Positions 1 through 64,000 of a stretch of 64,000 bases of DNA are shown piece by piece (positions within the stretch are counted from its first letter, which is position 1; each line of letters begins with the position of its first letter). Origin of the DNA: a bacterium (GTDB lineage: Bacteria > Pseudomonadota > Alphaproteobacteria > Caulobacterales > Hyphomonadaceae); NCBI GenBank assembly GCA_016125045.1, contig WGML01000006.1, forward strand, positions 310,001 through 374,000. The letters run 5' to 3'. The notes under the pieces are model-generated. The model was not told the origin of the DNA and made no database searches. It saw only the letters and a list, made by a program, of their open reading frames with translations. A program made the translations under genes and the position numbers.

Positions 1-1
1 G

Positions 2-622
2 CCCTCCTTCGCCGCAAAATGGCTGGCGCGGAGGCTCGAGCGCTTCCAGCTCGAGCACCCCGAAGCGCAGGTGTGGGTATCCGCCGACCTCGCCCTCACG
101 GACTTCAACCAATCCGACACAGACCTCGCCGTGCGCTACGGCCGAGGCAGCTATGAGGGGCTGCGCGCTGAACTGCTGATGCCGGAGGCGGTGCTCCCCG
201 TCTGCTCGCCCGAACTCCTGCGCGGCGCCGACCCGCTGAAGTCTCCGGCGGACCTGGTGCGCCATACGCTGCTCCACGATGAGGGGCCTGAGAACGACCC
301 GTCCTGTCCTGACTGGACGAGCTGGCTCGCCGCGCGCGGCGTCGTTGCCCCGAACGCCACGAGGGGTCCCCGGTTCAATCAGTCAGCGCTGGTGGTTGAA
401 GCCGCGGCGGCGGGTCGTGGGGTGGCCCTCGCGAAACGGGCGATCGCGGCGGGCGATCTCGCCACTGGCAGACTGGTTGCTCCCTTCGCCGACGGGTCAG
501 CCGATCTTGATTTTGCCTACTGGATGGTGTGGCCGCGCTGGCGCACCCCCTCCAAGCTCGCTCGCAGCTTCATGGCGTGGCTCAAATCCGAGGCGGCTGG
601 CGAAGAAATCAGCGGTGTCTGA
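2..622 (+). CDS. LysR-family transcriptional regulator, C-terminal substrate-binding part (5' end outside window)
   Basis: Frame open from base 2: PSFAAKWLARRLERFQLEHPEAQVWVSADLALTDF...DLAVRYGRGSYEGL...; GcvA-like LysR effector-binding domain pattern. Confidence 0.85.
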   Translation, partial: PSFAAKWLARRLERFQLEHPEAQVWVSADLALTDFNQSDTDLAVRYGRGSYEGLRAELLMPEAVLPVCSPELLRGADPLKSPADLVRHTLLHDEGPENDPSCPDWTSWLAARGVVAPNATRGPRFNQSALVVEAAAAGRGVALAKRAIAAGDLATGRLVAPFADGSADLDFAYWMVWPRWRTPSKLARSFMAWLKSEAAGEEISGV

Positions 623-626
623 CAGG

Positions 627-1085
627 TCAGCCATTGAATCCGAGCGCCGGGCCGCGCCCCATGGTGAGGTCATGTTCGAGAACCGCGATCGCCTCTATCG
701 CTTCGATCATCCTGTCCTTGACCGCACCGACCGCGACGGCCGCCGCAGCCGCGCTCGGTGCGCCCGAGCGTGCGGTCTGTTCCGCGACCAGCGCCGCCTC
801 GCCGAGCGCCATGGCCCCCACCGCCCGCGCCGCGCCCTTTATGGAATGAGCCGCGTCCCCCCAGCTTTCGACGTCGAGCGATGCATCAAGCAACCGCCCC
901 CACGCGTCCGCCTGTCCCCGGAAGATCGCGATGACTTCGATGGCGAGCGCAGCGTCGCCGGAGGTCATGAGAGCCAGTTGCCCGACATCAAGGATCGCGG
1001 CGGGCGCCCCCTGCGGGATCAGTTGAGGATCTGAGGCGTCTTCCGAACCGGATGTCATGACGGCTCCATCTGCCCGACTCAGCAA
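627..1085 (-). CDS. Hpt (histidine phosphotransfer) domain protein
   Basis: HSIKGAARAVGA motif typical of Hpt domains in an all-helical small protein; an internal Met may be the true start. Confidence 0.7.
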   Translation of the reverse strand: MLSRADGAVMTSGSEDASDPQLIPQGAPAAILDVGQLALMTSGDAALAIEVIAIFRGQADAWGRLLDASLDVESWGDAAHSIKGAARAVGAMALGEAALVAEQTARSGAPSAAAAAVAVGAVKDRMIEAIEAIAVLEHDLTMGRGPALGFNG

Positions 1086-1269
1086 TAGGGCGACCGCGAC
1101 GCTGCATCGATTCTGCGAGGTCGATCGACTTTTTCCTCAGTTGCGGCCTCGACCCTGAACGTCCCGTTCACGCAGGCTTCAAGTCGGTTCGCCCCAATAT
1201 GGCCGCAAATACCGAGACCCGCGCCCTTGTCCTTCGACTGGATGAGCGCCGGACAGATGGAGACGCCTC

Positions 1270-1791
1270 ATGATCACTCTTTCGAAGATGCTGCAGCGAA
1301 GGGCGGCGATCGCGCTTGGAGCCTTGTTGGCGACCGGCCTGATCAGCGCGGCCCCTGCGTCCGCGGACGACCGCGATCGTGACCGCGGCCGTTATGGCGA
1401 CCGGCACGACCGGCGGGATGACCGGCGTTACGACCGGCGCGACGATCGCAGGGACTGGCGTCATGACCGAAGGGACTGGCGCGACGACCGGCGGGACCAT
1501 CGTCGCGACTGGCGCCACGATCGGCGCGACTACCGCCACTACAGCTACCGGAATTATTATCCGGCGCCCCGCTACGGATACACCTATTACAGCGCGCCTT
1601 CGCTGACCTTCCGCTTCGGAGATGACGGCTATCGCGGATACATCGGGCTGCGGCCGCGCGAGTGCCGATGGGAAACGGTCTATGACTACTGGCGCGGCCG
1701 CCCGGCGACAATCGAGCGTCAGCTCTGCGCCAATGGCTATGGCGAAATCTATATCGTCCAGGGGTCGCACCGGTTCCTGCGGTACCGGTGA
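1270..1791 (+). CDS. Secreted Asp/Arg-rich repeat protein, function unknown
   Basis: Signal-peptide-like N-terminus (ALGALLATGLISAAPASA) followed by repeated DDRRDWRHDRRDW units and a Tyr-rich C-terminal part. Confidence 0.65.
   Translation: MITLSKMLQRRAAIALGALLATGLISAAPASADDRDRDRGRYGDRHDRRDDRRYDRRDDRRDWRHDRRDWRDDRRDHRRDWRHDRRDYRHYSYRNYYPAPRYGYTYYSAPSLTFRFGDDGYRGYIGLRPRECRWETVYDYWRGRPATIERQLCANGYGEIYIVQGSHRFLRYR
1366..1545 (+). repeat. Imperfect in-frame repeats encoding D-W-R-H-D-R-R-like units
   Basis: Repeated gaccggcg/gactggcg/gacgaccg motifs encoding DDRRDWRHDRRDWRDDRRDHRRDWRHDRRDYRHY. Confidence 0.7.
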
Positions 1792-1871
1792 GGTTGCGAA
1801 GGCGGGCCTTGTCGGCGCCCCCGCGCCCGCCGAACAGCCCGACCGGGTGAGGACGGGAGGAAGGCTCGGCG

Positions 1872-2036
1872 ATGACCGATTTGCTGGTGGCCCTGCGCGA
1901 CGTGCTCTTGTCGATGCTTTTGGCGTGGATCGAGTTCGGTACGCCATCGGCCTCGCCAGAGCGCACGCCGATGCGTCACGAAGCGTCTCCCGGGCCCGTG
2001 GGTGCGATCAGTCAGGTCGCGCCGGTCGGGCTGTAG
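1872..2036 (+). CDS. Possible small ORF (54 aa), MTDLLVALRDVLLSMLLAWIEFGTPSASPERTPMRHEASPGPVGAISQVAPVGL
   Basis: ATG preceded by a purine-rich GGGAGGAAGG sequence; hydrophobic N-terminal segment; below the ORF-track length cutoff. Confidence 0.35.
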   Translation: MTDLLVALRDVLLSMLLAWIEFGTPSASPERTPMRHEASPGPVGAISQVAPVGL

Positions 2037-2229
2037 CTGCGGGATTTCCCGCCTCGACTGCGGATCGCGCCGGACGCGCTATTGAATGCGCTGAACAGTC
2101 GAAGCAAATAAAGCTTCGGGCGTTCATGTCAGGGTCATCTGATCCAGTTACAAAAAACACTGTTGTTCGACCACTTTGGCGCCATTATCGGGGCATTCCC
2201 GAGCCATATTTTCTGGTAAGCGTGAGCGT

Positions 2230-4146
2230 ATGAGTTCCAGCTACGACAGACACAGCAACACAAGGATCAAGGCGAAGTTTGCTCGCGCACGATCGGCGGG
2301 CGCCTGGATGCCATGGGCGGCGTCGGCGATCGCGATCACCGGATGGGCCGGCGCCGGGTTTCTCGCCTATGCAACGGTGGGCGTCGACGGGCTGCTCGCG
2401 CTTGACCCCGTCGCCCTGGCCGGCGGCGCGCTGATCGCGATCGCCCCCGGGCTCGCCATCATCGCGGCGGGTTTCATGGCTCGCGAAAGCCGCCGGTCCA
2501 GCGAAACCAACGCGCTTGTGATGTCGTCGGCGCGACTGCTGCTCGAACCCGCCGAGACCAGCCGTGACGAACTTTCGACGGTTGCGTCCGTCATCGCTCG
2601 CGAAGCCGGCGTCATGACCAAGGCGATCGAGGAGGCGCATGCTCGGGTCGAAAAGCTCAAGGCCGACGTCGAGGGCAGCGTGAACTCCGTGTTGAAGGCG
2701 GCGGAAGTGGTTCGCGCCGACAGCGATGTCCTCGTCAGCCGGATGTCGGGCGAACGCCAGAACATGGTGCAGCTGTCGGAAGCGCTGCGGGGACAGACCG
2801 AGGCGCTGGCGGAGGCGATCCCCCGCTACGCCCAGACGATGGCGGAAGCGACGAAACTCGCCCACAACGAGGTCGCCAAGGCGGAAGAGGCCTTGGACCA
2901 GCGCCTGCGCGGCGTCGACGACGCCTCGCGGCGGCTCGCCGAGCGGATCGACCATCTCGACACGATGGGCGCCGAAAGCCGCAAACGGGCCCAGGCGCTT
3001 GTCAATGCGCTCAGCCGGCTGGACGAGCAGTTGAACCAGTCCGCTCGCATGGTCGATTCCGCGACCAAGGCAGGCGAACTCGCGGCGGTCGCCTCGAAGG
3101 GCACCGCGGACGCCCTGCGCGATGCGACATCCGACGCCCTCGACCGATCGCTCAAGGCGAGCGAGACGATTTCCATGCATGCCGCCGAAGCCGCCAAGAA
3201 GGCGCACGAGGCCATGTTGCGACTGAAGGAAGCCGGTCAGGAAGCCGAGGCGACGACGCGCAGCGCCAGCCTCGCGGCGCGCGCCCAGGCGGAGGATACC
3301 GAACAGCGGATCAACCGGCTTGCGGACTATCTGTTCAACGCGGTCGCCCGCGCCACGCACATCGCCGAGGCGGGGATCGAAACCGCGCGCAACCGGATTG
3401 GCGACGACCCGGGAGCGATCGATCCGCTCGCTCCGGAAGCGGAGCAAGCGCCGGGGCGCGCTGATCCAGCAAAACGGATTCCGAAAGCCCACAAGCCGAC
3501 CGCGACGGCCGATTTCGAGACCGCCATGCGCGAGGCCGGCGCGCCGGCGAGACTCCTCGAGGGTCTGCGCACACCGGCAAGGGAAGCCGGCGAGAGATTG
3601 ACGACCTCTCCGGGCGTGCCGTTGATTCCGCCCCGCCCCGCCCCACCGGCTGCGGGCGACGCCCGGGTGGAGACGATGAACGGGCTGTCGCATGGCGAAG
3701 AACCGTCGGCGGAAGAAGCCCCGCAAGCGAATGGACGGACGCGCGGACCGCTCTCCTGGCGCGACCTGCTGACCGGGCTTGAGGATGCGCCGCCCTCACC
3801 CGTCGACGAACAGGTTGCAAAGCTTCTGGCGCGGCTTGGCGAAGCGGGCGTGCATCTGGCGGACACCGTCAAGGCGTCCGATCTGCGACGCATCGCATCT
3901 GCTGCGCACCATGGCGAACGTCAGCGCCGGCGGGCGATCCGCGATGTGGCGCCGACGGAAATCCAGCGCGTGGTGAAACTGCTCGAAGACGACAGCTCCC
4001 TCGAGGCGGCTGCGCGGGAGTTTGTGGCGGTGGAAGAGCCTGAGGCGCTGCGGCTGCTGTCCGGCGCCGAACGGGCGAGAGAAAACGCAGATCCGCGGCT
4101 TTCCGCCTTCCTGTTCCTTGATGCGGCGCTCGGGACCGTCGTCTAG
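2230..4146 (+). CDS. N-terminal two-TM, long coiled-coil protein; candidate polarity factor (TipN-like)
   Basis: MSSSYDRHSNTR start; two hydrophobic helices, a long Ala/Glu/Arg-rich coiled-coil, and a C-terminal helical domain. Architecture resembles TipN. Confidence 0.5.
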   Translation: MSSSYDRHSNTRIKAKFARARSAGAWMPWAASAIAITGWAGAGFLAYATVGVDGLLALDPVALAGGALIAIAPGLAIIAAGFMARESRRSSETNALVMSSARLLLEPAETSRDELSTVASVIAREAGVMTKAIEEAHARVEKLKADVEGSVNSVLKAAEVVRADSDVLVSRMSGERQNMVQLSEALRGQTEALAEAIPRYAQTMAEATKLAHNEVAKAEEALDQRLRGVDDASRRLAERIDHLDTMGAESRKRAQALVNALSRLDEQLNQSARMVDSATKAGELAAVASKGTADALRDATSDALDRSLKASETISMHAAEAAKKAHEAMLRLKEAGQEAEATTRSASLAARAQAEDTEQRINRLADYLFNAVARATHIAEAGIETARNRIGDDPGAIDPLAPEAEQAPGRADPAKRIPKAHKPTATADFETAMREAGAPARLLEGLRTPAREAGERLTTSPGVPLIPPRPAPPAAGDARVETMNGLSHGEEPSAEEAPQANGRTRGPLSWRDLLTGLEDAPPSPVDEQVAKLLARLGEAGVHLADTVKASDLRRIASAAHHGERQRRRAIRDVAPTEIQRVVKLLEDDSSLEAAAREFVAVEEPEALRLLSGAERARENADPRLSAFLFLDAALGTVV

Positions 4147-4155
4147 CCGGCGGCG

Positions 4156-4773
4156 TCAACGAGCGGCTGGCGGCGTCGCCTCGGAGGCGACGAAAGACGC
4201 GACCGCGTCTGCGGTGCGCTGGGTTGCGAGCGCCAGGGCGGCGGCCCGTTCGCGAGGACTGCGCCCGGACGGCTGCTCGACGGATTCGAAACGCTGCTGG
4301 GCGAGGATGCGCCGAGTGGATGACTCGATCAGCATGGCTTCGACGGTGCAGATCGCGACGCCGCCGCCTCTCCCGACTGCGAGGTCGACAATGCGCCAGC
4401 GAAGGTCGTACGGCGCGCGAACTCCGAGCTGCGCCGGGGCGGCCCTGCCCTCTCCCCCCGCGTTGGACAGCGCATCGAGCACGGCGCCCTGCAGGAGGCG
4501 CGGGGAGGCGTCCGCCCAGCGAACTTCCGGAAGATAGACCAATTCCTGATCCTGAGAGACCGGAATATCGACGCCGCCGAGCGCGCGAGAGGCATCCGGC
4601 GGGAAGACGTTGACATCAGCGCGCAGCGGCATGGCCGGGGCCTGTGCACGCGACGACGGCAGCACGATCAGCGCGATCGGCGTGACGGGATCGGGGAGTA
4701 CGGAAACGCAGGCAGAGACGCCGAGGGCGCAGACGGCGACGAGACCCGCCGTGAGTCTGGGGATGGTCATCAA
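4156..4773 (-). CDS. ABC-type transport auxiliary lipoprotein (MCE/Mla-associated)
   Basis: Lipobox-like GVSACVS; DUF330/PqiC-like pattern (DQELVYLPEVRWADASPRLLQGAVLDAL); immediately downstream of the MCE gene. Confidence 0.8.
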   Translation of the reverse strand: MMTIPRLTAGLVAVCALGVSACVSVLPDPVTPIALIVLPSSRAQAPAMPLRADVNVFPPDASRALGGVDIPVSQDQELVYLPEVRWADASPRLLQGAVLDALSNAGGEGRAAPAQLGVRAPYDLRWRIVDLAVGRGGGVAICTVEAMLIESSTRRILAQQRFESVEQPSGRSPRERAAALALATQRTADAVASFVASEATPPAAR

Positions 4774-5729
4774 CGGCGCTCCACCGGCTGCGGCTGGGGA
4801 AAGACAAAAGCGCTCGGATCCTGTTCGATCTGCGCCGCCAGAGCCTGAAGTCGGAGCAGCGTGGCGCTGACGTCTGAGGCGGACAAGGCGAGCTGTTCGA
4901 GCGCCCGCCCCGCACCCGGAATGACTTCGGCGTCGAGCTGTTCAACCGCGCTGTCGAGCCGCTTCAGCGACGTCCGGGTCTCCGCGAGCAAAGGCCCGGC
5001 CTGGGACAGCACCTCCTCAGAGCCATCGGACAGTTTCGCGACCGAGGCGTTTATGTCGTTCACGGCGACGTCGAGCGACGCCGCGGCCCGATCAAGCGAA
5101 CGCGCCGCCCGGTCGACCGACTGGAGCGCCGACGTTGCTGAATCGATGAGCCCGTCATCGGCGCTCAGCTTCTCGGAAGCGGTCGCGAGATTTGCGAGTA
5201 TGGTGCGCACGGCGACGATGTTGTCCGGCGCAAGCACCTCATTCAGACTTTGAAGGGTCTCGCCGCTGACCGAGAGCAGATTCTGTCCCCCCTGGAACAG
5301 TTCGTCGATGATCGTGGTCTGCGCCTGGATGATGGGCGGCGGGGCGCCGAGGGGCTGGGTGAGCAAGGGCTTGTCGGCGGACCCGCCGCTCAGCTGGATG
5401 AAGGTGACGCCGGTGATTCCGAGGAATTCGAGCGTGGCGACGCTGTCTGTCCGGACAGGGGTTCGGCTGTCGATCTGGATGCGGGCGATCACGCGCTTTG
5501 AGTCCGCCTGATCGAGTGAAAGCCGCGACACCTCTCCGACCTTGATGCCGTTGAAGCGGACTTCTCCGCCCTCGCTCAAGCCGTTCACGGCCCCCTGGAA
5601 GACGACGTCATAGACATTCTTCGATCGGTTGAACTGCCCGCCCGAGATCCAGACCGTGAACAGCATCGCCGCCGCGGCCGCCACGAGGACGAATGCTCCG
5701 ATCAACACGTAGTTTGCGCGCGTCTCCAT
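4770..5729 (-). CDS. MlaD/MCE-domain protein
   Basis: METRANYVLIGAFVL...GLSEGGEVRFNGIKVGEV...TPVRTDSVATLEFLGITG MCE signature. Confidence 0.92.
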   Translation of the reverse strand: METRANYVLIGAFVLVAAAAAMLFTVWISGGQFNRSKNVYDVVFQGAVNGLSEGGEVRFNGIKVGEVSRLSLDQADSKRVIARIQIDSRTPVRTDSVATLEFLGITGVTFIQLSGGSADKPLLTQPLGAPPPIIQAQTTIIDELFQGGQNLLSVSGETLQSLNEVLAPDNIVAVRTILANLATASEKLSADDGLIDSATSALQSVDRAARSLDRAAASLDVAVNDINASVAKLSDGSEEVLSQAGPLLAETRTSLKRLDSAVEQLDAEVIPGAGRALEQLALSASDVSATLLRLQALAAQIEQDPSAFVFPQPQPVERR

Positions 5730-5732
5730 CGT

Positions 5733-6533
5733 CTATCCCATCGCAGCCCGACCGCGGGGCCCGGAGAAATACTCCTGAATCCACGGATGGGGATTGGCGC
5801 GAACCTCGGCCAGTTCACCGATTGCAAGCACCTTGCCGCCATTCAGCACGGCGATCCGGTCGCAGGTCGCGATCAAGGTGTCGAGGTCGTGCGTCACCAG
5901 AAAGACGGTGAGACCCAGCGTCTCCGACAGCGATCGGATCAGTTCATCGAACCGGGCCGCGCTGATCGGGTCCAGCCCGGCCGTAGGCTCGTCAAGAAAC
6001 AGCAGCTCGGGATCGAGCGCCATGGCGCGGGCGAGCGCCGCCCGCTTGCGCATACCGCCCGAGAGCTCGGCCGGACGCTTGAAGGCGGCTTCGACCTCAA
6101 GACCCGCCAGCTGCACTTTCATTTCCGCAAGCTCGCGCATCAACCGAACCGACAGATTCAGATGCTCGCGCATCGGCGCCATCACGTTCTCGCGGATCGA
6201 CAGGTTGGAGAACAGCGCTCCGTCCTGGAACATCACGCCCCACCGCCGACGCGTGGCGTCGCGCTCGGCCCGGCTCATGCGATCGATGCGCTGCCCGAAC
6301 ACCTCGATCTCGGCTGAAACCGGCTGGATCAGCCCCACGATCGACTGAAGGAGGACCGACTTTCCGCACCCGGACGGACCGATCACACCGATGGTCTCAC
6401 CGGCGCGAATGTCTATGTCGAGATCCTCGTGAACGGTCTTGGGTCCGAACCGGTTGGTAAGGCGACGCACCCGGATCGCGAATTCTCTCGCGGCCGGTTC
6501 GGCGTCCTGGTCGAGGGCGGCGTCAAAACTCAT
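5733..6533 (-). CDS. ABC transporter ATP-binding protein (MlaF-like)
   Basis: Walker A GPSGCGKS, signature LSGGMRKRAALARAMALDPELLFLDEPTAGLDP. Confidence 0.93.
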   Translation of the reverse strand: MSFDAALDQDAEPAAREFAIRVRRLTNRFGPKTVHEDLDIDIRAGETIGVIGPSGCGKSVLLQSIVGLIQPVSAEIEVFGQRIDRMSRAERDATRRRWGVMFQDGALFSNLSIRENVMAPMREHLNLSVRLMRELAEMKVQLAGLEVEAAFKRPAELSGGMRKRAALARAMALDPELLFLDEPTAGLDPISAARFDELIRSLSETLGLTVFLVTHDLDTLIATCDRIAVLNGGKVLAIGELAEVRANPHPWIQEYFSGPRGRAAMG

Positions 6534-7669
6534 ACGTCGATCAAATAATACAGAACAGCAAACAAAGCGTCGATGGTGATCACCATGAAGATCGCCTGCA
6601 CAACCGATGATGTGGTGCGTCTACCCAGTGATGTCACGTCACTGTCGACAAGAAGACCATTACGACAGCCAACAATCGCGATCACCAGCGCAAAGACCGG
6701 AGTCTTGACGATACCGGTCCAGAAGTGCTGCGCGGGTATGGTTTCCTGGAATCTTTCGACGAACATGCGCGGGGAAATGTCCATCGCCGCCCACGCCGCG
6801 ATCATGCCTCCGCCGACACCGGACATCATCGCGGCGAAGGTGAGAAGCGGCGTGACGATCAACAGCGCGATGAGCCGCGGCGCGACAAGCGCATCCATCG
6901 GTTCAAGACCCATGACGCGCATGGCGTCGATCTCCTGACGCATCTTCATCGCGCCGATCTGGGCGGTGAACGCGCTATCGGTGCGGCCGGCGAGGATGAT
7001 CCCGGTGATGACAGCGCCAAACTCGCGCAGCATGCCGATGCCCACAAGCTCCACGGTGAAGACCGAAGCATTGAACATCGCCAGCAGGTTCGCGCCGATG
7101 AAGGCGACCACCAGACCGATGAAAAAGGACAGGAAACAGACGATCGGCAGGGCGTCGAGACCGATCTCCTCGATGTGGGAGACGATCGAGGTCCAGCGCA
7201 GCCGTCTCGGATTGGTGAGGCGGCCGAACAGCACCGCCACGGCTTCGCCGATGAAGGCGAGAATGCCGATGAACTCCGACCACACATCGACCGCGCCGCG
7301 ACCGGCGCGCTCAAGCAGCGCGACCCAACCGGTTCTGACGGCCGATTCAGGCGCGGCCGGGGGGTTCGCGCGGCGAACCTCTTCCACAAGCCGTTCCGCG
7401 CTCGGATGCGCGCCGAGCACGGTGATATCAGGACGCACGTCGCCCCCGGAGCGCATGGTGCGGTCGATGAGATAGGCGCCGGAGGTATCGATCCGCCGCA
7501 GCCCGCGGACGTCGAGCACCGCGCCCTCCCCCAGGGTGACGGACCGCAGCCGGCTGTCGATCGTCCCGATCGTCCAGATCGTCCAGTCGCCCGAAACGGA
7601 GAACACATCTCTCCCGTCGTCGGACCGCGCGACGTCGAACGAGGTGGGTGATGTCGGCTCTGGAGCCAT
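6530..7669 (-). CDS. MlaE-family ABC transporter permease with N-terminal STAS domain
   Basis: MlaE motifs (GMLREFGAVITGIILAGRTDSAFTAQIGAMKMRQEIDAMRVMG); start chosen at MAPEPTSP. Confidence 0.92.
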   Translation of the reverse strand: MAPEPTSPTSFDVARSDDGRDVFSVSGDWTIWTIGTIDSRLRSVTLGEGAVLDVRGLRRIDTSGAYLIDRTMRSGGDVRPDITVLGAHPSAERLVEEVRRANPPAAPESAVRTGWVALLERAGRGAVDVWSEFIGILAFIGEAVAVLFGRLTNPRRLRWTSIVSHIEEIGLDALPIVCFLSFFIGLVVAFIGANLLAMFNASVFTVELVGIGMLREFGAVITGIILAGRTDSAFTAQIGAMKMRQEIDAMRVMGLEPMDALVAPRLIALLIVTPLLTFAAMMSGVGGGMIAAWAAMDISPRMFVERFQETIPAQHFWTGIVKTPVFALVIAIVGCRNGLLVDSDVTSLGRRTTSSVVQAIFMVITIDALFAVLYYLIDV

Positions 7670-7862
7670 ACGTGCAGCTTTCCAGTTCGTTCGGGCCGGC
7701 TCGCAAGTCCCGCACCACACAGCAAACCCGCGCGCGGAGCGAGTGGGTTCGCGCTCAGGTTGCGCTCCAAAGATCGCCTAGCGTCCTTGCGACGGTTCCA
7801 GTGTACGCCAAGGACGTCGCTGAAGTCTTTCATTCCGGGCCGTTGAAGCGGATAACAAGCCC

Positions 7863-8249
7863 ATGAATGCATTGATTGCGACGGCTTCGGTCTTCGGCTT
7901 CTGCCTCGTCGCGGCTGGAGCGGCGGGCGCTCACCTTATGGCGGGCGACGCAGCGGGCGGGGCGCGATGGTCGTCCGCGCTGGTATTTGGTTTCGTGCAT
8001 GTGCTCGCAACCCTTGCAGCTGCCGCACTCCCGGGCCGGGAGGCGCTGAGGATCGCGGCGGGGGCGGCCTTTCTGCTCGGGGTCCTTCTGTTCTGCGGCG
8101 TTCAGCTTGCGAAGATGCACACCGCGGTCGACGGGCGGTCTCTTCTCGACCCCCTGACGTTTCTGGTTCCGGTGGGCGGCGCCGCGATGCTGGCGGGATG
8201 GCTTCTCCTCGCCGCGAGCGCGGTGCTTGTCCGACGCCGTCGCGAATAA
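7863..8249 (+). CDS. DUF423 family membrane protein
   Basis: Small four-TM protein with GAAGAHLM...FGFVHVLATL pattern. Confidence 0.75.
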   Translation: MNALIATASVFGFCLVAAGAAGAHLMAGDAAGGARWSSALVFGFVHVLATLAAAALPGREALRIAAGAAFLLGVLLFCGVQLAKMHTAVDGRSLLDPLTFLVPVGGAAMLAGWLLLAASAVLVRRRRE

Positions 8250-8271
8250 TCCGCGAGAGGACGCGGCTTGA

Positions 8272-8880
8272 TCAGCTGGAGGGAGACGCCGAGCGGGCGG
8301 CGGCGAGATCGTCGGCGAGCCGCCTCGCTGTGGCGATCGAGGTATCAAGCGGTCCGAGCGCGGAGGCAAGCTCGATCCGGTCGGGAACCCGCACATTCAC
8401 ATGCTGCAACGCATCCTCGAACGACGCGCGTGACTGGCGGGCGTGGATCAGCGCGCGCTCGAACTCGTTGACGTCGTCACGCGAAGGGGTTGTGGAGGCA
8501 AGCAGGGTCCGTGCGATGGTCGACACGCCATCGAGGCCGGCCCGCGCCCTCTGGACATCCGCCCTGACGCGATTGATGACAGCGGTCGGTGATGCGGTCT
8601 GAGCCTCAATCCGTGTGGCGTAGAGCGAGGGGCCTTGCTGCTTGCCCATGATCAGGCCGGCGAGCCCGCCGAGGCTCGCCTCGCCGCTCGCCCACTGTTC
8701 GGCGCGCGCGGTCTTGCAGTAGGCTTCGGATGCGGATTGAAGCTCGGACTGGCTGGCGACGAGGGATATTTCGGACGTGACGGGCTCATAAACCGAGACG
8801 GTGGCGCACGCCCCAGACATCAGGGCGAACGAACTTATGAAGGCCAGTTTCAGCCTGAACACTCCCACACACCCCGCCAA
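8272..8880 (-). CDS. Putative lipoprotein, unknown function
   Basis: N-terminal hydrophobic segment with LMSGACATV; helical remainder. Confidence 0.55.
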   Translation of the reverse strand: MAGCVGVFRLKLAFISSFALMSGACATVSVYEPVTSEISLVASQSELQSASEAYCKTARAEQWASGEASLGGLAGLIMGKQQGPSLYATRIEAQTASPTAVINRVRADVQRARAGLDGVSTIARTLLASTTPSRDDVNEFERALIHARQSRASFEDALQHVNVRVPDRIELASALGPLDTSIATARRLADDLAAARSASPSS

Positions 8881-8982
8881 ACCATCCAGTTGCGAGCTTT
8901 ATATCGGCCCACCAGTCAAAAAGCGAGTGATCGGCGCGATAAGAATTTGACGGAATCTTACCGCTCTGTAGATGAAGCTTCC

Positions 8983-9954
8983 ATGAATGAAGAACGAGCA
9001 AGACGCAGCCTGTATCCGAAAATCGAGCCGAGAAAGACAGGCCGACTTCGAGTAAGTGATCTGCACGAACTCTACTGGGAAGAGTGTGGAAACCCGGACG
9101 GCGTACCGGTGGTGGCGCTTCATGGCGGACCAGGCGGTGGATCGTCGCCGGAGATGCGGCGCTTCTTCGACCCGAAACGGTGGCGCATCATCCTGTTCGA
9201 CCAGCGGGGATGCGGTCGATCGACCCCTCACTCCGAGCTGCGGGAGAACGACACATGGTCGCTGGTCTCCGACATCGAACAGCTTCGAGAGCATCTCGGG
9301 GTGAGGAAGTGGGTCGTCTTCGGCGGCTCGTGGGGGTCAACGCTGGCGCTCGCCTATGCCGCGCGTCACCGCAGACGGGTCGCGGGACTGATCCTGCGCG
9401 GCATATTCCTGCTGACGCGGGACGAGATCCAGTGGTTCTACCAGCAGGGTGCAAGCCGGCTGTTCCCCGATGCGTTCGAGCGCTATGTCGCACCCATTCC
9501 TCCAGCCGAACGCGGCGATCTTGTTGCGGCCTTCCATCGCCGCCTGACCGGGACGGATGCGCTCGAGCGGGCGCGAGCCGCCGCCGCATGGGCGCAGTGG
9601 GAGGGAGAGACCCTCTCCATCAAGGGGCCGCCCAGCCGCCCTTCCCGGTTCGATGAACCGGACTTTCTCGACGCGTTCGCACGGATCGAGGCGCACTATT
9701 TCGTCAATCGCGGCTTTTTCGAAACGGACGGCTGGCTGCTGCAGGAAGCCGAACGGTTCGGCAAGCTGCCCGGCTTCATCGTTCATGGGCGCTATGATGT
9801 GATCACGCCGCTCTCCTCGGCCTGGGCGCTGCACAAGGCATGGCCCGCCGCCGCCCTACGCATCGTTGCGGACGCTGGGCATTCCAGCCTGGAGCCCGGC
9901 ATTGTCACCGAGTTGATCCGGGCGAGCGACGCCCTCGTGGAGCTCGTCGCCTGA
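8983..9954 (+). CDS. pip: Proline iminopeptidase
   Basis: MNEERARRSLYPKIEPRKTGRLRVSDLHELYWEECGNPDGVPVVALHGGPGGG...; GGSWGSTLALAYA nucleophile elbow. Confidence 0.93.
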   Translation: MNEERARRSLYPKIEPRKTGRLRVSDLHELYWEECGNPDGVPVVALHGGPGGGSSPEMRRFFDPKRWRIILFDQRGCGRSTPHSELRENDTWSLVSDIEQLREHLGVRKWVVFGGSWGSTLALAYAARHRRRVAGLILRGIFLLTRDEIQWFYQQGASRLFPDAFERYVAPIPPAERGDLVAAFHRRLTGTDALERARAAAAWAQWEGETLSIKGPPSRPSRFDEPDFLDAFARIEAHYFVNRGFFETDGWLLQEAERFGKLPGFIVHGRYDVITPLSSAWALHKAWPAAALRIVADAGHSSLEPGIVTELIRASDALVELVA

Positions 9955-9987
9955 GACCTGCGGGAAGCGGCAGTCGGCGAACCGGCC

Positions 9988-11385
9988 CTATGGATTGGGT
10001 CCGACGAGCGCGGTCAACGGCGCGGGAAGGTCGAGCCAGCCGCGGTTCTGCATCTTGTCGATGGCGCCGAGGCAGAGCGCAATCGCGATGATCGCCGGAG
10101 CCACCCAACGCACCACCGGCAGCCAGATGCGGTGAAACCCCGCACCAAGCTCCGACTTCATGATCCGGTCGGAGACGACGTGTCCGGCGAACACGGCCAT
10201 GAGCAAGCCTCCAAGCGGCATGAACACCGACGCGGTGATGAAGTCGACGTAGATGATGAAGTCGTGCGACAGGATGTGTCCGCCGCCGACGATGACCACA
10301 CCAACGCCCACACCGACCGCCGCCCACAAACGGGTCACCCCCTGGCGTTCTTCAAGCCAGGAGACGACCGCCTCCATCAGCGAAATGGATGAGGCGAGCG
10401 CCGCGAACAGAGCCAGCGTGAAGAAGACGCCGGCGAGCGCCGCCCCAAACGGCATCTGCGCAAACCCCATCGGCAGCGTGATGAAGAACAAGGCCGGCCC
10501 CGCGGAGGAATCCCCGCCCACGGAGAACACCAGCGCGAAGACGACAAGCGCCGCGATCATGGCGACCACCGTGTCGGCCCCGGCGACGATACCGGCGGAG
10601 CGCGGAATATGGGTGTCGGCGGTGAGGTAGGCGCCGTAGGTGATCATTACGGCGGCGCCCACTCCGGTTGAGAAGAGCGACTGGCCGAGGGCGTCGAGCA
10701 GCGTTTCGAAGGTGAGACCACCGGGCTCGATGGTGGTGAGAAACCGCCAGGACTCGGCGAACGCGCCCTGCGAGGCGGCGAACACGAGCAACATCAGCAA
10801 CACGGCGAAAAAGACCGGCATCAGCCAGATCGCCGCCCGTTCGACGCCGCGCCGAATCCCCCGGCCGACGATGATCGCCGCCGACGACACGAACGCGGCG
10901 AGGCAGACGAGAATCACGCCGATATTGCCGGTAACCGCGTCAAAGCGCTCGCGCGAGGCCTCTGCGGTCATGGCGGCGAAGTCGGCGTTCCACGCGATCG
11001 GGATATAGGCCATGAGCCACGCCGAGACCACGCAGTAGAAGGTAAGGATGAAGAAGGCGGCGAACGTGCCCACCCAGCCGACGACACCCCAGTTCTGGGA
11101 CCGGCTGGAGGCGCGGGCGACGGATTGAACGCTTTCGATCGCCGAGTGGCCCGAACGCCGGCCGATGGCGTATTCCGCCGCGAGGAGGGGAAAGGCGACG
11201 ATCACGAGGCAGGCGAGATAGGCGATGACAAAGGCGCCGCCGCCGCCCTCTCCCGCCATGTAGGGAAACCGCCAGAAATTCCCCAGTCCGACCGAAGATC
11301 CGATCGCGGCCATGATGAAGCCGAACCGGGAGGACCAGTTCTCGGTCTTCCGATCGACACCGCCGGCGCCCGTCATCGCGACCAT
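9988..11385 (-). CDS. Sodium-dependent (SNF/NSS family) transporter
   Basis: WSSRFGFIMAAIGSSVGLGNFWRFPYMAGEGGGGAFVIAYL, a canonical SNF N-terminus. Confidence 0.95.
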   Translation of the reverse strand: MVAMTGAGGVDRKTENWSSRFGFIMAAIGSSVGLGNFWRFPYMAGEGGGGAFVIAYLACLVIVAFPLLAAEYAIGRRSGHSAIESVQSVARASSRSQNWGVVGWVGTFAAFFILTFYCVVSAWLMAYIPIAWNADFAAMTAEASRERFDAVTGNIGVILVCLAAFVSSAAIIVGRGIRRGVERAAIWLMPVFFAVLLMLLVFAASQGAFAESWRFLTTIEPGGLTFETLLDALGQSLFSTGVGAAVMITYGAYLTADTHIPRSAGIVAGADTVVAMIAALVVFALVFSVGGDSSAGPALFFITLPMGFAQMPFGAALAGVFFTLALFAALASSISLMEAVVSWLEERQGVTRLWAAVGVGVGVVIVGGGHILSHDFIIYVDFITASVFMPLGGLLMAVFAGHVVSDRIMKSELGAGFHRIWLPVVRWVAPAIIAIALCLGAIDKMQNRGWLDLPAPLTALVGPNP

Positions 11386-11493
11386 GATTCGCCCCGTTCA
11401 AACCTGAAATCTGGTGGTTTGTTGCACGCACCACCCGAGACGCGCAATGCCCGTGCCGAATAACGGCTCACAGCGCTTGCAACAGAGCGCCCG

Positions 11494-12639
11494 TCAGAGC
11501 AGGCCCTTGAGCGGCATGCGCTGCTCGCGGTTGAGATGCACGGCGAGCAGGAGGCCGAAGCCCGCCATGACCGTCAGCATCGCTGTTCCGCCGTAGGAGA
11601 CGAGGGGCATGGGGATCCCCACCACAGGCAGCAGGCCGATGACCATCCCGACATTGATGACGACGTAACAGGCGAGCGTGGACACAAAGCCCGCCGCGGC
11701 CAGCGCGCCGAACGGGGTCACCGAACTTCGGGCAACGCTCATCCCCTGCCAGAGCACCGCCGCCCAGGCGAGCAGAAGAACGATCGACCCACCGAAGCCG
11801 AACTCTTCCGCGACGATGGTGAAGATGAAGTCGGTCTGCTGTTCCGGAATGTAGTCGAGCTGTTTCTGCTTTCCTTCCAGAAAGCCGGTTCCGCCGAGCC
11901 CCCCGGAGCCGATCGCGATCAGCGCCTGCTGAAGCTGGTAGCCCGCGCCGAGCGGGTCGGCGGAAGGGTCGAACAGGGTCTCGACGCGCTGGCGCTGATA
12001 GTCGTGAAGCACGAAAAAGTAGGAGAGCGGCGCCGCCACGGCGACGCAGGCCACCGCGCCGATGATCAGCTGCATCGGCAGGCCCGCAAAGAAGATGACT
12101 GCGCCGCCGGTTGCGAGAATGAGCAACGCCGTTCCAAGGTCCGGCTGATGCATCACGAGCGCGACGGGAATGGCGACGAACGCGACCGCAGGAAGGTGCA
12201 CCCACCAGCTGGGCCGTTTCGACATCGAAAACGCCTGATGATAATAGCGCGCGAGCGCAAGCGGCACCGCGATCTTCATCAGCTCAGACGGCTGGACCCG
12301 TGTGAAGCCGAGTTCAAGCCAGCGCTGCGATCCGTTGACGATCACTCCCGAGAACTCAACCATCAGCAAGAGCCCGACCCCGGCGAAATAGAGCGGGTAA
12401 GCGACCGCCGCCCAGAGACGCAAGGGGACAAGCGCGATGAGGCAGGTGACGATGAGCAGTCCCACGAAACGCGTCCCGTGGGTGAGCGCGAGATGCGGAT
12501 CGATTCCGTCGACCGCCGAAGTCGACGGGGCTGACAGCAGCGTCGCCGTACCGAAGACCGCGATGGCGATGACATTGAGCACCAGGAACCATTGAAGGCC
12601 CCCGAGCTTGCGAAGGAACGTGTCCTGGCGCGTGCTCAT
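11494..12639 (-). CDS. rodA: Rod shape-determining protein RodA
   Basis: SEDS family motifs (QPDLGTALLILATG, EFGFGGSIVLL, GIPMPLVSYGGTAM). Confidence 0.95.
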   Translation of the reverse strand: MSTRQDTFLRKLGGLQWFLVLNVIAIAVFGTATLLSAPSTSAVDGIDPHLALTHGTRFVGLLIVTCLIALVPLRLWAAVAYPLYFAGVGLLLMVEFSGVIVNGSQRWLELGFTRVQPSELMKIAVPLALARYYHQAFSMSKRPSWWVHLPAVAFVAIPVALVMHQPDLGTALLILATGGAVIFFAGLPMQLIIGAVACVAVAAPLSYFFVLHDYQRQRVETLFDPSADPLGAGYQLQQALIAIGSGGLGGTGFLEGKQKQLDYIPEQQTDFIFTIVAEEFGFGGSIVLLLAWAAVLWQGMSVARSSVTPFGALAAAGFVSTLACYVVINVGMVIGLLPVVGIPMPLVSYGGTAMLTVMAGFGLLLAVHLNREQRMPLKGLL

Positions 12640-14693
12640 GTGGGCGTCACCCCGGACGCTCCGGCGCTGCGGGTAGGGGTGGGACCTCCCGCATCGGCCA
12701 GGTCGCCGTTCGGCTGGAACGCCGCCTTCCCGGCGGGGTGAAGCTTGAGCGTCATGGCGAGAATGTCACGAGCCACCGGAGAGGCGACCTGTGACCCCGA
12801 GCCCCCATGGTCGACCACAACGGCGCAGGCGTAGCGGGGATTGTCCGTCGGCGCGAACGCCACAAACAAGGCGTGGTCCCGCAGGCGCCATTCGAGATCG
12901 CTGTTGGCGATGACGCCTCTTGCGCGCTCCTGAACGGAAATGTAGCGCACTTGCGCGGTTCCGGTCTTGCCGGCGAGACGCGCCCGGGTGAACGGGGCCG
13001 GAAGCTCGCCTTTGGGGTCGAGTTCACCAGCCCTCAGGGCGGTTCCTCCCGCTTCGGATGTAACGGCGTACATGCCGGCGCGGATGCGCTGCATGGTGTC
13101 CTCGGAGATGTCGCGAAGTTCGGCGGTCTGCTGGCTCTCGACCCTGGCGCCGGAGAGGATCAGTCTGGGATCGGCCGCCGCCGATCCGGCGGCGATCCGC
13201 GCCGCCATGACGGCAAGCTGGAAGGGGGTCGTCGACATGTAGCCCTGGCCGATGCCGACGCTGAGGGTCTCACCGTCGAACCAGGCCTCGTTGCGAACGC
13301 GGCGCTTCCACTCGGTATCGGGGACCACGCCCACTGCGCCGCCCGTGATGCCGATGTCGTAAAGGTGACCGAGGCCGAACTTGCGAGCGGCGTCGGCGAT
13401 CGCGTCGACGCCGATGCGGCGCGCCATCTCGTAGAAGTACACGTCGCACGATTTCTGGAGCGCCGTGTGGAGGTTCACCGAGCCATGTCCCTCGGGCCGC
13501 CAGCAATGGAAGAACCGGTTGCCGAACCAGACACGCCCGGAACAGTACACCCGGTCCTCCGGCGTCGCCTTGCCAGACTCCATGGCTGCCGCGCCGACGA
13601 CCATCTTGAAGGTCGAGCCCGGCGGATAGGTGCCCTCATAGGCCTTGTGATAAAGTGGCTTGCGCTCGTTGTTCAGGAGCTCGGAATAATCCGCGGACGA
13701 AATGCCGCTGACGAACTTGTTGGGGTCGAAGGCGGGGGTCGACACCATCGCCACGATGTCGCCACTCGGGATGTCGATCACTACGCAGCTTCCAGCTTCC
13801 GCGCCGAAGCGTTCGATCGCGGCGCGTTGAAGTTCGGCGTCGAGCGACAGCACGAGGTCGGCGCCCGGTCGTCCAGCCACGTCATCGCTTGGCAGCCGGT
13901 CGATGACACGCCCGTTTGCGTTGACGAGTACGCGTTCCTGCCCGACCTCGCCGCGGAGCTGGCGCTCGGCGAAGGCCTCCACACCGAGCTTTCCGAGACG
14001 CATCTGAGGGTGTTTGTAGAGACGCCGCAGAGCCGAACCGATTCGTTTGCCGGCCGGGGACTCCGCAGGGGCGTTCGCATCGATAAGCGCGTCATCGATC
14101 AGGCGCTGAATGTCGGCGTCGTTGGCGCGGGCGGCGTAGCCAACCGTATGAGCGAACGCATCGCCGAACGGATAGGCGCGAAGCTCCCCCACCTTGGCGT
14201 TGACGCCTGGAAGTTCCGGCGCGAGCACGCTGACGCGGGCGTAGTCCTCCCAGGTGAGGTCGTCGGCGACCAGAATTTCGACGAACCCAGCTTGCCGGCC
14301 GGCCTCCTGCTCGATGCGTCGCATGCGCGACTCCCAGAAGGTTCTCTGGCCTTCATCGAGCGGCTGACGATCGGCCCGGCTGATCACGCGGACCAGTTGC
14401 TCCACCGTCCATTTGCGTTTCTGACCGTCGCCCACGAGTTCGGGCGTCAGGGTGACGTAGAAATTGCGTTTGTTGGTGGCGAGCGTTTCACCCCGCCGGT
14501 CGTAGACGATCCCCCGATGCGGGGGCGCGGGGTCCAGACGGATGCGGTTCTCCTCGGCGAGTTCCGCGAACTCCGCCCCACGGAACAGCTGCAGTTCGGC
14601 GAGCCGGGCGGTCAACCCGCCGAGTGCGAGACCGCCGCCGATAAGAAACATGTCGCGGCGGGAGGCGAAGCGTGAGCGCCATTCCTGGCTCAT
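12636..14693 (-). CDS. mrdA: Penicillin-binding protein 2
   Basis: PPHRGIVYDRRGETLATN; YPPGSTFKMVVG active site; GKTGTAQV; overlaps rodA. Confidence 0.95.
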   Translation of the reverse strand: MSQEWRSRFASRRDMFLIGGGLALGGLTARLAELQLFRGAEFAELAEENRIRLDPAPPHRGIVYDRRGETLATNKRNFYVTLTPELVGDGQKRKWTVEQLVRVISRADRQPLDEGQRTFWESRMRRIEQEAGRQAGFVEILVADDLTWEDYARVSVLAPELPGVNAKVGELRAYPFGDAFAHTVGYAARANDADIQRLIDDALIDANAPAESPAGKRIGSALRRLYKHPQMRLGKLGVEAFAERQLRGEVGQERVLVNANGRVIDRLPSDDVAGRPGADLVLSLDAELQRAAIERFGAEAGSCVVIDIPSGDIVAMVSTPAFDPNKFVSGISSADYSELLNNERKPLYHKAYEGTYPPGSTFKMVVGAAAMESGKATPEDRVYCSGRVWFGNRFFHCWRPEGHGSVNLHTALQKSCDVYFYEMARRIGVDAIADAARKFGLGHLYDIGITGGAVGVVPDTEWKRRVRNEAWFDGETLSVGIGQGYMSTTPFQLAVMAARIAAGSAAADPRLILSGARVESQQTAELRDISEDTMQRIRAGMYAVTSEAGGTALRAGELDPKGELPAPFTRARLAGKTGTAQVRYISVQERARGVIANSDLEWRLRDHALFVAFAPTDNPRYACAVVVDHGGSGSQVASPVARDILAMTLKLHPAGKAAFQPNGDLADAGGPTPTRSAGASGVTPT

Positions 14694-15178
14694 CGTCGGA
14701 AATCCCTCGGGCGCATGGGGTTCAGAATGCTCCGCACCAGCGGATAGAGCCCCGCAGTCAGCAGAAGATCATAGAGGATTCCGTCCAACCAGAAAGCTTC
14801 GCGCCCTGCGACATCGCTTGCAAACATAAGCGCGAATGTGGCCGCAGTGAGGGCGGCTGCAAGGGCGAGCAGATCCGGCGCCCATGCGGGCAGGGACGAC
14901 CCCAGTCCCCAGGCGACAAGACCCGCCCCGTAGGCGACCAACAGCGCCAGCGGCCAGGCGCCGATAGGCGCGCCGGTGATGTAGTCGGTGAGAAGGCCAA
15001 GCAGCGTGAGGCATCCGGCGCACCAGACCGAGAGCCCAGTCGACGACCACGCCGCCGCCGCCCAAAGCCCGGCGAGCGGCCACCAGAGACCCGTGACCTG
15101 CGGCGCAAGCCCGACAGCGGTTATGAAGGCGCAGAGCAGCGTCATGAGGCCGAACCACAGGCGAACGCCGAGCGTCAT
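14690..15178 (-). CDS. mreD: Rod shape-determining protein MreD
   Basis: Multi-TM protein between mreC and mrdA; start at MTLGVRLWFGLMTLLC. Confidence 0.85.
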   Translation of the reverse strand: MTLGVRLWFGLMTLLCAFITAVGLAPQVTGLWWPLAGLWAAAAWSSTGLSVWCAGCLTLLGLLTDYITGAPIGAWPLALLVAYGAGLVAWGLGSSLPAWAPDLLALAAALTAATFALMFASDVAGREAFWLDGILYDLLLTAGLYPLVRSILNPMRPRDFRR

Positions 15179-15182
15179 GAGT

Positions 15183-16082
15183 TCACCCTCCTCCCGGGGC
15201 GTTTCCGGGCGTCGCGACGACGCCACCGGCGGCCGCATCCCCGGGGGCCGGGGCCTCCTCGGGGGTCGGGTAGTCCGGCGGAGCGCGCAGGCGGACATAA
15301 TCGATCGCGGTTTCCTTCAGGGCAAGGTCGACCCGCCACTCGCCGCCGGCGAATCTGGCCCGGCCGACGATGAGGGATTCCGGCAGACGTCCATCATCCC
15401 CCGATGTGACCCAGATCTCGCCCTCGACGATGCGGTCGGGCGATTCGGCTTCGATCAGCCGGGCGACCCCGCCGCGACGATCCCCGACAAGCATCGCGCG
15501 ATCGTCGGATTCAAGGCCGCGCACCGGGATGCGGCTTGCAAAGTCGGAAAGCAGTAGGATGCGCGATGTGCGTTCCCCAACCCGGATGACGCGGCCGACC
15601 AGACCGTTCTGATTGACGGCGTAATAGCCTTCCTCGACCCCCTGGGCGGCCCCGGCCGCGGCGATCACGGTGGCCTCGAACGGGCCATCCGATTCCGCAA
15701 CGACCCGAGCGGTGACCTCGTTGCGCTCAGGCTCACCGAGCACGTCGAGCAGGCGTTCATAGACCTCCATCCGGTGGACCATCGACTGGGCGGCGTCCTT
15801 CCAGCGGTGCAGGTTCGCGACTTCGGCCTCAAGCTCCGCGATGCGCTTCTTGTCGGCGGCTGATCCGCCGATGCCCTGAATCCACCGGACAAATCCCGAT
15901 GAGGCGCCGGACGCCGAGGCGGACGCCCCGTCCATCGTGGTGCGGGATGCGTTCACGGCGCCCCGAACAATGGAGGACGTCTGGATCGCGAGCAGTCCGA
16001 CCATCGCGAGCGCAAGCCCCACAACGACCGCCCGCGCGCCGATCCGGCTCTCGCTTGACCTCCTGCGCGGCGACTGGACCAT
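15183..16082 (-). CDS. mreC: Rod shape-determining protein MreC
   Basis: TM followed by coiled coil and MreC beta domain (VIAAAGAAQGVEEGYYAVNQNGLVGRVIRVGERTSRILLLSD); start at MVQSPRRRSSES. Confidence 0.92.
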   Translation of the reverse strand: MVQSPRRRSSESRIGARAVVVGLALAMVGLLAIQTSSIVRGAVNASRTTMDGASASASGASSGFVRWIQGIGGSAADKKRIAELEAEVANLHRWKDAAQSMVHRMEVYERLLDVLGEPERNEVTARVVAESDGPFEATVIAAAGAAQGVEEGYYAVNQNGLVGRVIRVGERTSRILLLSDFASRIPVRGLESDDRAMLVGDRRGGVARLIEAESPDRIVEGEIWVTSGDDGRLPESLIVGRARFAGGEWRVDLALKETAIDYVRLRAPPDYPTPEEAPAPGDAAAGGVVATPGNAPGGG

Positions 16083-16095
16083 GGGGAAGGCTCCT

Positions 16096-16140
16096 GGACG
16101 TACGGATCGGGGACGTACGGGTCGGGGACGTTCGGATCGG
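16096..16140. repeat. Three tandem 15-bp direct repeats, consensus GGACGTACGGATCGG
   Basis: ggacgtacggatcgg / ggacgtacgggtcgg / ggacgttcggatcgg, contiguous. Confidence 0.9.
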
Positions 16141-16289
16141 GGGATGGCGCCCCTGTCTGCGCGAGGCCTCACCCCCGGCGGGTCGTCCCGCACGTCCATC
16201 GAAGTGCATCGCGATCGGTCTCGGCCGGAAAGCACCGGACATCGGCACCCTCCGAGCACGTGGAACGAACGTTCAACACCTGCCCGGAT

Positions 16290-17543
<1,254 letters not shown>

Positions 17544-17665
17544 CTAATCGTTCCGTTAATACACAGCCATGGGCGTCACCCCGCGCGGTCAACATCCGGC
17601 TTGCATGCCCCGCGGGTGCAGGCCAAAGCTCTGAACCGGGAACGAGCCGGGACGTCGCCTTTCGC

Positions 17666-19021
17666 ATGACCAGCACACAAACCAGGGGCGCCGGCGGACG
17701 GTTCGCGGCGTTCCGTCACCGGCCGTTCGCGATCTACTGGACCGCGCGTCTGATGACGACGTTCGGAACGCAGGTCCTGTCGGTCGCCGTGCTGTGGCAG
17801 ATGTACGATCTCACGCGGTCGACCTTCTATCTTGGGCTCGTGGGCCTCGTGCAGTTCGCACCCGCCCTGCTCCTCGTGCTGGTCACAGGCGCCGCCTCGG
17901 ACCGGTTCGGGCGGCGGCTCGTGATGGGCCTGTCGATCGTGCTGGCGGCGATCTGCGCCGCGGCGATGCTGACGGTGAGCGCCTCCGGGCTCAATTCTCC
18001 GAACCTGGTGCTGCTCATACTCACCGTGTTCGGCGTGGCGCGGGCGTTCCTCGGCCCCGCCTCGGCGTCGCTCGTGATCAATCTGGTCCCGCGGGAGGAT
18101 TTCGCGAACGCCGTCACGTGGAACTCCTCGGCCTGGCAGATGGCGACCATTCTCGGGCCGGTCGCGGGCGGACTGATCTACGGGCTCGGCGAGACGCCCT
18201 CGGCGCCGGCGGTCTTTCACGGCGCGGGAGCCGAAGCCGCGTATGGAACGGCGCTCGCGTGCATGATCGTGGGCGCCGCGATGATCTTCTCGTTGCCGAA
18301 GCCGCCTGAACGCGTGAAGGGCGAGGCTCGCTCGCTCGACAGCCTGCTCGCGGGGTTCCGCTTCATCTGGGGAGAGAAGGTCGTCCTTGGCGCCATTTCG
18401 CTCGATCTCTTCGCTGTGCTCATGGGGGGCGTGGTTGCACTCTTGCCGGTCTATGCGCGCGACATCCTCCAGCTCGGCCCGGACGGGCTCGGCCTGCTCC
18501 GCGCCGCGCCGGGCATCGGGGCGATTGCGATGGCGGCGCTGATCGCCATGGCGCCGATCCGCGACCATGCGGGGCGCATCATGTTCGCCGCCGTCGCCGC
18601 GTTCGGCGTGTTTACCGTGGTTTTCGCGGTGTCGGACATTTTCTGGCTGTCGATCGGAGCGCTGATCCTGCTTGGCGCCGCGGACATGGTGAGCGTCGTC
18701 ATTCGCGAGACCCTGCTGCAGTTGTGGACGCCGGACTCCGTGAGGGGGCGGGTCAACGCGGTGAATTCGGTGTTCGTCGGAGCGTCGAACGAGCTTGGAG
18801 AATTCCGGGCCGGAACGCTCGCCGGGCTGATCGGCCCCGCAGCGGCCGGCGCGGTTCCGGCGGCCGTGATCGGCGGGGTCGGCGCGATCCTCGTGGCGGG
18901 CGGCTGGGCGTTGATGTTCCCGCAGCTCCGGCGAATTCGCAGCCTCGATGAGGAGGGACCGGACGCCGCGCGCGACAGGATGGTCGGGGGACCATCGGCG
19001 GGGCCGGCCGGCAAGCCTTGA
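17666..19021 (+). CDS. MFS transporter (EntS/TrsS-like)
   Basis: FRHRPFAIYWTARLMTTFGTQVLSVAVLWQMYDLTRS...; 12-TM pattern. Confidence 0.88.
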   Translation: MTSTQTRGAGGRFAAFRHRPFAIYWTARLMTTFGTQVLSVAVLWQMYDLTRSTFYLGLVGLVQFAPALLLVLVTGAASDRFGRRLVMGLSIVLAAICAAAMLTVSASGLNSPNLVLLILTVFGVARAFLGPASASLVINLVPREDFANAVTWNSSAWQMATILGPVAGGLIYGLGETPSAPAVFHGAGAEAAYGTALACMIVGAAMIFSLPKPPERVKGEARSLDSLLAGFRFIWGEKVVLGAISLDLFAVLMGGVVALLPVYARDILQLGPDGLGLLRAAPGIGAIAMAALIAMAPIRDHAGRIMFAAVAAFGVFTVVFAVSDIFWLSIGALILLGAADMVSVVIRETLLQLWTPDSVRGRVNAVNSVFVGASNELGEFRAGTLAGLIGPAAAGAVPAAVIGGVGAILVAGGWALMFPQLRRIRSLDEEGPDAARDRMVGGPSAGPAGKP

Positions 19022-19118
19022 CTTCGATCACCTGAGCCGCCCCTGTGCCTGCATGGCGGCCCTGTCGCCCTCCCCCTCCCCCCCTCCACGGGACCGACAA
19101 GACAGGAGACAAGTCTGA

Positions 19119-19541
19119 ATGGCGTACTGGCTGGTGAAGTCCGAACCGCACGTGTTTTCATGGGATGATCAGGTGAAGGCGGGACCGGCGGGCGAACCCT
19201 GGACCGGCGTGCGCAATCATCAGGCCAAACTCTATCTCATGGCGATGAAGCGCGGTGACCGCGCGTTCTATTACCATTCCAACGCCGACAAGGCGGTGGT
19301 GGGCGTGGTGGAGGTGGTGCGCGAGGCCTATCCCGATCCTACGGCGGATGAAGGCTCGCCCTGGGTTTGCGTCGACGTCGCCGCCGTGGCGCCGCTGAAG
19401 GCGCCGGTGACCCTCGCCGCCGCGAAGGCGGACAAGGCGCTCGCCGAGATGGTGCTCGTGAAGAATTCGCGCCTGTCGGTGCAGCCGGTGACGGCCGCCG
19501 AGTGGAAGCACGTCTGCAAGCTCGGGAGCGTCAAAGCGTAG
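19119..19541 (+). CDS. EVE domain-containing protein
   Basis: MAYWLVKSEPHVFSWDD...WTGVRNHQAKLYLMAMKRGDRAFYYHSNADKAVVGVVEVVREAYPDPT, canonical EVE fold. Confidence 0.93.
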   Translation: MAYWLVKSEPHVFSWDDQVKAGPAGEPWTGVRNHQAKLYLMAMKRGDRAFYYHSNADKAVVGVVEVVREAYPDPTADEGSPWVCVDVAAVAPLKAPVTLAAAKADKALAEMVLVKNSRLSVQPVTAAEWKHVCKLGSVKA

Positions 19542-19673
19542 CTTGCTGAACACGCTTCAGCTCCCCGGCGTCGCACGGCATTCAAACCGTATGGCGAGCC
19601 AGGAACAGTGGCGCGCTACCCACAGGCACGATAAAGAGATCACAGCCAAGCATCGTCGAACGGGGGTCGCGCA

Positions 19674-21332
19674 ATGAAGTCCTGCTTTGTGATAATGCCC
19701 ATAAAGCAAAAACAAGAAGAGTTCCAGCATTTCTTGTCAATATATAAGCTTTTTTACAAGGAGCCGGTTGAATCTTGTGGTTACCATGTACAACGCGGCG
19801 ATGATTTATCTGACGCTGGATCAATAACAAAAGATATTGTTACCGCGATTGCTCAATCAGATCTCGTGATAGCGGACCTCACCGACCTCAACCCGAACGT
19901 ATTCTACGAACTCGGGGTACGGCACACCCTACGTCGTTATGGGACGATTTTGACTCTGGACGAAGAGCGTTCGCCACACATTCCGTTCAATTTAGCAAAT
20001 CATCGCGTGAAAAAATATCGCTCCGAACTCGCGTATCTCAGCCGGTTCAGAGAGGAACTCATTCGTGCTGTGAACGCCATCCAACAAGGTGCGCACGAAG
20101 GCGCCGACAATCCGGTCCACGAATTTCTCCCGCGACTGCCGATCGATATGGTGCAAGCCCAGCTTGCCCCGGAGGACTCGCTTGTCACCGACAACGCCAA
20201 ACTTAGTGCGCAGCTGCGGCTCTACGAAGCGCGCTTCGGGCAATTGACCGCTCTGGCAAAGTCCGAAGAAACGCCAGAAATGCTGTTCGAAGCAATGGAG
20301 AAAGACATCAAGGAAGGGCGCCACGGCGCCAAGGTGTTTGAAGACATCACAGCGGCGTTCACATCAAAGGACGTGGGCGAATTCGTTACCGCCACACGCA
20401 AGCTGATGTATGTGAGCCGCTTTCCTCCAACCGTGAATCAGATTCTCGAAATCAGCCGAATGGCGAGCGTCCGCGACCTGGCACCCGTCTCCCGGGTCGT
20501 CATCGATATCGGATTGCGGTTCTTCCCCTCAAACGAAAAGCTTCTAGTCGCGCGGTTCGCATCCGGACTCCAATCTCAAGACCAGCAGGCTCGGCTACAG
20601 GCGATCGAAGATGCGAGTGAGTATGTCGGCCTCGTCTTTGAGGGTGAATCCTGGCGAGCAACGTCCGACTTCGCTGATCTCCCGCAGCTAAAAAAGCAGA
20701 TCTTGTACTATTTGTTGGACGCCTTGCGCGCTGAGCGGCGTTTCACGGATGCACTGAAGCTTACCAAACTGATGTACGCGTCAATGCCGCACTCCTCTCA
20801 GGTGATGCGAAACTACGCAAGAGCGCTAGAAGATGTGAATGACATTGGCGCTGCGCTTCCTATGTTCAGGTCGTCCATCCTCGCAAAAGACGTGGACGAC
20901 ACAAGCGTCAGTTGGTACGCAGCTACTCTCAGTAACAATGCCCGGCATGTCGACGCGGTCGAGGGTTATTTACTTGCATGTGTAATGGATCCAAATGACG
21001 GTCATTATTTCGCAGCTGTTGCTCATTGCCTGACAATGACAATTAGTGCAGGAATGAGGCAATTGTCGCCCCCCCGAACGAGCCCTCTAGACATTTCAAA
21101 GCAACTTGTCCTTGAGTTCGTACGTGCCGCGTTGTCGTGCGAAAACGCAGCAGCGGCACAAGACCGGATCAGGACCGCCATCAGTCGTGCAGAACTCTCG
21201 CTTGAGGGCCTTGATCGATCACAAGGCCTTGGGCGCACCGCTCGCGAACAACTTGCACGGTCGAATTATGATACTTTCGCGAGCGGCCTGACCCGATCCG
21301 ACGTCACGCCTGAAGGTGAATCGACGCACTGA
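19674..21332 (+). CDS. Nucleoside 2-deoxyribosyltransferase/TIR-like N-terminal domain fused to TPR-like helical region; candidate conflict/defence protein
   Basis: MKSCFVIMPIKQKQ...YHVQRGDDLSDAGSITKDIVTAIAQSDLVIADLTDLNPNVFYELGVRHTLRRYGTILTLDEER...IPFNLANHRVKKY; C-terminal helical repeats; much lower GC than flanks. Confidence 0.7.
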   Translation: MKSCFVIMPIKQKQEEFQHFLSIYKLFYKEPVESCGYHVQRGDDLSDAGSITKDIVTAIAQSDLVIADLTDLNPNVFYELGVRHTLRRYGTILTLDEERSPHIPFNLANHRVKKYRSELAYLSRFREELIRAVNAIQQGAHEGADNPVHEFLPRLPIDMVQAQLAPEDSLVTDNAKLSAQLRLYEARFGQLTALAKSEETPEMLFEAMEKDIKEGRHGAKVFEDITAAFTSKDVGEFVTATRKLMYVSRFPPTVNQILEISRMASVRDLAPVSRVVIDIGLRFFPSNEKLLVARFASGLQSQDQQARLQAIEDASEYVGLVFEGESWRATSDFADLPQLKKQILYYLLDALRAERRFTDALKLTKLMYASMPHSSQVMRNYARALEDVNDIGAALPMFRSSILAKDVDDTSVSWYAATLSNNARHVDAVEGYLLACVMDPNDGHYFAAVAHCLTMTISAGMRQLSPPRTSPLDISKQLVLEFVRAALSCENAAAAQDRIRTAISRAELSLEGLDRSQGLGRTAREQLARSNYDTFASGLTRSDVTPEGESTH

Positions 21333-21418
21333 GCGAAGCTGCTCATCTACGGCTACTTAGGCCTCGTTTGACCGTTTCCTTCCGCGATCGTCGACTCCAA
21401 AGCATAGATACGATCGCG

Positions 21419-22987
21419 TCAGCCGCCCGTCCGCTTGGCGCGGCGCACCTCCAGCCGGTTGAGCGCATGGACGTAGGCGCGCGCCGAGGCGACGAGCGTG
21501 TCCGGATCGGCCGCCTTGCCGCTCGCTACAAGCCCGCCCTCTGACAGTCGCACGAGCACGGTCGCCTGCGCGTCGGTGCCCTGCGTCACGGCCATCACCT
21601 GATAGAGTTCCAGCACGGCCTCGTGCGGGGCGAGCTTGCGGATCGCGTTGAACACGGCGTCCACCGGACCGTTGCCGGTCGCGAGCGCGGTCGATTCCAC
21701 GCCGGCGATGCTGAGCGTGAGTTCCGCCTCCTGCGGTCCCTCCGTTCCGGCGACCACCCGAAGGCGCTTCAGCGCCATGCGCTCCTCCGCCCCCGCCATC
21801 TGGTCGTCCACGAGGGCGATGATGTCGTCGTCGAACACGTGCTTCTTCTTGTCCGCGAGGTCCTTGAAGCGACGGAACGCGTCGTTCAGCGCTTCCTGAT
21901 CAAGCTCGTAGCCAAGCGCCTTCAGCTTGTCCCGGAACGCGTTGCGGCCTGAAAGCTTGCCCATGACAAGCGAGGTCGACGCGACCCCGACATCCTCGGG
22001 ATTCATGATCTCATAGGTCTGGGCGTTCTTCAGCATCCCGTCCTGATGGATGCCGCTTTCGTGCGCGAACGCGTTCTTGCCGACGATCGCCTTGTTGTAC
22101 TGCACTGGAAACCCGGTGATCTGGCTGACCATCCGCGAGGCGCGCGCGAGCTTGCTGGGGTCCACGCCGGTCTCGAACGGCAGGCTGTCGGCGCGAACGC
22201 GCAATCCCATCACGACTTCCTCGAGCGCGGCGTTTCCGGCGCGCTCACCGAGCCCGTTGATCGCGCACTCGATCTGACGCGCGCCGCCGATCACTCCGGC
22301 GAGCGAGTTGGCGACGGCGAGCCCCAGATCATTATGGCAATGGGTCGACCAGATGACCTTGTCGGCGTTCGGGATCGTCTCGATGAGCCGGCGGATCAGC
22401 GCGCCGTATTCGGCCGGATGGGAATAGCCGACCGTGTCCGGGATGTTGATCGTGCGCGCACCGGCGTTGATGGCGACGTCGATCGCCTTGCAGAGAAAGT
22501 CGAACTCGGTGCGGGTGGCGTCCTCCGGGCTCCATTCGACATCGTCGACGAGGTTGCGCGCGTGCGCGACCGAAGCGCCGATCGCTTCGAGCACGGCGTT
22601 CTCGCCCATGCGCAGCTTGTGTTTCATGTGCACGGGGCTGGTCGAGATGAAGGTGTGAATGCGTGGGCGACGCGCCGCACGAACCGCTTCGCCGCAGCGG
22701 TCGATGTCGGCGAGCCCGGCGCGCGCGAGGCCGCAGATCGTGACGTCCCGGGATTGGGCGGCGATGGCGCGCACGCATTCAAAATCGCCGTCGGACGCGG
22801 CCGGAAAACCCGCCTCGATGATATCGACGCGCATGTCTTCGAGGAGGGCTGCGAGTTCGATCTTCTCGGCGATCGTCATGGAGGCGCCGGGAGACTGCTC
22901 GCCGTCGCGCATGGTGGTGTCGAAGATGAGCACGCGGTCGCGCGCGCCGGCGGCGACGGAGGGGCTCGATCGGGTTTCGGAAGTCAT
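21419..22987 (-). CDS. leuA: 2-isopropylmalate synthase
   Basis: RVLIFDTTMRDGEQSPGASMTIAEKIELAALLEDMRVDIIEAGFPAAS; start at MTSETRSS. Confidence 0.97.
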   Translation of the reverse strand: MTSETRSSPSVAAGARDRVLIFDTTMRDGEQSPGASMTIAEKIELAALLEDMRVDIIEAGFPAASDGDFECVRAIAAQSRDVTICGLARAGLADIDRCGEAVRAARRPRIHTFISTSPVHMKHKLRMGENAVLEAIGASVAHARNLVDDVEWSPEDATRTEFDFLCKAIDVAINAGARTINIPDTVGYSHPAEYGALIRRLIETIPNADKVIWSTHCHNDLGLAVANSLAGVIGGARQIECAINGLGERAGNAALEEVVMGLRVRADSLPFETGVDPSKLARASRMVSQITGFPVQYNKAIVGKNAFAHESGIHQDGMLKNAQTYEIMNPEDVGVASTSLVMGKLSGRNAFRDKLKALGYELDQEALNDAFRRFKDLADKKKHVFDDDIIALVDDQMAGAEERMALKRLRVVAGTEGPQEAELTLSIAGVESTALATGNGPVDAVFNAIRKLAPHEAVLELYQVMAVTQGTDAQATVLVRLSEGGLVASGKAADPDTLVASARAYVHALNRLEVRRAKRTGG

Positions 22988-23041
22988 GGGGTTGCGTTCC
23001 TGGGTGCGTGGATCTTTTGTCCTGAAGGTCATCCCCTGGAC

Positions 23042-23094
23042 GCGCGACCTGCTCGTCAGGTCACGCCCGCGCCCAGGGGCTCCTAAGGAGCCCC
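23042..23094 (-). promoter_or_regulatory. leuA attenuator region with competing stem-loops
   Basis: Perfect palindrome ggggctcctaaggagcccc (23076-23094), hairpin gacctg-ctcgt-caggtc (23046-23062), and alternative pairing CCCCTGGGCGCG / CGCGTCCAGGGG around it. Confidence 0.55.
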
Positions 23095-23144
23095 GCAAGT
23101 CCCAGCAGTCGCGCGGGCGAGCGGAATGACGCGGCGGTACGCAT
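23061..23144 (-). CDS. leuA leader peptide (attenuation), MRTAASFRSPARLLGLAGLLRSPWARA
   Basis: 27-aa ORF read base by base on the minus strand upstream of leuA, with five Leu codons within eight residues (LLGLAGLL), overlapping a strong palindrome. Confidence 0.7.
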   Translation of the reverse strand: MRTAASFRSPARLLGLAGLLRSPWARA

Positions 23145-23192
23145 GCCGCTTGTATCCACGTCCTCGCCGGGAACGTCAAGCGATGCGCGAGA

Positions 23193-23483
23193 CTAGCGGC
23201 CCATCGCGTCGACCGCGGCCTGGATGCGTTTCGCCGCTTCGCGCAGCTCCGCCTTGCGCGCCCTGGACATGTCGCGCCAGCGGGTTCCGGTGACGGCGTT
23301 GTCGAGCGCGTAGAGGAAGTTGGTCGTCGCCCGGCGGCCGAACGCAAATCGCAGACGGTGGTAGGCGGCTTCGGGCCCGAGCCGCATCAGGGCTTCCACG
23401 TCCTCGACGCCGGCTTCGACCAGCATCCGCGCAGATTCAGGGCCAAGGCTCGGCAGCGCCGCAAGCTCCTCAGCGCCCGCCAC
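23193..23483 (-). CDS. TfoX/Sxy C-terminal-like (helix-hairpin-helix) protein
   Basis: GTG start with upstream GGAGGGG; ELAALPSLGPESARMLVEAGVEDVEALMRLGPEAAYHRLR. Confidence 0.7.
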   Translation of the reverse strand: MAGAEELAALPSLGPESARMLVEAGVEDVEALMRLGPEAAYHRLRFAFGRRATTNFLYALDNAVTGTRWRDMSRARKAELREAAKRIQAAVDAMGR

Positions 23484-24255
23484 CGGGGGACCCCTCCTGC
23501 ACGCCCGTCCCGGCCTGTTCCGCGGCCGGACCGTCCCGAACGGCCTTGCGGGCGGCGAGCGCGACGGTGATCCAGATGCCAACGACGGCGATGACCACGC
23601 CAAGCGCGAGGCCGACCCCGCCCCCCATCGCGGAGAGCGCGGACTGGCCCAGCAGCGCGACGATCAGCGTCTTTGGAATGACCCCGATGACGAGGCCGCC
23701 CATATAGCGCCAGAAACGGGCGTGGCTGACGCCGAACACCATGTTCACGACGATGAAGGGCGCCGTCGGCACGTTGCGGACGATCAGGCTCGCGAGGAAG
23801 TCATTGCGCCCGATGAAACGGGAGAGGCGGTTCACCGATCCGCCGCCATAGCGCCGGACGAAGTCGGCCCCGGCGAGCCGCCCGGTGTAGAAGGTCGCGG
23901 CTCCGGACACGATGGTGCCCGCCCAGGAATAGAGAAATCCATTCACCGGACCGAAGGCGACCACGCAGGCCGCGATGAGGATGAATTGCGGCGCAGCGAT
24001 GTAGGCGGACAGCGTGAAGACGGCGATCGTCGCCAACAGGCCGAGCGGGCTGTCGCGGAGGCTCTCGAGGAAGGGCTCGATGCTGTCCGACACGCCAAGG
24101 ACGCCGGTCTTGCCGAGCACGATCATCGCTCCGACGAGGCCGAACAGGATGAGCGTGACCCAGACCGTGCGCCAGGCGCGCGCGTCCATATTGTTCAGGA
24201 ATTCGGCCAGACGGTGCATGCGCACGGCTCTGCGCTCTCCCCGCGAAAGCGTCAA
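23470..24255 (-). CDS. VTT-domain (TVP38/TMEM64, DedA-like) membrane protein
   Basis: AAPQFILIAACVVAFGPVNGFLYSWAGTIVSGAATFYTGRLAG...RNVPTAPFIVVNMVFGVSHARFWRYMGGLVIG. Confidence 0.85.
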   Translation of the reverse strand: MTLSRGERRAVRMHRLAEFLNNMDARAWRTVWVTLILFGLVGAMIVLGKTGVLGVSDSIEPFLESLRDSPLGLLATIAVFTLSAYIAAPQFILIAACVVAFGPVNGFLYSWAGTIVSGAATFYTGRLAGADFVRRYGGGSVNRLSRFIGRNDFLASLIVRNVPTAPFIVVNMVFGVSHARFWRYMGGLVIGVIPKTLIVALLGQSALSAMGGGVGLALGVVIAVVGIWITVALAARKAVRDGPAAEQAGTGVQEGSPGGGR

Positions 24256-24291
24256 GAATGCGCGCGCAGGCCGGTTGCCGCTGGCGGCTGG

Positions 24292-25257
24292 TCAGGCGAA
24301 GGCGTCAACGCCGGTCGCCTCCACCGAGAGGGCCCAGAGTCGCACCGCGGCCTCCGCATCGACCGCGTGCGGATCGACGCCGGAATAGCGCGATGTCCCA
24401 TGAGGCGTGAGCACGGCGATGTCGCAATCCTCGCAATACACGCCGCCCTTGTCTGCAAGTTGCGGAGAGGTCGCGCACCAGGTCGCGGTGGCGGCGCCCT
24501 GCTCCGTCGTCTTGAACATCGGGTTGGGATTGCCATCGGCATCAATCCAGCCCGCGGCCATCATTTCCTCCTTGGGCAGGTGGCGCTGGAGAGGGGTGAG
24601 GATGCCGCCCGGATGGCACGCGAAGGCGCGCACGTTTCTGGACTTGCCGCGCCGGTCGAGTTCGACCGCAAAGAGCGCGTTCGCCGTTTTCGCCTGGCCG
24701 TAGGCTTTCCATTTGTCATAGGGGCGGGCCCGGAAGTGGACGTCCTCGAACACGATCGGCGAAAGCTTGTGGCCGGTGGAGGACACCGACACCACACGTG
24801 CGCCGCCCGCGGCCTCCAGCGCCGGCTGGAGCCTGCACGTCAGGGCGAAGTGGCCGAGATGGTTGGTGGCAAACTGGGATTCCCAGCCCGGCCCGATGCG
24901 GGTTTCCGGATTGGCCATCACCGCCGCGTTGTTGATCAGCATGTGAACCGGCCGACCCGAGGCGAGATAGTCCTTCGCGAATGCGGCTACGGACGGAAGA
25001 TCGCCGAGATCGAGCGCGGTCGTGGTGACGCGCGGGAGACCCGAAAGAGCCGCCTCGGCCAAACCGGGCCGGCGGGCCGGGACCAGCACATCCGCCCTGG
25101 CGGCGGCGAGCGCCCGCACGATTTCGAGCCCGAGACCCGAATACCCGCCGGTGACGATCGCTGTCTTTCCGGAGAGGTCGATCCCCGCAAGCACCTCGCT
25201 TGCCGTGGTCCGAAGGCCAAAGCCGGACTTGATGGGGGCCTGATCGGGGTTCGCCAT
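24292..25257 (-). CDS. Short-chain dehydrogenase/reductase
   Basis: TAIVTGGYSGLGLEIVRALA; LINNAAVM; YGQAKTANALFAVEL; start at MANPDQAPIK. Confidence 0.92.
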   Translation of the reverse strand: MANPDQAPIKSGFGLRTTASEVLAGIDLSGKTAIVTGGYSGLGLEIVRALAAARADVLVPARRPGLAEAALSGLPRVTTTALDLGDLPSVAAFAKDYLASGRPVHMLINNAAVMANPETRIGPGWESQFATNHLGHFALTCRLQPALEAAGGARVVSVSSTGHKLSPIVFEDVHFRARPYDKWKAYGQAKTANALFAVELDRRGKSRNVRAFACHPGGILTPLQRHLPKEEMMAAGWIDADGNPNPMFKTTEQGAATATWCATSPQLADKGGVYCEDCDIAVLTPHGTSRYSGVDPHAVDAEAAVRLWALSVEATGVDAFA

Positions 25258-25435
25258 GGGCTGCTCCGGCGTCTGCGCGAGGATCGCGAGGAGCGTCGCA
25301 GACACGCCGGCGAGAGTCGAGGCCGGGGCCGCCGCTCTATCGACTGTCACGCGGGCGTCGCATAAGTCTGCTTCCTCGCAGACGAGACGGAGGCGACGTT
25401 CGCATCCGCCGCGCCACGACGAAGGACCCGCACCG

Positions 25436-26488
25436 ATGCGCCACACGATCGCGACCGCCCTCGCCCTTCCCCTCCTACTCGCGGCGTGCGGCCCCGCCGC
25501 GTCCCCGCCCTCGAGCGAGGGAACGGCGCAGAGCGCGGCGACCGAACCACCCGCCGGCCTCGCCGCGCGCTCCCCCATCGTGATCGCCCACCGCGGCGCG
25601 TCGGGCGAGCTGCCTGAGCACACGATCGCGGCGTATGAACGGGCGATCGATGAGGGCGCGGACTGCATCGAGCCGGATCTGGTCATGACCCGCGACGGGG
25701 TGCTGATTGCGCGGCACGACATCTATCTGTCGACGACGACGGACGTCGCGGGCCGGCCCGAGTTCGCGAGCCGCAAACGCGCCGCTCCCGATGAGGATCA
25801 CGCCGGCCGCGAGGACTGGTGGGCCGCCGACTTCACGCTCGCCGAGCTGAAGACGCTGAAGGCGCGCCAACCTTTCGAGGGTCGCTCCAAGGCGTTCGAC
25901 GGGCTGTATGAGATACCGACATTCGACGAGGTTCTGGCGCTCGCCCTGGCGCGGTCAACACCGGAGCGGGCGATCTGCGTCTATCCCGAGGCGAAGGCAC
26001 CCGGCTATCATGAGAGCGCAGGTCACGAAATGTCGGGTCCGATCCTCGCGGCGCTCGACCGGGCCGGGCTTAATCGCGCCGACGCTCCGGTGTTCATCCA
26101 GTCGTTCGAAACGCCGTTCACCCGGCTGATGAACTCGTTGACGGACGCACCGGTGGTGATGCTCGCCGGGACTCAGGAAGCACTCGACGACGCCATGAGC
26201 CGCGACGGCGCCCCCTTCTGGGATGGGATCGGCGTGACGCACGCGATGATCATCAACCCGGATGGCTCCCCCACGGGCCTCATCGCCGAAGCGCACGCCC
26301 GCGGCGAAAAGGTCCACACCTGGACCTATCGCGATGACGGCCCCCACCGCCCGGGCGAAACGTCCGAGACGGAAATCCTCGCGGCGCTGAAGGCTGGCGT
26401 CGACGGGTTCTTCACTGATTTCCCGGCGACCGGCGTGCGGGTTCGGGACGCGTTTGTAGAATCCGGTGGCCAAGGCGAAGGCCGATAA
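25436..26488 (+). CDS. glpQ: Glycerophosphodiester phosphodiesterase (lipoprotein)
   Basis: LLAACGP lipobox; IVIAHRGASGELPEHTIAAYERAIDEGADCIEPDLVMTRDGVLIARHD. Confidence 0.9.
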   Translation: MRHTIATALALPLLLAACGPAASPPSSEGTAQSAATEPPAGLAARSPIVIAHRGASGELPEHTIAAYERAIDEGADCIEPDLVMTRDGVLIARHDIYLSTTTDVAGRPEFASRKRAAPDEDHAGREDWWAADFTLAELKTLKARQPFEGRSKAFDGLYEIPTFDEVLALALARSTPERAICVYPEAKAPGYHESAGHEMSGPILAALDRAGLNRADAPVFIQSFETPFTRLMNSLTDAPVVMLAGTQEALDDAMSRDGAPFWDGIGVTHAMIINPDGSPTGLIAEAHARGEKVHTWTYRDDGPHRPGETSETEILAALKAGVDGFFTDFPATGVRVRDAFVESGGQGEGR

Positions 26489-26569
26489 GCTACGGCTTCC
26501 GAAACAAGAAGGACGAGCGCCGCCGCGGGCGATCCGCGGCGGACGAGCGCCGGTTCGGGGAGCTGAGGT

Positions 26570-28795
26570 GTGTCGAGCGAACGCTGGATGCGGCTGAGAC
26601 GCGGCGCCGCGCTGACAGCCGTCCTGTCGGCCGCGTGCGGCGCAAGCCTCGCGCAACAGCCCACCCCCGCAGGCGGCGAACAGACGACAGGCGGGAGCGC
26701 CGCGCCATCCGCGAGCAGCCAGGTGTTCGAGCCCGGCTATTTCAGGGCGTTCAACCCGGTCAACGCGGCGGACATGGTGACGCGCGTTCCGGGCTTCGAG
26801 ATCGATGACGGCGACGAGCGCCGCGGGTTCGGGGCGACCGCGGGCAATGTGCTGATCAACGGCGTGCGGCCAAGCTCGAAGGCCACGATTTCCGAACAGC
26901 TTCGACGCATCCCGGCGGACACGGTTCTGCGGGTGGAGCTGCTCTCGGGCGGAAGCAGCGGTTCAGACGTGCGCGGCCAGTCGCGCCTCGTCAATGTGGT
27001 GCTGAAGCCGACCTCTCAGGCGGGATCCCCGGTCACCTTCGTTGTCGGGCTGCGCCATTTGGAGTACTCCGACCGCATCGGCTACACGCTGCAGCTCTCC
27101 AAATCGTTCCGCCTGAGCCCGAACGCGGAGATCGCGGTCGACCTGCAGGCCCCCAACATCAGGGGGCGAGGAGAGATTTTCGAGGCCCGCCGCAACGGCG
27201 CAGGCGTGCTCACCCTGATCGAGGACCAGTTCAACCAGCCAAACTTCATCGGCTGGCAGGGGTCGGCAAATCTGAGCTGGAAGCCGAGCGCGACGGACAC
27301 GGTGAGGCTGAACGGCCTCTACAATTTCAGCGACAACTCGACCGGCATCGGAGTGGTGCAGGCCAACGGCGCCGGCGTGCTGCGCAGCTCGACCTATGGC
27401 GCGACACTCTATCCCGCCGTCCGGAGGGGCGAGGTCGGCGGCGACTGGGAGCATGCGTTCGGCGGCGGACGAACGCTGAAGCTGATCGGTCTAACTTCGT
27501 TCACGGAGAACGACACCGACCAGACGCTCGACACGTTCATCAGCACGGGCCAGCGCGTGCGCTCGCGTCGGCAGGTCCAGACCTCGCTCAGCCGGGAGAC
27601 CGTGGGCCGGGTTGCGCTCTCGGCGCCGTTCGGCGCAACGCACACGCTGGAATTCGGCGGCGAGGCGGCGCTCAACAGCCGCGACAGTTCGTTGCGGATC
27701 GACACCAGCCCCTGCTCGCCGACGGAACCGTCAAGCTGCAGCTCCGACGAGACGCTGGTCGAAGAAATCCGCGGCGAGGCGTTCATCAGTGATTTCTGGC
27801 GGGCGAGCGAAACCGTGGTCGTGGAGGCGGGTTTCACACTTGAGGCGTCGCGCATCACCCAGTCCGGATCGCAGGCCGAGGAACGCAGTTTCACCTATCC
27901 CAAGCCGAATCTGGCGGCGACCTGGTCGCCCGCCGAGGGCGGCGTCTGGCGCGCCAGCATCGAACGCGACATCGCACAGCTCGACTTCGCCGAATTCGCC
28001 CTCGCCGTGAACCCGCTCGACGACACCTCGCTCGTCGGCAATCCGACCCTCGAGCCCGAGAAGGCGTGGAAGGCGCGGCTCGAATGGGATCGCCGGTTCG
28101 GCAGCCGGGCGGCGCTGACGATCGGCCTGTTTCACGACGAGGTGGAGGATGTCCGCGATCTCGTGGTGCGCGACATCGACCTGACATCCGCGGTGGACCT
28201 CGCCGACGCCGTCGGCAACATCGACCGGGGGCGCCGGACGGGGATCGAACTGCGCGGCGCCCTGCCCCTCGACCGGATCGGCCTCGCGCGCGGTGATTTC
28301 CGCTTCAACGCGGTGGCGCAGGAGACGTCGCTTGAAGACCCGCTGACAGGCGAGTCGCGCCCGTTCTCGTCCGGCGACAACGCCAATCAGGGACCGCGCA
28401 GGGGCGGGGCCGCCGGCGGACCGCCGCCGCTCAGCGTCGGCAACCGGGACTGGGGCTATGTGATGTCGGTGCGTCAGGAGCTGCCGCCCATCAAATCGGC
28501 CTGGAGCGTGTCGCTGGCGCAGAACAGCGAGCGCCGGGAATTCCGCCTGAACGAGGAGGTTGTCATCGACCGTCCGGACCCGAGGCTGGACGTGAATTTC
28601 GAAACCACGGCGCTCGCGGGGCTGAATATCCGCTTCGGTGTCGGCAACATCTTTTCGCCGCAGGAAATCCGCAAGCGGACGTTCTTTGCGCCCGACCGCA
28701 CGAGCCAGGCGATCTCCGAGACCCGGCGGCGCACCAACAAGGGCGGCCCGGACGGCACGATGACCTATTCGGTTCAAGTGTCCGGAAAATTCTGA
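26570..28795 (+). CDS. TonB-dependent receptor-like outer membrane protein (plug plus beta-barrel)
   Basis: Plug-like NVLINGVRPSSKATISEQLRRIPADTVLRVELLSGGSSGSDVRGQSRLVNVVLK; beta-barrel C-terminus ending in F. Confidence 0.8.
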   Translation: MSSERWMRLRRGAALTAVLSAACGASLAQQPTPAGGEQTTGGSAAPSASSQVFEPGYFRAFNPVNAADMVTRVPGFEIDDGDERRGFGATAGNVLINGVRPSSKATISEQLRRIPADTVLRVELLSGGSSGSDVRGQSRLVNVVLKPTSQAGSPVTFVVGLRHLEYSDRIGYTLQLSKSFRLSPNAEIAVDLQAPNIRGRGEIFEARRNGAGVLTLIEDQFNQPNFIGWQGSANLSWKPSATDTVRLNGLYNFSDNSTGIGVVQANGAGVLRSSTYGATLYPAVRRGEVGGDWEHAFGGGRTLKLIGLTSFTENDTDQTLDTFISTGQRVRSRRQVQTSLSRETVGRVALSAPFGATHTLEFGGEAALNSRDSSLRIDTSPCSPTEPSSCSSDETLVEEIRGEAFISDFWRASETVVVEAGFTLEASRITQSGSQAEERSFTYPKPNLAATWSPAEGGVWRASIERDIAQLDFAEFALAVNPLDDTSLVGNPTLEPEKAWKARLEWDRRFGSRAALTIGLFHDEVEDVRDLVVRDIDLTSAVDLADAVGNIDRGRRTGIELRGALPLDRIGLARGDFRFNAVAQETSLEDPLTGESRPFSSGDNANQGPRRGGAAGGPPPLSVGNRDWGYVMSVRQELPPIKSAWSVSLAQNSERREFRLNEEVVIDRPDPRLDVNFETTALAGLNIRFGVGNIFSPQEIRKRTFFAPDRTSQAISETRRRTNKGGPDGTMTYSVQVSGKF

Positions 28796-28885
28796 GCGGC
28801 GGCCGGCGAACTCCGGCCGGCTTGCTGAACCGGGAGCGGCGGGGGTAGGTTTCGGGTTCCTGAAACTTGGGCGGGGCGATGGCCG

Positions 28886-29611
28886 ATGTCCGAACGCACC
28901 TGGATAACCCCGGCGAACATCATCTCGATCGCCGGCATCGGCATTGCGGCGGCGGTCGGCGTCGCGGTCGGCAATCCGTCCGGTCAGGAGTTCATGTGCG
29001 GCGTGAACGAGTTCTTCTGCGCCGATGTCGAGCCGGTGAATGTGGTGGCGTGGGGCGAAGCGTTCGACATGGACGCCTGGTGCCTTGAACACGTCTACAA
29101 GCCCGCGCGCGCAGCGGAGGCCGCCGGAGAACCGCCGCCGCCGGGCGATTGGAGCGAGTGTGTCTCCGACCTGTCGCTCGACACGGCGACAGCGTTCACC
29201 CGCCCGCTCGATGTCGTTGCGGAAGGCTCAACGCTCGAACTCTCGGTCAATCTCAGCTTCGAGTACGACCCGATCCGCGATCCAAAGCCCTTCACGATCC
29301 GGCTTCAGTGCGGTCACATGCCCGCCGGCAGTTCAAGCTGGGATGTCGCACCCTGCCGGTTCACCTCGACGAGCCGCGGCTATGGGACGAGCTTCCCGCC
29401 GTCAGATCTGGTTGAGGCGGGCGAATTTGTGCGCGCAGGGCTGGAGCCAAGCCCGAGTTTCGTCTTCGCGAGCCGCTGGGGGCTCGAACTCGCCGGCTAC
29501 ACCGACACCTACCATCTCAAGCCGGGTCGCTACCGGGTGACGGTGAAAGTCGCCGATCAGCCGGACCGCGTCGCCCGGCGCGACGCGACCTTCCAGTTCG
29601 AGGTGCGATAG
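28886..29611 (+). CDS. Hypothetical membrane-anchored extracytoplasmic protein
   Basis: One N-terminal TM (ANIISIAGIGIAAAVGVAVG) and a Cys-containing beta-rich domain; no family recognised. Confidence 0.6.
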   Translation: MSERTWITPANIISIAGIGIAAAVGVAVGNPSGQEFMCGVNEFFCADVEPVNVVAWGEAFDMDAWCLEHVYKPARAAEAAGEPPPPGDWSECVSDLSLDTATAFTRPLDVVAEGSTLELSVNLSFEYDPIRDPKPFTIRLQCGHMPAGSSSWDVAPCRFTSTSRGYGTSFPPSDLVEAGEFVRAGLEPSPSFVFASRWGLELAGYTDTYHLKPGRYRVTVKVADQPDRVARRDATFQFEVR

Positions 29612-29624
29612 CCCGAAAAGGCGA

Positions 29625-29656
29625 AAGGCCCGGACGAGTGCCGCCCGGGCCTTTGC
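29625..29656. terminator. Bidirectional intrinsic terminator between convergent genes
   Basis: aaaggcccgg-acgagtgccg-cccgggccttt hairpin between the 28886-29611 gene and hppA. Confidence 0.75.
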
Positions 29657-29682
29657 ATTGGACCAGCAGCTTCAGGCCGCCG

Positions 29683-31878
29683 TCAGTGCGATCCGGCCGC
29701 CATCGCCGCGAGCATGAGCAGCGCAACGATATTGGTGATCTTGATCATCGGGTTCACGGCGGGTCCCGCCGTGTCCTTGTAGGGGTCGCCGACCGTGTCG
29801 CCGGTGACCGCGGCCTTGTGAGCGTCCGACCCCTTCTTGTGGACGACGCCGTCCTTGTCGCGGAAACCGTCCTCGAACGACTTCTTGGCGTTGTCCCATG
29901 CGCCGCCTCCCGCCGTCATGGAGATGGCGACGAAGAGGCCGGTCACGATCACGCCGAGGAGCATCGCCCCGAGAGCGGACAGCGCCTGGCTCTTCGCGAC
30001 GTCAGAGAAGCCGCCGATGGCCCAGATCCCGAAGAAGAGAACGATCGGCGACAGCACCGGGAGAAGCGACGGAACCACCATCTCCTTGATCGCGGCGCGG
30101 GTGAGCATGTCGACCGCTCTGCCGTAATCGGGCTTGGCGGTGAACTCCATGATGCCGGGGATCTCCCGGAACTGGCGGCGAACCTCCTCGACCACGGCCT
30201 GAGCCGCACGTCCGACCGCCATCATCGACATGCCGCCGAAGAGATAGGGCAGCAGGCCGCCGAAGAGCAGACCGACGACGACATACGGGTTGGAGAGCGA
30301 GAAATCCGCCTCGACGCCGAAGAGGAAGCTGCCCTCTCGCGCCTGACCGGCGAAATATTCAAGGTCGGCTGTATAGGCCGCAAACAGCACCAGCGCTCCA
30401 AGCCCCGCCGAACCAATGGCGTAGCCCTTGGTGACGGCCTTGGTGGTGTTGCCGACCGCATCGAGCGTGTCCGTGGTTTCGCGCACCGAATCGTCGAGCG
30501 ACGCCATCTCCGCGATGCCGCCCGCATTGTCGGTGACCGGGCCAAAGGCGTCGAGCGCGACGACCATGCCGGCCAAGGCGAGCATGGTGGTGACCGCGAT
30601 CGCGACGCCGATCAGGCCGGCTAGCGAGTAGGTGAAGATGATCCCCGCAATGATGATGAGCGCCGGGACGGCGGTCGCCTCGAGCGAAACCGCGAGGCCC
30701 TGGATCACGTTGGTGCCGTGACCGGACACCGACGCCTGCGCGATCGACCGGACCGGGCGGAAATTGGTGCCGGTGTAGTACTCGGTGATCCAGATGATGA
30801 GACCGGTGACGACAAGGCCCGCGACGCCGCAGAAGAAGAGATCCGCGCCGGTGATCACAAACCCGGTCGACGTGACGATTTCCGCGCTCCAGCCGCCAAG
30901 CTCGGCGCCGCCCATATTGCCGAGCGCGATCTCGATCGCGAGGGCGAGCGCCGGGATGGAGAGGATGGCGGAGGCGATGAAGCCCTTGTAGAGCGCGCCC
31001 ATGACGTTGCGGGAGCCCTTGCCGAGACGCACGAAGAACGTGCCGGCGATCGAGGTGAAGATGCAAACGCCCGAGATCACGAGCGGAAGCATCATCATCG
31101 GGGTGGCGGCGTTCGAGCCGGCGAAGAAGATCGACGCGAGCACCATGGTCGCGACGATGGTGACGGCGTAGGTTTCAAACAGGTCGGCCGCCATGCCCGC
31201 GCAGTCGCCGACATTGTCGCCGACATTGTCCGCGATGGTGGCCGGGTTGCGGGGATCGTCCTCCGGGATGCCCGCCTCGACCTTGCCGACCATGTCGCCG
31301 CCGACATCCGCACCCTTGGTGAAGATACCGCCGCCGAGCCGCGCAAAGATGGAGATGAGCGACGCGCCAAGCCCGAGCGCCACAAGGGCGTCGACCACCG
31401 TGCGGTCGGTGGGCGCGTTACCGAGCCCGATCGTGAGCAGCGCAAAATAGCCGGCGACGCCGAGCAGCGCGAGACCGACAACCAGCATGCCGGTGACCGC
31501 GCCAGACTGGAAGGCGACGTGCAGGCCCTGCGACAGCCCCTTGGAGGAGGCTTCCGTCGTGCGCACGTTCGCCTGAACCGACACCTTCATGCCGATGAAG
31601 CCCGCCGCGCCGGACAGCACCGACCCGATGATGAAGCCGACCGGCGCCTCCCAGTTCCGGAAGAAGAAGGCGAGCGCGATGACCACGACCACGCCGACGA
31701 TGGCGATCGTCTGATACTGGCGCTTCAGATAGGCGTTTGCGCCCTCCTGGATCGCGCCGGCGATCTCCTGCATCCGGGCGTTGCCCGCGGGCAGGCCCAT
31801 GAGGCGCTGCGTTGTGATGACGCCGTAGATGACGGCGACAATGCCTGCCAGCAGCGGCAGCCACAGCGAAAGCGACAT
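29683..31878 (-). CDS. hppA: Membrane-bound proton-translocating pyrophosphatase (K+-independent type by motif)
   Basis: [66 protein letters not shown] (Lys at K+-dependence position). Confidence 0.96.
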
Positions 31879-32151
31879 GAAGGAGATCCTCTCGAACGAA
31901 TTGGAACTGTGTTGGTCTAGGTGAGGGCCTGGTTGTGGACCCTAGGTGGTTTGAACTGGTTAAGCGATCGTGCCTGACGTTGATGCGTCGCCTGAAAGGT
32001 TGATCGCGGGTGAATGGTCGTGTCCCCTGACATTGCCCACAGCGCCGCGCGTCCGCCCGTCCAGAATCCGCGGGAACATGCCCAAATTGCCGCCCCGGCG
32101 CAACACCCTTGAAACTGGATCGTTTTTGCTTTCAATCGACAGGCGAGCCAG

Positions 32152-33156
32152 ATGAAGCTGGCGCGCGCTGCCGCGGGGTGGATGGCCATGTCGGAGCCTG
32201 TGATCCCTTCCGCGGCGGGCGGTGCGACTCCGACCGCCGGGGTGGCCGCCGCGCGCACGGGCGTTTCGCCGATCGCAATGGCGCTGACCGCGGTTTTCCT
32301 CGGCTGCGTGCTGGATGCGGTGATCAAGCATCTCGGCGCCGCCTATACGGCGATCTTGATTGCGGCCTGCCGGTACACCGCTGGCGCGCTGATCGCGGGG
32401 AGTGTGTTCATCGCCGCCCGCAAGCGGCTTCCGCCGGTCGACCGCCTGCGCGCGCATGCCCTGCGCGCCCTCGCCGCAGCATCGTCCGCCGTCCTTTTCT
32501 TCCACACGCTCTCGGTCCTGACCCTCGCGCAGGCCACCGTTGTCGGCTTCGCCGCACCGCTGATGATCGCGCCGCTCGCCAGCCTGTTGCTGAAGGAGCG
32601 GATGCGGCCGCTTGCGGTGGTTGCCATCCTGATCGGGTTCGCCGGGGTTCTGATCGTGGTGGTCGGCATGCCCGGCCTCGCCTCGCGCACGCCGCGCTGG
32701 GATGGCGCGCTCGCCGCGATCGGCGCGGCGGTGCTCTACGCTTTGCAGATGGTGCTGCTGCGCCAGCTCGCCCAAAGAGAGGATGCGCTCACCAACACCC
32801 TGACCGGGAACGTCTTTCCGGCGCTCTACCTCCTCATCCCGGCGATTCTGCTTGGGCAGGCGCCGGCGATGGCCGACCTGCCATGGTTTGCCTTGCTTGG
32901 GCTGATCGGGTTCACGCTGTGGCTCCTGATGGCGCGCGCCTACTCGATGGCTCCGGCGCAAACCCTCGCGCCGACAGAGTTCTCGGCGCTCGTCTGGAGC
33001 CCGGCGATCGGCTTTTTCATCTTCCAGGAAGCGCCGGGCCTGAACACGATCATCGGCGGGGTCGTCGTGTCCGCGGCCGTGGCGCTGGTGATCTTCGACG
33101 ATGCGCGCGGCCGACGCCGCGGCGGCGCGCAGGTGGAGCCCTCTCCCACAGGTTGA
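32152..33156 (+). CDS. DMT/EamA family transporter
   Basis: Ten-TM EamA pattern (VFLGCVLDAVIKHL...; LVWSPAIGFFIFQEAPGLNTIIGGVVV). Confidence 0.88.
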   Translation: MKLARAAAGWMAMSEPVIPSAAGGATPTAGVAAARTGVSPIAMALTAVFLGCVLDAVIKHLGAAYTAILIAACRYTAGALIAGSVFIAARKRLPPVDRLRAHALRALAAASSAVLFFHTLSVLTLAQATVVGFAAPLMIAPLASLLLKERMRPLAVVAILIGFAGVLIVVVGMPGLASRTPRWDGALAAIGAAVLYALQMVLLRQLAQREDALTNTLTGNVFPALYLLIPAILLGQAPAMADLPWFALLGLIGFTLWLLMARAYSMAPAQTLAPTEFSALVWSPAIGFFIFQEAPGLNTIIGGVVVSAAVALVIFDDARGRRRGGAQVEPSPTG

Positions 33157-33247
33157 TCGGGTTCAGGTCTCTTCGCCGCTGGCGCGATGAGACGACGCAC
33201 GGCAGACTCCCGGACATCGTCATGCTGTCAAATGGAGACACCGGCAG

Positions 33248-33916
33248 ATGAAACGCATCCAGACACTCGCCGTTCTGCTCGCGGGAGCGGGCGCCGCCGG
33301 CGCGGCGCATGCCGAAGATCGCGGCCTTGCGGTAAGCGCCGGCCTCGGCACCACGGGCGGCATCGTCGAGGCGCAGGCCCAGATCACGCCGTTCGTGCAG
33401 CTCCGCGGGGGATTCAACTACCTCTCCTATGGCGTCGACGACACCTATGACGACATTGCCTATACGGGCGATCTCGACCTTTCGACGCCGGCGGCGTTCC
33501 TCGACGTGCGTCCGTTCGCAAACAGTTTCATCCTGACGGGCGGCGCCTATTTCGGGGACAAGGAGCTGAACCTGAACGCGCGCCCGACGACCAATGTCGA
33601 GATCGGCAACCAGACCTTCACCCCGGCGCAGGTCGGTTCGCTCGACGCCGTCGCGACGCTGGAGGATGTCGCGCCCTTCCTCGGGCTCGGCTTCGATACG
33701 ACCTTCCAGGGAACAGGGAATTTCGGCTTCAAGCTGATCGTGGGCGCGATGTTCACCGGATCGCCGAGCGTGAACCTCACCTCGACGGGCGGCACGCTGT
33801 CGAACGATCCGACGCTGCAGGCCGAGATCGCGCGCGAGGAAACCCGGCTGCAGGACGAGGTGAACGACTACGAGGTCTATCCCGTCATCCAGGCCGGGCT
33901 CACGTTCCGGTTCTAG
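33248..33916 (+). CDS. Outer membrane beta-barrel protein
   Basis: Signal peptide; alternating beta pattern; C-terminal QAGLTFRF. Confidence 0.65.
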   Translation: MKRIQTLAVLLAGAGAAGAAHAEDRGLAVSAGLGTTGGIVEAQAQITPFVQLRGGFNYLSYGVDDTYDDIAYTGDLDLSTPAAFLDVRPFANSFILTGGAYFGDKELNLNARPTTNVEIGNQTFTPAQVGSLDAVATLEDVAPFLGLGFDTTFQGTGNFGFKLIVGAMFTGSPSVNLTSTGGTLSNDPTLQAEIAREETRLQDEVNDYEVYPVIQAGLTFRF

Positions 33917-33926
33917 GGGTCGACCG

Positions 33927-34451
33927 TCAGCCCGAGCGGGCGGCGGCGCCGGCGTTTTCCTTCGCCTGTTCCTCGCGCCATTTCTCGCGCTGACGTTCCA
34001 GTTCGTCAGCCGGGCAGTCGCCCATGAAGGTGGCGTCGGCGCTCATCGAGAGGCCGGCGACGATGATGCCCCACCGGGCGCTGCCCTTGGCGCGGACCGA
34101 CAGACGGTCGGCGACATGGGTGATCCGCGCATCGGCCTTGCCGGACACATCGCCCTTGCAGATGAGCTTGAACGTGTAGCCGTCCGACGTGGGCACGACA
34201 TTGTCGACGGTGCAGCCCTCGTCGAGATCGCGGGCGAGGCGTGACAGCGTGATCTTCGCCTTCTCCGGGATGAGGCATTCGAGATTGGTCTCGGAACTGT
34301 TGAACACGCCGAGGATCGAGGTCTGCTGCTCCCACTTCCACATGCCGGGCTTGGCCGCGATTGCGCCGTCCTTGACGGAGTCGGCGGACGCCAAACCAAG
34401 TGTGGCGACGGCAAGAGCTGCGATGCTCGCGATCCTCAAAGTTGCCGACAT
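33927..34451 (-). CDS. DUF3617-like periplasmic protein
   Basis: Signal peptide; KPGMWKWEQQTS...ECLIPEKAKITLSRLARDLDEGCTVDNVVPTSDGYTFKLICKGD. Confidence 0.65.
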   Translation of the reverse strand: MSATLRIASIAALAVATLGLASADSVKDGAIAAKPGMWKWEQQTSILGVFNSSETNLECLIPEKAKITLSRLARDLDEGCTVDNVVPTSDGYTFKLICKGDVSGKADARITHVADRLSVRAKGSARWGIIVAGLSMSADATFMGDCPADELERQREKWREEQAKENAGAAARSG

Positions 34452-34529
34452 GCGCGTCTCCTGGTTCCTGACGTCCGGCCCCACAAGACGGCTTGTAACC
34501 TGAACGGGGGCGGAACGCACGTTTGGGCG

Positions 34530-35207
34530 TCATTCATCTTGCAGGGATTGCGGGCTCTGGCCGGCGCCGAGGACCAGCATCGCGATCGCGCCCGCGACAT
34601 AGCCGCCGGCATGCGCCTGCCACGCGACCGCTGCGCCGGCGAGGGCAGGACCGATGAAGACCATCGCCACGTTGGCGAGCGCGAACGCCGCGGTCATGCT
34701 GAGGAACGCCGGGGACAGGGGCGAGCGCAGTCGGCCCGACGGATCGATCAGGAAGGCGGCCGCCCACATGCCCGAAACTCCGCCGGAGGCGCCGACGGCG
34801 AGGCTCGCCTCGTGCGGGTTCAGCGCCAGGAATGCGACCCCGCCGCCGACCACCGAAGCGATGAACACCAAGATCCAGCGGGCTGTTCCGGCCGCGTCCG
34901 CCCCAAACCGGCGGGCGACCGGCGCCCCGAGCGCGAGGAGCATGGTCGCGTTGATCAGGACATGCGCCCAGCCGCCGTGCAGAAACCCATGCGTCAGCAG
35001 CGTCGCCCATTTCTGGAGCGGGTTCTGATAGCCGGACGGGTCCTCGAAACGGCTGGGGAACACCGCCCAGTCGACGATCAACCGCTCCTGGACCTGCGGC
35101 GGCGCAAGCGCGATGGCGGCGTGAAGAATGACGAGCAAGGCGGCCACGGCGATCACCACGGCCGGGGCGTTCACGAGCGGCTCGCGGCCGGAGGTGGGTG
35201 CTTCCAT
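34530..35207 (-). CDS. Rhomboid family intramembrane serine protease
   Basis: THGFLHGGWAHVLINATMLLALG; GASGGVSGMWAA; HAGGYVAGAI. Confidence 0.9.
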   Translation of the reverse strand: MEAPTSGREPLVNAPAVVIAVAALLVILHAAIALAPPQVQERLIVDWAVFPSRFEDPSGYQNPLQKWATLLTHGFLHGGWAHVLINATMLLALGAPVARRFGADAAGTARWILVFIASVVGGGVAFLALNPHEASLAVGASGGVSGMWAAAFLIDPSGRLRSPLSPAFLSMTAAFALANVAMVFIGPALAGAAVAWQAHAGGYVAGAIAMLVLGAGQSPQSLQDE

Positions 35208-35302
35208 GCGCTCAAGATGGCGGCGCGCGTGGGGGGATGCAACGGGCGGGGGACCAAAGCCCGGATCGCCCTCCCGCCCGGACCACTTTCCAGCCCAGGC
35301 CG

Positions 35303-35845
35303 CTAAAGCGCCTTGCCCATGCGGACGCCCGGGACGTCGACGCCGTTGGCGGACGCCGCGATGATGCGCTCGATCGCGGTGTAGCCGCAGGCAAGGTAGA
35401 GCGGCTCGCCGGACATCGTCGCCATGAGTTCGACGCGGGCGAAACCCGCCGCCCGCGCCGCCGCCTCGCACAAATCCAGCACCATCCGCCCGACCCCGCG
35501 CCTCGCGAAGTCCGGGTGGGTGTACATGGCGCGGATGCGGGCTGCGTCCTTAGCGATATCCAGCAGGGCGGCGTTTCGCTGGCTGGTGGAGTGGTCGCCG
35601 CCATAGAGGGTTGCGCGCCGCGACCAGCCGCCGCATCCGGCGAGGCGACCGGACGCCGGGTCCTCGATCAGGATATAGCTTCGATCGGCGATCAGCTGGG
35701 TGTCGAGCCCCATGATCGAGCGCGAGAGCGCGACCTGGTCAGGGTCGAGAAACGCCTTCAGATGCGCCGAGATCGCCGCATCCATGAGCGCGGCGATGGC
35801 GGGAATGTCCGCCTCGACCGCCCAGCGGTGGGTGAAGGGGGGCAT
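35303..35845 (-). CDS. GNAT family N-acetyltransferase
   Basis: YTHPDFARRGVGRMVLDLCEAAARAAGFARVELMATMSGEPLYLACGY. Confidence 0.9.
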   Translation of the reverse strand: MPPFTHRWAVEADIPAIAALMDAAISAHLKAFLDPDQVALSRSIMGLDTQLIADRSYILIEDPASGRLAGCGGWSRRATLYGGDHSTSQRNAALLDIAKDAARIRAMYTHPDFARRGVGRMVLDLCEAAARAAGFARVELMATMSGEPLYLACGYTAIERIIAASANGVDVPGVRMGKAL

Positions 35846-35888
35846 ATCAGACCTCGGCCGCCCGCATGCCGCCCCCTCCCCTCATGAG

Positions 35889-36908
<1,020 letters not shown>

Positions 36909-36937
36909 GTCGTTGGGCTTTCTCTGTTCAAGATCAT

Positions 36938-37279
36938 TCATGCGCGCGTTGAAGCGATGCCGACAAGTTCGGCCAGCACGTCGCGGACCTCTGCGATCAA
37001 TTCCGGCGAGGCGCGCCCGATGACGTCAAAACCCCGTGTCGGGCGGTGCACGGACCGAATCTGATCGACGAGGACCGCCCCCGACACGCCGTCCTGGTTC
37101 TCGAAAAAAACCTTGAACGGCCAGGCGCCGGCGTTCGACGTGATCGGGCAGATGATCGCCATCTCGCTCACATCGTGAAACGTCGCGGAAGACAGGACCA
37201 ACGCGGGCCGCACCCCGCCCTGCTCACGGCCCCGGACCGGTCGGAAGTCCACCCGCACGAAGTCGCCGGTGTCGATCAT
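36938..37279 (-). CDS. mazF: MazF/PemK-type toxin
   Basis: [45 protein letters not shown]...VLVDQIRSV. Confidence 0.9.
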
Positions 37280-37581
37280 TTGGGGGATCCGTCGCGATCT
37301 TCAGAATCATACCATCGCTCGGCGCCGCGATCCGGCCCCCAATCCACCGGTTCCGGCGCCCGGCCGCCAGCCGCCAGAATAGCGCGAGCCTCAGAGACCA
37401 TCTCCTCAAGCGTCTTTCTTGCGCTCAGCCGGTCCGGCGCCCGAACCACCCGAACGCCGTCGCCAAAGAGCTCCAGCTCCGCCTCCGCCCCGGCCTTCAG
37501 GCCGAGCTGCTTCACCACGATCTTCGGCAGGCGGATGGCGAGGCTGTTGCCCCACTCGGAAACCTTCACACGAATGGCCAT
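37276..37581 (-). CDS. mazE: MazE-type (AbrB-fold) antitoxin
   Basis: RVKVSEWGNSLAIRLPKIVVKQLGLKAGAEAELEL swapped-hairpin AbrB motif; 4-bp ATGA overlap with mazF. Confidence 0.9.
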   Translation of the reverse strand: MAIRVKVSEWGNSLAIRLPKIVVKQLGLKAGAEAELELFGDGVRVVRAPDRLSARKTLEEMVSEARAILAAGGRAPEPVDWGPDRGAERWYDSEDRDGSPK

Positions 37582-37596
37582 GATTTCATCCCTTTC

Positions 37597-37615
37597 GGAT
37601 ATACAATGTATATCC
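37597..37615. promoter_or_regulatory. Perfect palindrome, probable MazE/MazEF autoregulatory operator
   Basis: ggatatac-aat-gtatatcc, 15 bp upstream of the mazE start codon; overlaps a plausible AT-rich -10. Confidence 0.65.
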
Positions 37616-37633
37616 TTGGCGGCTGACCTTCAA

Positions 37634-38227
37634 TCACCCCACACCCTCCTTGCCGCGCTGGATGGAGAGCACCCCGGTGCGCGACAGCTCCACGAGGCCG
37701 AGCGGGCGCATGAGTTCGATGAACTGGTCGATTTTCTGAGAGGCGCCGGTGACCTCGAAGATGAAGCTTTCATTGGTGGTGTCGATCACGCGCGCGCGGA
37801 AAATCTCCGACAGGCGCAGCGCCTCGACCCGCTTCTCGCCCACCCCCGCGACCTTCACGAGCGCGAGCTCCCGCTCGATGCCGCCGGTTGAGTTCGTGAC
37901 GTCGATCACGCGCGCCACGGGCACAAGTCGCAACAGCTGCTGTTCGATCTGTTCGAGCACATGGTCGGTGCCGGAGGTCACGATCGTGATGCGCGAGGAA
38001 TGCGCGTTGCGGTCGGTTTCGGCGACCGTGAGGCTCTCGATGTTATAGCCGCGCGCGGAGAACAGGCCGACCACGCGCGCGAGCACCCCCGGCTCGTTGT
38101 CGACGATGCAGGCGAGCGTCCGGCTCTCGATCTCCTCGGCGACCTCAGTCATGTCGTAGGCGGAGGCCGGATCGTCCTTCACGGCGGCGCGGGCGGGACG
38201 TGCTCGGGTGCGGGGGGCGCGGGTCAT
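37634..38227 (-). CDS. ilvN: Acetolactate synthase small subunit
   Basis: ACT-domain motif LACIVDNEPGVLARVVGLFSARGYNIESLTVAETD. Confidence 0.95.
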   Translation of the reverse strand: MTRAPRTRARPARAAVKDDPASAYDMTEVAEEIESRTLACIVDNEPGVLARVVGLFSARGYNIESLTVAETDRNAHSSRITIVTSGTDHVLEQIEQQLLRLVPVARVIDVTNSTGGIERELALVKVAGVGEKRVEALRLSEIFRARVIDTTNESFIFEVTGASQKIDQFIELMRPLGLVELSRTGVLSIQRGKEGVG

Positions 38228-38799
38228 TTCGCGAGTTCCTTCAGGGTGCTGCCGCGTCGTTCGGGATCGACTGCCTTGAACACCTCTGCGACGAATCGGC
38301 GGCGGTGCTTGTTCACCTGTTCGCTGGCGTCACGGTCTGGCCCGGGCGCTTCGCCGGAGACGCCGAGAAGGTCATAGGCGAGAACGAGCACTTCGAGCGC
38401 CGGCTGCCTTGAGCCCTGATACGCCTCCTCCTTCTCGACGCCCTTCACCCCGTCGCGCTGATTGGGAAAAAACAGCCGTCCGCGGTCGATCAGGGCGGAC
38501 AATCGCGCGCGCTGACCCGAGCGACGACCGCGGAAGTCCTGCTCCGGGTAGGAGACCCCCTTCTCGGCGAGAAGCTCGGCGGACAGCGCCAGTTCGAGGA
38601 TCACCTCGTCGGACCAGCGGATGACATCCGTGTCGTGGGCGAGCTTGAGGGCTGTCGACTCGCGGCGTTCCTGCCGGCGCACCATCCGCCAGTTGAAGAA
38701 GAACGACAGCAGGGCGACGATCGCCGAGCCGAACGTGGTCCAGGTTTCGGGGCCCATGGACCCGAACCAGTCGCGGATGAGTTCGAACGCGTCCATCAT
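38224..38799 (-). CDS. Membrane-anchored protein of unknown function, inserted between ilvB and ilvN
   Basis: N-terminal TM (TFGSAIVALLSFFFNWRMVRRQERRE) and cytosolic helical domain; ATGA overlap with ilvN. Confidence 0.7.
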   Translation of the reverse strand: MMDAFELIRDWFGSMGPETWTTFGSAIVALLSFFFNWRMVRRQERRESTALKLAHDTDVIRWSDEVILELALSAELLAEKGVSYPEQDFRGRRSGQRARLSALIDRGRLFFPNQRDGVKGVEKEEAYQGSRQPALEVLVLAYDLLGVSGEAPGPDRDASEQVNKHRRRFVAEVFKAVDPERRGSTLKELAK

Positions 38800-38817
38800 G
38801 CGCCGGCGCTTTCAGCC

Positions 38818-40590
38818 TCAGACCAGAACCCGTCCGGCGTCGCTCACTTCGTCGCCGGAAATATCGCCGAGGATCATCTCATTGTGGGCGGCGCCCGAGG
38901 GGATCATCGGGAAACAGTTCTCGGCCTGCTCCACCCGGCAATCAAACAGGACCGGTTTCGGCGTCGCGACCATCTCGCGGATCGCATCGTCGAGCTTCGC
39001 CGGATCGTCGCACATGATCCCATGACCGCCATAGGCTTCGGCGAGCTTCACGAAATCCGGCAGGCTCTCGGAGTAGGACTGCGAATACCGTTCGCCATGC
39101 AGCAATTGTTGCCACTGCCGCACCATCCCCATCCACTGATTGTTGAGGATGAAAATCTTCACTGGCAGCCCATATTGAACGGCGGTCGACATTTCCTGCA
39201 TCGTCATCTGCACGGACGCATCGCCCGCGATGTCGATCACCAGCGCGTCCCGGTGCGCCGCCTGCACGCCGATGGCGGCGGGCAGACCGTAGCCCATCGT
39301 CCCCAGTCCGCCGGAGGTCATCCAGCGGTTGGGCGCCTCGAAATGGAAGTGTTGCGCCGCCCACATCTGATGCTGGCCGACCTCGGTGGTGATGTAGACG
39401 TCGCGGTCCCGCGTCAGCTGATAGAGCCGTTCGATCGCGTATTGCGGCTTGATCACCTTTGTCGAGGGCGGGAAGGCGAAGGACCGCCGCGCCCGCCAGG
39501 CGTCGATCTCGCTCCACCAGACCTTGAGCGACGGACGACGCAACCGGCGCCGCGCCCAGGCGGCGCCCAGCGCCTCGAGCGCGCGGGCGCAGTCCGCAAC
39601 GATGGGAACATCGACCCGGACATTCTTGTTGATCGAGGACGGATCGATATCGATGTGGATCTTCTTCGACGCCGGCGAGAACGCGTCCAGCCGGCCGGTG
39701 ACCCGATCGTCGAAGCGCGCGCCGACGCACAGCATCACGTCGCAATCGTGCATGGCGTTGTTCGCCTCGAAGCTGCCGTGCATCCCCAGCATGCCGAGCC
39801 ATTGCGGATCGGACGCCGGGAACGCGCCGAGGCCCATCAGCGTCGACGTGACGGGAAACCCGGTCGCCTTCGCAAGCGCGCGCAGCGCGGCGCTCGCCGC
39901 CGGACCCGAATTGATCACCCCGCCACCGGAATAGATGACCGGCCGTTCGGCCCGTGCGAGCAGGTCCACCGCCTCCTCGATGCGACGGTCATTGGGCTCG
40001 GTGCGCGGTGAATAGGTACGGTGCTGGATCGCATCGGGACCGACATAGGCCCCCTTGGCGAACTGGACATTCTTGGGGATGTCGACGACGACGGGGCCCG
40101 GCCGGCCGGTGGTCGCGACGTAGAACGCCTCGTGCATGATCCGCGCGAGCTGGGTCACGTCCTTCACCAGATAATTGTGCTTGGCGCAGGCGCGGGTGAT
40201 GCCGACCGTATCGCATTCCTGGAACGCGTCCGATCCGATGAGATGAGTCGGCACCTGCCCGGTGATCACGACCATCGGGATCGAGTCCATCAGCGCGTCG
40301 GCGATTGGCGTCACCATGTTGGTCGCCCCGGGCCCGGAGGTGACGAGCACCACGCCGCACTTGCCGGTGGATCTGGCGTAGCCTTCCGCCATGTGACCCG
40401 CGCCCTGTTCGTGACGGACGAGGATGTGACGGACCGCGTCCTGGGCGTGGATCGCGTCATAGATCGGCAGCACCGCGCCTCCGGGATAGCCAAAGATCGT
40501 GTCGACGCCCTGATCCACGAGCGCGCGCAGCACGATTTCCGCTCCGGTTAGCGAAGTTGCGGTTGTGTCCGCCTTGGTCGAGCCGTCCAT
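38818..40590 (-). CDS. ilvB: Acetolactate synthase large subunit
   Basis: TGAEIVLRALVDQGVDTIFGYPGGAVLPIYDAI...RHEQGAGHMAEGYARSTGKCGVVLVTSGPGATN. Confidence 0.97.
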   Translation of the reverse strand: MDGSTKADTTATSLTGAEIVLRALVDQGVDTIFGYPGGAVLPIYDAIHAQDAVRHILVRHEQGAGHMAEGYARSTGKCGVVLVTSGPGATNMVTPIADALMDSIPMVVITGQVPTHLIGSDAFQECDTVGITRACAKHNYLVKDVTQLARIMHEAFYVATTGRPGPVVVDIPKNVQFAKGAYVGPDAIQHRTYSPRTEPNDRRIEEAVDLLARAERPVIYSGGGVINSGPAASAALRALAKATGFPVTSTLMGLGAFPASDPQWLGMLGMHGSFEANNAMHDCDVMLCVGARFDDRVTGRLDAFSPASKKIHIDIDPSSINKNVRVDVPIVADCARALEALGAAWARRRLRRPSLKVWWSEIDAWRARRSFAFPPSTKVIKPQYAIERLYQLTRDRDVYITTEVGQHQMWAAQHFHFEAPNRWMTSGGLGTMGYGLPAAIGVQAAHRDALVIDIAGDASVQMTMQEMSTAVQYGLPVKIFILNNQWMGMVRQWQQLLHGERYSQSYSESLPDFVKLAEAYGGHGIMCDDPAKLDDAIREMVATPKPVLFDCRVEQAENCFPMIPSGAAHNEMILGDISGDEVSDAGRVLV

Positions 40591-40680
40591 GATCGCCGCC
40601 TTCCAAAGCCCGCGGCGAGGTCGCCGCGCGGGGGCAAGTGTCCATCTAGTCCGCCGGTTCGGGCAAAGCACCGCCCGGAC

Positions 40681-40713
40681 AAAAGAAAAAGGGCCCCGGG
40701 AGGCCCTTTTTCC
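40681..40713 (-). terminator. Intrinsic terminator/attenuator upstream of ilvB
   Basis: Minus strand: AAAAAGGGCC-TCCCGG-GGCCCTTTTTCTTTTG, between the ilv leader ORF and ilvB. Confidence 0.88.
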
Positions 40714-40735
40714 ATACAGCCGCTTGAGCTCCCCG

Positions 40736-40792
40736 TCAGGGAGCCGGCGGCCGTCCTCCTACTACGCCAATGGCCGTCTGCGCGATGCTCAC
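40736..40792 (-). CDS. ilvB operon leader peptide, (M)SIAQTAIGVVGGRPPAP
   Basis: 18-aa GTG-initiated ORF with strong SD (AAGGGGGAGG), Ile/Ile/Val/Val codons, followed by an attenuator hairpin with U-tract. Confidence 0.75.
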   Translation of the reverse strand: MSIAQTAIGVVGGRPPAP

Positions 40793-40827
40793 GGGCGTTT
40801 CCTCCCCCTTAGACGCGAGAATCTTCT

Positions 40828-41784
40828 TTACCGTTTTGCGAAACCGCGGTCAACGGCGTTGAAAAGGGCAATAATCACCCTCACGCGCACGTCGAGATCG
40901 TCCGACGGGATGCGCGGCCAGAAGGTGAACTGGTGGGCGATCCAGGTCATCTGCCGCTTGGCGTAGCGCCGGGTGTCGCGACAGGCGAGATCGAGCGCCT
41001 GCTCCAGCGTGATCCGCCCTTCCAGATGTTCGATGAAGGCCGGCGCGCCGTGCGCCTTCAGAACCGGGAGATCGGGAGCGAGCCCGCGGGCGCGCAGGCG
41101 GTTCACCTCCTCGAGCGCGCCGCGGTCCAGCATCGATCGCGCGCGCGCGTCGATGCGCCGGTAAAGATCGGTCCGCCTCGGCGTCAGCGCCGCGCAGACC
41201 CATTCGCCGGGCTTCAACACCGCGGACGAGCGATCCCTGAACTCGGACAGGGGACGGCCGTGGCCGATCGCGACCTCAAGCGCCCGGGCGAGACGCTGGC
41301 GGTCATATCCGGCGATCCGGCTGTTGGCGGCAGGATCGAGTTCGCGAAGCCGCGAACGCGCAGCGTCCTCTCCCGCCGCGACCAGCGTGCGCGCCTCGAT
41401 GCGCGCTTCCGCGGGGGTCTCCGGGACGATCGACAGTCCCTCAACCAGCGCCTGAATGTAGAGGCCTGTCCCACCGGCGACGATCGGGACGAGCCCATCG
41501 GCGCGGGCGCGGTCGACTTCGGCGCGCGCAAGATCCACCCAACGCGCAACGGACCCGAGCTCCCCCGCGTCCAGAACGCCGAACAGGCGATGCGGCGCGG
41601 CGGCTTCCTCCTCGGCCGTCGGCCGGGCGGTCAGCACTTCGAGGTCGCGATAGACCTGCATGGCGTCGGCGTTGATGATCACGCCGCCGAGCCGGCGCGC
41701 GAGTGCGATGGCGAGCGCCGTCTTGCCGCTTGCTGTCGGTCCGTGGATCAGGATAGCTGGTCGGGTCACCGATCGCGTCTCCAC
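40828..41784 (-). CDS. miaA: tRNA dimethylallyltransferase
   Basis: AILIHGPTASGKTALAIALARRLGGVIINADAMQVYRDLEVLTARPT; GTG start inferred (41784 or 41769). Confidence 0.93.
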   Translation of the reverse strand: METRSVTRPAILIHGPTASGKTALAIALARRLGGVIINADAMQVYRDLEVLTARPTAEEEAAAPHRLFGVLDAGELGSVARWVDLARAEVDRARADGLVPIVAGGTGLYIQALVEGLSIVPETPAEARIEARTLVAAGEDAARSRLRELDPAANSRIAGYDRQRLARALEVAIGHGRPLSEFRDRSSAVLKPGEWVCAALTPRRTDLYRRIDARARSMLDRGALEEVNRLRARGLAPDLPVLKAHGAPAFIEHLEGRITLEQALDLACRDTRRYAKRQMTWIAHQFTFWPRIPSDDLDVRVRVIIALFNAVDRGFAKR

Positions 41785-41832
41785 GGCGCGGCCGCTCCAT
41801 CGCGCCGCCTGGTTGAATTGTTTCCGCCTCCC

Positions 41833-42720
41833 ATGCCTCTCGTACTCACACTCGCAAAAAAGACGCCCAAGGACGCGGGCCTCGCGGACCTGACCGCCCG
41901 CGCGCTCGGCAGACGAGGCGAGGTGCACCGGCTGGGGGGGCGGGACTGGTCCGTGTTCGAAACGAGGATAGACCCCGGGACCGCGAACGATCTAGTGGCC
42001 TGGCTGAAGCCGCTCGCCGATGAAGCGAAGTTCGACTGGTCGCTTTCCCCGGAAGAGGGTCGCCGGAAGCGACTTCTGGTCTCGGACATGGACTCCACGA
42101 TCATTGGGCAGGAATGCCTCGATGAACTCGCCGACTACGCCGGCGTCAAGGCGGAAGTCGCCTCGATCACCGAACGGGCCATGCGGGGCGAACTGGACTT
42201 CGAGGCGGCGCTGATCGAACGCGTGGCCATGCTGAAGGGTCTGCCGGTGTCAGCGCTGATGAGATGTTACGAGGATCGCGTGCGGCTGAACCCCGGCGCC
42301 CGCACGCTGACGGCGACCATGCGCAGGTCCGGGGCGAGGTGCGTGCTGGTCTCCGGCGGGTTCACCTTTTTCACGGAACGGGTGGCGCGGGACGCGGGGT
42401 TTGACGCCCATCGCGCGAACACGCTTGTGGAGGCAGACGGCGGACTGACCGGCGCGGTCGCCCGCCCGATCCTCGGACGGGAAGCAAAGCTCGCTGCGCT
42501 CAAGGAGGAGGCGGCGGCGCTCGGGATCGATCTTGCGGCGACGCTTGCGATCGGCGACGGCGCCAACGATCTGGCGATGATCGAGGCATCAGGTCTCGGC
42601 GTCGCCTTCCGGGCGAAACCGATCGTGGCGGACCGCACGCGCGCGCGGATCGCCCACACCGACCTCACAGCCGCGTTGTTCTTTCAGGGATACCACGAGG
42701 GTGAACTGACCGCGGACTAA
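41833..42720 (+). CDS. serB: Phosphoserine phosphatase
   Basis: RLLVSDMDSTIIGQECLDELADYAG; GDGANDLAMI; start at MPLVLTLAKK. Confidence 0.95.
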   Translation: MPLVLTLAKKTPKDAGLADLTARALGRRGEVHRLGGRDWSVFETRIDPGTANDLVAWLKPLADEAKFDWSLSPEEGRRKRLLVSDMDSTIIGQECLDELADYAGVKAEVASITERAMRGELDFEAALIERVAMLKGLPVSALMRCYEDRVRLNPGARTLTATMRRSGARCVLVSGGFTFFTERVARDAGFDAHRANTLVEADGGLTGAVARPILGREAKLAALKEEAAALGIDLAATLAIGDGANDLAMIEASGLGVAFRAKPIVADRTRARIAHTDLTAALFFQGYHEGELTAD

Positions 42721-42750
42721 GTCCGCCTGCGGCCTTCGACGCCTGCTTGG

Positions 42751-44214
42751 TTATTTCGCCCGCACCGCCCGGAACGACACTTCCGTTTCGCTCCAGATCT
42801 GCAGGAGAACCGGCTTGTTCGCCTGCGCCGCGGTCTCCGCCGCGGCGATCGCCTGGGCCGGGTTCGCGACGGGTTGGAAATTCACTTCGGTCACGACATC
42901 GCCGACCGACAGCTTGCCGAGCGCATCCGATCCGAGCTCGACATTGCGGACGATGACCCCGCGCACCGAGTTGGGGATCTTGAACCGGCGGCGATCCGCA
43001 TCCTCGATGGGCGCAAAGATGACGCCAAGAATATTGGAGAGTGACTTGGCCGCGTCGGGCTTCGCGGCCTCCTCCTTCAGCTTGCGCTCTTCCTCTAGCT
43101 CGGTGAGCTTCACCGTCGCCGAGCCGCTGCGACCGGCGCGGGAGTAGCGCACCGAAATGTTGGCCCCGACGGTCGCCGTCGCAACGATGCGGGAGAGATC
43201 GCGCATCTGCGTCACAGGCTGATTGTTGAAGCTGGTGATCAGATCGCCGACCTTCAGTCCCGCCGCCTCTCCGGGTCCGCCTTTCGTGATCTGCGTGATG
43301 ATCGCGCCTTCGGCTTTCTTCAGGCCAAAGGTTTCCGCAAGCGCCTGGTCGACATCCTGAACCCGCACGCCAAGCCAGCCGCGCCGCGTGGAGCCGAACT
43401 GCTTCAATTGCGCGACGACCGACTTCGCCATGTTCGACGGCACGGAAAAGCCGACCCCGACCGAGCCTCCGCCGTCGCCGGGCGAGAAGATCGCCGTGTT
43501 GATGCCGACCACCTCCCCCTTCAGATTGAAGAGCGGACCGCCCGAATTGCCGCGGTTGATGGCGGCGTCCGTCTGGATGAAATCGTCGAAACGTCCGGCC
43601 TGGATGTCGCGATTGCGGGCCGAAATGATGCCCGCCGTGACGGTGCCGCCGAGCCCGAACGGGTTGCCGATGGCGATGACCCAGTCGCCGACCTCGGCCG
43701 TGTCGGAATTGCCGAACGGAACGGGCGCCAGCATGGTCTTGGCGTCGACCTTGAGGACGGCGAGATCGGTCTCCTCGTCGCGGCCGATGAGTTTCGCCGG
43801 CAGGACGGTCCCGTCCGACAGGATGACGTCGATCTCGTCAGCGCCGTCGATGACGTGATTGTTGGTCACCACATGCCCGGCGGCGTCCATGATGAAGCCC
43901 GAGCCGAGCGAGGACTGGCGGCGGAGACCCTCCCCTCCCCGCCCGAAGAATTCGTTGAACTGCTCGAGCGGCGACCCCGGCGGAAAGCTCGGAAGGCCGT
44001 CGCCGGGCGACACGGTCTGTCGGGTGGAAATGTTGACCACGGAGGGCATCAGCCGTTTGGCCAGCACCGAAAAGTCGTTCGTGGAAATCGTCCGGTCACC
44101 GCCCTGGCCCGCGTTTCCGGCCTGAGCGATCGCCGCGGGCGCCGCGAACACCACGACGGATGCGGCGGCGATCGCAGCGCGAACCGATAGCCACGTTTGC
44201 CGCACCCGCATCAC
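42751..44214 (-). CDS. degP: Do/DegP-family serine endopeptidase
   Basis: GSGFIMDAAGHVVTNNHVIDGADEI; DAAINRGNSGGPLFNLKGEVVGINTAI; two PDZ domains. Confidence 0.95.
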   Translation of the reverse strand: MMRVRQTWLSVRAAIAAASVVVFAAPAAIAQAGNAGQGGDRTISTNDFSVLAKRLMPSVVNISTRQTVSPGDGLPSFPPGSPLEQFNEFFGRGGEGLRRQSSLGSGFIMDAAGHVVTNNHVIDGADEIDVILSDGTVLPAKLIGRDEETDLAVLKVDAKTMLAPVPFGNSDTAEVGDWVIAIGNPFGLGGTVTAGIISARNRDIQAGRFDDFIQTDAAINRGNSGGPLFNLKGEVVGINTAIFSPGDGGGSVGVGFSVPSNMAKSVVAQLKQFGSTRRGWLGVRVQDVDQALAETFGLKKAEGAIITQITKGGPGEAAGLKVGDLITSFNNQPVTQMRDLSRIVATATVGANISVRYSRAGRSGSATVKLTELEEERKLKEEAAKPDAAKSLSNILGVIFAPIEDADRRRFKIPNSVRGVIVRNVELGSDALGKLSVGDVVTEVNFQPVANPAQAIAAAETAAQANKPVLLQIWSETEVSFRAVRAK

Positions 44215-44358
44215 GAAACACCTCCAAAATCACATCCATCCGAGCGCCCGCACGACAGCCGCGGCGCAAGGGGTCGGCCGCCCTCGCGGACGGAATCAAA
44301 GGTTAACCGCCCCGGGCCGCATCTTCAATGCATCCGATGCGGTCCGACGCCCGGCAGG

Positions 44359-45243
44359 TCAGCGCGACCTGCCGCCTTGGTCGCCGAAGTAACGGAAGAA
44401 CTCCGAATCCGGCGTCACGACGAAGGGCGTGCCTTGCTGGAACGATTTCTCGTAGGCCTGCATCGAGCGGTAGAAGGCAAAGAACTCAGGATCGCGCCCG
44501 TAGGCCGCCGCGTAGATGGCGTTGCGGCGGGCGTCGCCCTCGCCTCGCACCTTCTGGGACGTCTCGTTCGCCTCGGCGATGGTGACCTGCACGGTGCGAT
44601 CCGCCTCGGCCACGATCTTGGTGAACTCCTCCTCGCCCTCGGCGCGATACAGAGCCGCCTTCTGGTTCAGCTCCGCCTTCATCCGATCGAAAACGCGCTG
44701 GGAGTTGGCGGCCGGAAGGTCCGCCCGCCGAATGCGCACATCGATCACGTCCACGCCGAAACTCGCCATCGTTGTGTTCAGTGTGTCGCGAATCCGCTGC
44801 ATCAGCTGGGCGCGCTGACCGGAGATGATATCGGGGGTTGTCACCTTGCCAAGCTCGCCCCGGAGCGCGGCGATCAAGCGCTGGCGAAGCTGCGCCTCGC
44901 CATTCGCGGGGGTGCTCGCCGCCCGGAAGAACTGGAGCGGATCGCGGATGCGGTAGCGCGCGATCGCATCCACGATCAGGCGCTGCTGATCGGACGCGAT
45001 GATCTCCTCGGCGTCGAGTTCGTAGCCGAGATTGCGCTTGTCGTAGATCTGCACCGACTGGACGAACGGGAATTTGAAATGCAGCCCTTCCTCGGCCGCG
45101 TCGCCGGCGTTGACCACACGCTGAGATTCGCCGAGCTGCAGGACGATCGCCTGCTGGCCCATCTTCACGATGAAGAACGAATTCAGCAGGATGAAGAGGC
45201 CGATCGCCAGAACGACCCCGATGGGAGCGAGGACGCGGTTCAT
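44359..45243 (-). CDS. hflC: Protease modulator HflC
   Basis: SPFH protein; DVIDVRIRRADLPAANSQRVFDRMKAE; REGDARRNAIYAAAYGRDPEFFAFYRSMQAYE-like. Confidence 0.94.
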   Translation of the reverse strand: MNRVLAPIGVVLAIGLFILLNSFFIVKMGQQAIVLQLGESQRVVNAGDAAEEGLHFKFPFVQSVQIYDKRNLGYELDAEEIIASDQQRLIVDAIARYRIRDPLQFFRAASTPANGEAQLRQRLIAALRGELGKVTTPDIISGQRAQLMQRIRDTLNTTMASFGVDVIDVRIRRADLPAANSQRVFDRMKAELNQKAALYRAEGEEEFTKIVAEADRTVQVTIAEANETSQKVRGEGDARRNAIYAAAYGRDPEFFAFYRSMQAYEKSFQQGTPFVVTPDSEFFRYFGDQGGRSR

Positions 45244-46361
45244 TGCGGGGTCCTTTCACGGCGCAACTGGTCAAGCGGCAGGATCGGGACAGCGCCGCTG
45301 TCATTGTCGAGAATGATCTTGTCGGCGCGCTGCATCACCGTTTCCATCGTCTCGAGGAACATGCGTTCGCGCGTGACGCGGGGCGCCTTGGCGTATTCCT
45401 CGTAGATCAGGCGGAAGCGTTCGGCGTCACCCTGGGCGTCGCGCACGCGGGCGTCGAGATAGGCCTCCGCCTGCTGGAGCATGCGCTGCGCCTCGCCTCG
45501 GGCTTCCGGCACAACCTTGTTACGGTAGGCGATGGCTTCGTTGATGCGCCGCGCCCGGTCCTGTTCGGCGTTCGACACGTCGCGCTGGACCTCGATCACT
45601 TCTTCGGGAGCGGTCGCCGCTTTCAGCGAGATCGAGACGATCTCGATGCCGGCGTCATACGAGTTGAGCGTCTGCTGCATGAGATCGCGGACGCGCGTCT
45701 CCACCCCCGTCCGCTCGCCGGTCGTGATCGGCTCGAACTGGCTCGTCCCGACGACCTCCCGCATAGCGCTCTCACCGATCTGTTCGATCAGGATTTCGGG
45801 CTCGGCGATGTTGAAGAGGAATTTGTTCGGCACATCGATCTTCCAGTTGATGGAAAAATCGATGTCGACGATGTTCTCGTCTCCCGTGAGCATGAGGCGG
45901 GTCTGTTGCGCGCCGCCGATCTCCATTTCGATGATGCGGTTCACCGGCACCGATGTGTGGGTCTCGATCGGGTCGGGGAAACGGACCTTCAGGCCTGGCC
46001 CTTCGGTGCGATGATACTTCCCGAACCGCAAAACAACCGCGCTTTCCTGTTCGTTCACTTGATAAATGCCGGTGAAGAACCAGCCGACAAGCGCGATCGC
46101 CAGAATGATCGCCACGCCGGCGGAGGACAGACCCCGCCCGCCGCGTCCGCCGGATCCGCCCGACCCGCCGCCGCCGCGACGACGGAAGCGGTCCTGCATG
46201 CGGCGCAGGCTTTCCTCGAGGTCGGGCCTGTCATTCCCGGACGGACGTCCAGGACGCCCGCCCCAGGGGCTGCCGCCGTCGCCGCCGCCGGATCCACCGG
46301 AGCCGCCGGAGCCGCCGCCCCATGGGCCGCCTCCGCCGCCTTTTTGGTCGTTCCAGGGCAT
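45240..46361 (-). CDS. hflK: FtsH protease activity modulator HflK
   Basis: MPWNDQKGGGGGPWGGGSGG...; SPFH domain; overlaps hflC. Confidence 0.95.
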   Translation of the reverse strand: MPWNDQKGGGGGPWGGGSGGSGGSGGGDGGSPWGGRPGRPSGNDRPDLEESLRRMQDRFRRRGGGGSGGSGGRGGRGLSSAGVAIILAIALVGWFFTGIYQVNEQESAVVLRFGKYHRTEGPGLKVRFPDPIETHTSVPVNRIIEMEIGGAQQTRLMLTGDENIVDIDFSINWKIDVPNKFLFNIAEPEILIEQIGESAMREVVGTSQFEPITTGERTGVETRVRDLMQQTLNSYDAGIEIVSISLKAATAPEEVIEVQRDVSNAEQDRARRINEAIAYRNKVVPEARGEAQRMLQQAEAYLDARVRDAQGDAERFRLIYEEYAKAPRVTRERMFLETMETVMQRADKIILDNDSGAVPILPLDQLRRERTPQ

Positions 46362-46488
46362 GTTGACGGCGCTCCATTCTGTTAGTTCTTGACGAACGGA
46401 CGTCGAAGCGAACGTCAACCCGCTGGCGACGCGCCCTTCAACTTCCTACCTAGCCTATCTGCGCAGCCTTTGCCGGAGCATCAAGAGC

Positions 46489-47676
46489 ATGAGCAAAGGA
46501 AACCCGAAATTAGAAGCGTCGATTCGCGCAGCGCTAGAAGCGGTTCGTGACTCCGCAACCGGAACGGGACTTATATCCGCCGGCCGGATATCAGGACTCG
46601 TCGTGCGTGGCGAGGGCCGGGTCGGGTTCGCGATCGAGGCCCCGGGCCTCACTCCGGCGGAGGTGGAGACCCTTCGCGCGGCGGCGGAACGCGCGGCCGC
46701 CGGCGTGGCGGGCGTGACGAGCGTCACGGCGGTCGCGACAGCGCATCTCGCGGCCGGACCGGGACCCACGTCCACGGTCCGGCGCACGCCTCCCGTTCAG
46801 GCGTCGGGGGCGCAAACCGCCCCCTCCCCGGCCGCTCCGGCGCTGCAGCGTGCGGCGCGCCTCGTCGTGCTGGTGGCGAGCGCGAAGGGCGGGGTCGGCA
46901 AGTCGACAGTGGCGGCGAACCTCGCGGTGGCCGCGGCGCGGCAGGGCCTGCGTGTCGGCCTGCTGGACGCCGACGTGTTCGGCCCTTCGGTCCCGACCAT
47001 GATGGGGCTGGCGGGCGCTCGTCCTGAAGCCCCTCCAGAAGGCCGAACCCCGGGAACCGGGCCTGGGGGAGCGGGGGCGAAGAAGCTGCGCCCGATAAGG
47101 GCGCATGGCGTGGCCACGATGTCGCTCGGCTATCTGGTGAAGCCGGACAACGCGATTGTCTGGCGAGGGCCGATGGTGACCTCGGCAGTGATGCAGCTTC
47201 TCAACGACACCGACTGGGGCGACCTCGACCTGTTGCTCGTCGATACGCCGCCCGGAACCGGCGAGGTCCAGCTCACCCTCGTTCAGCGGGCGGTGATTGA
47301 TGGCGCGGTGATCGTGTCCACGCCCCAGGAGGTGGCGCTCGCGGATGTCCGACGCGGCATCGCGATGTTTCGAAAAACCGCCATAGAGGTCATTGGAATC
47401 ATTGAAAACATGGCGTGGTTCGAGAGCGGCGACGGGGTGCGCCATCATCTGTTCGGCGAGGGCGGCGCGCGGCGCACCGCGGCGGACGAGGGGGTGAGAT
47501 TCCTGGGCGAAGCGCCGATCCTGCCCGCCCTCCGCGAAGGGGGAGATGCCGGAGCCCCGGCCGCGGGGACGGATGGACCGGCGGCGGACGTGTTCACAGC
47601 CCTGCTCGGCGCGATGCTCGACGCCGCCGCCGCGGCGCCCGGAAGACCGGCGCCGGTGATCCTGTTTGAAGACTGA
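46489..47676 (+). CDS. Mrp/NBP35 family iron-sulfur carrier ATPase
   Basis: VLVASAKGGVGKSTVAANLAVAAARQGLRVGLLDADVFGPSVPTMMG; LLVDTPPGTGEVQLTL. Confidence 0.94.
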   Translation: MSKGNPKLEASIRAALEAVRDSATGTGLISAGRISGLVVRGEGRVGFAIEAPGLTPAEVETLRAAAERAAAGVAGVTSVTAVATAHLAAGPGPTSTVRRTPPVQASGAQTAPSPAAPALQRAARLVVLVASAKGGVGKSTVAANLAVAAARQGLRVGLLDADVFGPSVPTMMGLAGARPEAPPEGRTPGTGPGGAGAKKLRPIRAHGVATMSLGYLVKPDNAIVWRGPMVTSAVMQLLNDTDWGDLDLLLVDTPPGTGEVQLTLVQRAVIDGAVIVSTPQEVALADVRRGIAMFRKTAIEVIGIIENMAWFESGDGVRHHLFGEGGARRTAADEGVRFLGEAPILPALREGGDAGAPAAGTDGPAADVFTALLGAMLDAAAAAPGRPAPVILFED

Positions 47677-47790
47677 AGCCCCGGCGCACTGCAGAGCGAC
47701 AGCGCCCAACCGATGAATTTTCTTGCAAGCCGGTCATCCTCGCCTAACCATTTGCTTCCGGGCGTGCGGGCGTGTGTGAGGAGTTGAGCG

Positions 47791-48645
47791 ATGTCGAACC
47801 GGGTTGGCTTGCGGGGCGCGTTCTGGCCGCAGGACGCCTGGGGCCGTGTGACCAACGCAGCGGCGCCGCGGGACTCCCTGGCGCGCCCGGCGCTTGAGGC
47901 CGGCGAAGAGGCGCTGAACTTCGCCCTGGAACGCTTCGGCGACGGTCTTCACAGCGTCTACCTGTCCGGGGCGGCGGCGCGCGGACGTCCGGGCGGCGCG
48001 GCGTTTCTGATCCTGCTCAGACTGTCGACGGAGGTGGAGGCGTCGGCGCAGGGCATGGCGGCCTGGGAGGCCGCCGCGGCGAATGAAATCCGACGGCGCC
48101 ATCCGAGACTCGGCCCCTGCACCGTATCGGTGTTTCGCTGGAAGGACGTGTTCACGCAGGACAGCGCCTACTCGCCGGCGCGCTTTCGGCTGGCGGTGAA
48201 CTCCGTGTGCCTCGCCGGCCGGGACATGAGCCGCATGCTGCCGCCGCAGCGGCTGGACCCGGCGGTGATGAACGGCGAGATCCTCGGATTTCGCCAACGC
48301 CTGTCGCTCGCGGCGCAGCGACTGACCCCGGGCGCGACGCCCTTTCGCGTGAGGGCCGCGGCGCGTGACGCCGGCCAGAGCGTCATCGATGCTGGGTTCG
48401 CCCTCGTACTGGAGAGTGAGCAGGTCTACACCGAGGATCTGGATCTGAGACGGGATCTGTTCACGCTCAATCACCCCTCCCGCACCCGCGCGATGGCCGT
48501 CGCCTACCTCATGACGACCCAGCCGACGACCGACGCCGAGGCCGTCTCGAGCTTCATTGCGGCTTCGCTGCGTTGGATGGGGCCCATGACGGAGGGATGG
48601 CTGAACGCCAACAATCCGCAGAGGCTTGCGCGACTGCGGGCCTGA
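47791..48645 (+). CDS. Hypothetical protein with possible degenerate nucleotidyltransferase-like N-terminus and helical C-terminus
   Basis: LHSVYLSGAAARGRPGG resembles the GS/ARG segment of MNT-type nucleotidyltransferases, but no DxD follows. Confidence 0.45.
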   Translation: MSNRVGLRGAFWPQDAWGRVTNAAAPRDSLARPALEAGEEALNFALERFGDGLHSVYLSGAAARGRPGGAAFLILLRLSTEVEASAQGMAAWEAAAANEIRRRHPRLGPCTVSVFRWKDVFTQDSAYSPARFRLAVNSVCLAGRDMSRMLPPQRLDPAVMNGEILGFRQRLSLAAQRLTPGATPFRVRAAARDAGQSVIDAGFALVLESEQVYTEDLDLRRDLFTLNHPSRTRAMAVAYLMTTQPTTDAEAVSSFIAASLRWMGPMTEGWLNANNPQRLARLRA

Positions 48646-48803
48646 TCCCGCAGCTTCGGCTCCGGCGGCCGCGACAAGCCCGGAGCCTCGTCCCCATAGC
48701 GCCGACCGGTCTTCAGAATGGGCGGGACTCGCCCGGTCTTGCTCGACCTGCGCGCCGATCTATGGTCTCACTCACCTCGACAAACGTGGAGGGAGCCTCA
48801 GTC

Positions 48804-49766
48804 ATGCAGATTGGCCGGATCATCGCCGTGGCGGCGTTTGCGCTCGGGCTTGCCTATTTGGCGATGGACGGTGCGGCCTTCGGCGAGTCGACCCCGACCG
48901 ACGCCTCCGCCTTGCCTCGCACGCAAGACGGGAAGCCTGATTTCCAGGGCGTCTGGGCGAGCCGGTGGCTGTCGCCGATGGAACGGCCGGCGGAAGCGAG
49001 CGGACTTGTGGTCGACGACGCGGAAGCCGCGCGCCTCGTCGACATGATCCTGACACGGGCGGCCAACCCCAACCAGCTTGACCCCGAACTCGCCTACCCC
49101 GATGCGTCGGAACTGGTGCGGGTGCGGGGCGAGCATCGCTCGTCGCTGCTGATCGCGCCGGAGAACGGCAAGATGCCCTACACGCCGGCGGGCCTCGCGG
49201 CGTTGCGCGGCTATATCGGCGGCGCGGACGGACCGGAACAGCGCATGACGACGGAGCGCTGCATTGGCGGGGTCGGCTGGGCGCCGCTGCAAATCCGCAC
49301 CCATGCGATGCTGCGCCGGCTGGTGCAGACAGGCGATCATCTGATCGTCCACACCGAAGCCTATAGCGACGTCAGGCTGATCGAGATCGGCGGCGATGCG
49401 AGGCCAGCGGCGATGAAGCCGCCGGCGGGTGACTCGACGGCGCGGTGGGACGGCGACGCCCTCGTGGTGGAAACGCGCAACTTCGCGCCGCACCTGTCGA
49501 CCCACGGCATCGTCACGGTGATGAGCCCGGACGCCGTGGTGACGGAACGGTTCGAACTCGCCTCCCCGGACGAGATCGTCTACCGCTACACCGTTGTCGA
49601 CCCAGCCTATTACAGCTCGCCGTGGACGGTGGAATACGCGCTGACGCGCACCGATGAACCGCTCTATGAGTTCGCCTGCCATGAGGGCAACTACTCGCTG
49701 GAGCACATGCTGGCCGGCGCCCGCGTGGAGGAGAAGCGGGCGGCGCAGGCCGGCTCGGCGCGCTGA
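48804..49766 (+). CDS. Secreted hypothetical protein (WDGDxLVVET-motif family)
   Basis: Signal peptide; RTQDGKPDFQGVWASRW; ARWDGDALVVETRNFAPH; ERFELASPDEIVYRYTVVDPAYYSSPWTVEY. Confidence 0.65.
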   Translation: MQIGRIIAVAAFALGLAYLAMDGAAFGESTPTDASALPRTQDGKPDFQGVWASRWLSPMERPAEASGLVVDDAEAARLVDMILTRAANPNQLDPELAYPDASELVRVRGEHRSSLLIAPENGKMPYTPAGLAALRGYIGGADGPEQRMTTERCIGGVGWAPLQIRTHAMLRRLVQTGDHLIVHTEAYSDVRLIEIGGDARPAAMKPPAGDSTARWDGDALVVETRNFAPHLSTHGIVTVMSPDAVVTERFELASPDEIVYRYTVVDPAYYSSPWTVEYALTRTDEPLYEFACHEGNYSLEHMLAGARVEEKRAAQAGSAR

Positions 49767-50177
49767 CACGAACAGGCCCGCCAACGAAGACAGCAACGAA
49801 CTGAACGGTTTCGAGCGTTCGCCCTGAACGGACGAGCCGTGAAACCCTCCGCTGACCACTGGAAAGAGGCGGTCAGGCGCGCTTGAGGCAGGTCGCGGAC
49901 GAGCGATCGCGTCTCGCCCCCCCAACCGGGCGCCTGATAATCAGGCGTCGCTCTGGGCGGCGTCCAAATGCGCGCCATTCCTGACGCAAGGTGCGGCGCC
50001 CGGCGTCGAAATGAGCCGCGGGAGGCGGAAATCGCCGCGACAGGGATTGCGGCCCCGACCCACCCAGCACGTGATGTCCGTCAGATGCGGGCTCACCGAC
50101 CGCACCGACAAAGGCTCAAAATGGCGGCCGATGCTCGATCGACACGGCGTCGCCTGAAACAGACAGGACGAGAGACA

Positions 50178-51332
50178 ATGGCCGACGGATTTTCACGACG
50201 CTTGTTCCTGCGCAGCGGCGCGATGGGTGGCGCCGCCGCCCTCGCCGGCGCGTGCGCCTCCGTGCAGACGACACAGCCCGCGGTCGCCGCACCGACTCCC
50301 TCAGCCGGCGCCGCTCCGAGGCCGCATCCCCTGTTCGGACCGAAGCCGGGCGTCGCCCTGCTCTCGCGCAACGAAAACCCCTACGGACCGAGCCCGAAAG
50401 TCGTGCCGGCGGTGGCGGAGGCATCGGCGCTCGGGGCCTTCTACGCGGACACGGGCTATCTCGCCTCGATGATCGCGGAGAAGAACGGAATCGCCCCTGA
50501 GCAGGTCAGCCTGTCGACCGGGTCCGGAGAAGGGCTCGCAGCGGTCGCGATGGCGTGGGGCGCGAAGGGCAAGATCGTCGTGCCGACGCTGTTCTGGGAA
50601 ACGACCGTGCTCTACGCCGAGCGAAAGGGCGTGAAGGTCCAGCGGGTGCCTCTGACCGCAGACTGGGACATCGATTTGGCCGCGATGGAAGCTGCGGTCG
50701 ATGACAGCGTGTCGCTGGTTCACATCTGCAATCCGAACAATCCGACAGGCAAACTGCTCGACCCGGCGGCGCTGCGCGCGTTCTGCCTGCGGGTGTCCAA
50801 GAAGGCGACGGTGATCGTCGATGAGGCCTACAACGAGCTGACCGACGATCCGGCCGGCAATTCGATGATGGACCTCGTTCGCGCGGGCGAGAATGTGATC
50901 GTCGCGCGGACCTTCTCGAAAATCTACGGCATGGCGGGCATGCGGATCGGCTACATGATGTCGTCGCCCGCGCACGCGGAGCTGATCAACGCCCATGTGA
51001 TGTCCTGGATGGGAGCCCCGCAGATCGCCGCCGCGGTTGCGGCCTACAATGACGAAGATTTCCTCGCCTTCTCCAAGGCCAAGGTCGTCGAGGCCCGCGA
51101 AATGGTGAAGGCGGCGGTGAAAGCGGCCGGCCTGTCTCACCTGCCGGCTGAAACAAACTTCCTTTACGTCAAGGTGCCGGACGCCGCAGCGCTCCAGAAA
51201 GCGATGGAAGCAAAGATGATTTCCATCCGCGGGCCGTATGGAAAATTGACCCAGTGGTCGCGCGTATCCATGGGCCGTATCGAAGATGTCGAGCGGTATT
51301 GCACCGCGTTGAAGGAGTACTACCAGGCTTGA
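50178..51332 (+). CDS. Tat-signal PLP-dependent aminotransferase (histidinol-phosphate aminotransferase-like)
   Basis: SRRLFLRSGAMGGAAALAGACAS twin-arginine signal; CNPNNPTGKLLD; TFSKIYGMAGMRIGY PLP-Lys region. Confidence 0.88.
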   Translation: MADGFSRRLFLRSGAMGGAAALAGACASVQTTQPAVAAPTPSAGAAPRPHPLFGPKPGVALLSRNENPYGPSPKVVPAVAEASALGAFYADTGYLASMIAEKNGIAPEQVSLSTGSGEGLAAVAMAWGAKGKIVVPTLFWETTVLYAERKGVKVQRVPLTADWDIDLAAMEAAVDDSVSLVHICNPNNPTGKLLDPAALRAFCLRVSKKATVIVDEAYNELTDDPAGNSMMDLVRAGENVIVARTFSKIYGMAGMRIGYMMSSPAHAELINAHVMSWMGAPQIAAAVAAYNDEDFLAFSKAKVVEAREMVKAAVKAAGLSHLPAETNFLYVKVPDAAALQKAMEAKMISIRGPYGKLTQWSRVSMGRIEDVERYCTALKEYYQA

Positions 51333-51377
51333 ACATCTCTCCATCCGGATGCAGCCGGATGTCTCTGGGAAGACCTG

Positions 51378-51408
51378 GGGCGGAGCGCAAACTCCGCCCG
51401 ATTTTTTT
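51378..51408 (+). terminator. Intrinsic terminator downstream of the aminotransferase
   Basis: gggcggag-cgcaaa-ctccgccc followed by gattttttt. Confidence 0.88.
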
Positions 51409-51664
51409 GTTGTGCAGATAGAAAACAGAGCATTCGGATCCGTGATCGGACTCTTGAGATTTAGATACTTTATCTGAACCACAGTATATCGAGCATCTGG
51501 GCGCCATTATTTAAAGCGCTCGACACGATAACTTGCACCCAAAATCGGCATGCGAATAAAACGCGGCGTTTCTGTCATCGGTCTCGTTGCACGTTGCGGG
51601 GCGGCTTGGTCTCTCGGTCGGTGCGGTGGGTGATCCCTGCAAGCCACAGACAGTGAGGTGCAAC

Positions 51665-54076
51665 GTGACCGATTCCCGTAGACTGAAATGGGCCCTGACC
51701 GGGATTGCCTCCGCGACGGCGCTTCTCGCGCTTCTGCCCGCGCATGCACAGACCGCCGCACCGGAACCGCAAACCGCCCAGGGGTCCGGCGACATCGTCG
51801 TCATCACCGGCCGGCGGCTGTCCCAGGCGGATGAGGCGGTCGGCGTCGACGAGGCGACCAACACGATCGCGGTGACGCGCGAGGCCCTCCTGTCGGCCCC
51901 TGCGGGAATATCCGGGCTGAAGATGCTGGAGCAGCTTCCCGGCTTCAACGTGCAGACGGACGGCGCCCTCGGGCTCTACGAGTTCGGCAACTCTGTCACC
52001 GTGCGCGCCTTCAACCTGCAACAGATCGGCTTCGTGCTCGACGGTATACCGATGGGCCGCTCCGATGCGTTCGGCGGCAGCCCGATCTTCCGGTATGTCG
52101 ACAATGAGAATCTTGGCGCGGTGATCGCCTCGCCAGGCGCCGGCGATGTCAGCCAGCCGAGCTATGCGTCGCTTGGGCCGATCGTTGAATATCGATCGAT
52201 CGACCCCTCTGACGAATTCTCCGCGACGGTGTCGCAGGCGTTCGGCGACTTCAACCTGAACCGCAGTTTCGTGAAGCTCCAGACCGGCGATGTCGGCGGG
52301 TTCTCAGCCTATGTCAGCCGCTCGAAGACCGACAGCGACCTGTGGCGCGGCGGCGGCTTCATCGACCGCGAGCACCTTGAGGGCAAGATCCGCTACGAAT
52401 GGGACTCGGATACATCCTTGACCTTCAACTTCGTCTCGAACGACTTCTTCGACTACGACTCGCCGTCCTTCACCCGTGCGACCTACCTGTCGACGACGCC
52501 CGACAACAACGGAGAGGTCGGCCGTTTTCGGGGCTACGCCCGAACGCTGCCCGCCCTCCCGCTCGGTCCGCTGCTCGATTACCCTGGACAGACCGGATAC
52601 ACGAACACGGGCTTCACCGATTACTTCGAGGACCGCATCAACGTCCGCGAGGACCGCCTCTACGGTCTCAATTTCAAGACGGACGTCACCGACGCGATCG
52701 ATGTCTCCGCGACGCTTTACTTCGAGGACAAGGACGGCTTCGGCGTCTCTCCGGACAGCTATTCGAACACACGCGCGATCTTCCTTCGCCAGCAGCAGGC
52801 CGGGCTCGCGGTAACCGCGCCGCGGGGCGTCCAGTACGGCGTTTCCGGCGTGGGTGGGGAGCGCCAGGGCGTGGTGCTGAAGGGGGCGTTCCAGATCGCC
52901 AATCACACGCTTGAAGCCGGCGTGTGGCTTGAAAATGACGACTATAATCGCACCCAGCTTCGCCTGAATCATGCTGGCGGGGTACAGGTCGGCGCGGTTC
53001 TGCGCAACGAGGTCGCGTATTTCCGGCGCAACTACAATTCGACCCGCGACACGACCCAGGTCTTCATCAAGGACACGGTGGGCCTGCTCGACGACCGCCT
53101 GACGCTCGAATTCGGCGTCAAATCGCTGATGATCGACTACGAGCTGAACGGCTTCCGCGACTTCAACGACTATTCGCGCACCGTCGGCGGGGTCAATGTC
53201 GCGGGCTTCGGGCCGCAGAGAGTCGGAAAAGACTATGAGGACACGTTCCTTCCCATGGTCGGCGGCGTCTACGATCTCACCGGAACCGAGCAGGTCTTCG
53301 CGTCGTTCTCGCAGAACTTCGCCCTGCCCCGCGGCGCAGACGACATCTTCTCGATCGCGAGCAATCCGGCGCTCGGTATCGAGGGGCCCGAGGGCGAGAT
53401 GTCAGACAATTTCGAGGTCGGCGTTCGCACGATCCGCCGATCGCTTTCGGGCGCCCTCGCCGTATTTTACACCACGTTCGAAAACCGGCTGGAGACATTC
53501 ACCAATGAACTCCCCGGCCAGACGGGCGCCACGGAGACCTTCTCGCAGAATGTCGGGGGAGTGACGTCCTACGGGCTCGAACTCACAGGTGCCTGGAAGC
53601 CCGCCGTGTTCAACGATTATGTCTATTTCAACGGCAATATCACCTACAACAACACGACGTTCGACGACGACATCGCCGGGTTTCTCGCTCCCGCGACGCC
53701 GGGCGGCCCCCGGCGGCCGCTCCCGATCTCCGGCAACACGCTGCCCGACAGCCCTGAATGGCTGGTGATCGGCGGCGTGACGTTCGAACCGACAGAGTGG
53801 CTGGTCGCGAACATCTCGGCGAAATATACCGCCGAGCGCTTCAGCAACTTCATCAACACCGAACAGGTCGACGCCTTCACAATCGTCTCGGCCTATGTGG
53901 ACGTCGGCGGCAGCAATGCCCTCGGCCCGTTCAAGGACCTGAAGGCGCGGGTCAATGTCGACAACCTGTTCGACGAGGATGTGCTCGCCTTCATCTCGCC
54001 GTCGGTGAACAACCTCGCCTTCTTCCGTCCGCAAAGCCCCCGGACGGTGTCCTTCTCGATCACGGCGGACTTCTGA
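51665..54076 (+). CDS. TonB-dependent receptor
   Basis: GTG start with GTGAGGTG SD; plug LKMLEQLPGFNVQTDGALGLYEFGNSVTVRAFNLQQIGFVLDGIPMG; C-terminal RTVSFSITADF. Confidence 0.92.
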   Translation: MTDSRRLKWALTGIASATALLALLPAHAQTAAPEPQTAQGSGDIVVITGRRLSQADEAVGVDEATNTIAVTREALLSAPAGISGLKMLEQLPGFNVQTDGALGLYEFGNSVTVRAFNLQQIGFVLDGIPMGRSDAFGGSPIFRYVDNENLGAVIASPGAGDVSQPSYASLGPIVEYRSIDPSDEFSATVSQAFGDFNLNRSFVKLQTGDVGGFSAYVSRSKTDSDLWRGGGFIDREHLEGKIRYEWDSDTSLTFNFVSNDFFDYDSPSFTRATYLSTTPDNNGEVGRFRGYARTLPALPLGPLLDYPGQTGYTNTGFTDYFEDRINVREDRLYGLNFKTDVTDAIDVSATLYFEDKDGFGVSPDSYSNTRAIFLRQQQAGLAVTAPRGVQYGVSGVGGERQGVVLKGAFQIANHTLEAGVWLENDDYNRTQLRLNHAGGVQVGAVLRNEVAYFRRNYNSTRDTTQVFIKDTVGLLDDRLTLEFGVKSLMIDYELNGFRDFNDYSRTVGGVNVAGFGPQRVGKDYEDTFLPMVGGVYDLTGTEQVFASFSQNFALPRGADDIFSIASNPALGIEGPEGEMSDNFEVGVRTIRRSLSGALAVFYTTFENRLETFTNELPGQTGATETFSQNVGGVTSYGLELTGAWKPAVFNDYVYFNGNITYNNTTFDDDIAGFLAPATPGGPRRPLPISGNTLPDSPEWLVIGGVTFEPTEWLVANISAKYTAERFSNFINTEQVDAFTIVSAYVDVGGSNALGPFKDLKARVNVDNLFDEDVLAFISPSVNNLAFFRPQSPRTVSFSITADF

Positions 54077-54166
54077 GACTCCCCTCAAGTCAGGGCGAAG
54101 AGAGCGAAACAGGGGCGGATGATGCGGTGCGCATCGTCCGCCGCCGCGTTGGAATGCGGTTTCAGA

Positions 54167-54910
54167 TCAGTTCAGGCTGCGCGTGAGCCAGAAACGGATG
54201 TCGGCGTCCGGCGCGCGATCGGACACCCCGGCGAGGACGCCCGAATACCAGGACCATTGTTTGTTGAAACGGCCGCCGACGACCGGGCCGATCTGATGGG
54301 TCTGGTCGTTGAAGCCGGCGAGCGCGGAAGTCGAACCATAAAGGTTGAAGGCCTCAACGCCATAAAGCCAACCGTCCGCCCGCTGCTTCACAAGGCTCGC
54401 CCGCGTCTGCAGGAACACGCCATCGCGCGCCTGATCGCCAAGCTGCACGGAATTGAGCAGCGACGCCCTGGCCCGCCAACCGTCGCCGAGATTGAACTGG
54501 TTGGTCCAGTTGAAGCCGAGTTGCTCCGGATCCGGTCCATCGGCGATGCGGGCGTCAAAACGGACCGCCGACCGCCAGAAGCGGTTTGTTTCCGGTGTCA
54601 CCTCCCACAGCAGCTCCGCCTGGAAGAAGCTGAATTCCATTCCGTTCGGGCCGCGGTCTGTCGCGACGACCTGCCCTCTTAGGCGGCGGCGCGTGTTCAG
54701 CGCATGATCATAGTTGAAGCGGAACGCGGCGCGGTCTTCGCGACCATCTCCAGCAACGGTGAAGGCCGTTCGCATTTGCCATGTCCGTTCTCCGGGCGTG
54801 ACGATCGGACTGAACGCGCTCGCCAGCGTCTGCGCTGACGCAACGGGCGAGGAAACAACCGCGAAGGCGAGGCCGGCCAAGAGGGCCGCGAGGCCGCCAA
54901 ACGGGCTCAT
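54167..54910 (-). CDS. Putative secreted outer membrane beta-barrel protein
   Basis: Signal peptide; amphipathic beta strands (WQMRTAFTVAGDGREDRAAFRFNYDHALNTRRRLRGQVVATD). Confidence 0.55.
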   Translation of the reverse strand: MSPFGGLAALLAGLAFAVVSSPVASAQTLASAFSPIVTPGERTWQMRTAFTVAGDGREDRAAFRFNYDHALNTRRRLRGQVVATDRGPNGMEFSFFQAELLWEVTPETNRFWRSAVRFDARIADGPDPEQLGFNWTNQFNLGDGWRARASLLNSVQLGDQARDGVFLQTRASLVKQRADGWLYGVEAFNLYGSTSALAGFNDQTHQIGPVVGGRFNKQWSWYSGVLAGVSDRAPDADIRFWLTRSLN

Positions 54911-54917
54911 GGCGGGA

Positions 54918-55820
54918 TCAACCGTTGAAATTGAGCCTGAGGCCCGGCTCCGGCCAGCGCATCCGGGCGAGGCGTCCGGTGCCGGAGAGCGTGATCCACG
55001 CCGTCTGCATGTCCGCCTCGCCGAAACAGATATTCGTCGTGTAAGGATCAGGGGTGTCCACCTGATGAAATTCGCCCGCCGGTGTGATGGTGGTGACGCC
55101 GGGCGTGATCAGGGTCGCGACGCAGACATTCCCTGAAGCGGCGACCGCCAGACTGTCGAGATAGCGCTCGCCCGGCAGCGTCGCGACGACGCGGGAGGGA
55201 AAGCCGGCTGAGCGGCGGATGATCTCCCCCGGTCCGGACAGGTCAAAGGCGAGCAGGCGGGCGGTGAGCGTGTCCGCCACGTAGAGCGTCTTCTCATCCG
55301 GCGAGAGCCCGACGCCGTTTGGGGAGATGAGTCCGAACGCCGCCTCGCGGATGGAACGGCCGTCGGGCGTCGCATAGTACAGCCCGCCCATGTCGCGCAC
55401 CCGGCCGCGCGCCTTGCCAAGATCGGTGAACCAGAACCCGCCCGCGCGATCGAACACGATGTCATTGGGCCCGTTTAGCATGTGCTCGCCGCAACGGTCA
55501 TAGAGCCGATCGAGCTTGCCGGTTGCGAGGTCGAGGCGCTCGATCCGGCCGCACTCGTAGTCTTCCGACACGCGGCCGGACGACGTGATCCCGTCCTTCG
55601 TGCGCCAGGTGAAGCCGCCATTGTTGCAGATGTAGAGCGCACCGTCCGGACCAATCGCGGCGCCGTTTGGCCCGCCGCCGGGCGATGCGATGATCTCCTT
55701 GCGGCCATCGCCCCAGCAACGCGTGACCGCGCCGCGCTTGATCTCGACGAGGATGACCGAGCCATCCGCCATGGCGACCGGGCCTTCTGGAAACTTGAGC
55801 CCTTCGGTGATGATGTCCAT
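54918..55820 (-). CDS. SMP-30/gluconolactonase/LRE family protein
   Basis: GLKFPEGPVAMADGSVILVEIKRGAVTR...; GPNGAAIGPDGALYICNNGGF; GPNDIVFDRAGGFWFTDLG. Confidence 0.92.
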   Translation of the reverse strand: MDIITEGLKFPEGPVAMADGSVILVEIKRGAVTRCWGDGRKEIIASPGGGPNGAAIGPDGALYICNNGGFTWRTKDGITSSGRVSEDYECGRIERLDLATGKLDRLYDRCGEHMLNGPNDIVFDRAGGFWFTDLGKARGRVRDMGGLYYATPDGRSIREAAFGLISPNGVGLSPDEKTLYVADTLTARLLAFDLSGPGEIIRRSAGFPSRVVATLPGERYLDSLAVAASGNVCVATLITPGVTTITPAGEFHQVDTPDPYTTNICFGEADMQTAWITLSGTGRLARMRWPEPGLRLNFNG

Positions 55821-55846
55821 CTTTCAGCGTCTCGTTGGAGTCGGGG

Positions 55847-56383
55847 TCAGGCAGGAGCGCGTTGAAGCCGTCGGATGGTGAAGGCGTGATCATCGTCCGG
55901 TCCCGCCGCATGCGTGCGCGTCGCGGTTTCCACCCAGGCGGATCGGTCGAAGTCCGGAAAGAAGGCGTCCGCCTCGGCCTCGGCGTCCACCTCGGTCAGC
56001 CACATCGCATCGGCTGCCGGCAGCGCCGCGGCGTAGATTTCGCCGCCGCCGAGCACCGCGACTTCGCCCGCGCCGCTCCTTGCGGCCATCGCGCGGGCGG
56101 CGCCGATCGCAACCCCGAGATCGCTGAACACCCACGCCCCCTCGAACAATGCGGATGTGTTGCGGGTGACCACGATGTTCGGCCGGCCCGGCAGCGGCCG
56201 TCGCGGCAGGCTCTCCCAGGTCTTGCGACCCATCACGACCGGTTTGCCGCGCGTGACGGCGCGGAAATGGGCCGTGTCCGTCTTCAGTCTGAACAGCAGC
56301 CCGCCATCGCGGCCGATCTCCCGGCGTCGTCCCATCGCGGCGACAAGCACGATTTCGATGCGGTCGGGACTTGGAAGGGTCAT
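55847..56383 (-). CDS. folA: Dihydrofolate reductase
   Basis: LVAAMGRRREIGRDGGLLFRLKTDTAHFRAVTRGKPVVMGRKTWESLPRRPLPGRPNIVVTR; start at MTLPSPDR. Confidence 0.95.
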   Translation of the reverse strand: MTLPSPDRIEIVLVAAMGRRREIGRDGGLLFRLKTDTAHFRAVTRGKPVVMGRKTWESLPRRPLPGRPNIVVTRNTSALFEGAWVFSDLGVAIGAARAMAARSGAGEVAVLGGGEIYAAALPAADAMWLTEVDAEAEADAFFPDFDRSAWVETATRTHAAGPDDDHAFTIRRLQRAPA

Positions 56384-56490
56384 GCCGGTCCTCGAGGCGA
56401 TTGCGCGCGGGACCTTCGGGCGCCAGCGTGTAGGAATGCAAGTCCGGTCGTGCGATATCGGTCCGGGCCGCGACACCGGAGGATGGCGAA

Positions 56491-57198
56491 ATGGATGCAG
56501 CAACCCCCGGCTTTCTGTCCGAACTCATCAACGCGGCGACCGGAGACCGCGACCCGTCCGTGCTGATCTGGGTCCTGCCGGCGCTTGTGGGCACATTCGC
56601 CCTGATCTGGATCCTGAAGGGCCGAGGGGCGGCGATGATCTACGTCGCCCTCATCCCTTTCCTGAACTGGACCTTCGGCAAGGGGCAGTTGATCGAAGTC
56701 GACCTGACGCAGACGTTTGGCGGCGTGTTCGCCTCGGGCGACGGGCCTGCGGTGATCTTCCAGCCGCTCACCATCCTCACTGGCCTCGTCTTCGTGATCC
56801 GGGACTTCGTTCAGCGTGAGATGGGCCACCGTGTGCTTGTGGTGATGGCGCTCGCGATCGGCTGGTCGTTCTTCTATTCTTGGCCCGTCATCGCGCTTGC
56901 CTCGGCCATCGCTTTCGGCATTTCCGAAACCGTCGACTGGCTGATGTTCACCTTCACCAAATACCGGCTCTCGACCCGAATCCTCCTGTCCAGCGCCATC
57001 GCCTCGCCGGTCGACACGACCGTGTTCCTCTATGGGGCGGACCTTGCGCGGCAGATGAATGGCGACCCGGCGGGCACCATGCTGACCGCGCCGAACTGGG
57101 TATTCTTCATTCTCGGCAAGATGGTTGGCGCAGTCATCGTGTTCTGGGCGATCCGGCGGCGCGAGGATCGAGGCGAACTGGACCCGGCGGCCGCCTGA
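56491..57198 (+). CDS. VUT family (YhhQ-like) membrane protein, putative queuosine precursor transporter
   Basis: Six-TM pattern; FVIRDFVQREMGHRVLVVMALAIGW; ASAIAFGISETVDWLMFTFTK. Confidence 0.78.
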   Translation: MDAATPGFLSELINAATGDRDPSVLIWVLPALVGTFALIWILKGRGAAMIYVALIPFLNWTFGKGQLIEVDLTQTFGGVFASGDGPAVIFQPLTILTGLVFVIRDFVQREMGHRVLVVMALAIGWSFFYSWPVIALASAIAFGISETVDWLMFTFTKYRLSTRILLSSAIASPVDTTVFLYGADLARQMNGDPAGTMLTAPNWVFFILGKMVGAVIVFWAIRRREDRGELDPAAA

Positions 57199-57241
57199 CT
57201 GGCGATCCCGCGCCGAGGGCGCGGGAGGCCCTCACATGAAA

Positions 57242-57280
57242 CGGGCGGCCCCCATTCAGGAGCCGCCCGCATCGTATTTA
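57242..57280. terminator. Hairpin between convergent genes, probable terminator
   Basis: cgggcggc ... gccgcccg followed by an AT-rich stretch (gtatttattctat). Confidence 0.55.
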
Positions 57281-57308
57281 TTCTATCAGTCTTGCGACTG
57301 ACTTCGTG

Positions 57309-57629
57309 TCAGTGTGCGCCTTCGGTCGTGGCGCCTTCGGCGTGATCCATCGCGCCTTCGACTTTCGCGGCGGCGTCATCAACGACCGCAGCGGCGCCGT
57401 CCACAACTTCCTGACCGGCGGCGGCGGCGTCCGAGGCGAGGTCGCCAGCGGCTTCAACCGTGGTCGCGGCGGTTTCTGAGACCGTCTCACCGGCGGCCGT
57501 GGCGGCTTCCGAAACGGTGGACGCGGTGGAGGACGCGGCATCCTGAACGGCGTCGGCGTTTTCCTGGGTGCAGCCGGCGAGCGCGAACGTGGCGAGCGAG
57601 GCGGCGGCGAAAGCGAGTTTGAACGACAT
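57309..57629 (-). CDS. Small Ala-rich lipoprotein (ECN-like)
   Basis: ATFALAGCTQENADAVQDAASSTASTVSEAATAAGE; lipobox plus low-complexity helical repeats. Confidence 0.65.
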   Translation of the reverse strand: MSFKLAFAAASLATFALAGCTQENADAVQDAASSTASTVSEAATAAGETVSETAATTVEAAGDLASDAAAAGQEVVDGAAAVVDDAAAKVEGAMDHAEGATTEGAH

Positions 57630-57881
57630 GGTCCTTGACCCCTCCTGGTGGGTGCATCTTGAACACGGCGAGAACCCGTTCTCACCGTTCGACGCTCAAA
57701 TTCTACTTGGCGGGTCTTGAATCAAGGAGTTTTACATTTCCGATTATTTAGAATGACGGAGATGAGCACCTGGAGCGGGCGATAACCGGCGCGACTTTTT
57801 CAACCCTTGCGCGAAATCGCCGCCCACCCACCCCCTCGCGCGTTCACGTAGTTCACGCGATACCCTCCTGATTCTAGCCGA

Positions 57882-57903
57882 TTTATCACGTATGCGTGAT
57901 AAA
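57882..57903. promoter_or_regulatory. 9-bp-arm inverted repeat, candidate operator or stem-loop
   Basis: TTTATCACG-TATG-CGTGATAAA, exact arms, downstream of thyA. Confidence 0.5.
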
Positions 57904-57931
57904 CATTACCGCTTGACGGCGCGGACAAGAG

Positions 57932-58729
57932 TCAGACCGCTACAGGCGCCTTGATATGCGGGTGGGCCTCATAGCCCGTCAGGGTGAAATCTTTGTAATC
58001 CCATGAAAACAGGTCGGACTTCGAAGGATCAAGCTCCAGCCTGGGCAGCGGATAAGGCTTTCGCTGAAGTTGAAGTCGGGCCTGATCGAAATGATTCGAG
58101 TAGAGGTGCGCGTCGCCGAGCGTGTGGACGAACTCGCCCGCCTCCAGCCCGGTCGCGCGGGCCATCAGCATGGTCAGGAGCGCGTAGGACGCGATGTTGA
58201 ACGGGACGCCGAGAAAGATGTCCGCGGACCGTTGATAGAGCTGGCAATGCAGCCGGCCATCGAGCACGCAGAACTGGAACAGGCAGTGGCACGGCGGCAG
58301 CTTCATCGCGTCGATGTCGGCGGGATTCCACGCCGACACAACGAGTCGACGTGAGTTCGGGTTCCGGATGATCTCGTCGCGCACCCAGGAAATCTGGTCG
58401 ATCACGCGTCCATCCGGAGCCGCCCAGGACCGCCACTGCCGGCCGTAGATGGGTCCGAGATCCCCCGTCTCGGGGTCCGCCCATTCATCCCAGATGGAGA
58501 CGCCGCGCTCCTTCAGCCAGCCGACATTCGTGTCGCCGCGAAGGAACCAGAGCAGTTCGACGACGATCGATTTCAGATGCAGCTTCTTGGTCGTGGTGAG
58601 TGGGAACCCGTCGGCGAGGTCGAACCGCATCTGTCGGCCGAAGACCGACCGGGCGCCCGTGCCCGTGCGGTCAGGCCGATCGACACCGTGGTCCAGCACG
58701 TCGCGCAAAAGGTCTTCATACTGTCCCAT
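57932..58729 (-). CDS. thyA: Thymidylate synthase
   Basis: [66 protein letters not shown]. Confidence 0.98.
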
Positions 58730-58813
58730 AGCGGCCTCCCGCGCCGATTCGCTGACGCGTTAAGGTATGGGGGTCCGGGGCGGGGTGGCAATCCGCCCCG
58801 GGACCGGTCGCCG

Positions 58814-59518
58814 CTAGGGCGCGGCGGCCGCCGGATCGTCTGCTTCGAGGTGTTTGGTGCGGAAGAGGACGCCCGCAAGACCAGCCCCGATCAGCGGCGC
58901 GATGATGAACAGCCAAAGCTGCGAGATCGCCGCGCCGCCAACGATGATCGCGGGCCCGAACGACCGCGCCGGGTTCACCGAAACACCCGTCACCTGAATG
59001 CCGACGATGTGGATCACAACAAGCGTGAGGCCGATGGCGAGGCCGGCGAAAGCGCCGGGCGCCCGGGCCTGGGTCGATCCGAGAATCACCACCACGAACA
59101 GGAAGGTCGCTACAATCTCGAACACGAGCGCCGCCATGAGCGAGTATTCGCCGAGATAGCCCGGACCCCAGCCATTCTGTCCAAGACCGTTGGCCGCCAG
59201 ATCATAGCCCACCCGTCCAGTGGCGATCAAATAAAGCAGCCCAGCCCCGACCAGCGCGCCGAGAAACTGGGCGATCCAGTACTGCACCATTTCGGCGATG
59301 GTCATCCGGCCGGAAACATAGGCGCCGAACGACACCGCTGGATTGACGTGGCACCCCGAGACCGGACCGACGCCATAGGCCATCGCGACAATGGCGAGGC
59401 CGAATGCGAAGGCGATGCCGAGCTGGCCGACAGTGTCGGCGCCGGCGAGAACCGCCGAACCGCAGCCCAACAAGACGAGTGTAAGTGTGCCGATGAATTC
59501 GGCGATCATTTTCTTCAT
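58814..59518 (-). CDS. aqpZ: Aquaporin Z
   Basis: Two NPA motifs (GCHVNPAVSFGAYVSGRM; VSVNPARSFGPAI); start at MKKMIAEFIGT. Confidence 0.96.
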   Translation of the reverse strand: MKKMIAEFIGTLTLVLLGCGSAVLAGADTVGQLGIAFAFGLAIVAMAYGVGPVSGCHVNPAVSFGAYVSGRMTIAEMVQYWIAQFLGALVGAGLLYLIATGRVGYDLAANGLGQNGWGPGYLGEYSLMAALVFEIVATFLFVVVILGSTQARAPGAFAGLAIGLTLVVIHIVGIQVTGVSVNPARSFGPAIIVGGAAISQLWLFIIAPLIGAGLAGVLFRTKHLEADDPAAAAP

Positions 59519-59668
59519 GGGACGTCCCTCCCCAGAATGCCCGAGCCGAGCATCACCCGATTTCCGTGTGCTGGCCAGAGGTTTCTGGATTGACGGAGCG
59601 GGTCTGTTCTGCTTATGTTCCACTTTCAGTGAGGCAGGCTCGAAGCCGTGCCGAGAAAAGGGCGCAAG

Positions 59669-60046
59669 ATGATCGGTTATGTCATGCTGGGCACGAGGGA
59701 TCTGTCGCGGGCGACACAATTCTACGACGCGATCGCGTCGGCGATGGGCACGCCGCGCTTCATGGAGACGCCGACCTCGGTCGCCTGGGCGAAACCAGGC
59801 GGGCCGGCCGGACTTGCGGTCTGCCTGCGGTTCGACGGGCGCCCGTCAACATGGGGCAATGGCGTGATGGTGGCGCTTGAAGCCGGGTCTCCGGAACAGG
59901 TGCGCGCGCTCTACGATCTCGCCCTGTCGATGGGCGCGAGCGATGAGGGGCCGCCCGGCGACCGGGGCGGCGGCTTCTACGCCGCCTATTTCCGCGATCC
60001 GGACGGAAACAAGCTGAATGCGTTCTGCATGCTGCGGGGAGGATAG
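59669..60046 (+). CDS. VOC family (glyoxalase-like) protein
   Basis: MIGYVMLGTRDLSRATQFYDAIASAMGTPRFM...YAAYFRDPDGNKLNAFCM. Confidence 0.9.
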   Translation: MIGYVMLGTRDLSRATQFYDAIASAMGTPRFMETPTSVAWAKPGGPAGLAVCLRFDGRPSTWGNGVMVALEAGSPEQVRALYDLALSMGASDEGPPGDRGGGFYAAYFRDPDGNKLNAFCMLRGG

Positions 60047-60119
60047 CCGGGGCTGACCTGCGTCAGCCAAGCGTCCGCGAGGGACAGGCGCAGGGTCGCC
60101 CCGACCGTCTCAGCGTCCC

Positions 60120-60485
60120 CTATCGGCAAATATTGCGGTCCGGGGAGGCGCCCGGTCCACCGACAGGGCCGGGTGGATTCTCCCAGTTGGTTCCCCGTCC
60201 GCCCGTCAGTCCGGGCGGATTGTTGTCGCGGTCCGGAGTCCAGCACCCCCGGGCGGGCGACCAGACATGGACCCTGCCGCCGACAATGGCGCGATGGACA
60301 GGACGATCGGGGGACGCGCCGGGGCCGCCACGCGCGCCGGGAGGGTTCTCCCAATTGGTCCCCGCGCCGCCCCGGGGTCCCGGTGGATTGTTGTCGCGAT
60401 CGCGGGGGGGATAGGCGGCGGCCGGTGACGCGCAGGCGATGCACAAGGAGGCCGCGGCAAGGCTCAGAAGAAGCGATTTGATCAT
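60120..60485 (-). CDS. Small secreted tandem-repeat Gly/Pro/Asn-rich protein
   Basis: Signal peptide MIKSLLLSLAAASLCIACASPAAA; two copies of DRDNNPPGxxGGxGTNWENPPGxxGGPGASPDR. Confidence 0.65.
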   Translation of the reverse strand: MIKSLLLSLAAASLCIACASPAAAYPPRDRDNNPPGPRGGAGTNWENPPGARGGPGASPDRPVHRAIVGGRVHVWSPARGCWTPDRDNNPPGLTGGRGTNWENPPGPVGGPGASPDRNICR

Positions 60486-61096
60486 AGGACTGTCTCCGGT
60501 CTTGAAACACCGTCCCTCGGTTTCGTCTGGCCGTTCTGGGCCGGGTGCTTTTTTTATCGTTGAGCGATGGTCGCCGCCGATTGTCGCGCGGCGATCCCCG
60601 ATGCAGGCTGAATTGTATTCTTGTGTATCAATGCCGAATTGCGCGGGCGCCGCGGCCAGCCGGCGCCTTCGGTTCTTTTCTCGTTCACCCGATGCGCCTA
60701 TATGTAGGTCGTTCTTCGGAACTATGGCGATAAACCCGCGCGTAATAAGCGGCTCGGACCCGGGGGCGGTACCCGGCGGCTCCACCATAACTCCCGGTCG
60801 TTGGCCGGATGGATCGGGGGCCGAAACAGGATCGACGGACGTGTAAAGGCGATGACTTCGCTCGATTGGGCCCCGACAGAAGCCCATTTGCAACAGTTGC
60901 CAACGACAACTTTGCTGAAGGTCAAGCTCTCGCGGCGTAGTGCTGCGCGGGTTTGTCCGAACCTAAGTCCTCTGCTCTAGCAAGCTGAGGCGGGGCCCGG
61001 GGGCGCCTGGCAACAGAAGCCCCCACCTCTTCTCCCAAATGCGTGCGCCGTTGCGTCCCGACGATGGACTGCGGCCGAGGCCCCGTTTCCCGATTG

Positions 61097-61607
61097 TCAG
61101 CCGGCGGCGACGTGAACCTCTGTCACTATGTAGCGCAACACCACGGCTGTCGCGGCGACATACAGCACGGCTAAACCCGCAAGCACAGGCAACGCCGTCT
61201 GATGAAGGCCCCAACCCACGTTCGCGCACCACCGTCATCGATGAGCAGGTTGCGGCCTTCGCCGCCATAGCCGATCGCCGAGCCACAGAAAGCGAGCGCA
61301 TAAATCGCTACCTCCAGCGGCCTGCCGAGGGCGTCAAGCAGGTCTGTGTGCTGCTCGGGAGAGGCGTAACCCGACATGCAGGCGAACGCCGCCGCGGGGC
61401 CGACAGCTAGCCACACCACCGCCCAGAGCCAGCGCCGGTTCAGCGCCAGAAACACGGCGCCCAGGAGCGGCGTGAGCAGTCCGTTCGCCTGGCTCACGAC
61501 CGCGATCACCGCGAGCGCCAACGCGGCCGCCGACGCGGCCGCGCCGCCTCTCGAAAGCAGGACGAAGGCGGCGACCGGAGCGCGAGACAGTCAATCGGCG
61601 GTAGCTG
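61097..61607 (-). pseudogene. Remnant of a multi-TM membrane protein, 5' truncated and frameshifted
   Basis: VVSQANGLLTPLLGAVFLALNRRWLWAVVWLAVG...GYGGEGRNLLIDDG, then the TM-like continuation GWGLHQTALPVLAGLAVLYVAATAVVLRYI lies in another frame. Confidence 0.55.
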
Positions 61608-63071
61608 TCAACGCGGGCTGACGAACAGCGGCATGCCCCCGGCCGGGCGCAGCGTGATGCGGATGTTCGGCCGCACGCGGTGCGCCGGGTTGGGCGAGAA
61701 CCGCAAGTCCCGGACGAGCGTTGCAAGGATCGCGGCGGCTTCCATGTAGGCGAACTTCATCCCGATGCAGATGCGCTGGCCGCCGCCGAACGGAATGTAT
61801 GCGAACCTGTGGCGACCCGCGGAGCGCTCGGGGGAAAACCGTTCAGGATCAAACATCTCCGGCTGGTCCCAGATTCTCTGGTGGCGATGCATCACATAGA
61901 TCATGATGAGGACGAGATCGCCCGCCTCGATCTTGAGGTCGCCATCCTCGACGTCCCGTACCGCGCGCCGGTCCATCAGGGCCACGGGCGGATAGAGACG
62001 CATCGCCTCCTTCACCACCTGCTCGTGGAAGGTGAGCCGCTCCACCATGTCGGCGTCGACCGGCGCATCGCCGCAGACCTCAACCGCCTCGGCGTGGAGC
62101 CGGTCCTGGACCACAGGATCATTGGCGATGAGATAGAGGGTGTAGGTGAGCGCAAGGGCGGTGGTCTCGTGTCCCGCGCCGATGAAGGTGACGATATTGT
62201 CGCGCAATTCCGTTTCGGAGAGTCCGCGGCCGGTCTCCGGATCACGCGCCGCCATCAACAGGCTGAGAAGGTCGCTGCGTGTCTCGTCCGACGCCCGCCG
62301 CCGCGCAATGGAGTCGACCGCCGCCGCCTTGAGCCGGGCCGCCGCTCGCGCGCCCTTGCTCCCCTTCAGACGGGGGATCCAGGGCGGCGCCCCGAGTATG
62401 TCCAGCAGATCGGGATGTCCGAGCGTCTGCACATAGTCCGTTACGGCCGAAGAGACGTGCTCATGGCGAAACCCCGGATCGCCGCTCGACATGATCGTCT
62501 CGACGATGACATCGAGGGTCGTACGGTTCATCTCGTTCATCACGTCGATCGGCGCCCCGCCGCCCTCCGCGCGCATCCGGCCCACCGCCTCGCTTGCGGC
62601 GCGGGCGAAGGTGGGAACGAGCGCCTTCAGCGCATCATACCGAAACGCCGGCGACGCGGCCCGCCGTTGAAACCGCCAGTGCTCTCCTTCCGACGTGAGC
62701 AATCCCTCTCCGGTTGCGGGTTTCAGAAGCCGCGTCTGGAACTCCGACTTCTCGAACGCGTCGGCATGGTCGAGCAGCACCGCCTTCACATGTTCGGGCG
62801 AGCGGATGTAGTGCGCCGTCCGCCCCATCCAGTGAAGCTTGTGGTAACGATCCCGATAGGCGGATTTCGGCCAGACCTTGATGGGGTTGTCGACCATCGT
62901 GAGCAGGCCGCGCACGAACGGCAGAGGCGTCTCCGGCGGAGCGATCGTGTCGGCGCGGAACAGACGCCGCGGTTCGCCCTTCGCGGCGTCCGTCGCATTG
63001 CGGGCCTCGGGGCCGCCAGCCGGGCTCGCGTTCGCGCCAGCGTTCAAATCATGGGGAAGCGTGTCGGGCAC
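61608..63071 (-). CDS. Cytochrome P450
   Basis: I-helix GAGHETTALALTYTLYLIA; ExxR EAMRLYPP; heme-binding FGGGQRICIGMKFAYMEA; GTG start inferred. Confidence 0.95.
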   Translation of the reverse strand: MPDTLPHDLNAGANASPAGGPEARNATDAAKGEPRRLFRADTIAPPETPLPFVRGLLTMVDNPIKVWPKSAYRDRYHKLHWMGRTAHYIRSPEHVKAVLLDHADAFEKSEFQTRLLKPATGEGLLTSEGEHWRFQRRAASPAFRYDALKALVPTFARAASEAVGRMRAEGGGAPIDVMNEMNRTTLDVIVETIMSSGDPGFRHEHVSSAVTDYVQTLGHPDLLDILGAPPWIPRLKGSKGARAAARLKAAAVDSIARRRASDETRSDLLSLLMAARDPETGRGLSETELRDNIVTFIGAGHETTALALTYTLYLIANDPVVQDRLHAEAVEVCGDAPVDADMVERLTFHEQVVKEAMRLYPPVALMDRRAVRDVEDGDLKIEAGDLVLIMIYVMHRHQRIWDQPEMFDPERFSPERSAGRHRFAYIPFGGGQRICIGMKFAYMEAAAILATLVRDLRFSPNPAHRVRPNIRITLRPAGGMPLFVSPR

Positions 63072-63261
63072 CTGCGCCGTCTCCAGTTCTGGTCGCCCGT
63101 CTTGCGTGGCGCTCTCCCCTGCCCGATGGAGTAACACCACCACTGATCCGGGTCGAGGGGCGCCTTGGCCGGCGACCCGCCCTGAAGCGCCACTGAAACT
63201 CTCCCGAAACCCACCCCGAAAGCCACTCCCAGTCGGGGCCGACACCACAAGGAAGCTGAGA

Positions 63262-63963
63262 ATGTCGAAGACCTGGCCGCACCGCGAACGCCATACGGTC
63301 GACCGGACGAACTGGCTGCGCGCGGCGGTGCTCGGAGCCAATGACGGCGTCGTGTCCACCGCCAGCCTGATCATCGGCGTCGCCGCCGCGGGGGCGGCGC
63401 GCGGCGAGATCCTTCTCACTGGCGTTGCGGGCCTGGTTGCCGGGGCGATGTCGATGGCGGCGGGCGAATATGTGTCGGTCAGCTCGCAGGCCGACACCGA
63501 ATCAGCCGACCTCGCCCGTGAGACCAGAGAGCTGGACGAGGATCCGGCCGGAGAGTTGCGCGAACTCGCCGGCTTCTATGTCAAGCGCGGCCTCACGCCG
63601 GATCTTGCGCGCCAGGTCGCAGCTCAGTTGACCGAACACGACGCTCTCGGCGCCCATGCGCGCGAGGAACTCAACATTGTGGAGATCACTCAGGCCCGGC
63701 CCGTGCAGGCGGCCTTGACGTCGGCCGCGACGTTTTCATCGGGAGCGGCGATGGCGATCCTGCCCGCGATCATCGCGCCGCTGCATCTGATCCCTCCGCT
63801 TGTCGCTGGCTGCGGGTTGGTCGCGCTGGCGGGCCTGGGCGCGGCCTCCGCACGGGTGGGGCGTGCGCCGATGTTGCGGCCGGTGTTGCGCGTGACGCTC
63901 TGGGGCGCGCTTGCGATGGCGGTGACGGCCGCGGTCGGCATGCTGTTCGGCGCGGTTGGTTGA
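63262..63963 (+). CDS. VIT1/CCC1 family membrane protein
   Basis: RAAVLGANDGVVSTASLIIGVAAA; GAMSMAAGEYVSVSSQADTESADLARE. Confidence 0.92.
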   Translation: MSKTWPHRERHTVDRTNWLRAAVLGANDGVVSTASLIIGVAAAGAARGEILLTGVAGLVAGAMSMAAGEYVSVSSQADTESADLARETRELDEDPAGELRELAGFYVKRGLTPDLARQVAAQLTEHDALGAHAREELNIVEITQARPVQAALTSAATFSSGAAMAILPAIIAPLHLIPPLVAGCGLVALAGLGAASARVGRAPMLRPVLRVTLWGALAMAVTAAVGMLFGAVG

Positions 63964-64000
63964 CGCTCCGGAGCCGGGGTTGTTCGGATCACGCTTCAGC

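What the first reader, a model, noticed from the sequence alone, without database searches (positions are those of the whole stretch)
19674..21332. NDT/TIR-like domain fused to a TPR-like region in an AT-rich insertion: lead candidate for an undescribed conflict or signalling gene
The N-terminus (CFVIMP...YHVQRGDD...ITKDIVTAIAQSDLVIADLTDLNPNVFYELGVRH...IPFNLANHRVKKY) has the Rossmann-like pattern of nucleoside 2-deoxyribosyltransferase/TIR-like proteins. It retains the NxxxxELG Glu that corresponds to the catalytic Glu in NDT/TIR enzymes. About 400 aa of helical, TPR-like sequence follow. The gene's first ~250 bp are conspicuously AT-rich (e.g. tatataagcttttttacaag) against high-GC flanks, which suggests horizontal acquisition. 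Bacterial NDT/TIR-like plus TPR-S (DUF4071-like) proteins have been proposed as immune effectors. This one appears as a stand-alone gene with no recognised sensor or nuclease partner.
Basis: partly seen in the sequence, partly recalled or inferred. Interest (0 to 1): 0.72.

Follow-up and report, generated by a model that had tools for sequence, protein, structure and literature searches.

The report
NDT/TIR-like enzyme fused to TPR repeats
A bacterium has picked up, between two housekeeping genes, a lone gene for a two-part protein: a nucleotide-cutting enzyme domain of the kind used in bacterial immunity, joined to a repeat domain that probably senses a trigger; only three full-length relatives were found, in very distant bacteria, and none is known to have been studied.

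Summary
ORF 19674-21332 (+) encodes 552 aa. Residues 1-137 are a confident NDT/TIR-superfamily domain: AF2 pLDDT 92; best PDB folds MilB, NDT and DNPH1, with TIR domains of SPARTA and TIR-STING lower in the list. The catalytic Glu (E79) is present in 37/37 homologues. Residues ~216-500 are a genuine TPR solenoid, but not TPR-S/DUF4071. The gene is foreign-looking (GC3 0.58 against 0.79-0.88 for neighbours) and has no full-length homologue among about 1,000 genomes of its order, class and phylum; in syntenic relatives the EVE-leuA slot holds other genes. Three full-length homologues (Actinomycetospora, two Clostridia MAGs) show a real, rare, horizontally spread family; one lies beside a SLATT pore-effector gene, another beside a kinase-TIR gene. 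Best explanation: a TPR-gated N-glycosidase, probably an NADase, acting as a single-gene conflict (anti-phage) effector. Phe5 replaces the NDT Tyr linked to 2'-deoxy specificity, favouring a ribo substrate. Activity and defence are inferred, not shown. The domain class is known and predicted to be immune; I found no description of this family and its TPR combination.

The parts
19674..21332 (+). Full gene: NDT/TIR-like domain + helical linker + TPR solenoid, 552 aa
   Evidence: full-length homologues L085, L116, L086
19674..20084 (+). NDT/TIR-like (DrHyd) Rossmann-type domain, residues 1-137
   Evidence: AF2 pLDDT 92.4, pTM 0.89; Foldseek MilB/NDT/DNPH1/TIR; profile vs PDB; PADLOC TIR effector model
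19686..19688 (+). Phe5 codon; replaces the active-site Tyr of NDT/DNPH1 in strand 1
   Evidence: global profile alignment, low-confidence stretch; F in 31/37 and 39/41 homologues, Y in the two clostridial full-length relatives
19794..19796 (+). Arg41 codon, near-invariant
   Evidence: 35/37 and 39/41 sequences
19908..19910 (+). Glu79 codon, predicted catalytic residue
   Evidence: 37/37 in the alignment not selected by pattern; aligned with the Glu of an NDT-family protein
20142..20312 (+). Helical linker, residues 157-213, including a long helix 167-188; low confidence around 165-220
   Evidence: AF2
20319..21173 (+). TPR-type alpha-solenoid, residues 216-500, predicted sensor/oligomerisation part
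   Evidence: AF2, Foldseek TPR proteins, profile vs PDB consensus TPRs
20631..20660 (+). Beta-hairpin within the solenoid, residues 320-329
   Evidence: AF2
20709..21020 (+). Core TPR repeats, about residues 346-449
   Evidence: generic TPR profile comparison
19674..19973 (+). AT-rich 5' part (40-50% GC)
19119..19541 (+). Flank: housekeeping EVE-like gene found in 58 of 61 genomes of the family
21419..22987 (-). Flank: leuA-like gene (2-isopropylmalate synthase, named by reading), syntenic in relatives

Best explanation
A single-gene, horizontally acquired conflict (most likely anti-phage) effector. The N-terminal NDT/TIR-superfamily domain is an N-glycosidase using Glu79, most likely hydrolysing NAD+ (or another ribonucleotide) once activated. 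The C-terminal TPR solenoid holds it inactive and binds a trigger (an infection-derived or partner protein), which clusters the enzyme domains and switches activity on; NAD+ loss then stops growth or kills the infected cell. Shown here: fold, conserved catalytic residues, TPR architecture, foreign composition, non-conserved locus, rare full-length family in distant phyla, conflict genes beside two of three relatives. Inferred: catalysis, NAD+ as substrate, TPR gating, anti-phage function.
For: Fold: N-domain model hits MilB (4.9e-5), NDT, DNPH1, then TIR domains of TRAM, SPARTA and TIR-STING; profile hits DNPH1 at 6e-7. E79 37/37, R41 and D43 35/37. Phe5 sits where NDT/DNPH1 have the Tyr; PMC11204291 states that this Tyr goes with 2'-deoxy substrates and that NADase TIRs usually have Phe or Ala there. 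The same domain occurs fused to TPR-S, AbiJ_NTD5 and Macro domains. Full-length family in Actinomycetota and Bacillota, with neighbours SLATT_3/SLATT_1 (L085) and kinase-TIR (L086). Precedent: DUF4062 TIR-like NADase 'Swarozyc', related to TIR and NDT, with a C-terminal auxiliary domain and abortive NAD+ depletion (PMC13174449). Horizontal acquisition.
Against: No assay. Closest folds are nucleoside/nucleotide hydrolases, not NADases. The two clostridial full-length relatives have Tyr at position 5, so the substrate may differ within the family. L116 is flanked by non-defence genes and so is the window gene. Wider neighbour tallies against PADLOC did not separate near from far genes. The Phe5 register comes from a forced global profile alignment.
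Confidence: 0.55

Rival explanations
1. Signal generator rather than executioner: the NDT-like domain makes an ADP-ribose- or nucleotide-derived messenger that activates a separate effector (a SLATT pore or TIR protein), as ThsB does for ThsA.
For: The closest full-length relative lies about 460 bp upstream of a SLATT_3-SLATT_1 gene on the same strand; an NDT/TRAFs-binding gene on an Agrobacterium plasmid is followed by a DUF4231 (SLATT-like) gene; DrHyd/TIR domains are discussed as signal-generating enzymes (PMC9503650).
Against: No SLATT_3 in the window genome, with the positive control finding it in the Actinomycetospora genome (the window genome is only 82% complete, and other effector types were not searched); no partner gene in the window.
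Confidence: 0.2
2. 2'-deoxynucleotide or nucleotide-pool hydrolase (DNPH1/MilB-like) that depletes or sanitises nucleotides, including modified phage nucleotides.
For: Best fold and profile matches are MilB, DNPH1 and NDT; two full-length relatives carry Tyr at the position linked to 2'-deoxy specificity.
Against: Phe in this protein and in its closest relative; large TPR regulatory part; conflict-type fusions of the same domain.
Confidence: 0.13
3. Non-catalytic or stress-signalling receptor: the NDT-like domain binds a nucleotide ligand and the TPR part signals, as may happen in the N-terminal region of ASK1-type kinases.
For: The full-length profile picks up ASK1 (8qgy) at residues 62-102, E=0.007; TPR-S/MAP3K_TRAF_bd proteins share the domain.
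Against: Catalytic Glu and surrounding polar residues are strictly kept, which a pure sensor need not do.
Confidence: 0.08
4. Passenger gene with no present function, recently acquired and decaying.
For: Foreign composition, single occurrence in its lineage.
Against: Intact 552-codon ORF, conserved residues kept, same length and architecture as relatives with only 24-30% identity over the aligned stretches.
Confidence: 0.04

Closest known systems
[quoted passage not shown]
   Same: Fold, strand-3 Glu motif, profile similarity
   Different: Phe for Tyr in strand 1 (as also expected for a ribo-specific enzyme); fused to ~400 aa of linker and TPR; substrate untested
TPR-S / DUF4071 (MAP3K TRAFs-binding) proteins with an N-terminal NDT-like domain
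   Same: N-terminal domain 28-32% identical to several such proteins; helical repeat C-terminus; some with SLATT-like neighbours
   Different: C-terminus does not match PF20308 or PF13281; compares better with ordinary TPR; longer
Swarozyc (DUF4062 TIR-like NADase), PMC13174449
   Same: Single gene, TIR/NDT-like domain with catalytic Glu, C-terminal auxiliary domain
   Different: No DUF4062 match; auxiliary domain here is a TPR solenoid
AbiJ_NTD-NDT/TIR fusions (PMC3710099)
   Same: Same kind of effector domain, joined to a presumed sensor or antitoxin part
   Different: There the sensor part is an N-terminal AbiJ_NTD; here it is a C-terminal TPR
Human ASK1 N-terminal region
   Same: Weak local profile match in the NDT-like domain (E 0.007)
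   Different: No kinase here; bacterial; homology beyond that stretch not tested
Thoeris ThsB / TIR-STING (Cap12) TIR effectors
   Same: TIR-STING in the fold list; PADLOC TIR effector model
   Different: No ThsA, CD-NTase or STING partner or domain

Membership tests
NDT/DrHyd (TIR-DrHyd-SLOG) superfamily domain | Rossmann-type alpha/beta sandwich | tested here: met
NDT/DrHyd (TIR-DrHyd-SLOG) superfamily domain | Catalytic Glu after strand 3 | tested here: met
   E79, 37/37; aligned to the NDT Glu
Pfam Nuc_deoxyrib_tr (PF05014) | Score above curated cut-off | tested here: not met
   14.1 of 28.8 bits
Pfam Nuc_deoxyrib_tr (PF05014) | Strand-1 Tyr next to the Glu (2'-deoxy specificity) | tested here: not met
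   Phe5 in the global profile alignment; register there is of low confidence
TIR-type NADase | NAD+ glycohydrolase activity, activated by oligomerisation | not testable with these tools
   needs biochemistry
TPR-S / DUF4071 | Match to PF20308 or PF13281 | tested here: not met
   no match at E up to 10; hhalign probability 62% against 94% for ordinary TPR
TPR protein | Tandem 34-residue helical hairpins | tested here: met
   TPR_17 above cut-off in L085
Swarozyc / DUF4062 | DUF4062 domain | tested here: not met
   not among Pfam hits at E up to 10
Thoeris or CBASS | Partner gene (ThsA or CD-NTase) next to the TIR gene | tested here: not met
   neighbours, named by reading the translations, are EVE, MFS, leuA, DedA and the like; no family scan was run on them
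Anti-phage defence gene | Horizontal, sporadic distribution | tested here: met
Anti-phage defence gene | Location in defence islands | tested here: inconclusive
   window: no; 2 of 3 relatives have a SLATT or TIR neighbour; TIR_2 in 5 of 76 near genes, not in the listed part for 78 far genes; PADLOC tallies similar
Anti-phage defence gene | Protection against phage | not testable with these tools
   needs a plaque assay

The most novel reading that the evidence does not exclude
An undescribed family of single-gene immune effectors in which a TPR solenoid, not TPR-S, directly senses an infection cue and gates an NDT/TIR-like glycohydrolase, with a Phe/Tyr switch in strand 1 dividing the family into ribo- (NAD+) and 2'-deoxynucleotide-consuming branches.
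Probability: 0.3. Interest if true: 0.62.

Novelty: new variant of a known kind. Interest (0 to 1): 0.45.

Why it matters
NDT/TIR-like domains are widespread effector-type modules joined to many different sensor domains in bacteria, and relatives occur in human proteins (TEP1 through DUF4062, perhaps ASK1), yet most have no measured substrate. This small family offers a testable case: two members with Phe and two with Tyr at a position linked to ribo/deoxy specificity, on the same TPR scaffold.

Tried and rejected
Full-length homologues by tblastn in 249 order, 387 class and 399 phylum genomes, 72,556 plasmids and 50,697 phage records: only the N-terminal domain or generic TPR. First genome-wide pattern scan with the single protein: nothing; same in viral contigs. 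Profile search in 246 class relatives of the clostridial member and 247 of the Actinomycetospora member: no further full-length member. TPR-S identity of the C-terminus: rejected. Defence enrichment of neighbours by PADLOC, near versus far: no clear difference. Insertion-site repeats: no convincing flanking direct repeats. No promoter or terminator beyond chance. One clade for all four full-length N-domains: two well-supported pairs, single origin neither shown nor excluded. SLATT_3 partner in the window genome: none found. Papers: the 2015 survey of nucleotide-centric conflict systems (10.1093/nar/gkv1267) is not held, so it could not be checked.

Full report
Observation. The ORF is intact, 552 aa, at 19674-21332 (+). 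It lies between an EVE-like gene (19119-19541 +) and a leuA-like gene (21419-22987 -). Its GC is 53.1% and GC3 0.577; the ten neighbours measured have GC3 0.794-0.882, and the first 150 bp are 40% GC.

N-terminal domain. Pfam Nuc_deoxyrib_tr is only a sub-threshold match (14.1 of 28.8 bits). PADLOC's TIR effector model PDLC00733 matches residues 5-138 at 2.3e-8 and matches 36 of 37 related domains. A 37-sequence profile (A3) finds DNPH1/Rcl structures at 6e-7, then NDT and CMP N-glycosidase more weakly. The AF2 model of residues 1-150 has pLDDT 92.4 and pTM 0.89; Foldseek's best PDB hits are MilB, NDT (including Y7F mutants) and DNPH1, followed by TIR domains of TRAM, SPARTA and TIR-STING. E79 is present in 37/37 sequences of A3, R41 and D43 in 35/37. 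In A6 the conservation of N73-L80 is partly imposed by the search pattern, so A3 is the fair count. Local hhalign puts E79 on the Glu of DSGTAWEVG in a PF05014 protein from a relative.

Substrate hint. A forced global profile alignment puts Phe5 on the strand-1 Tyr of NDT; alignment confidence there is low, but P9 also falls on the NDT Pro. PMC11204291 reports that this Tyr hydrogen-bonds the Glu in NDT and DNPH1, goes with 2'-deoxy substrates, and that NADase TIRs usually have Phe or Ala. Phe is in 31/37 (A3) and 39/41 (A6) domains; the two Tyr in A6 are the clostridial full-length relatives, whose sequences read CYVIMP and CYVMMP. So a ribo substrate such as NAD+ is likely for this protein, but not necessarily for the whole family.

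C-terminal part. The full-length AF2 model (pLDDT 81, pTM 0.55) gives a long helix 167-188, a helical solenoid from 216 to about 500 with a beta-hairpin at 320-329, and a low-confidence tail. Foldseek lists TPR proteins. The four-sequence full-length profile matches consensus TPR structures around residues 346-449. TPR-S (PF20308) and MAP3K_TRAF_bd (PF13281) do not match it, though they match six other proteins carrying the same N-domain. hhalign of the C-terminus gives 62% probability to TPR-S proteins and 94% to ordinary TPRs. A pTM of 0.55 means that the packing of the enzyme domain on the TPR part is not known.

Distribution. Searches of 249 order, 387 class and 399 phylum genomes, plasmids and phages gave only N-domain or generic TPR matches. 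An HMM of the C-terminus, built from these four, finds no other full-length member among the 253 loci held. About 490 further genomes in the classes of L116 and L085 gave none. The scan was not exhaustive, so the true family size is unknown. On an N-domain tree the window protein pairs with L085 (99/91) and L116 with L086 (100/98); one origin of the four is not ruled out.

Locus. The EVE-like gene is in 58 of 61 family genomes. In the seven syntenic relatives examined the EVE-leuA interval holds an ABC-F-type ATPase, a histidine-kinase-like ORF, or other genes, and not this gene (names from reading the translations). The window gene is therefore lineage-specific cargo in a variable slot. No flanking repeats stand out.

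Conflict context. The gene after the Actinomycetospora homologue encodes SLATT_3 + SLATT_1 (2.5e-44 and 3.5e-34); the gene after the Oscillospiraceae homologue encodes a kinase with a TIR_2 domain; the neighbours of L116 that were read or scanned are not conflict genes. On an Agrobacterium plasmid an NDT/TRAFs-binding gene sits before a DUF4231 gene and near TIR and QueC-like genes; on a Pantoea plasmid with phage genes an N-domain gene lies between cI and integrase. Near/far neighbour tallies: TIR_2 in 5 of 76 near genes and not among the 25 families shown for 78 far genes (a single far hit could be hidden); PADLOC tallies are similar for both. The window genome has no SLATT_3 hit; the same search finds it in the Actinomycetospora genome.

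Literature (as read). DUF4062 proteins, related to TIR and NDT, are NADases in a portal-triggered abortive system with a C-terminal auxiliary domain (PMC13174449). DrHyd domains are described as NADase effectors or signal generators (PMC9503650). AbiJ-NTD1 fused to NDT was noted in PMC3710099. I found no paper describing an NDT domain with ordinary TPRs in this arrangement; the 2015 survey of such systems is not held, so absence of a description is not proven.

Verdict. Real, well-defined and probably a conflict effector; the mechanism is inferred by analogy. New variant of a known kind.

Noticed in passing
G000:C2:130053-130526 (L002) and G000:C4:358923-359222 (L003): The same genome carries two more genes with the NDT/TIR-like domain: L002 with the domain C-terminal, L003 with it N-terminal and a different C-terminus.
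   Followed up: partly
L054:5953-6828 (Pantoea dispersa plasmid pESL4.2): An NDT/TIR-like gene lies between a CI repressor and an integrase on a plasmid with phage genes; related domains also occur in Staphylococcus and Streptococcus phage records, so phages themselves carry the domain.
   Followed up: partly
L006, L008, L009, L011, L021 and L088: NDT/TIR-like domain followed by a GDI..D.WVNPENT-type region that looks macro-domain-like by eye; Pfam Macro was matched by one of the proteins scanned (E 0.0024). Macro domains act on ADP-ribose products.
   Followed up: no
window 19541-21419 and relatives L076-L083: The EVE-leuA interval is a variable slot in this bacterial family, filled with ABC-F-like, histidine-kinase-like and other genes.
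   Followed up: partly
window 60692-61031: tmRNA gene, tag ANDNFAEGQALAA.
   Followed up: no
window 50500-54000: Lower-GC stretch (about 60-63%) holding a large ORF at 51587-54073; not examined.
   Followed up: no
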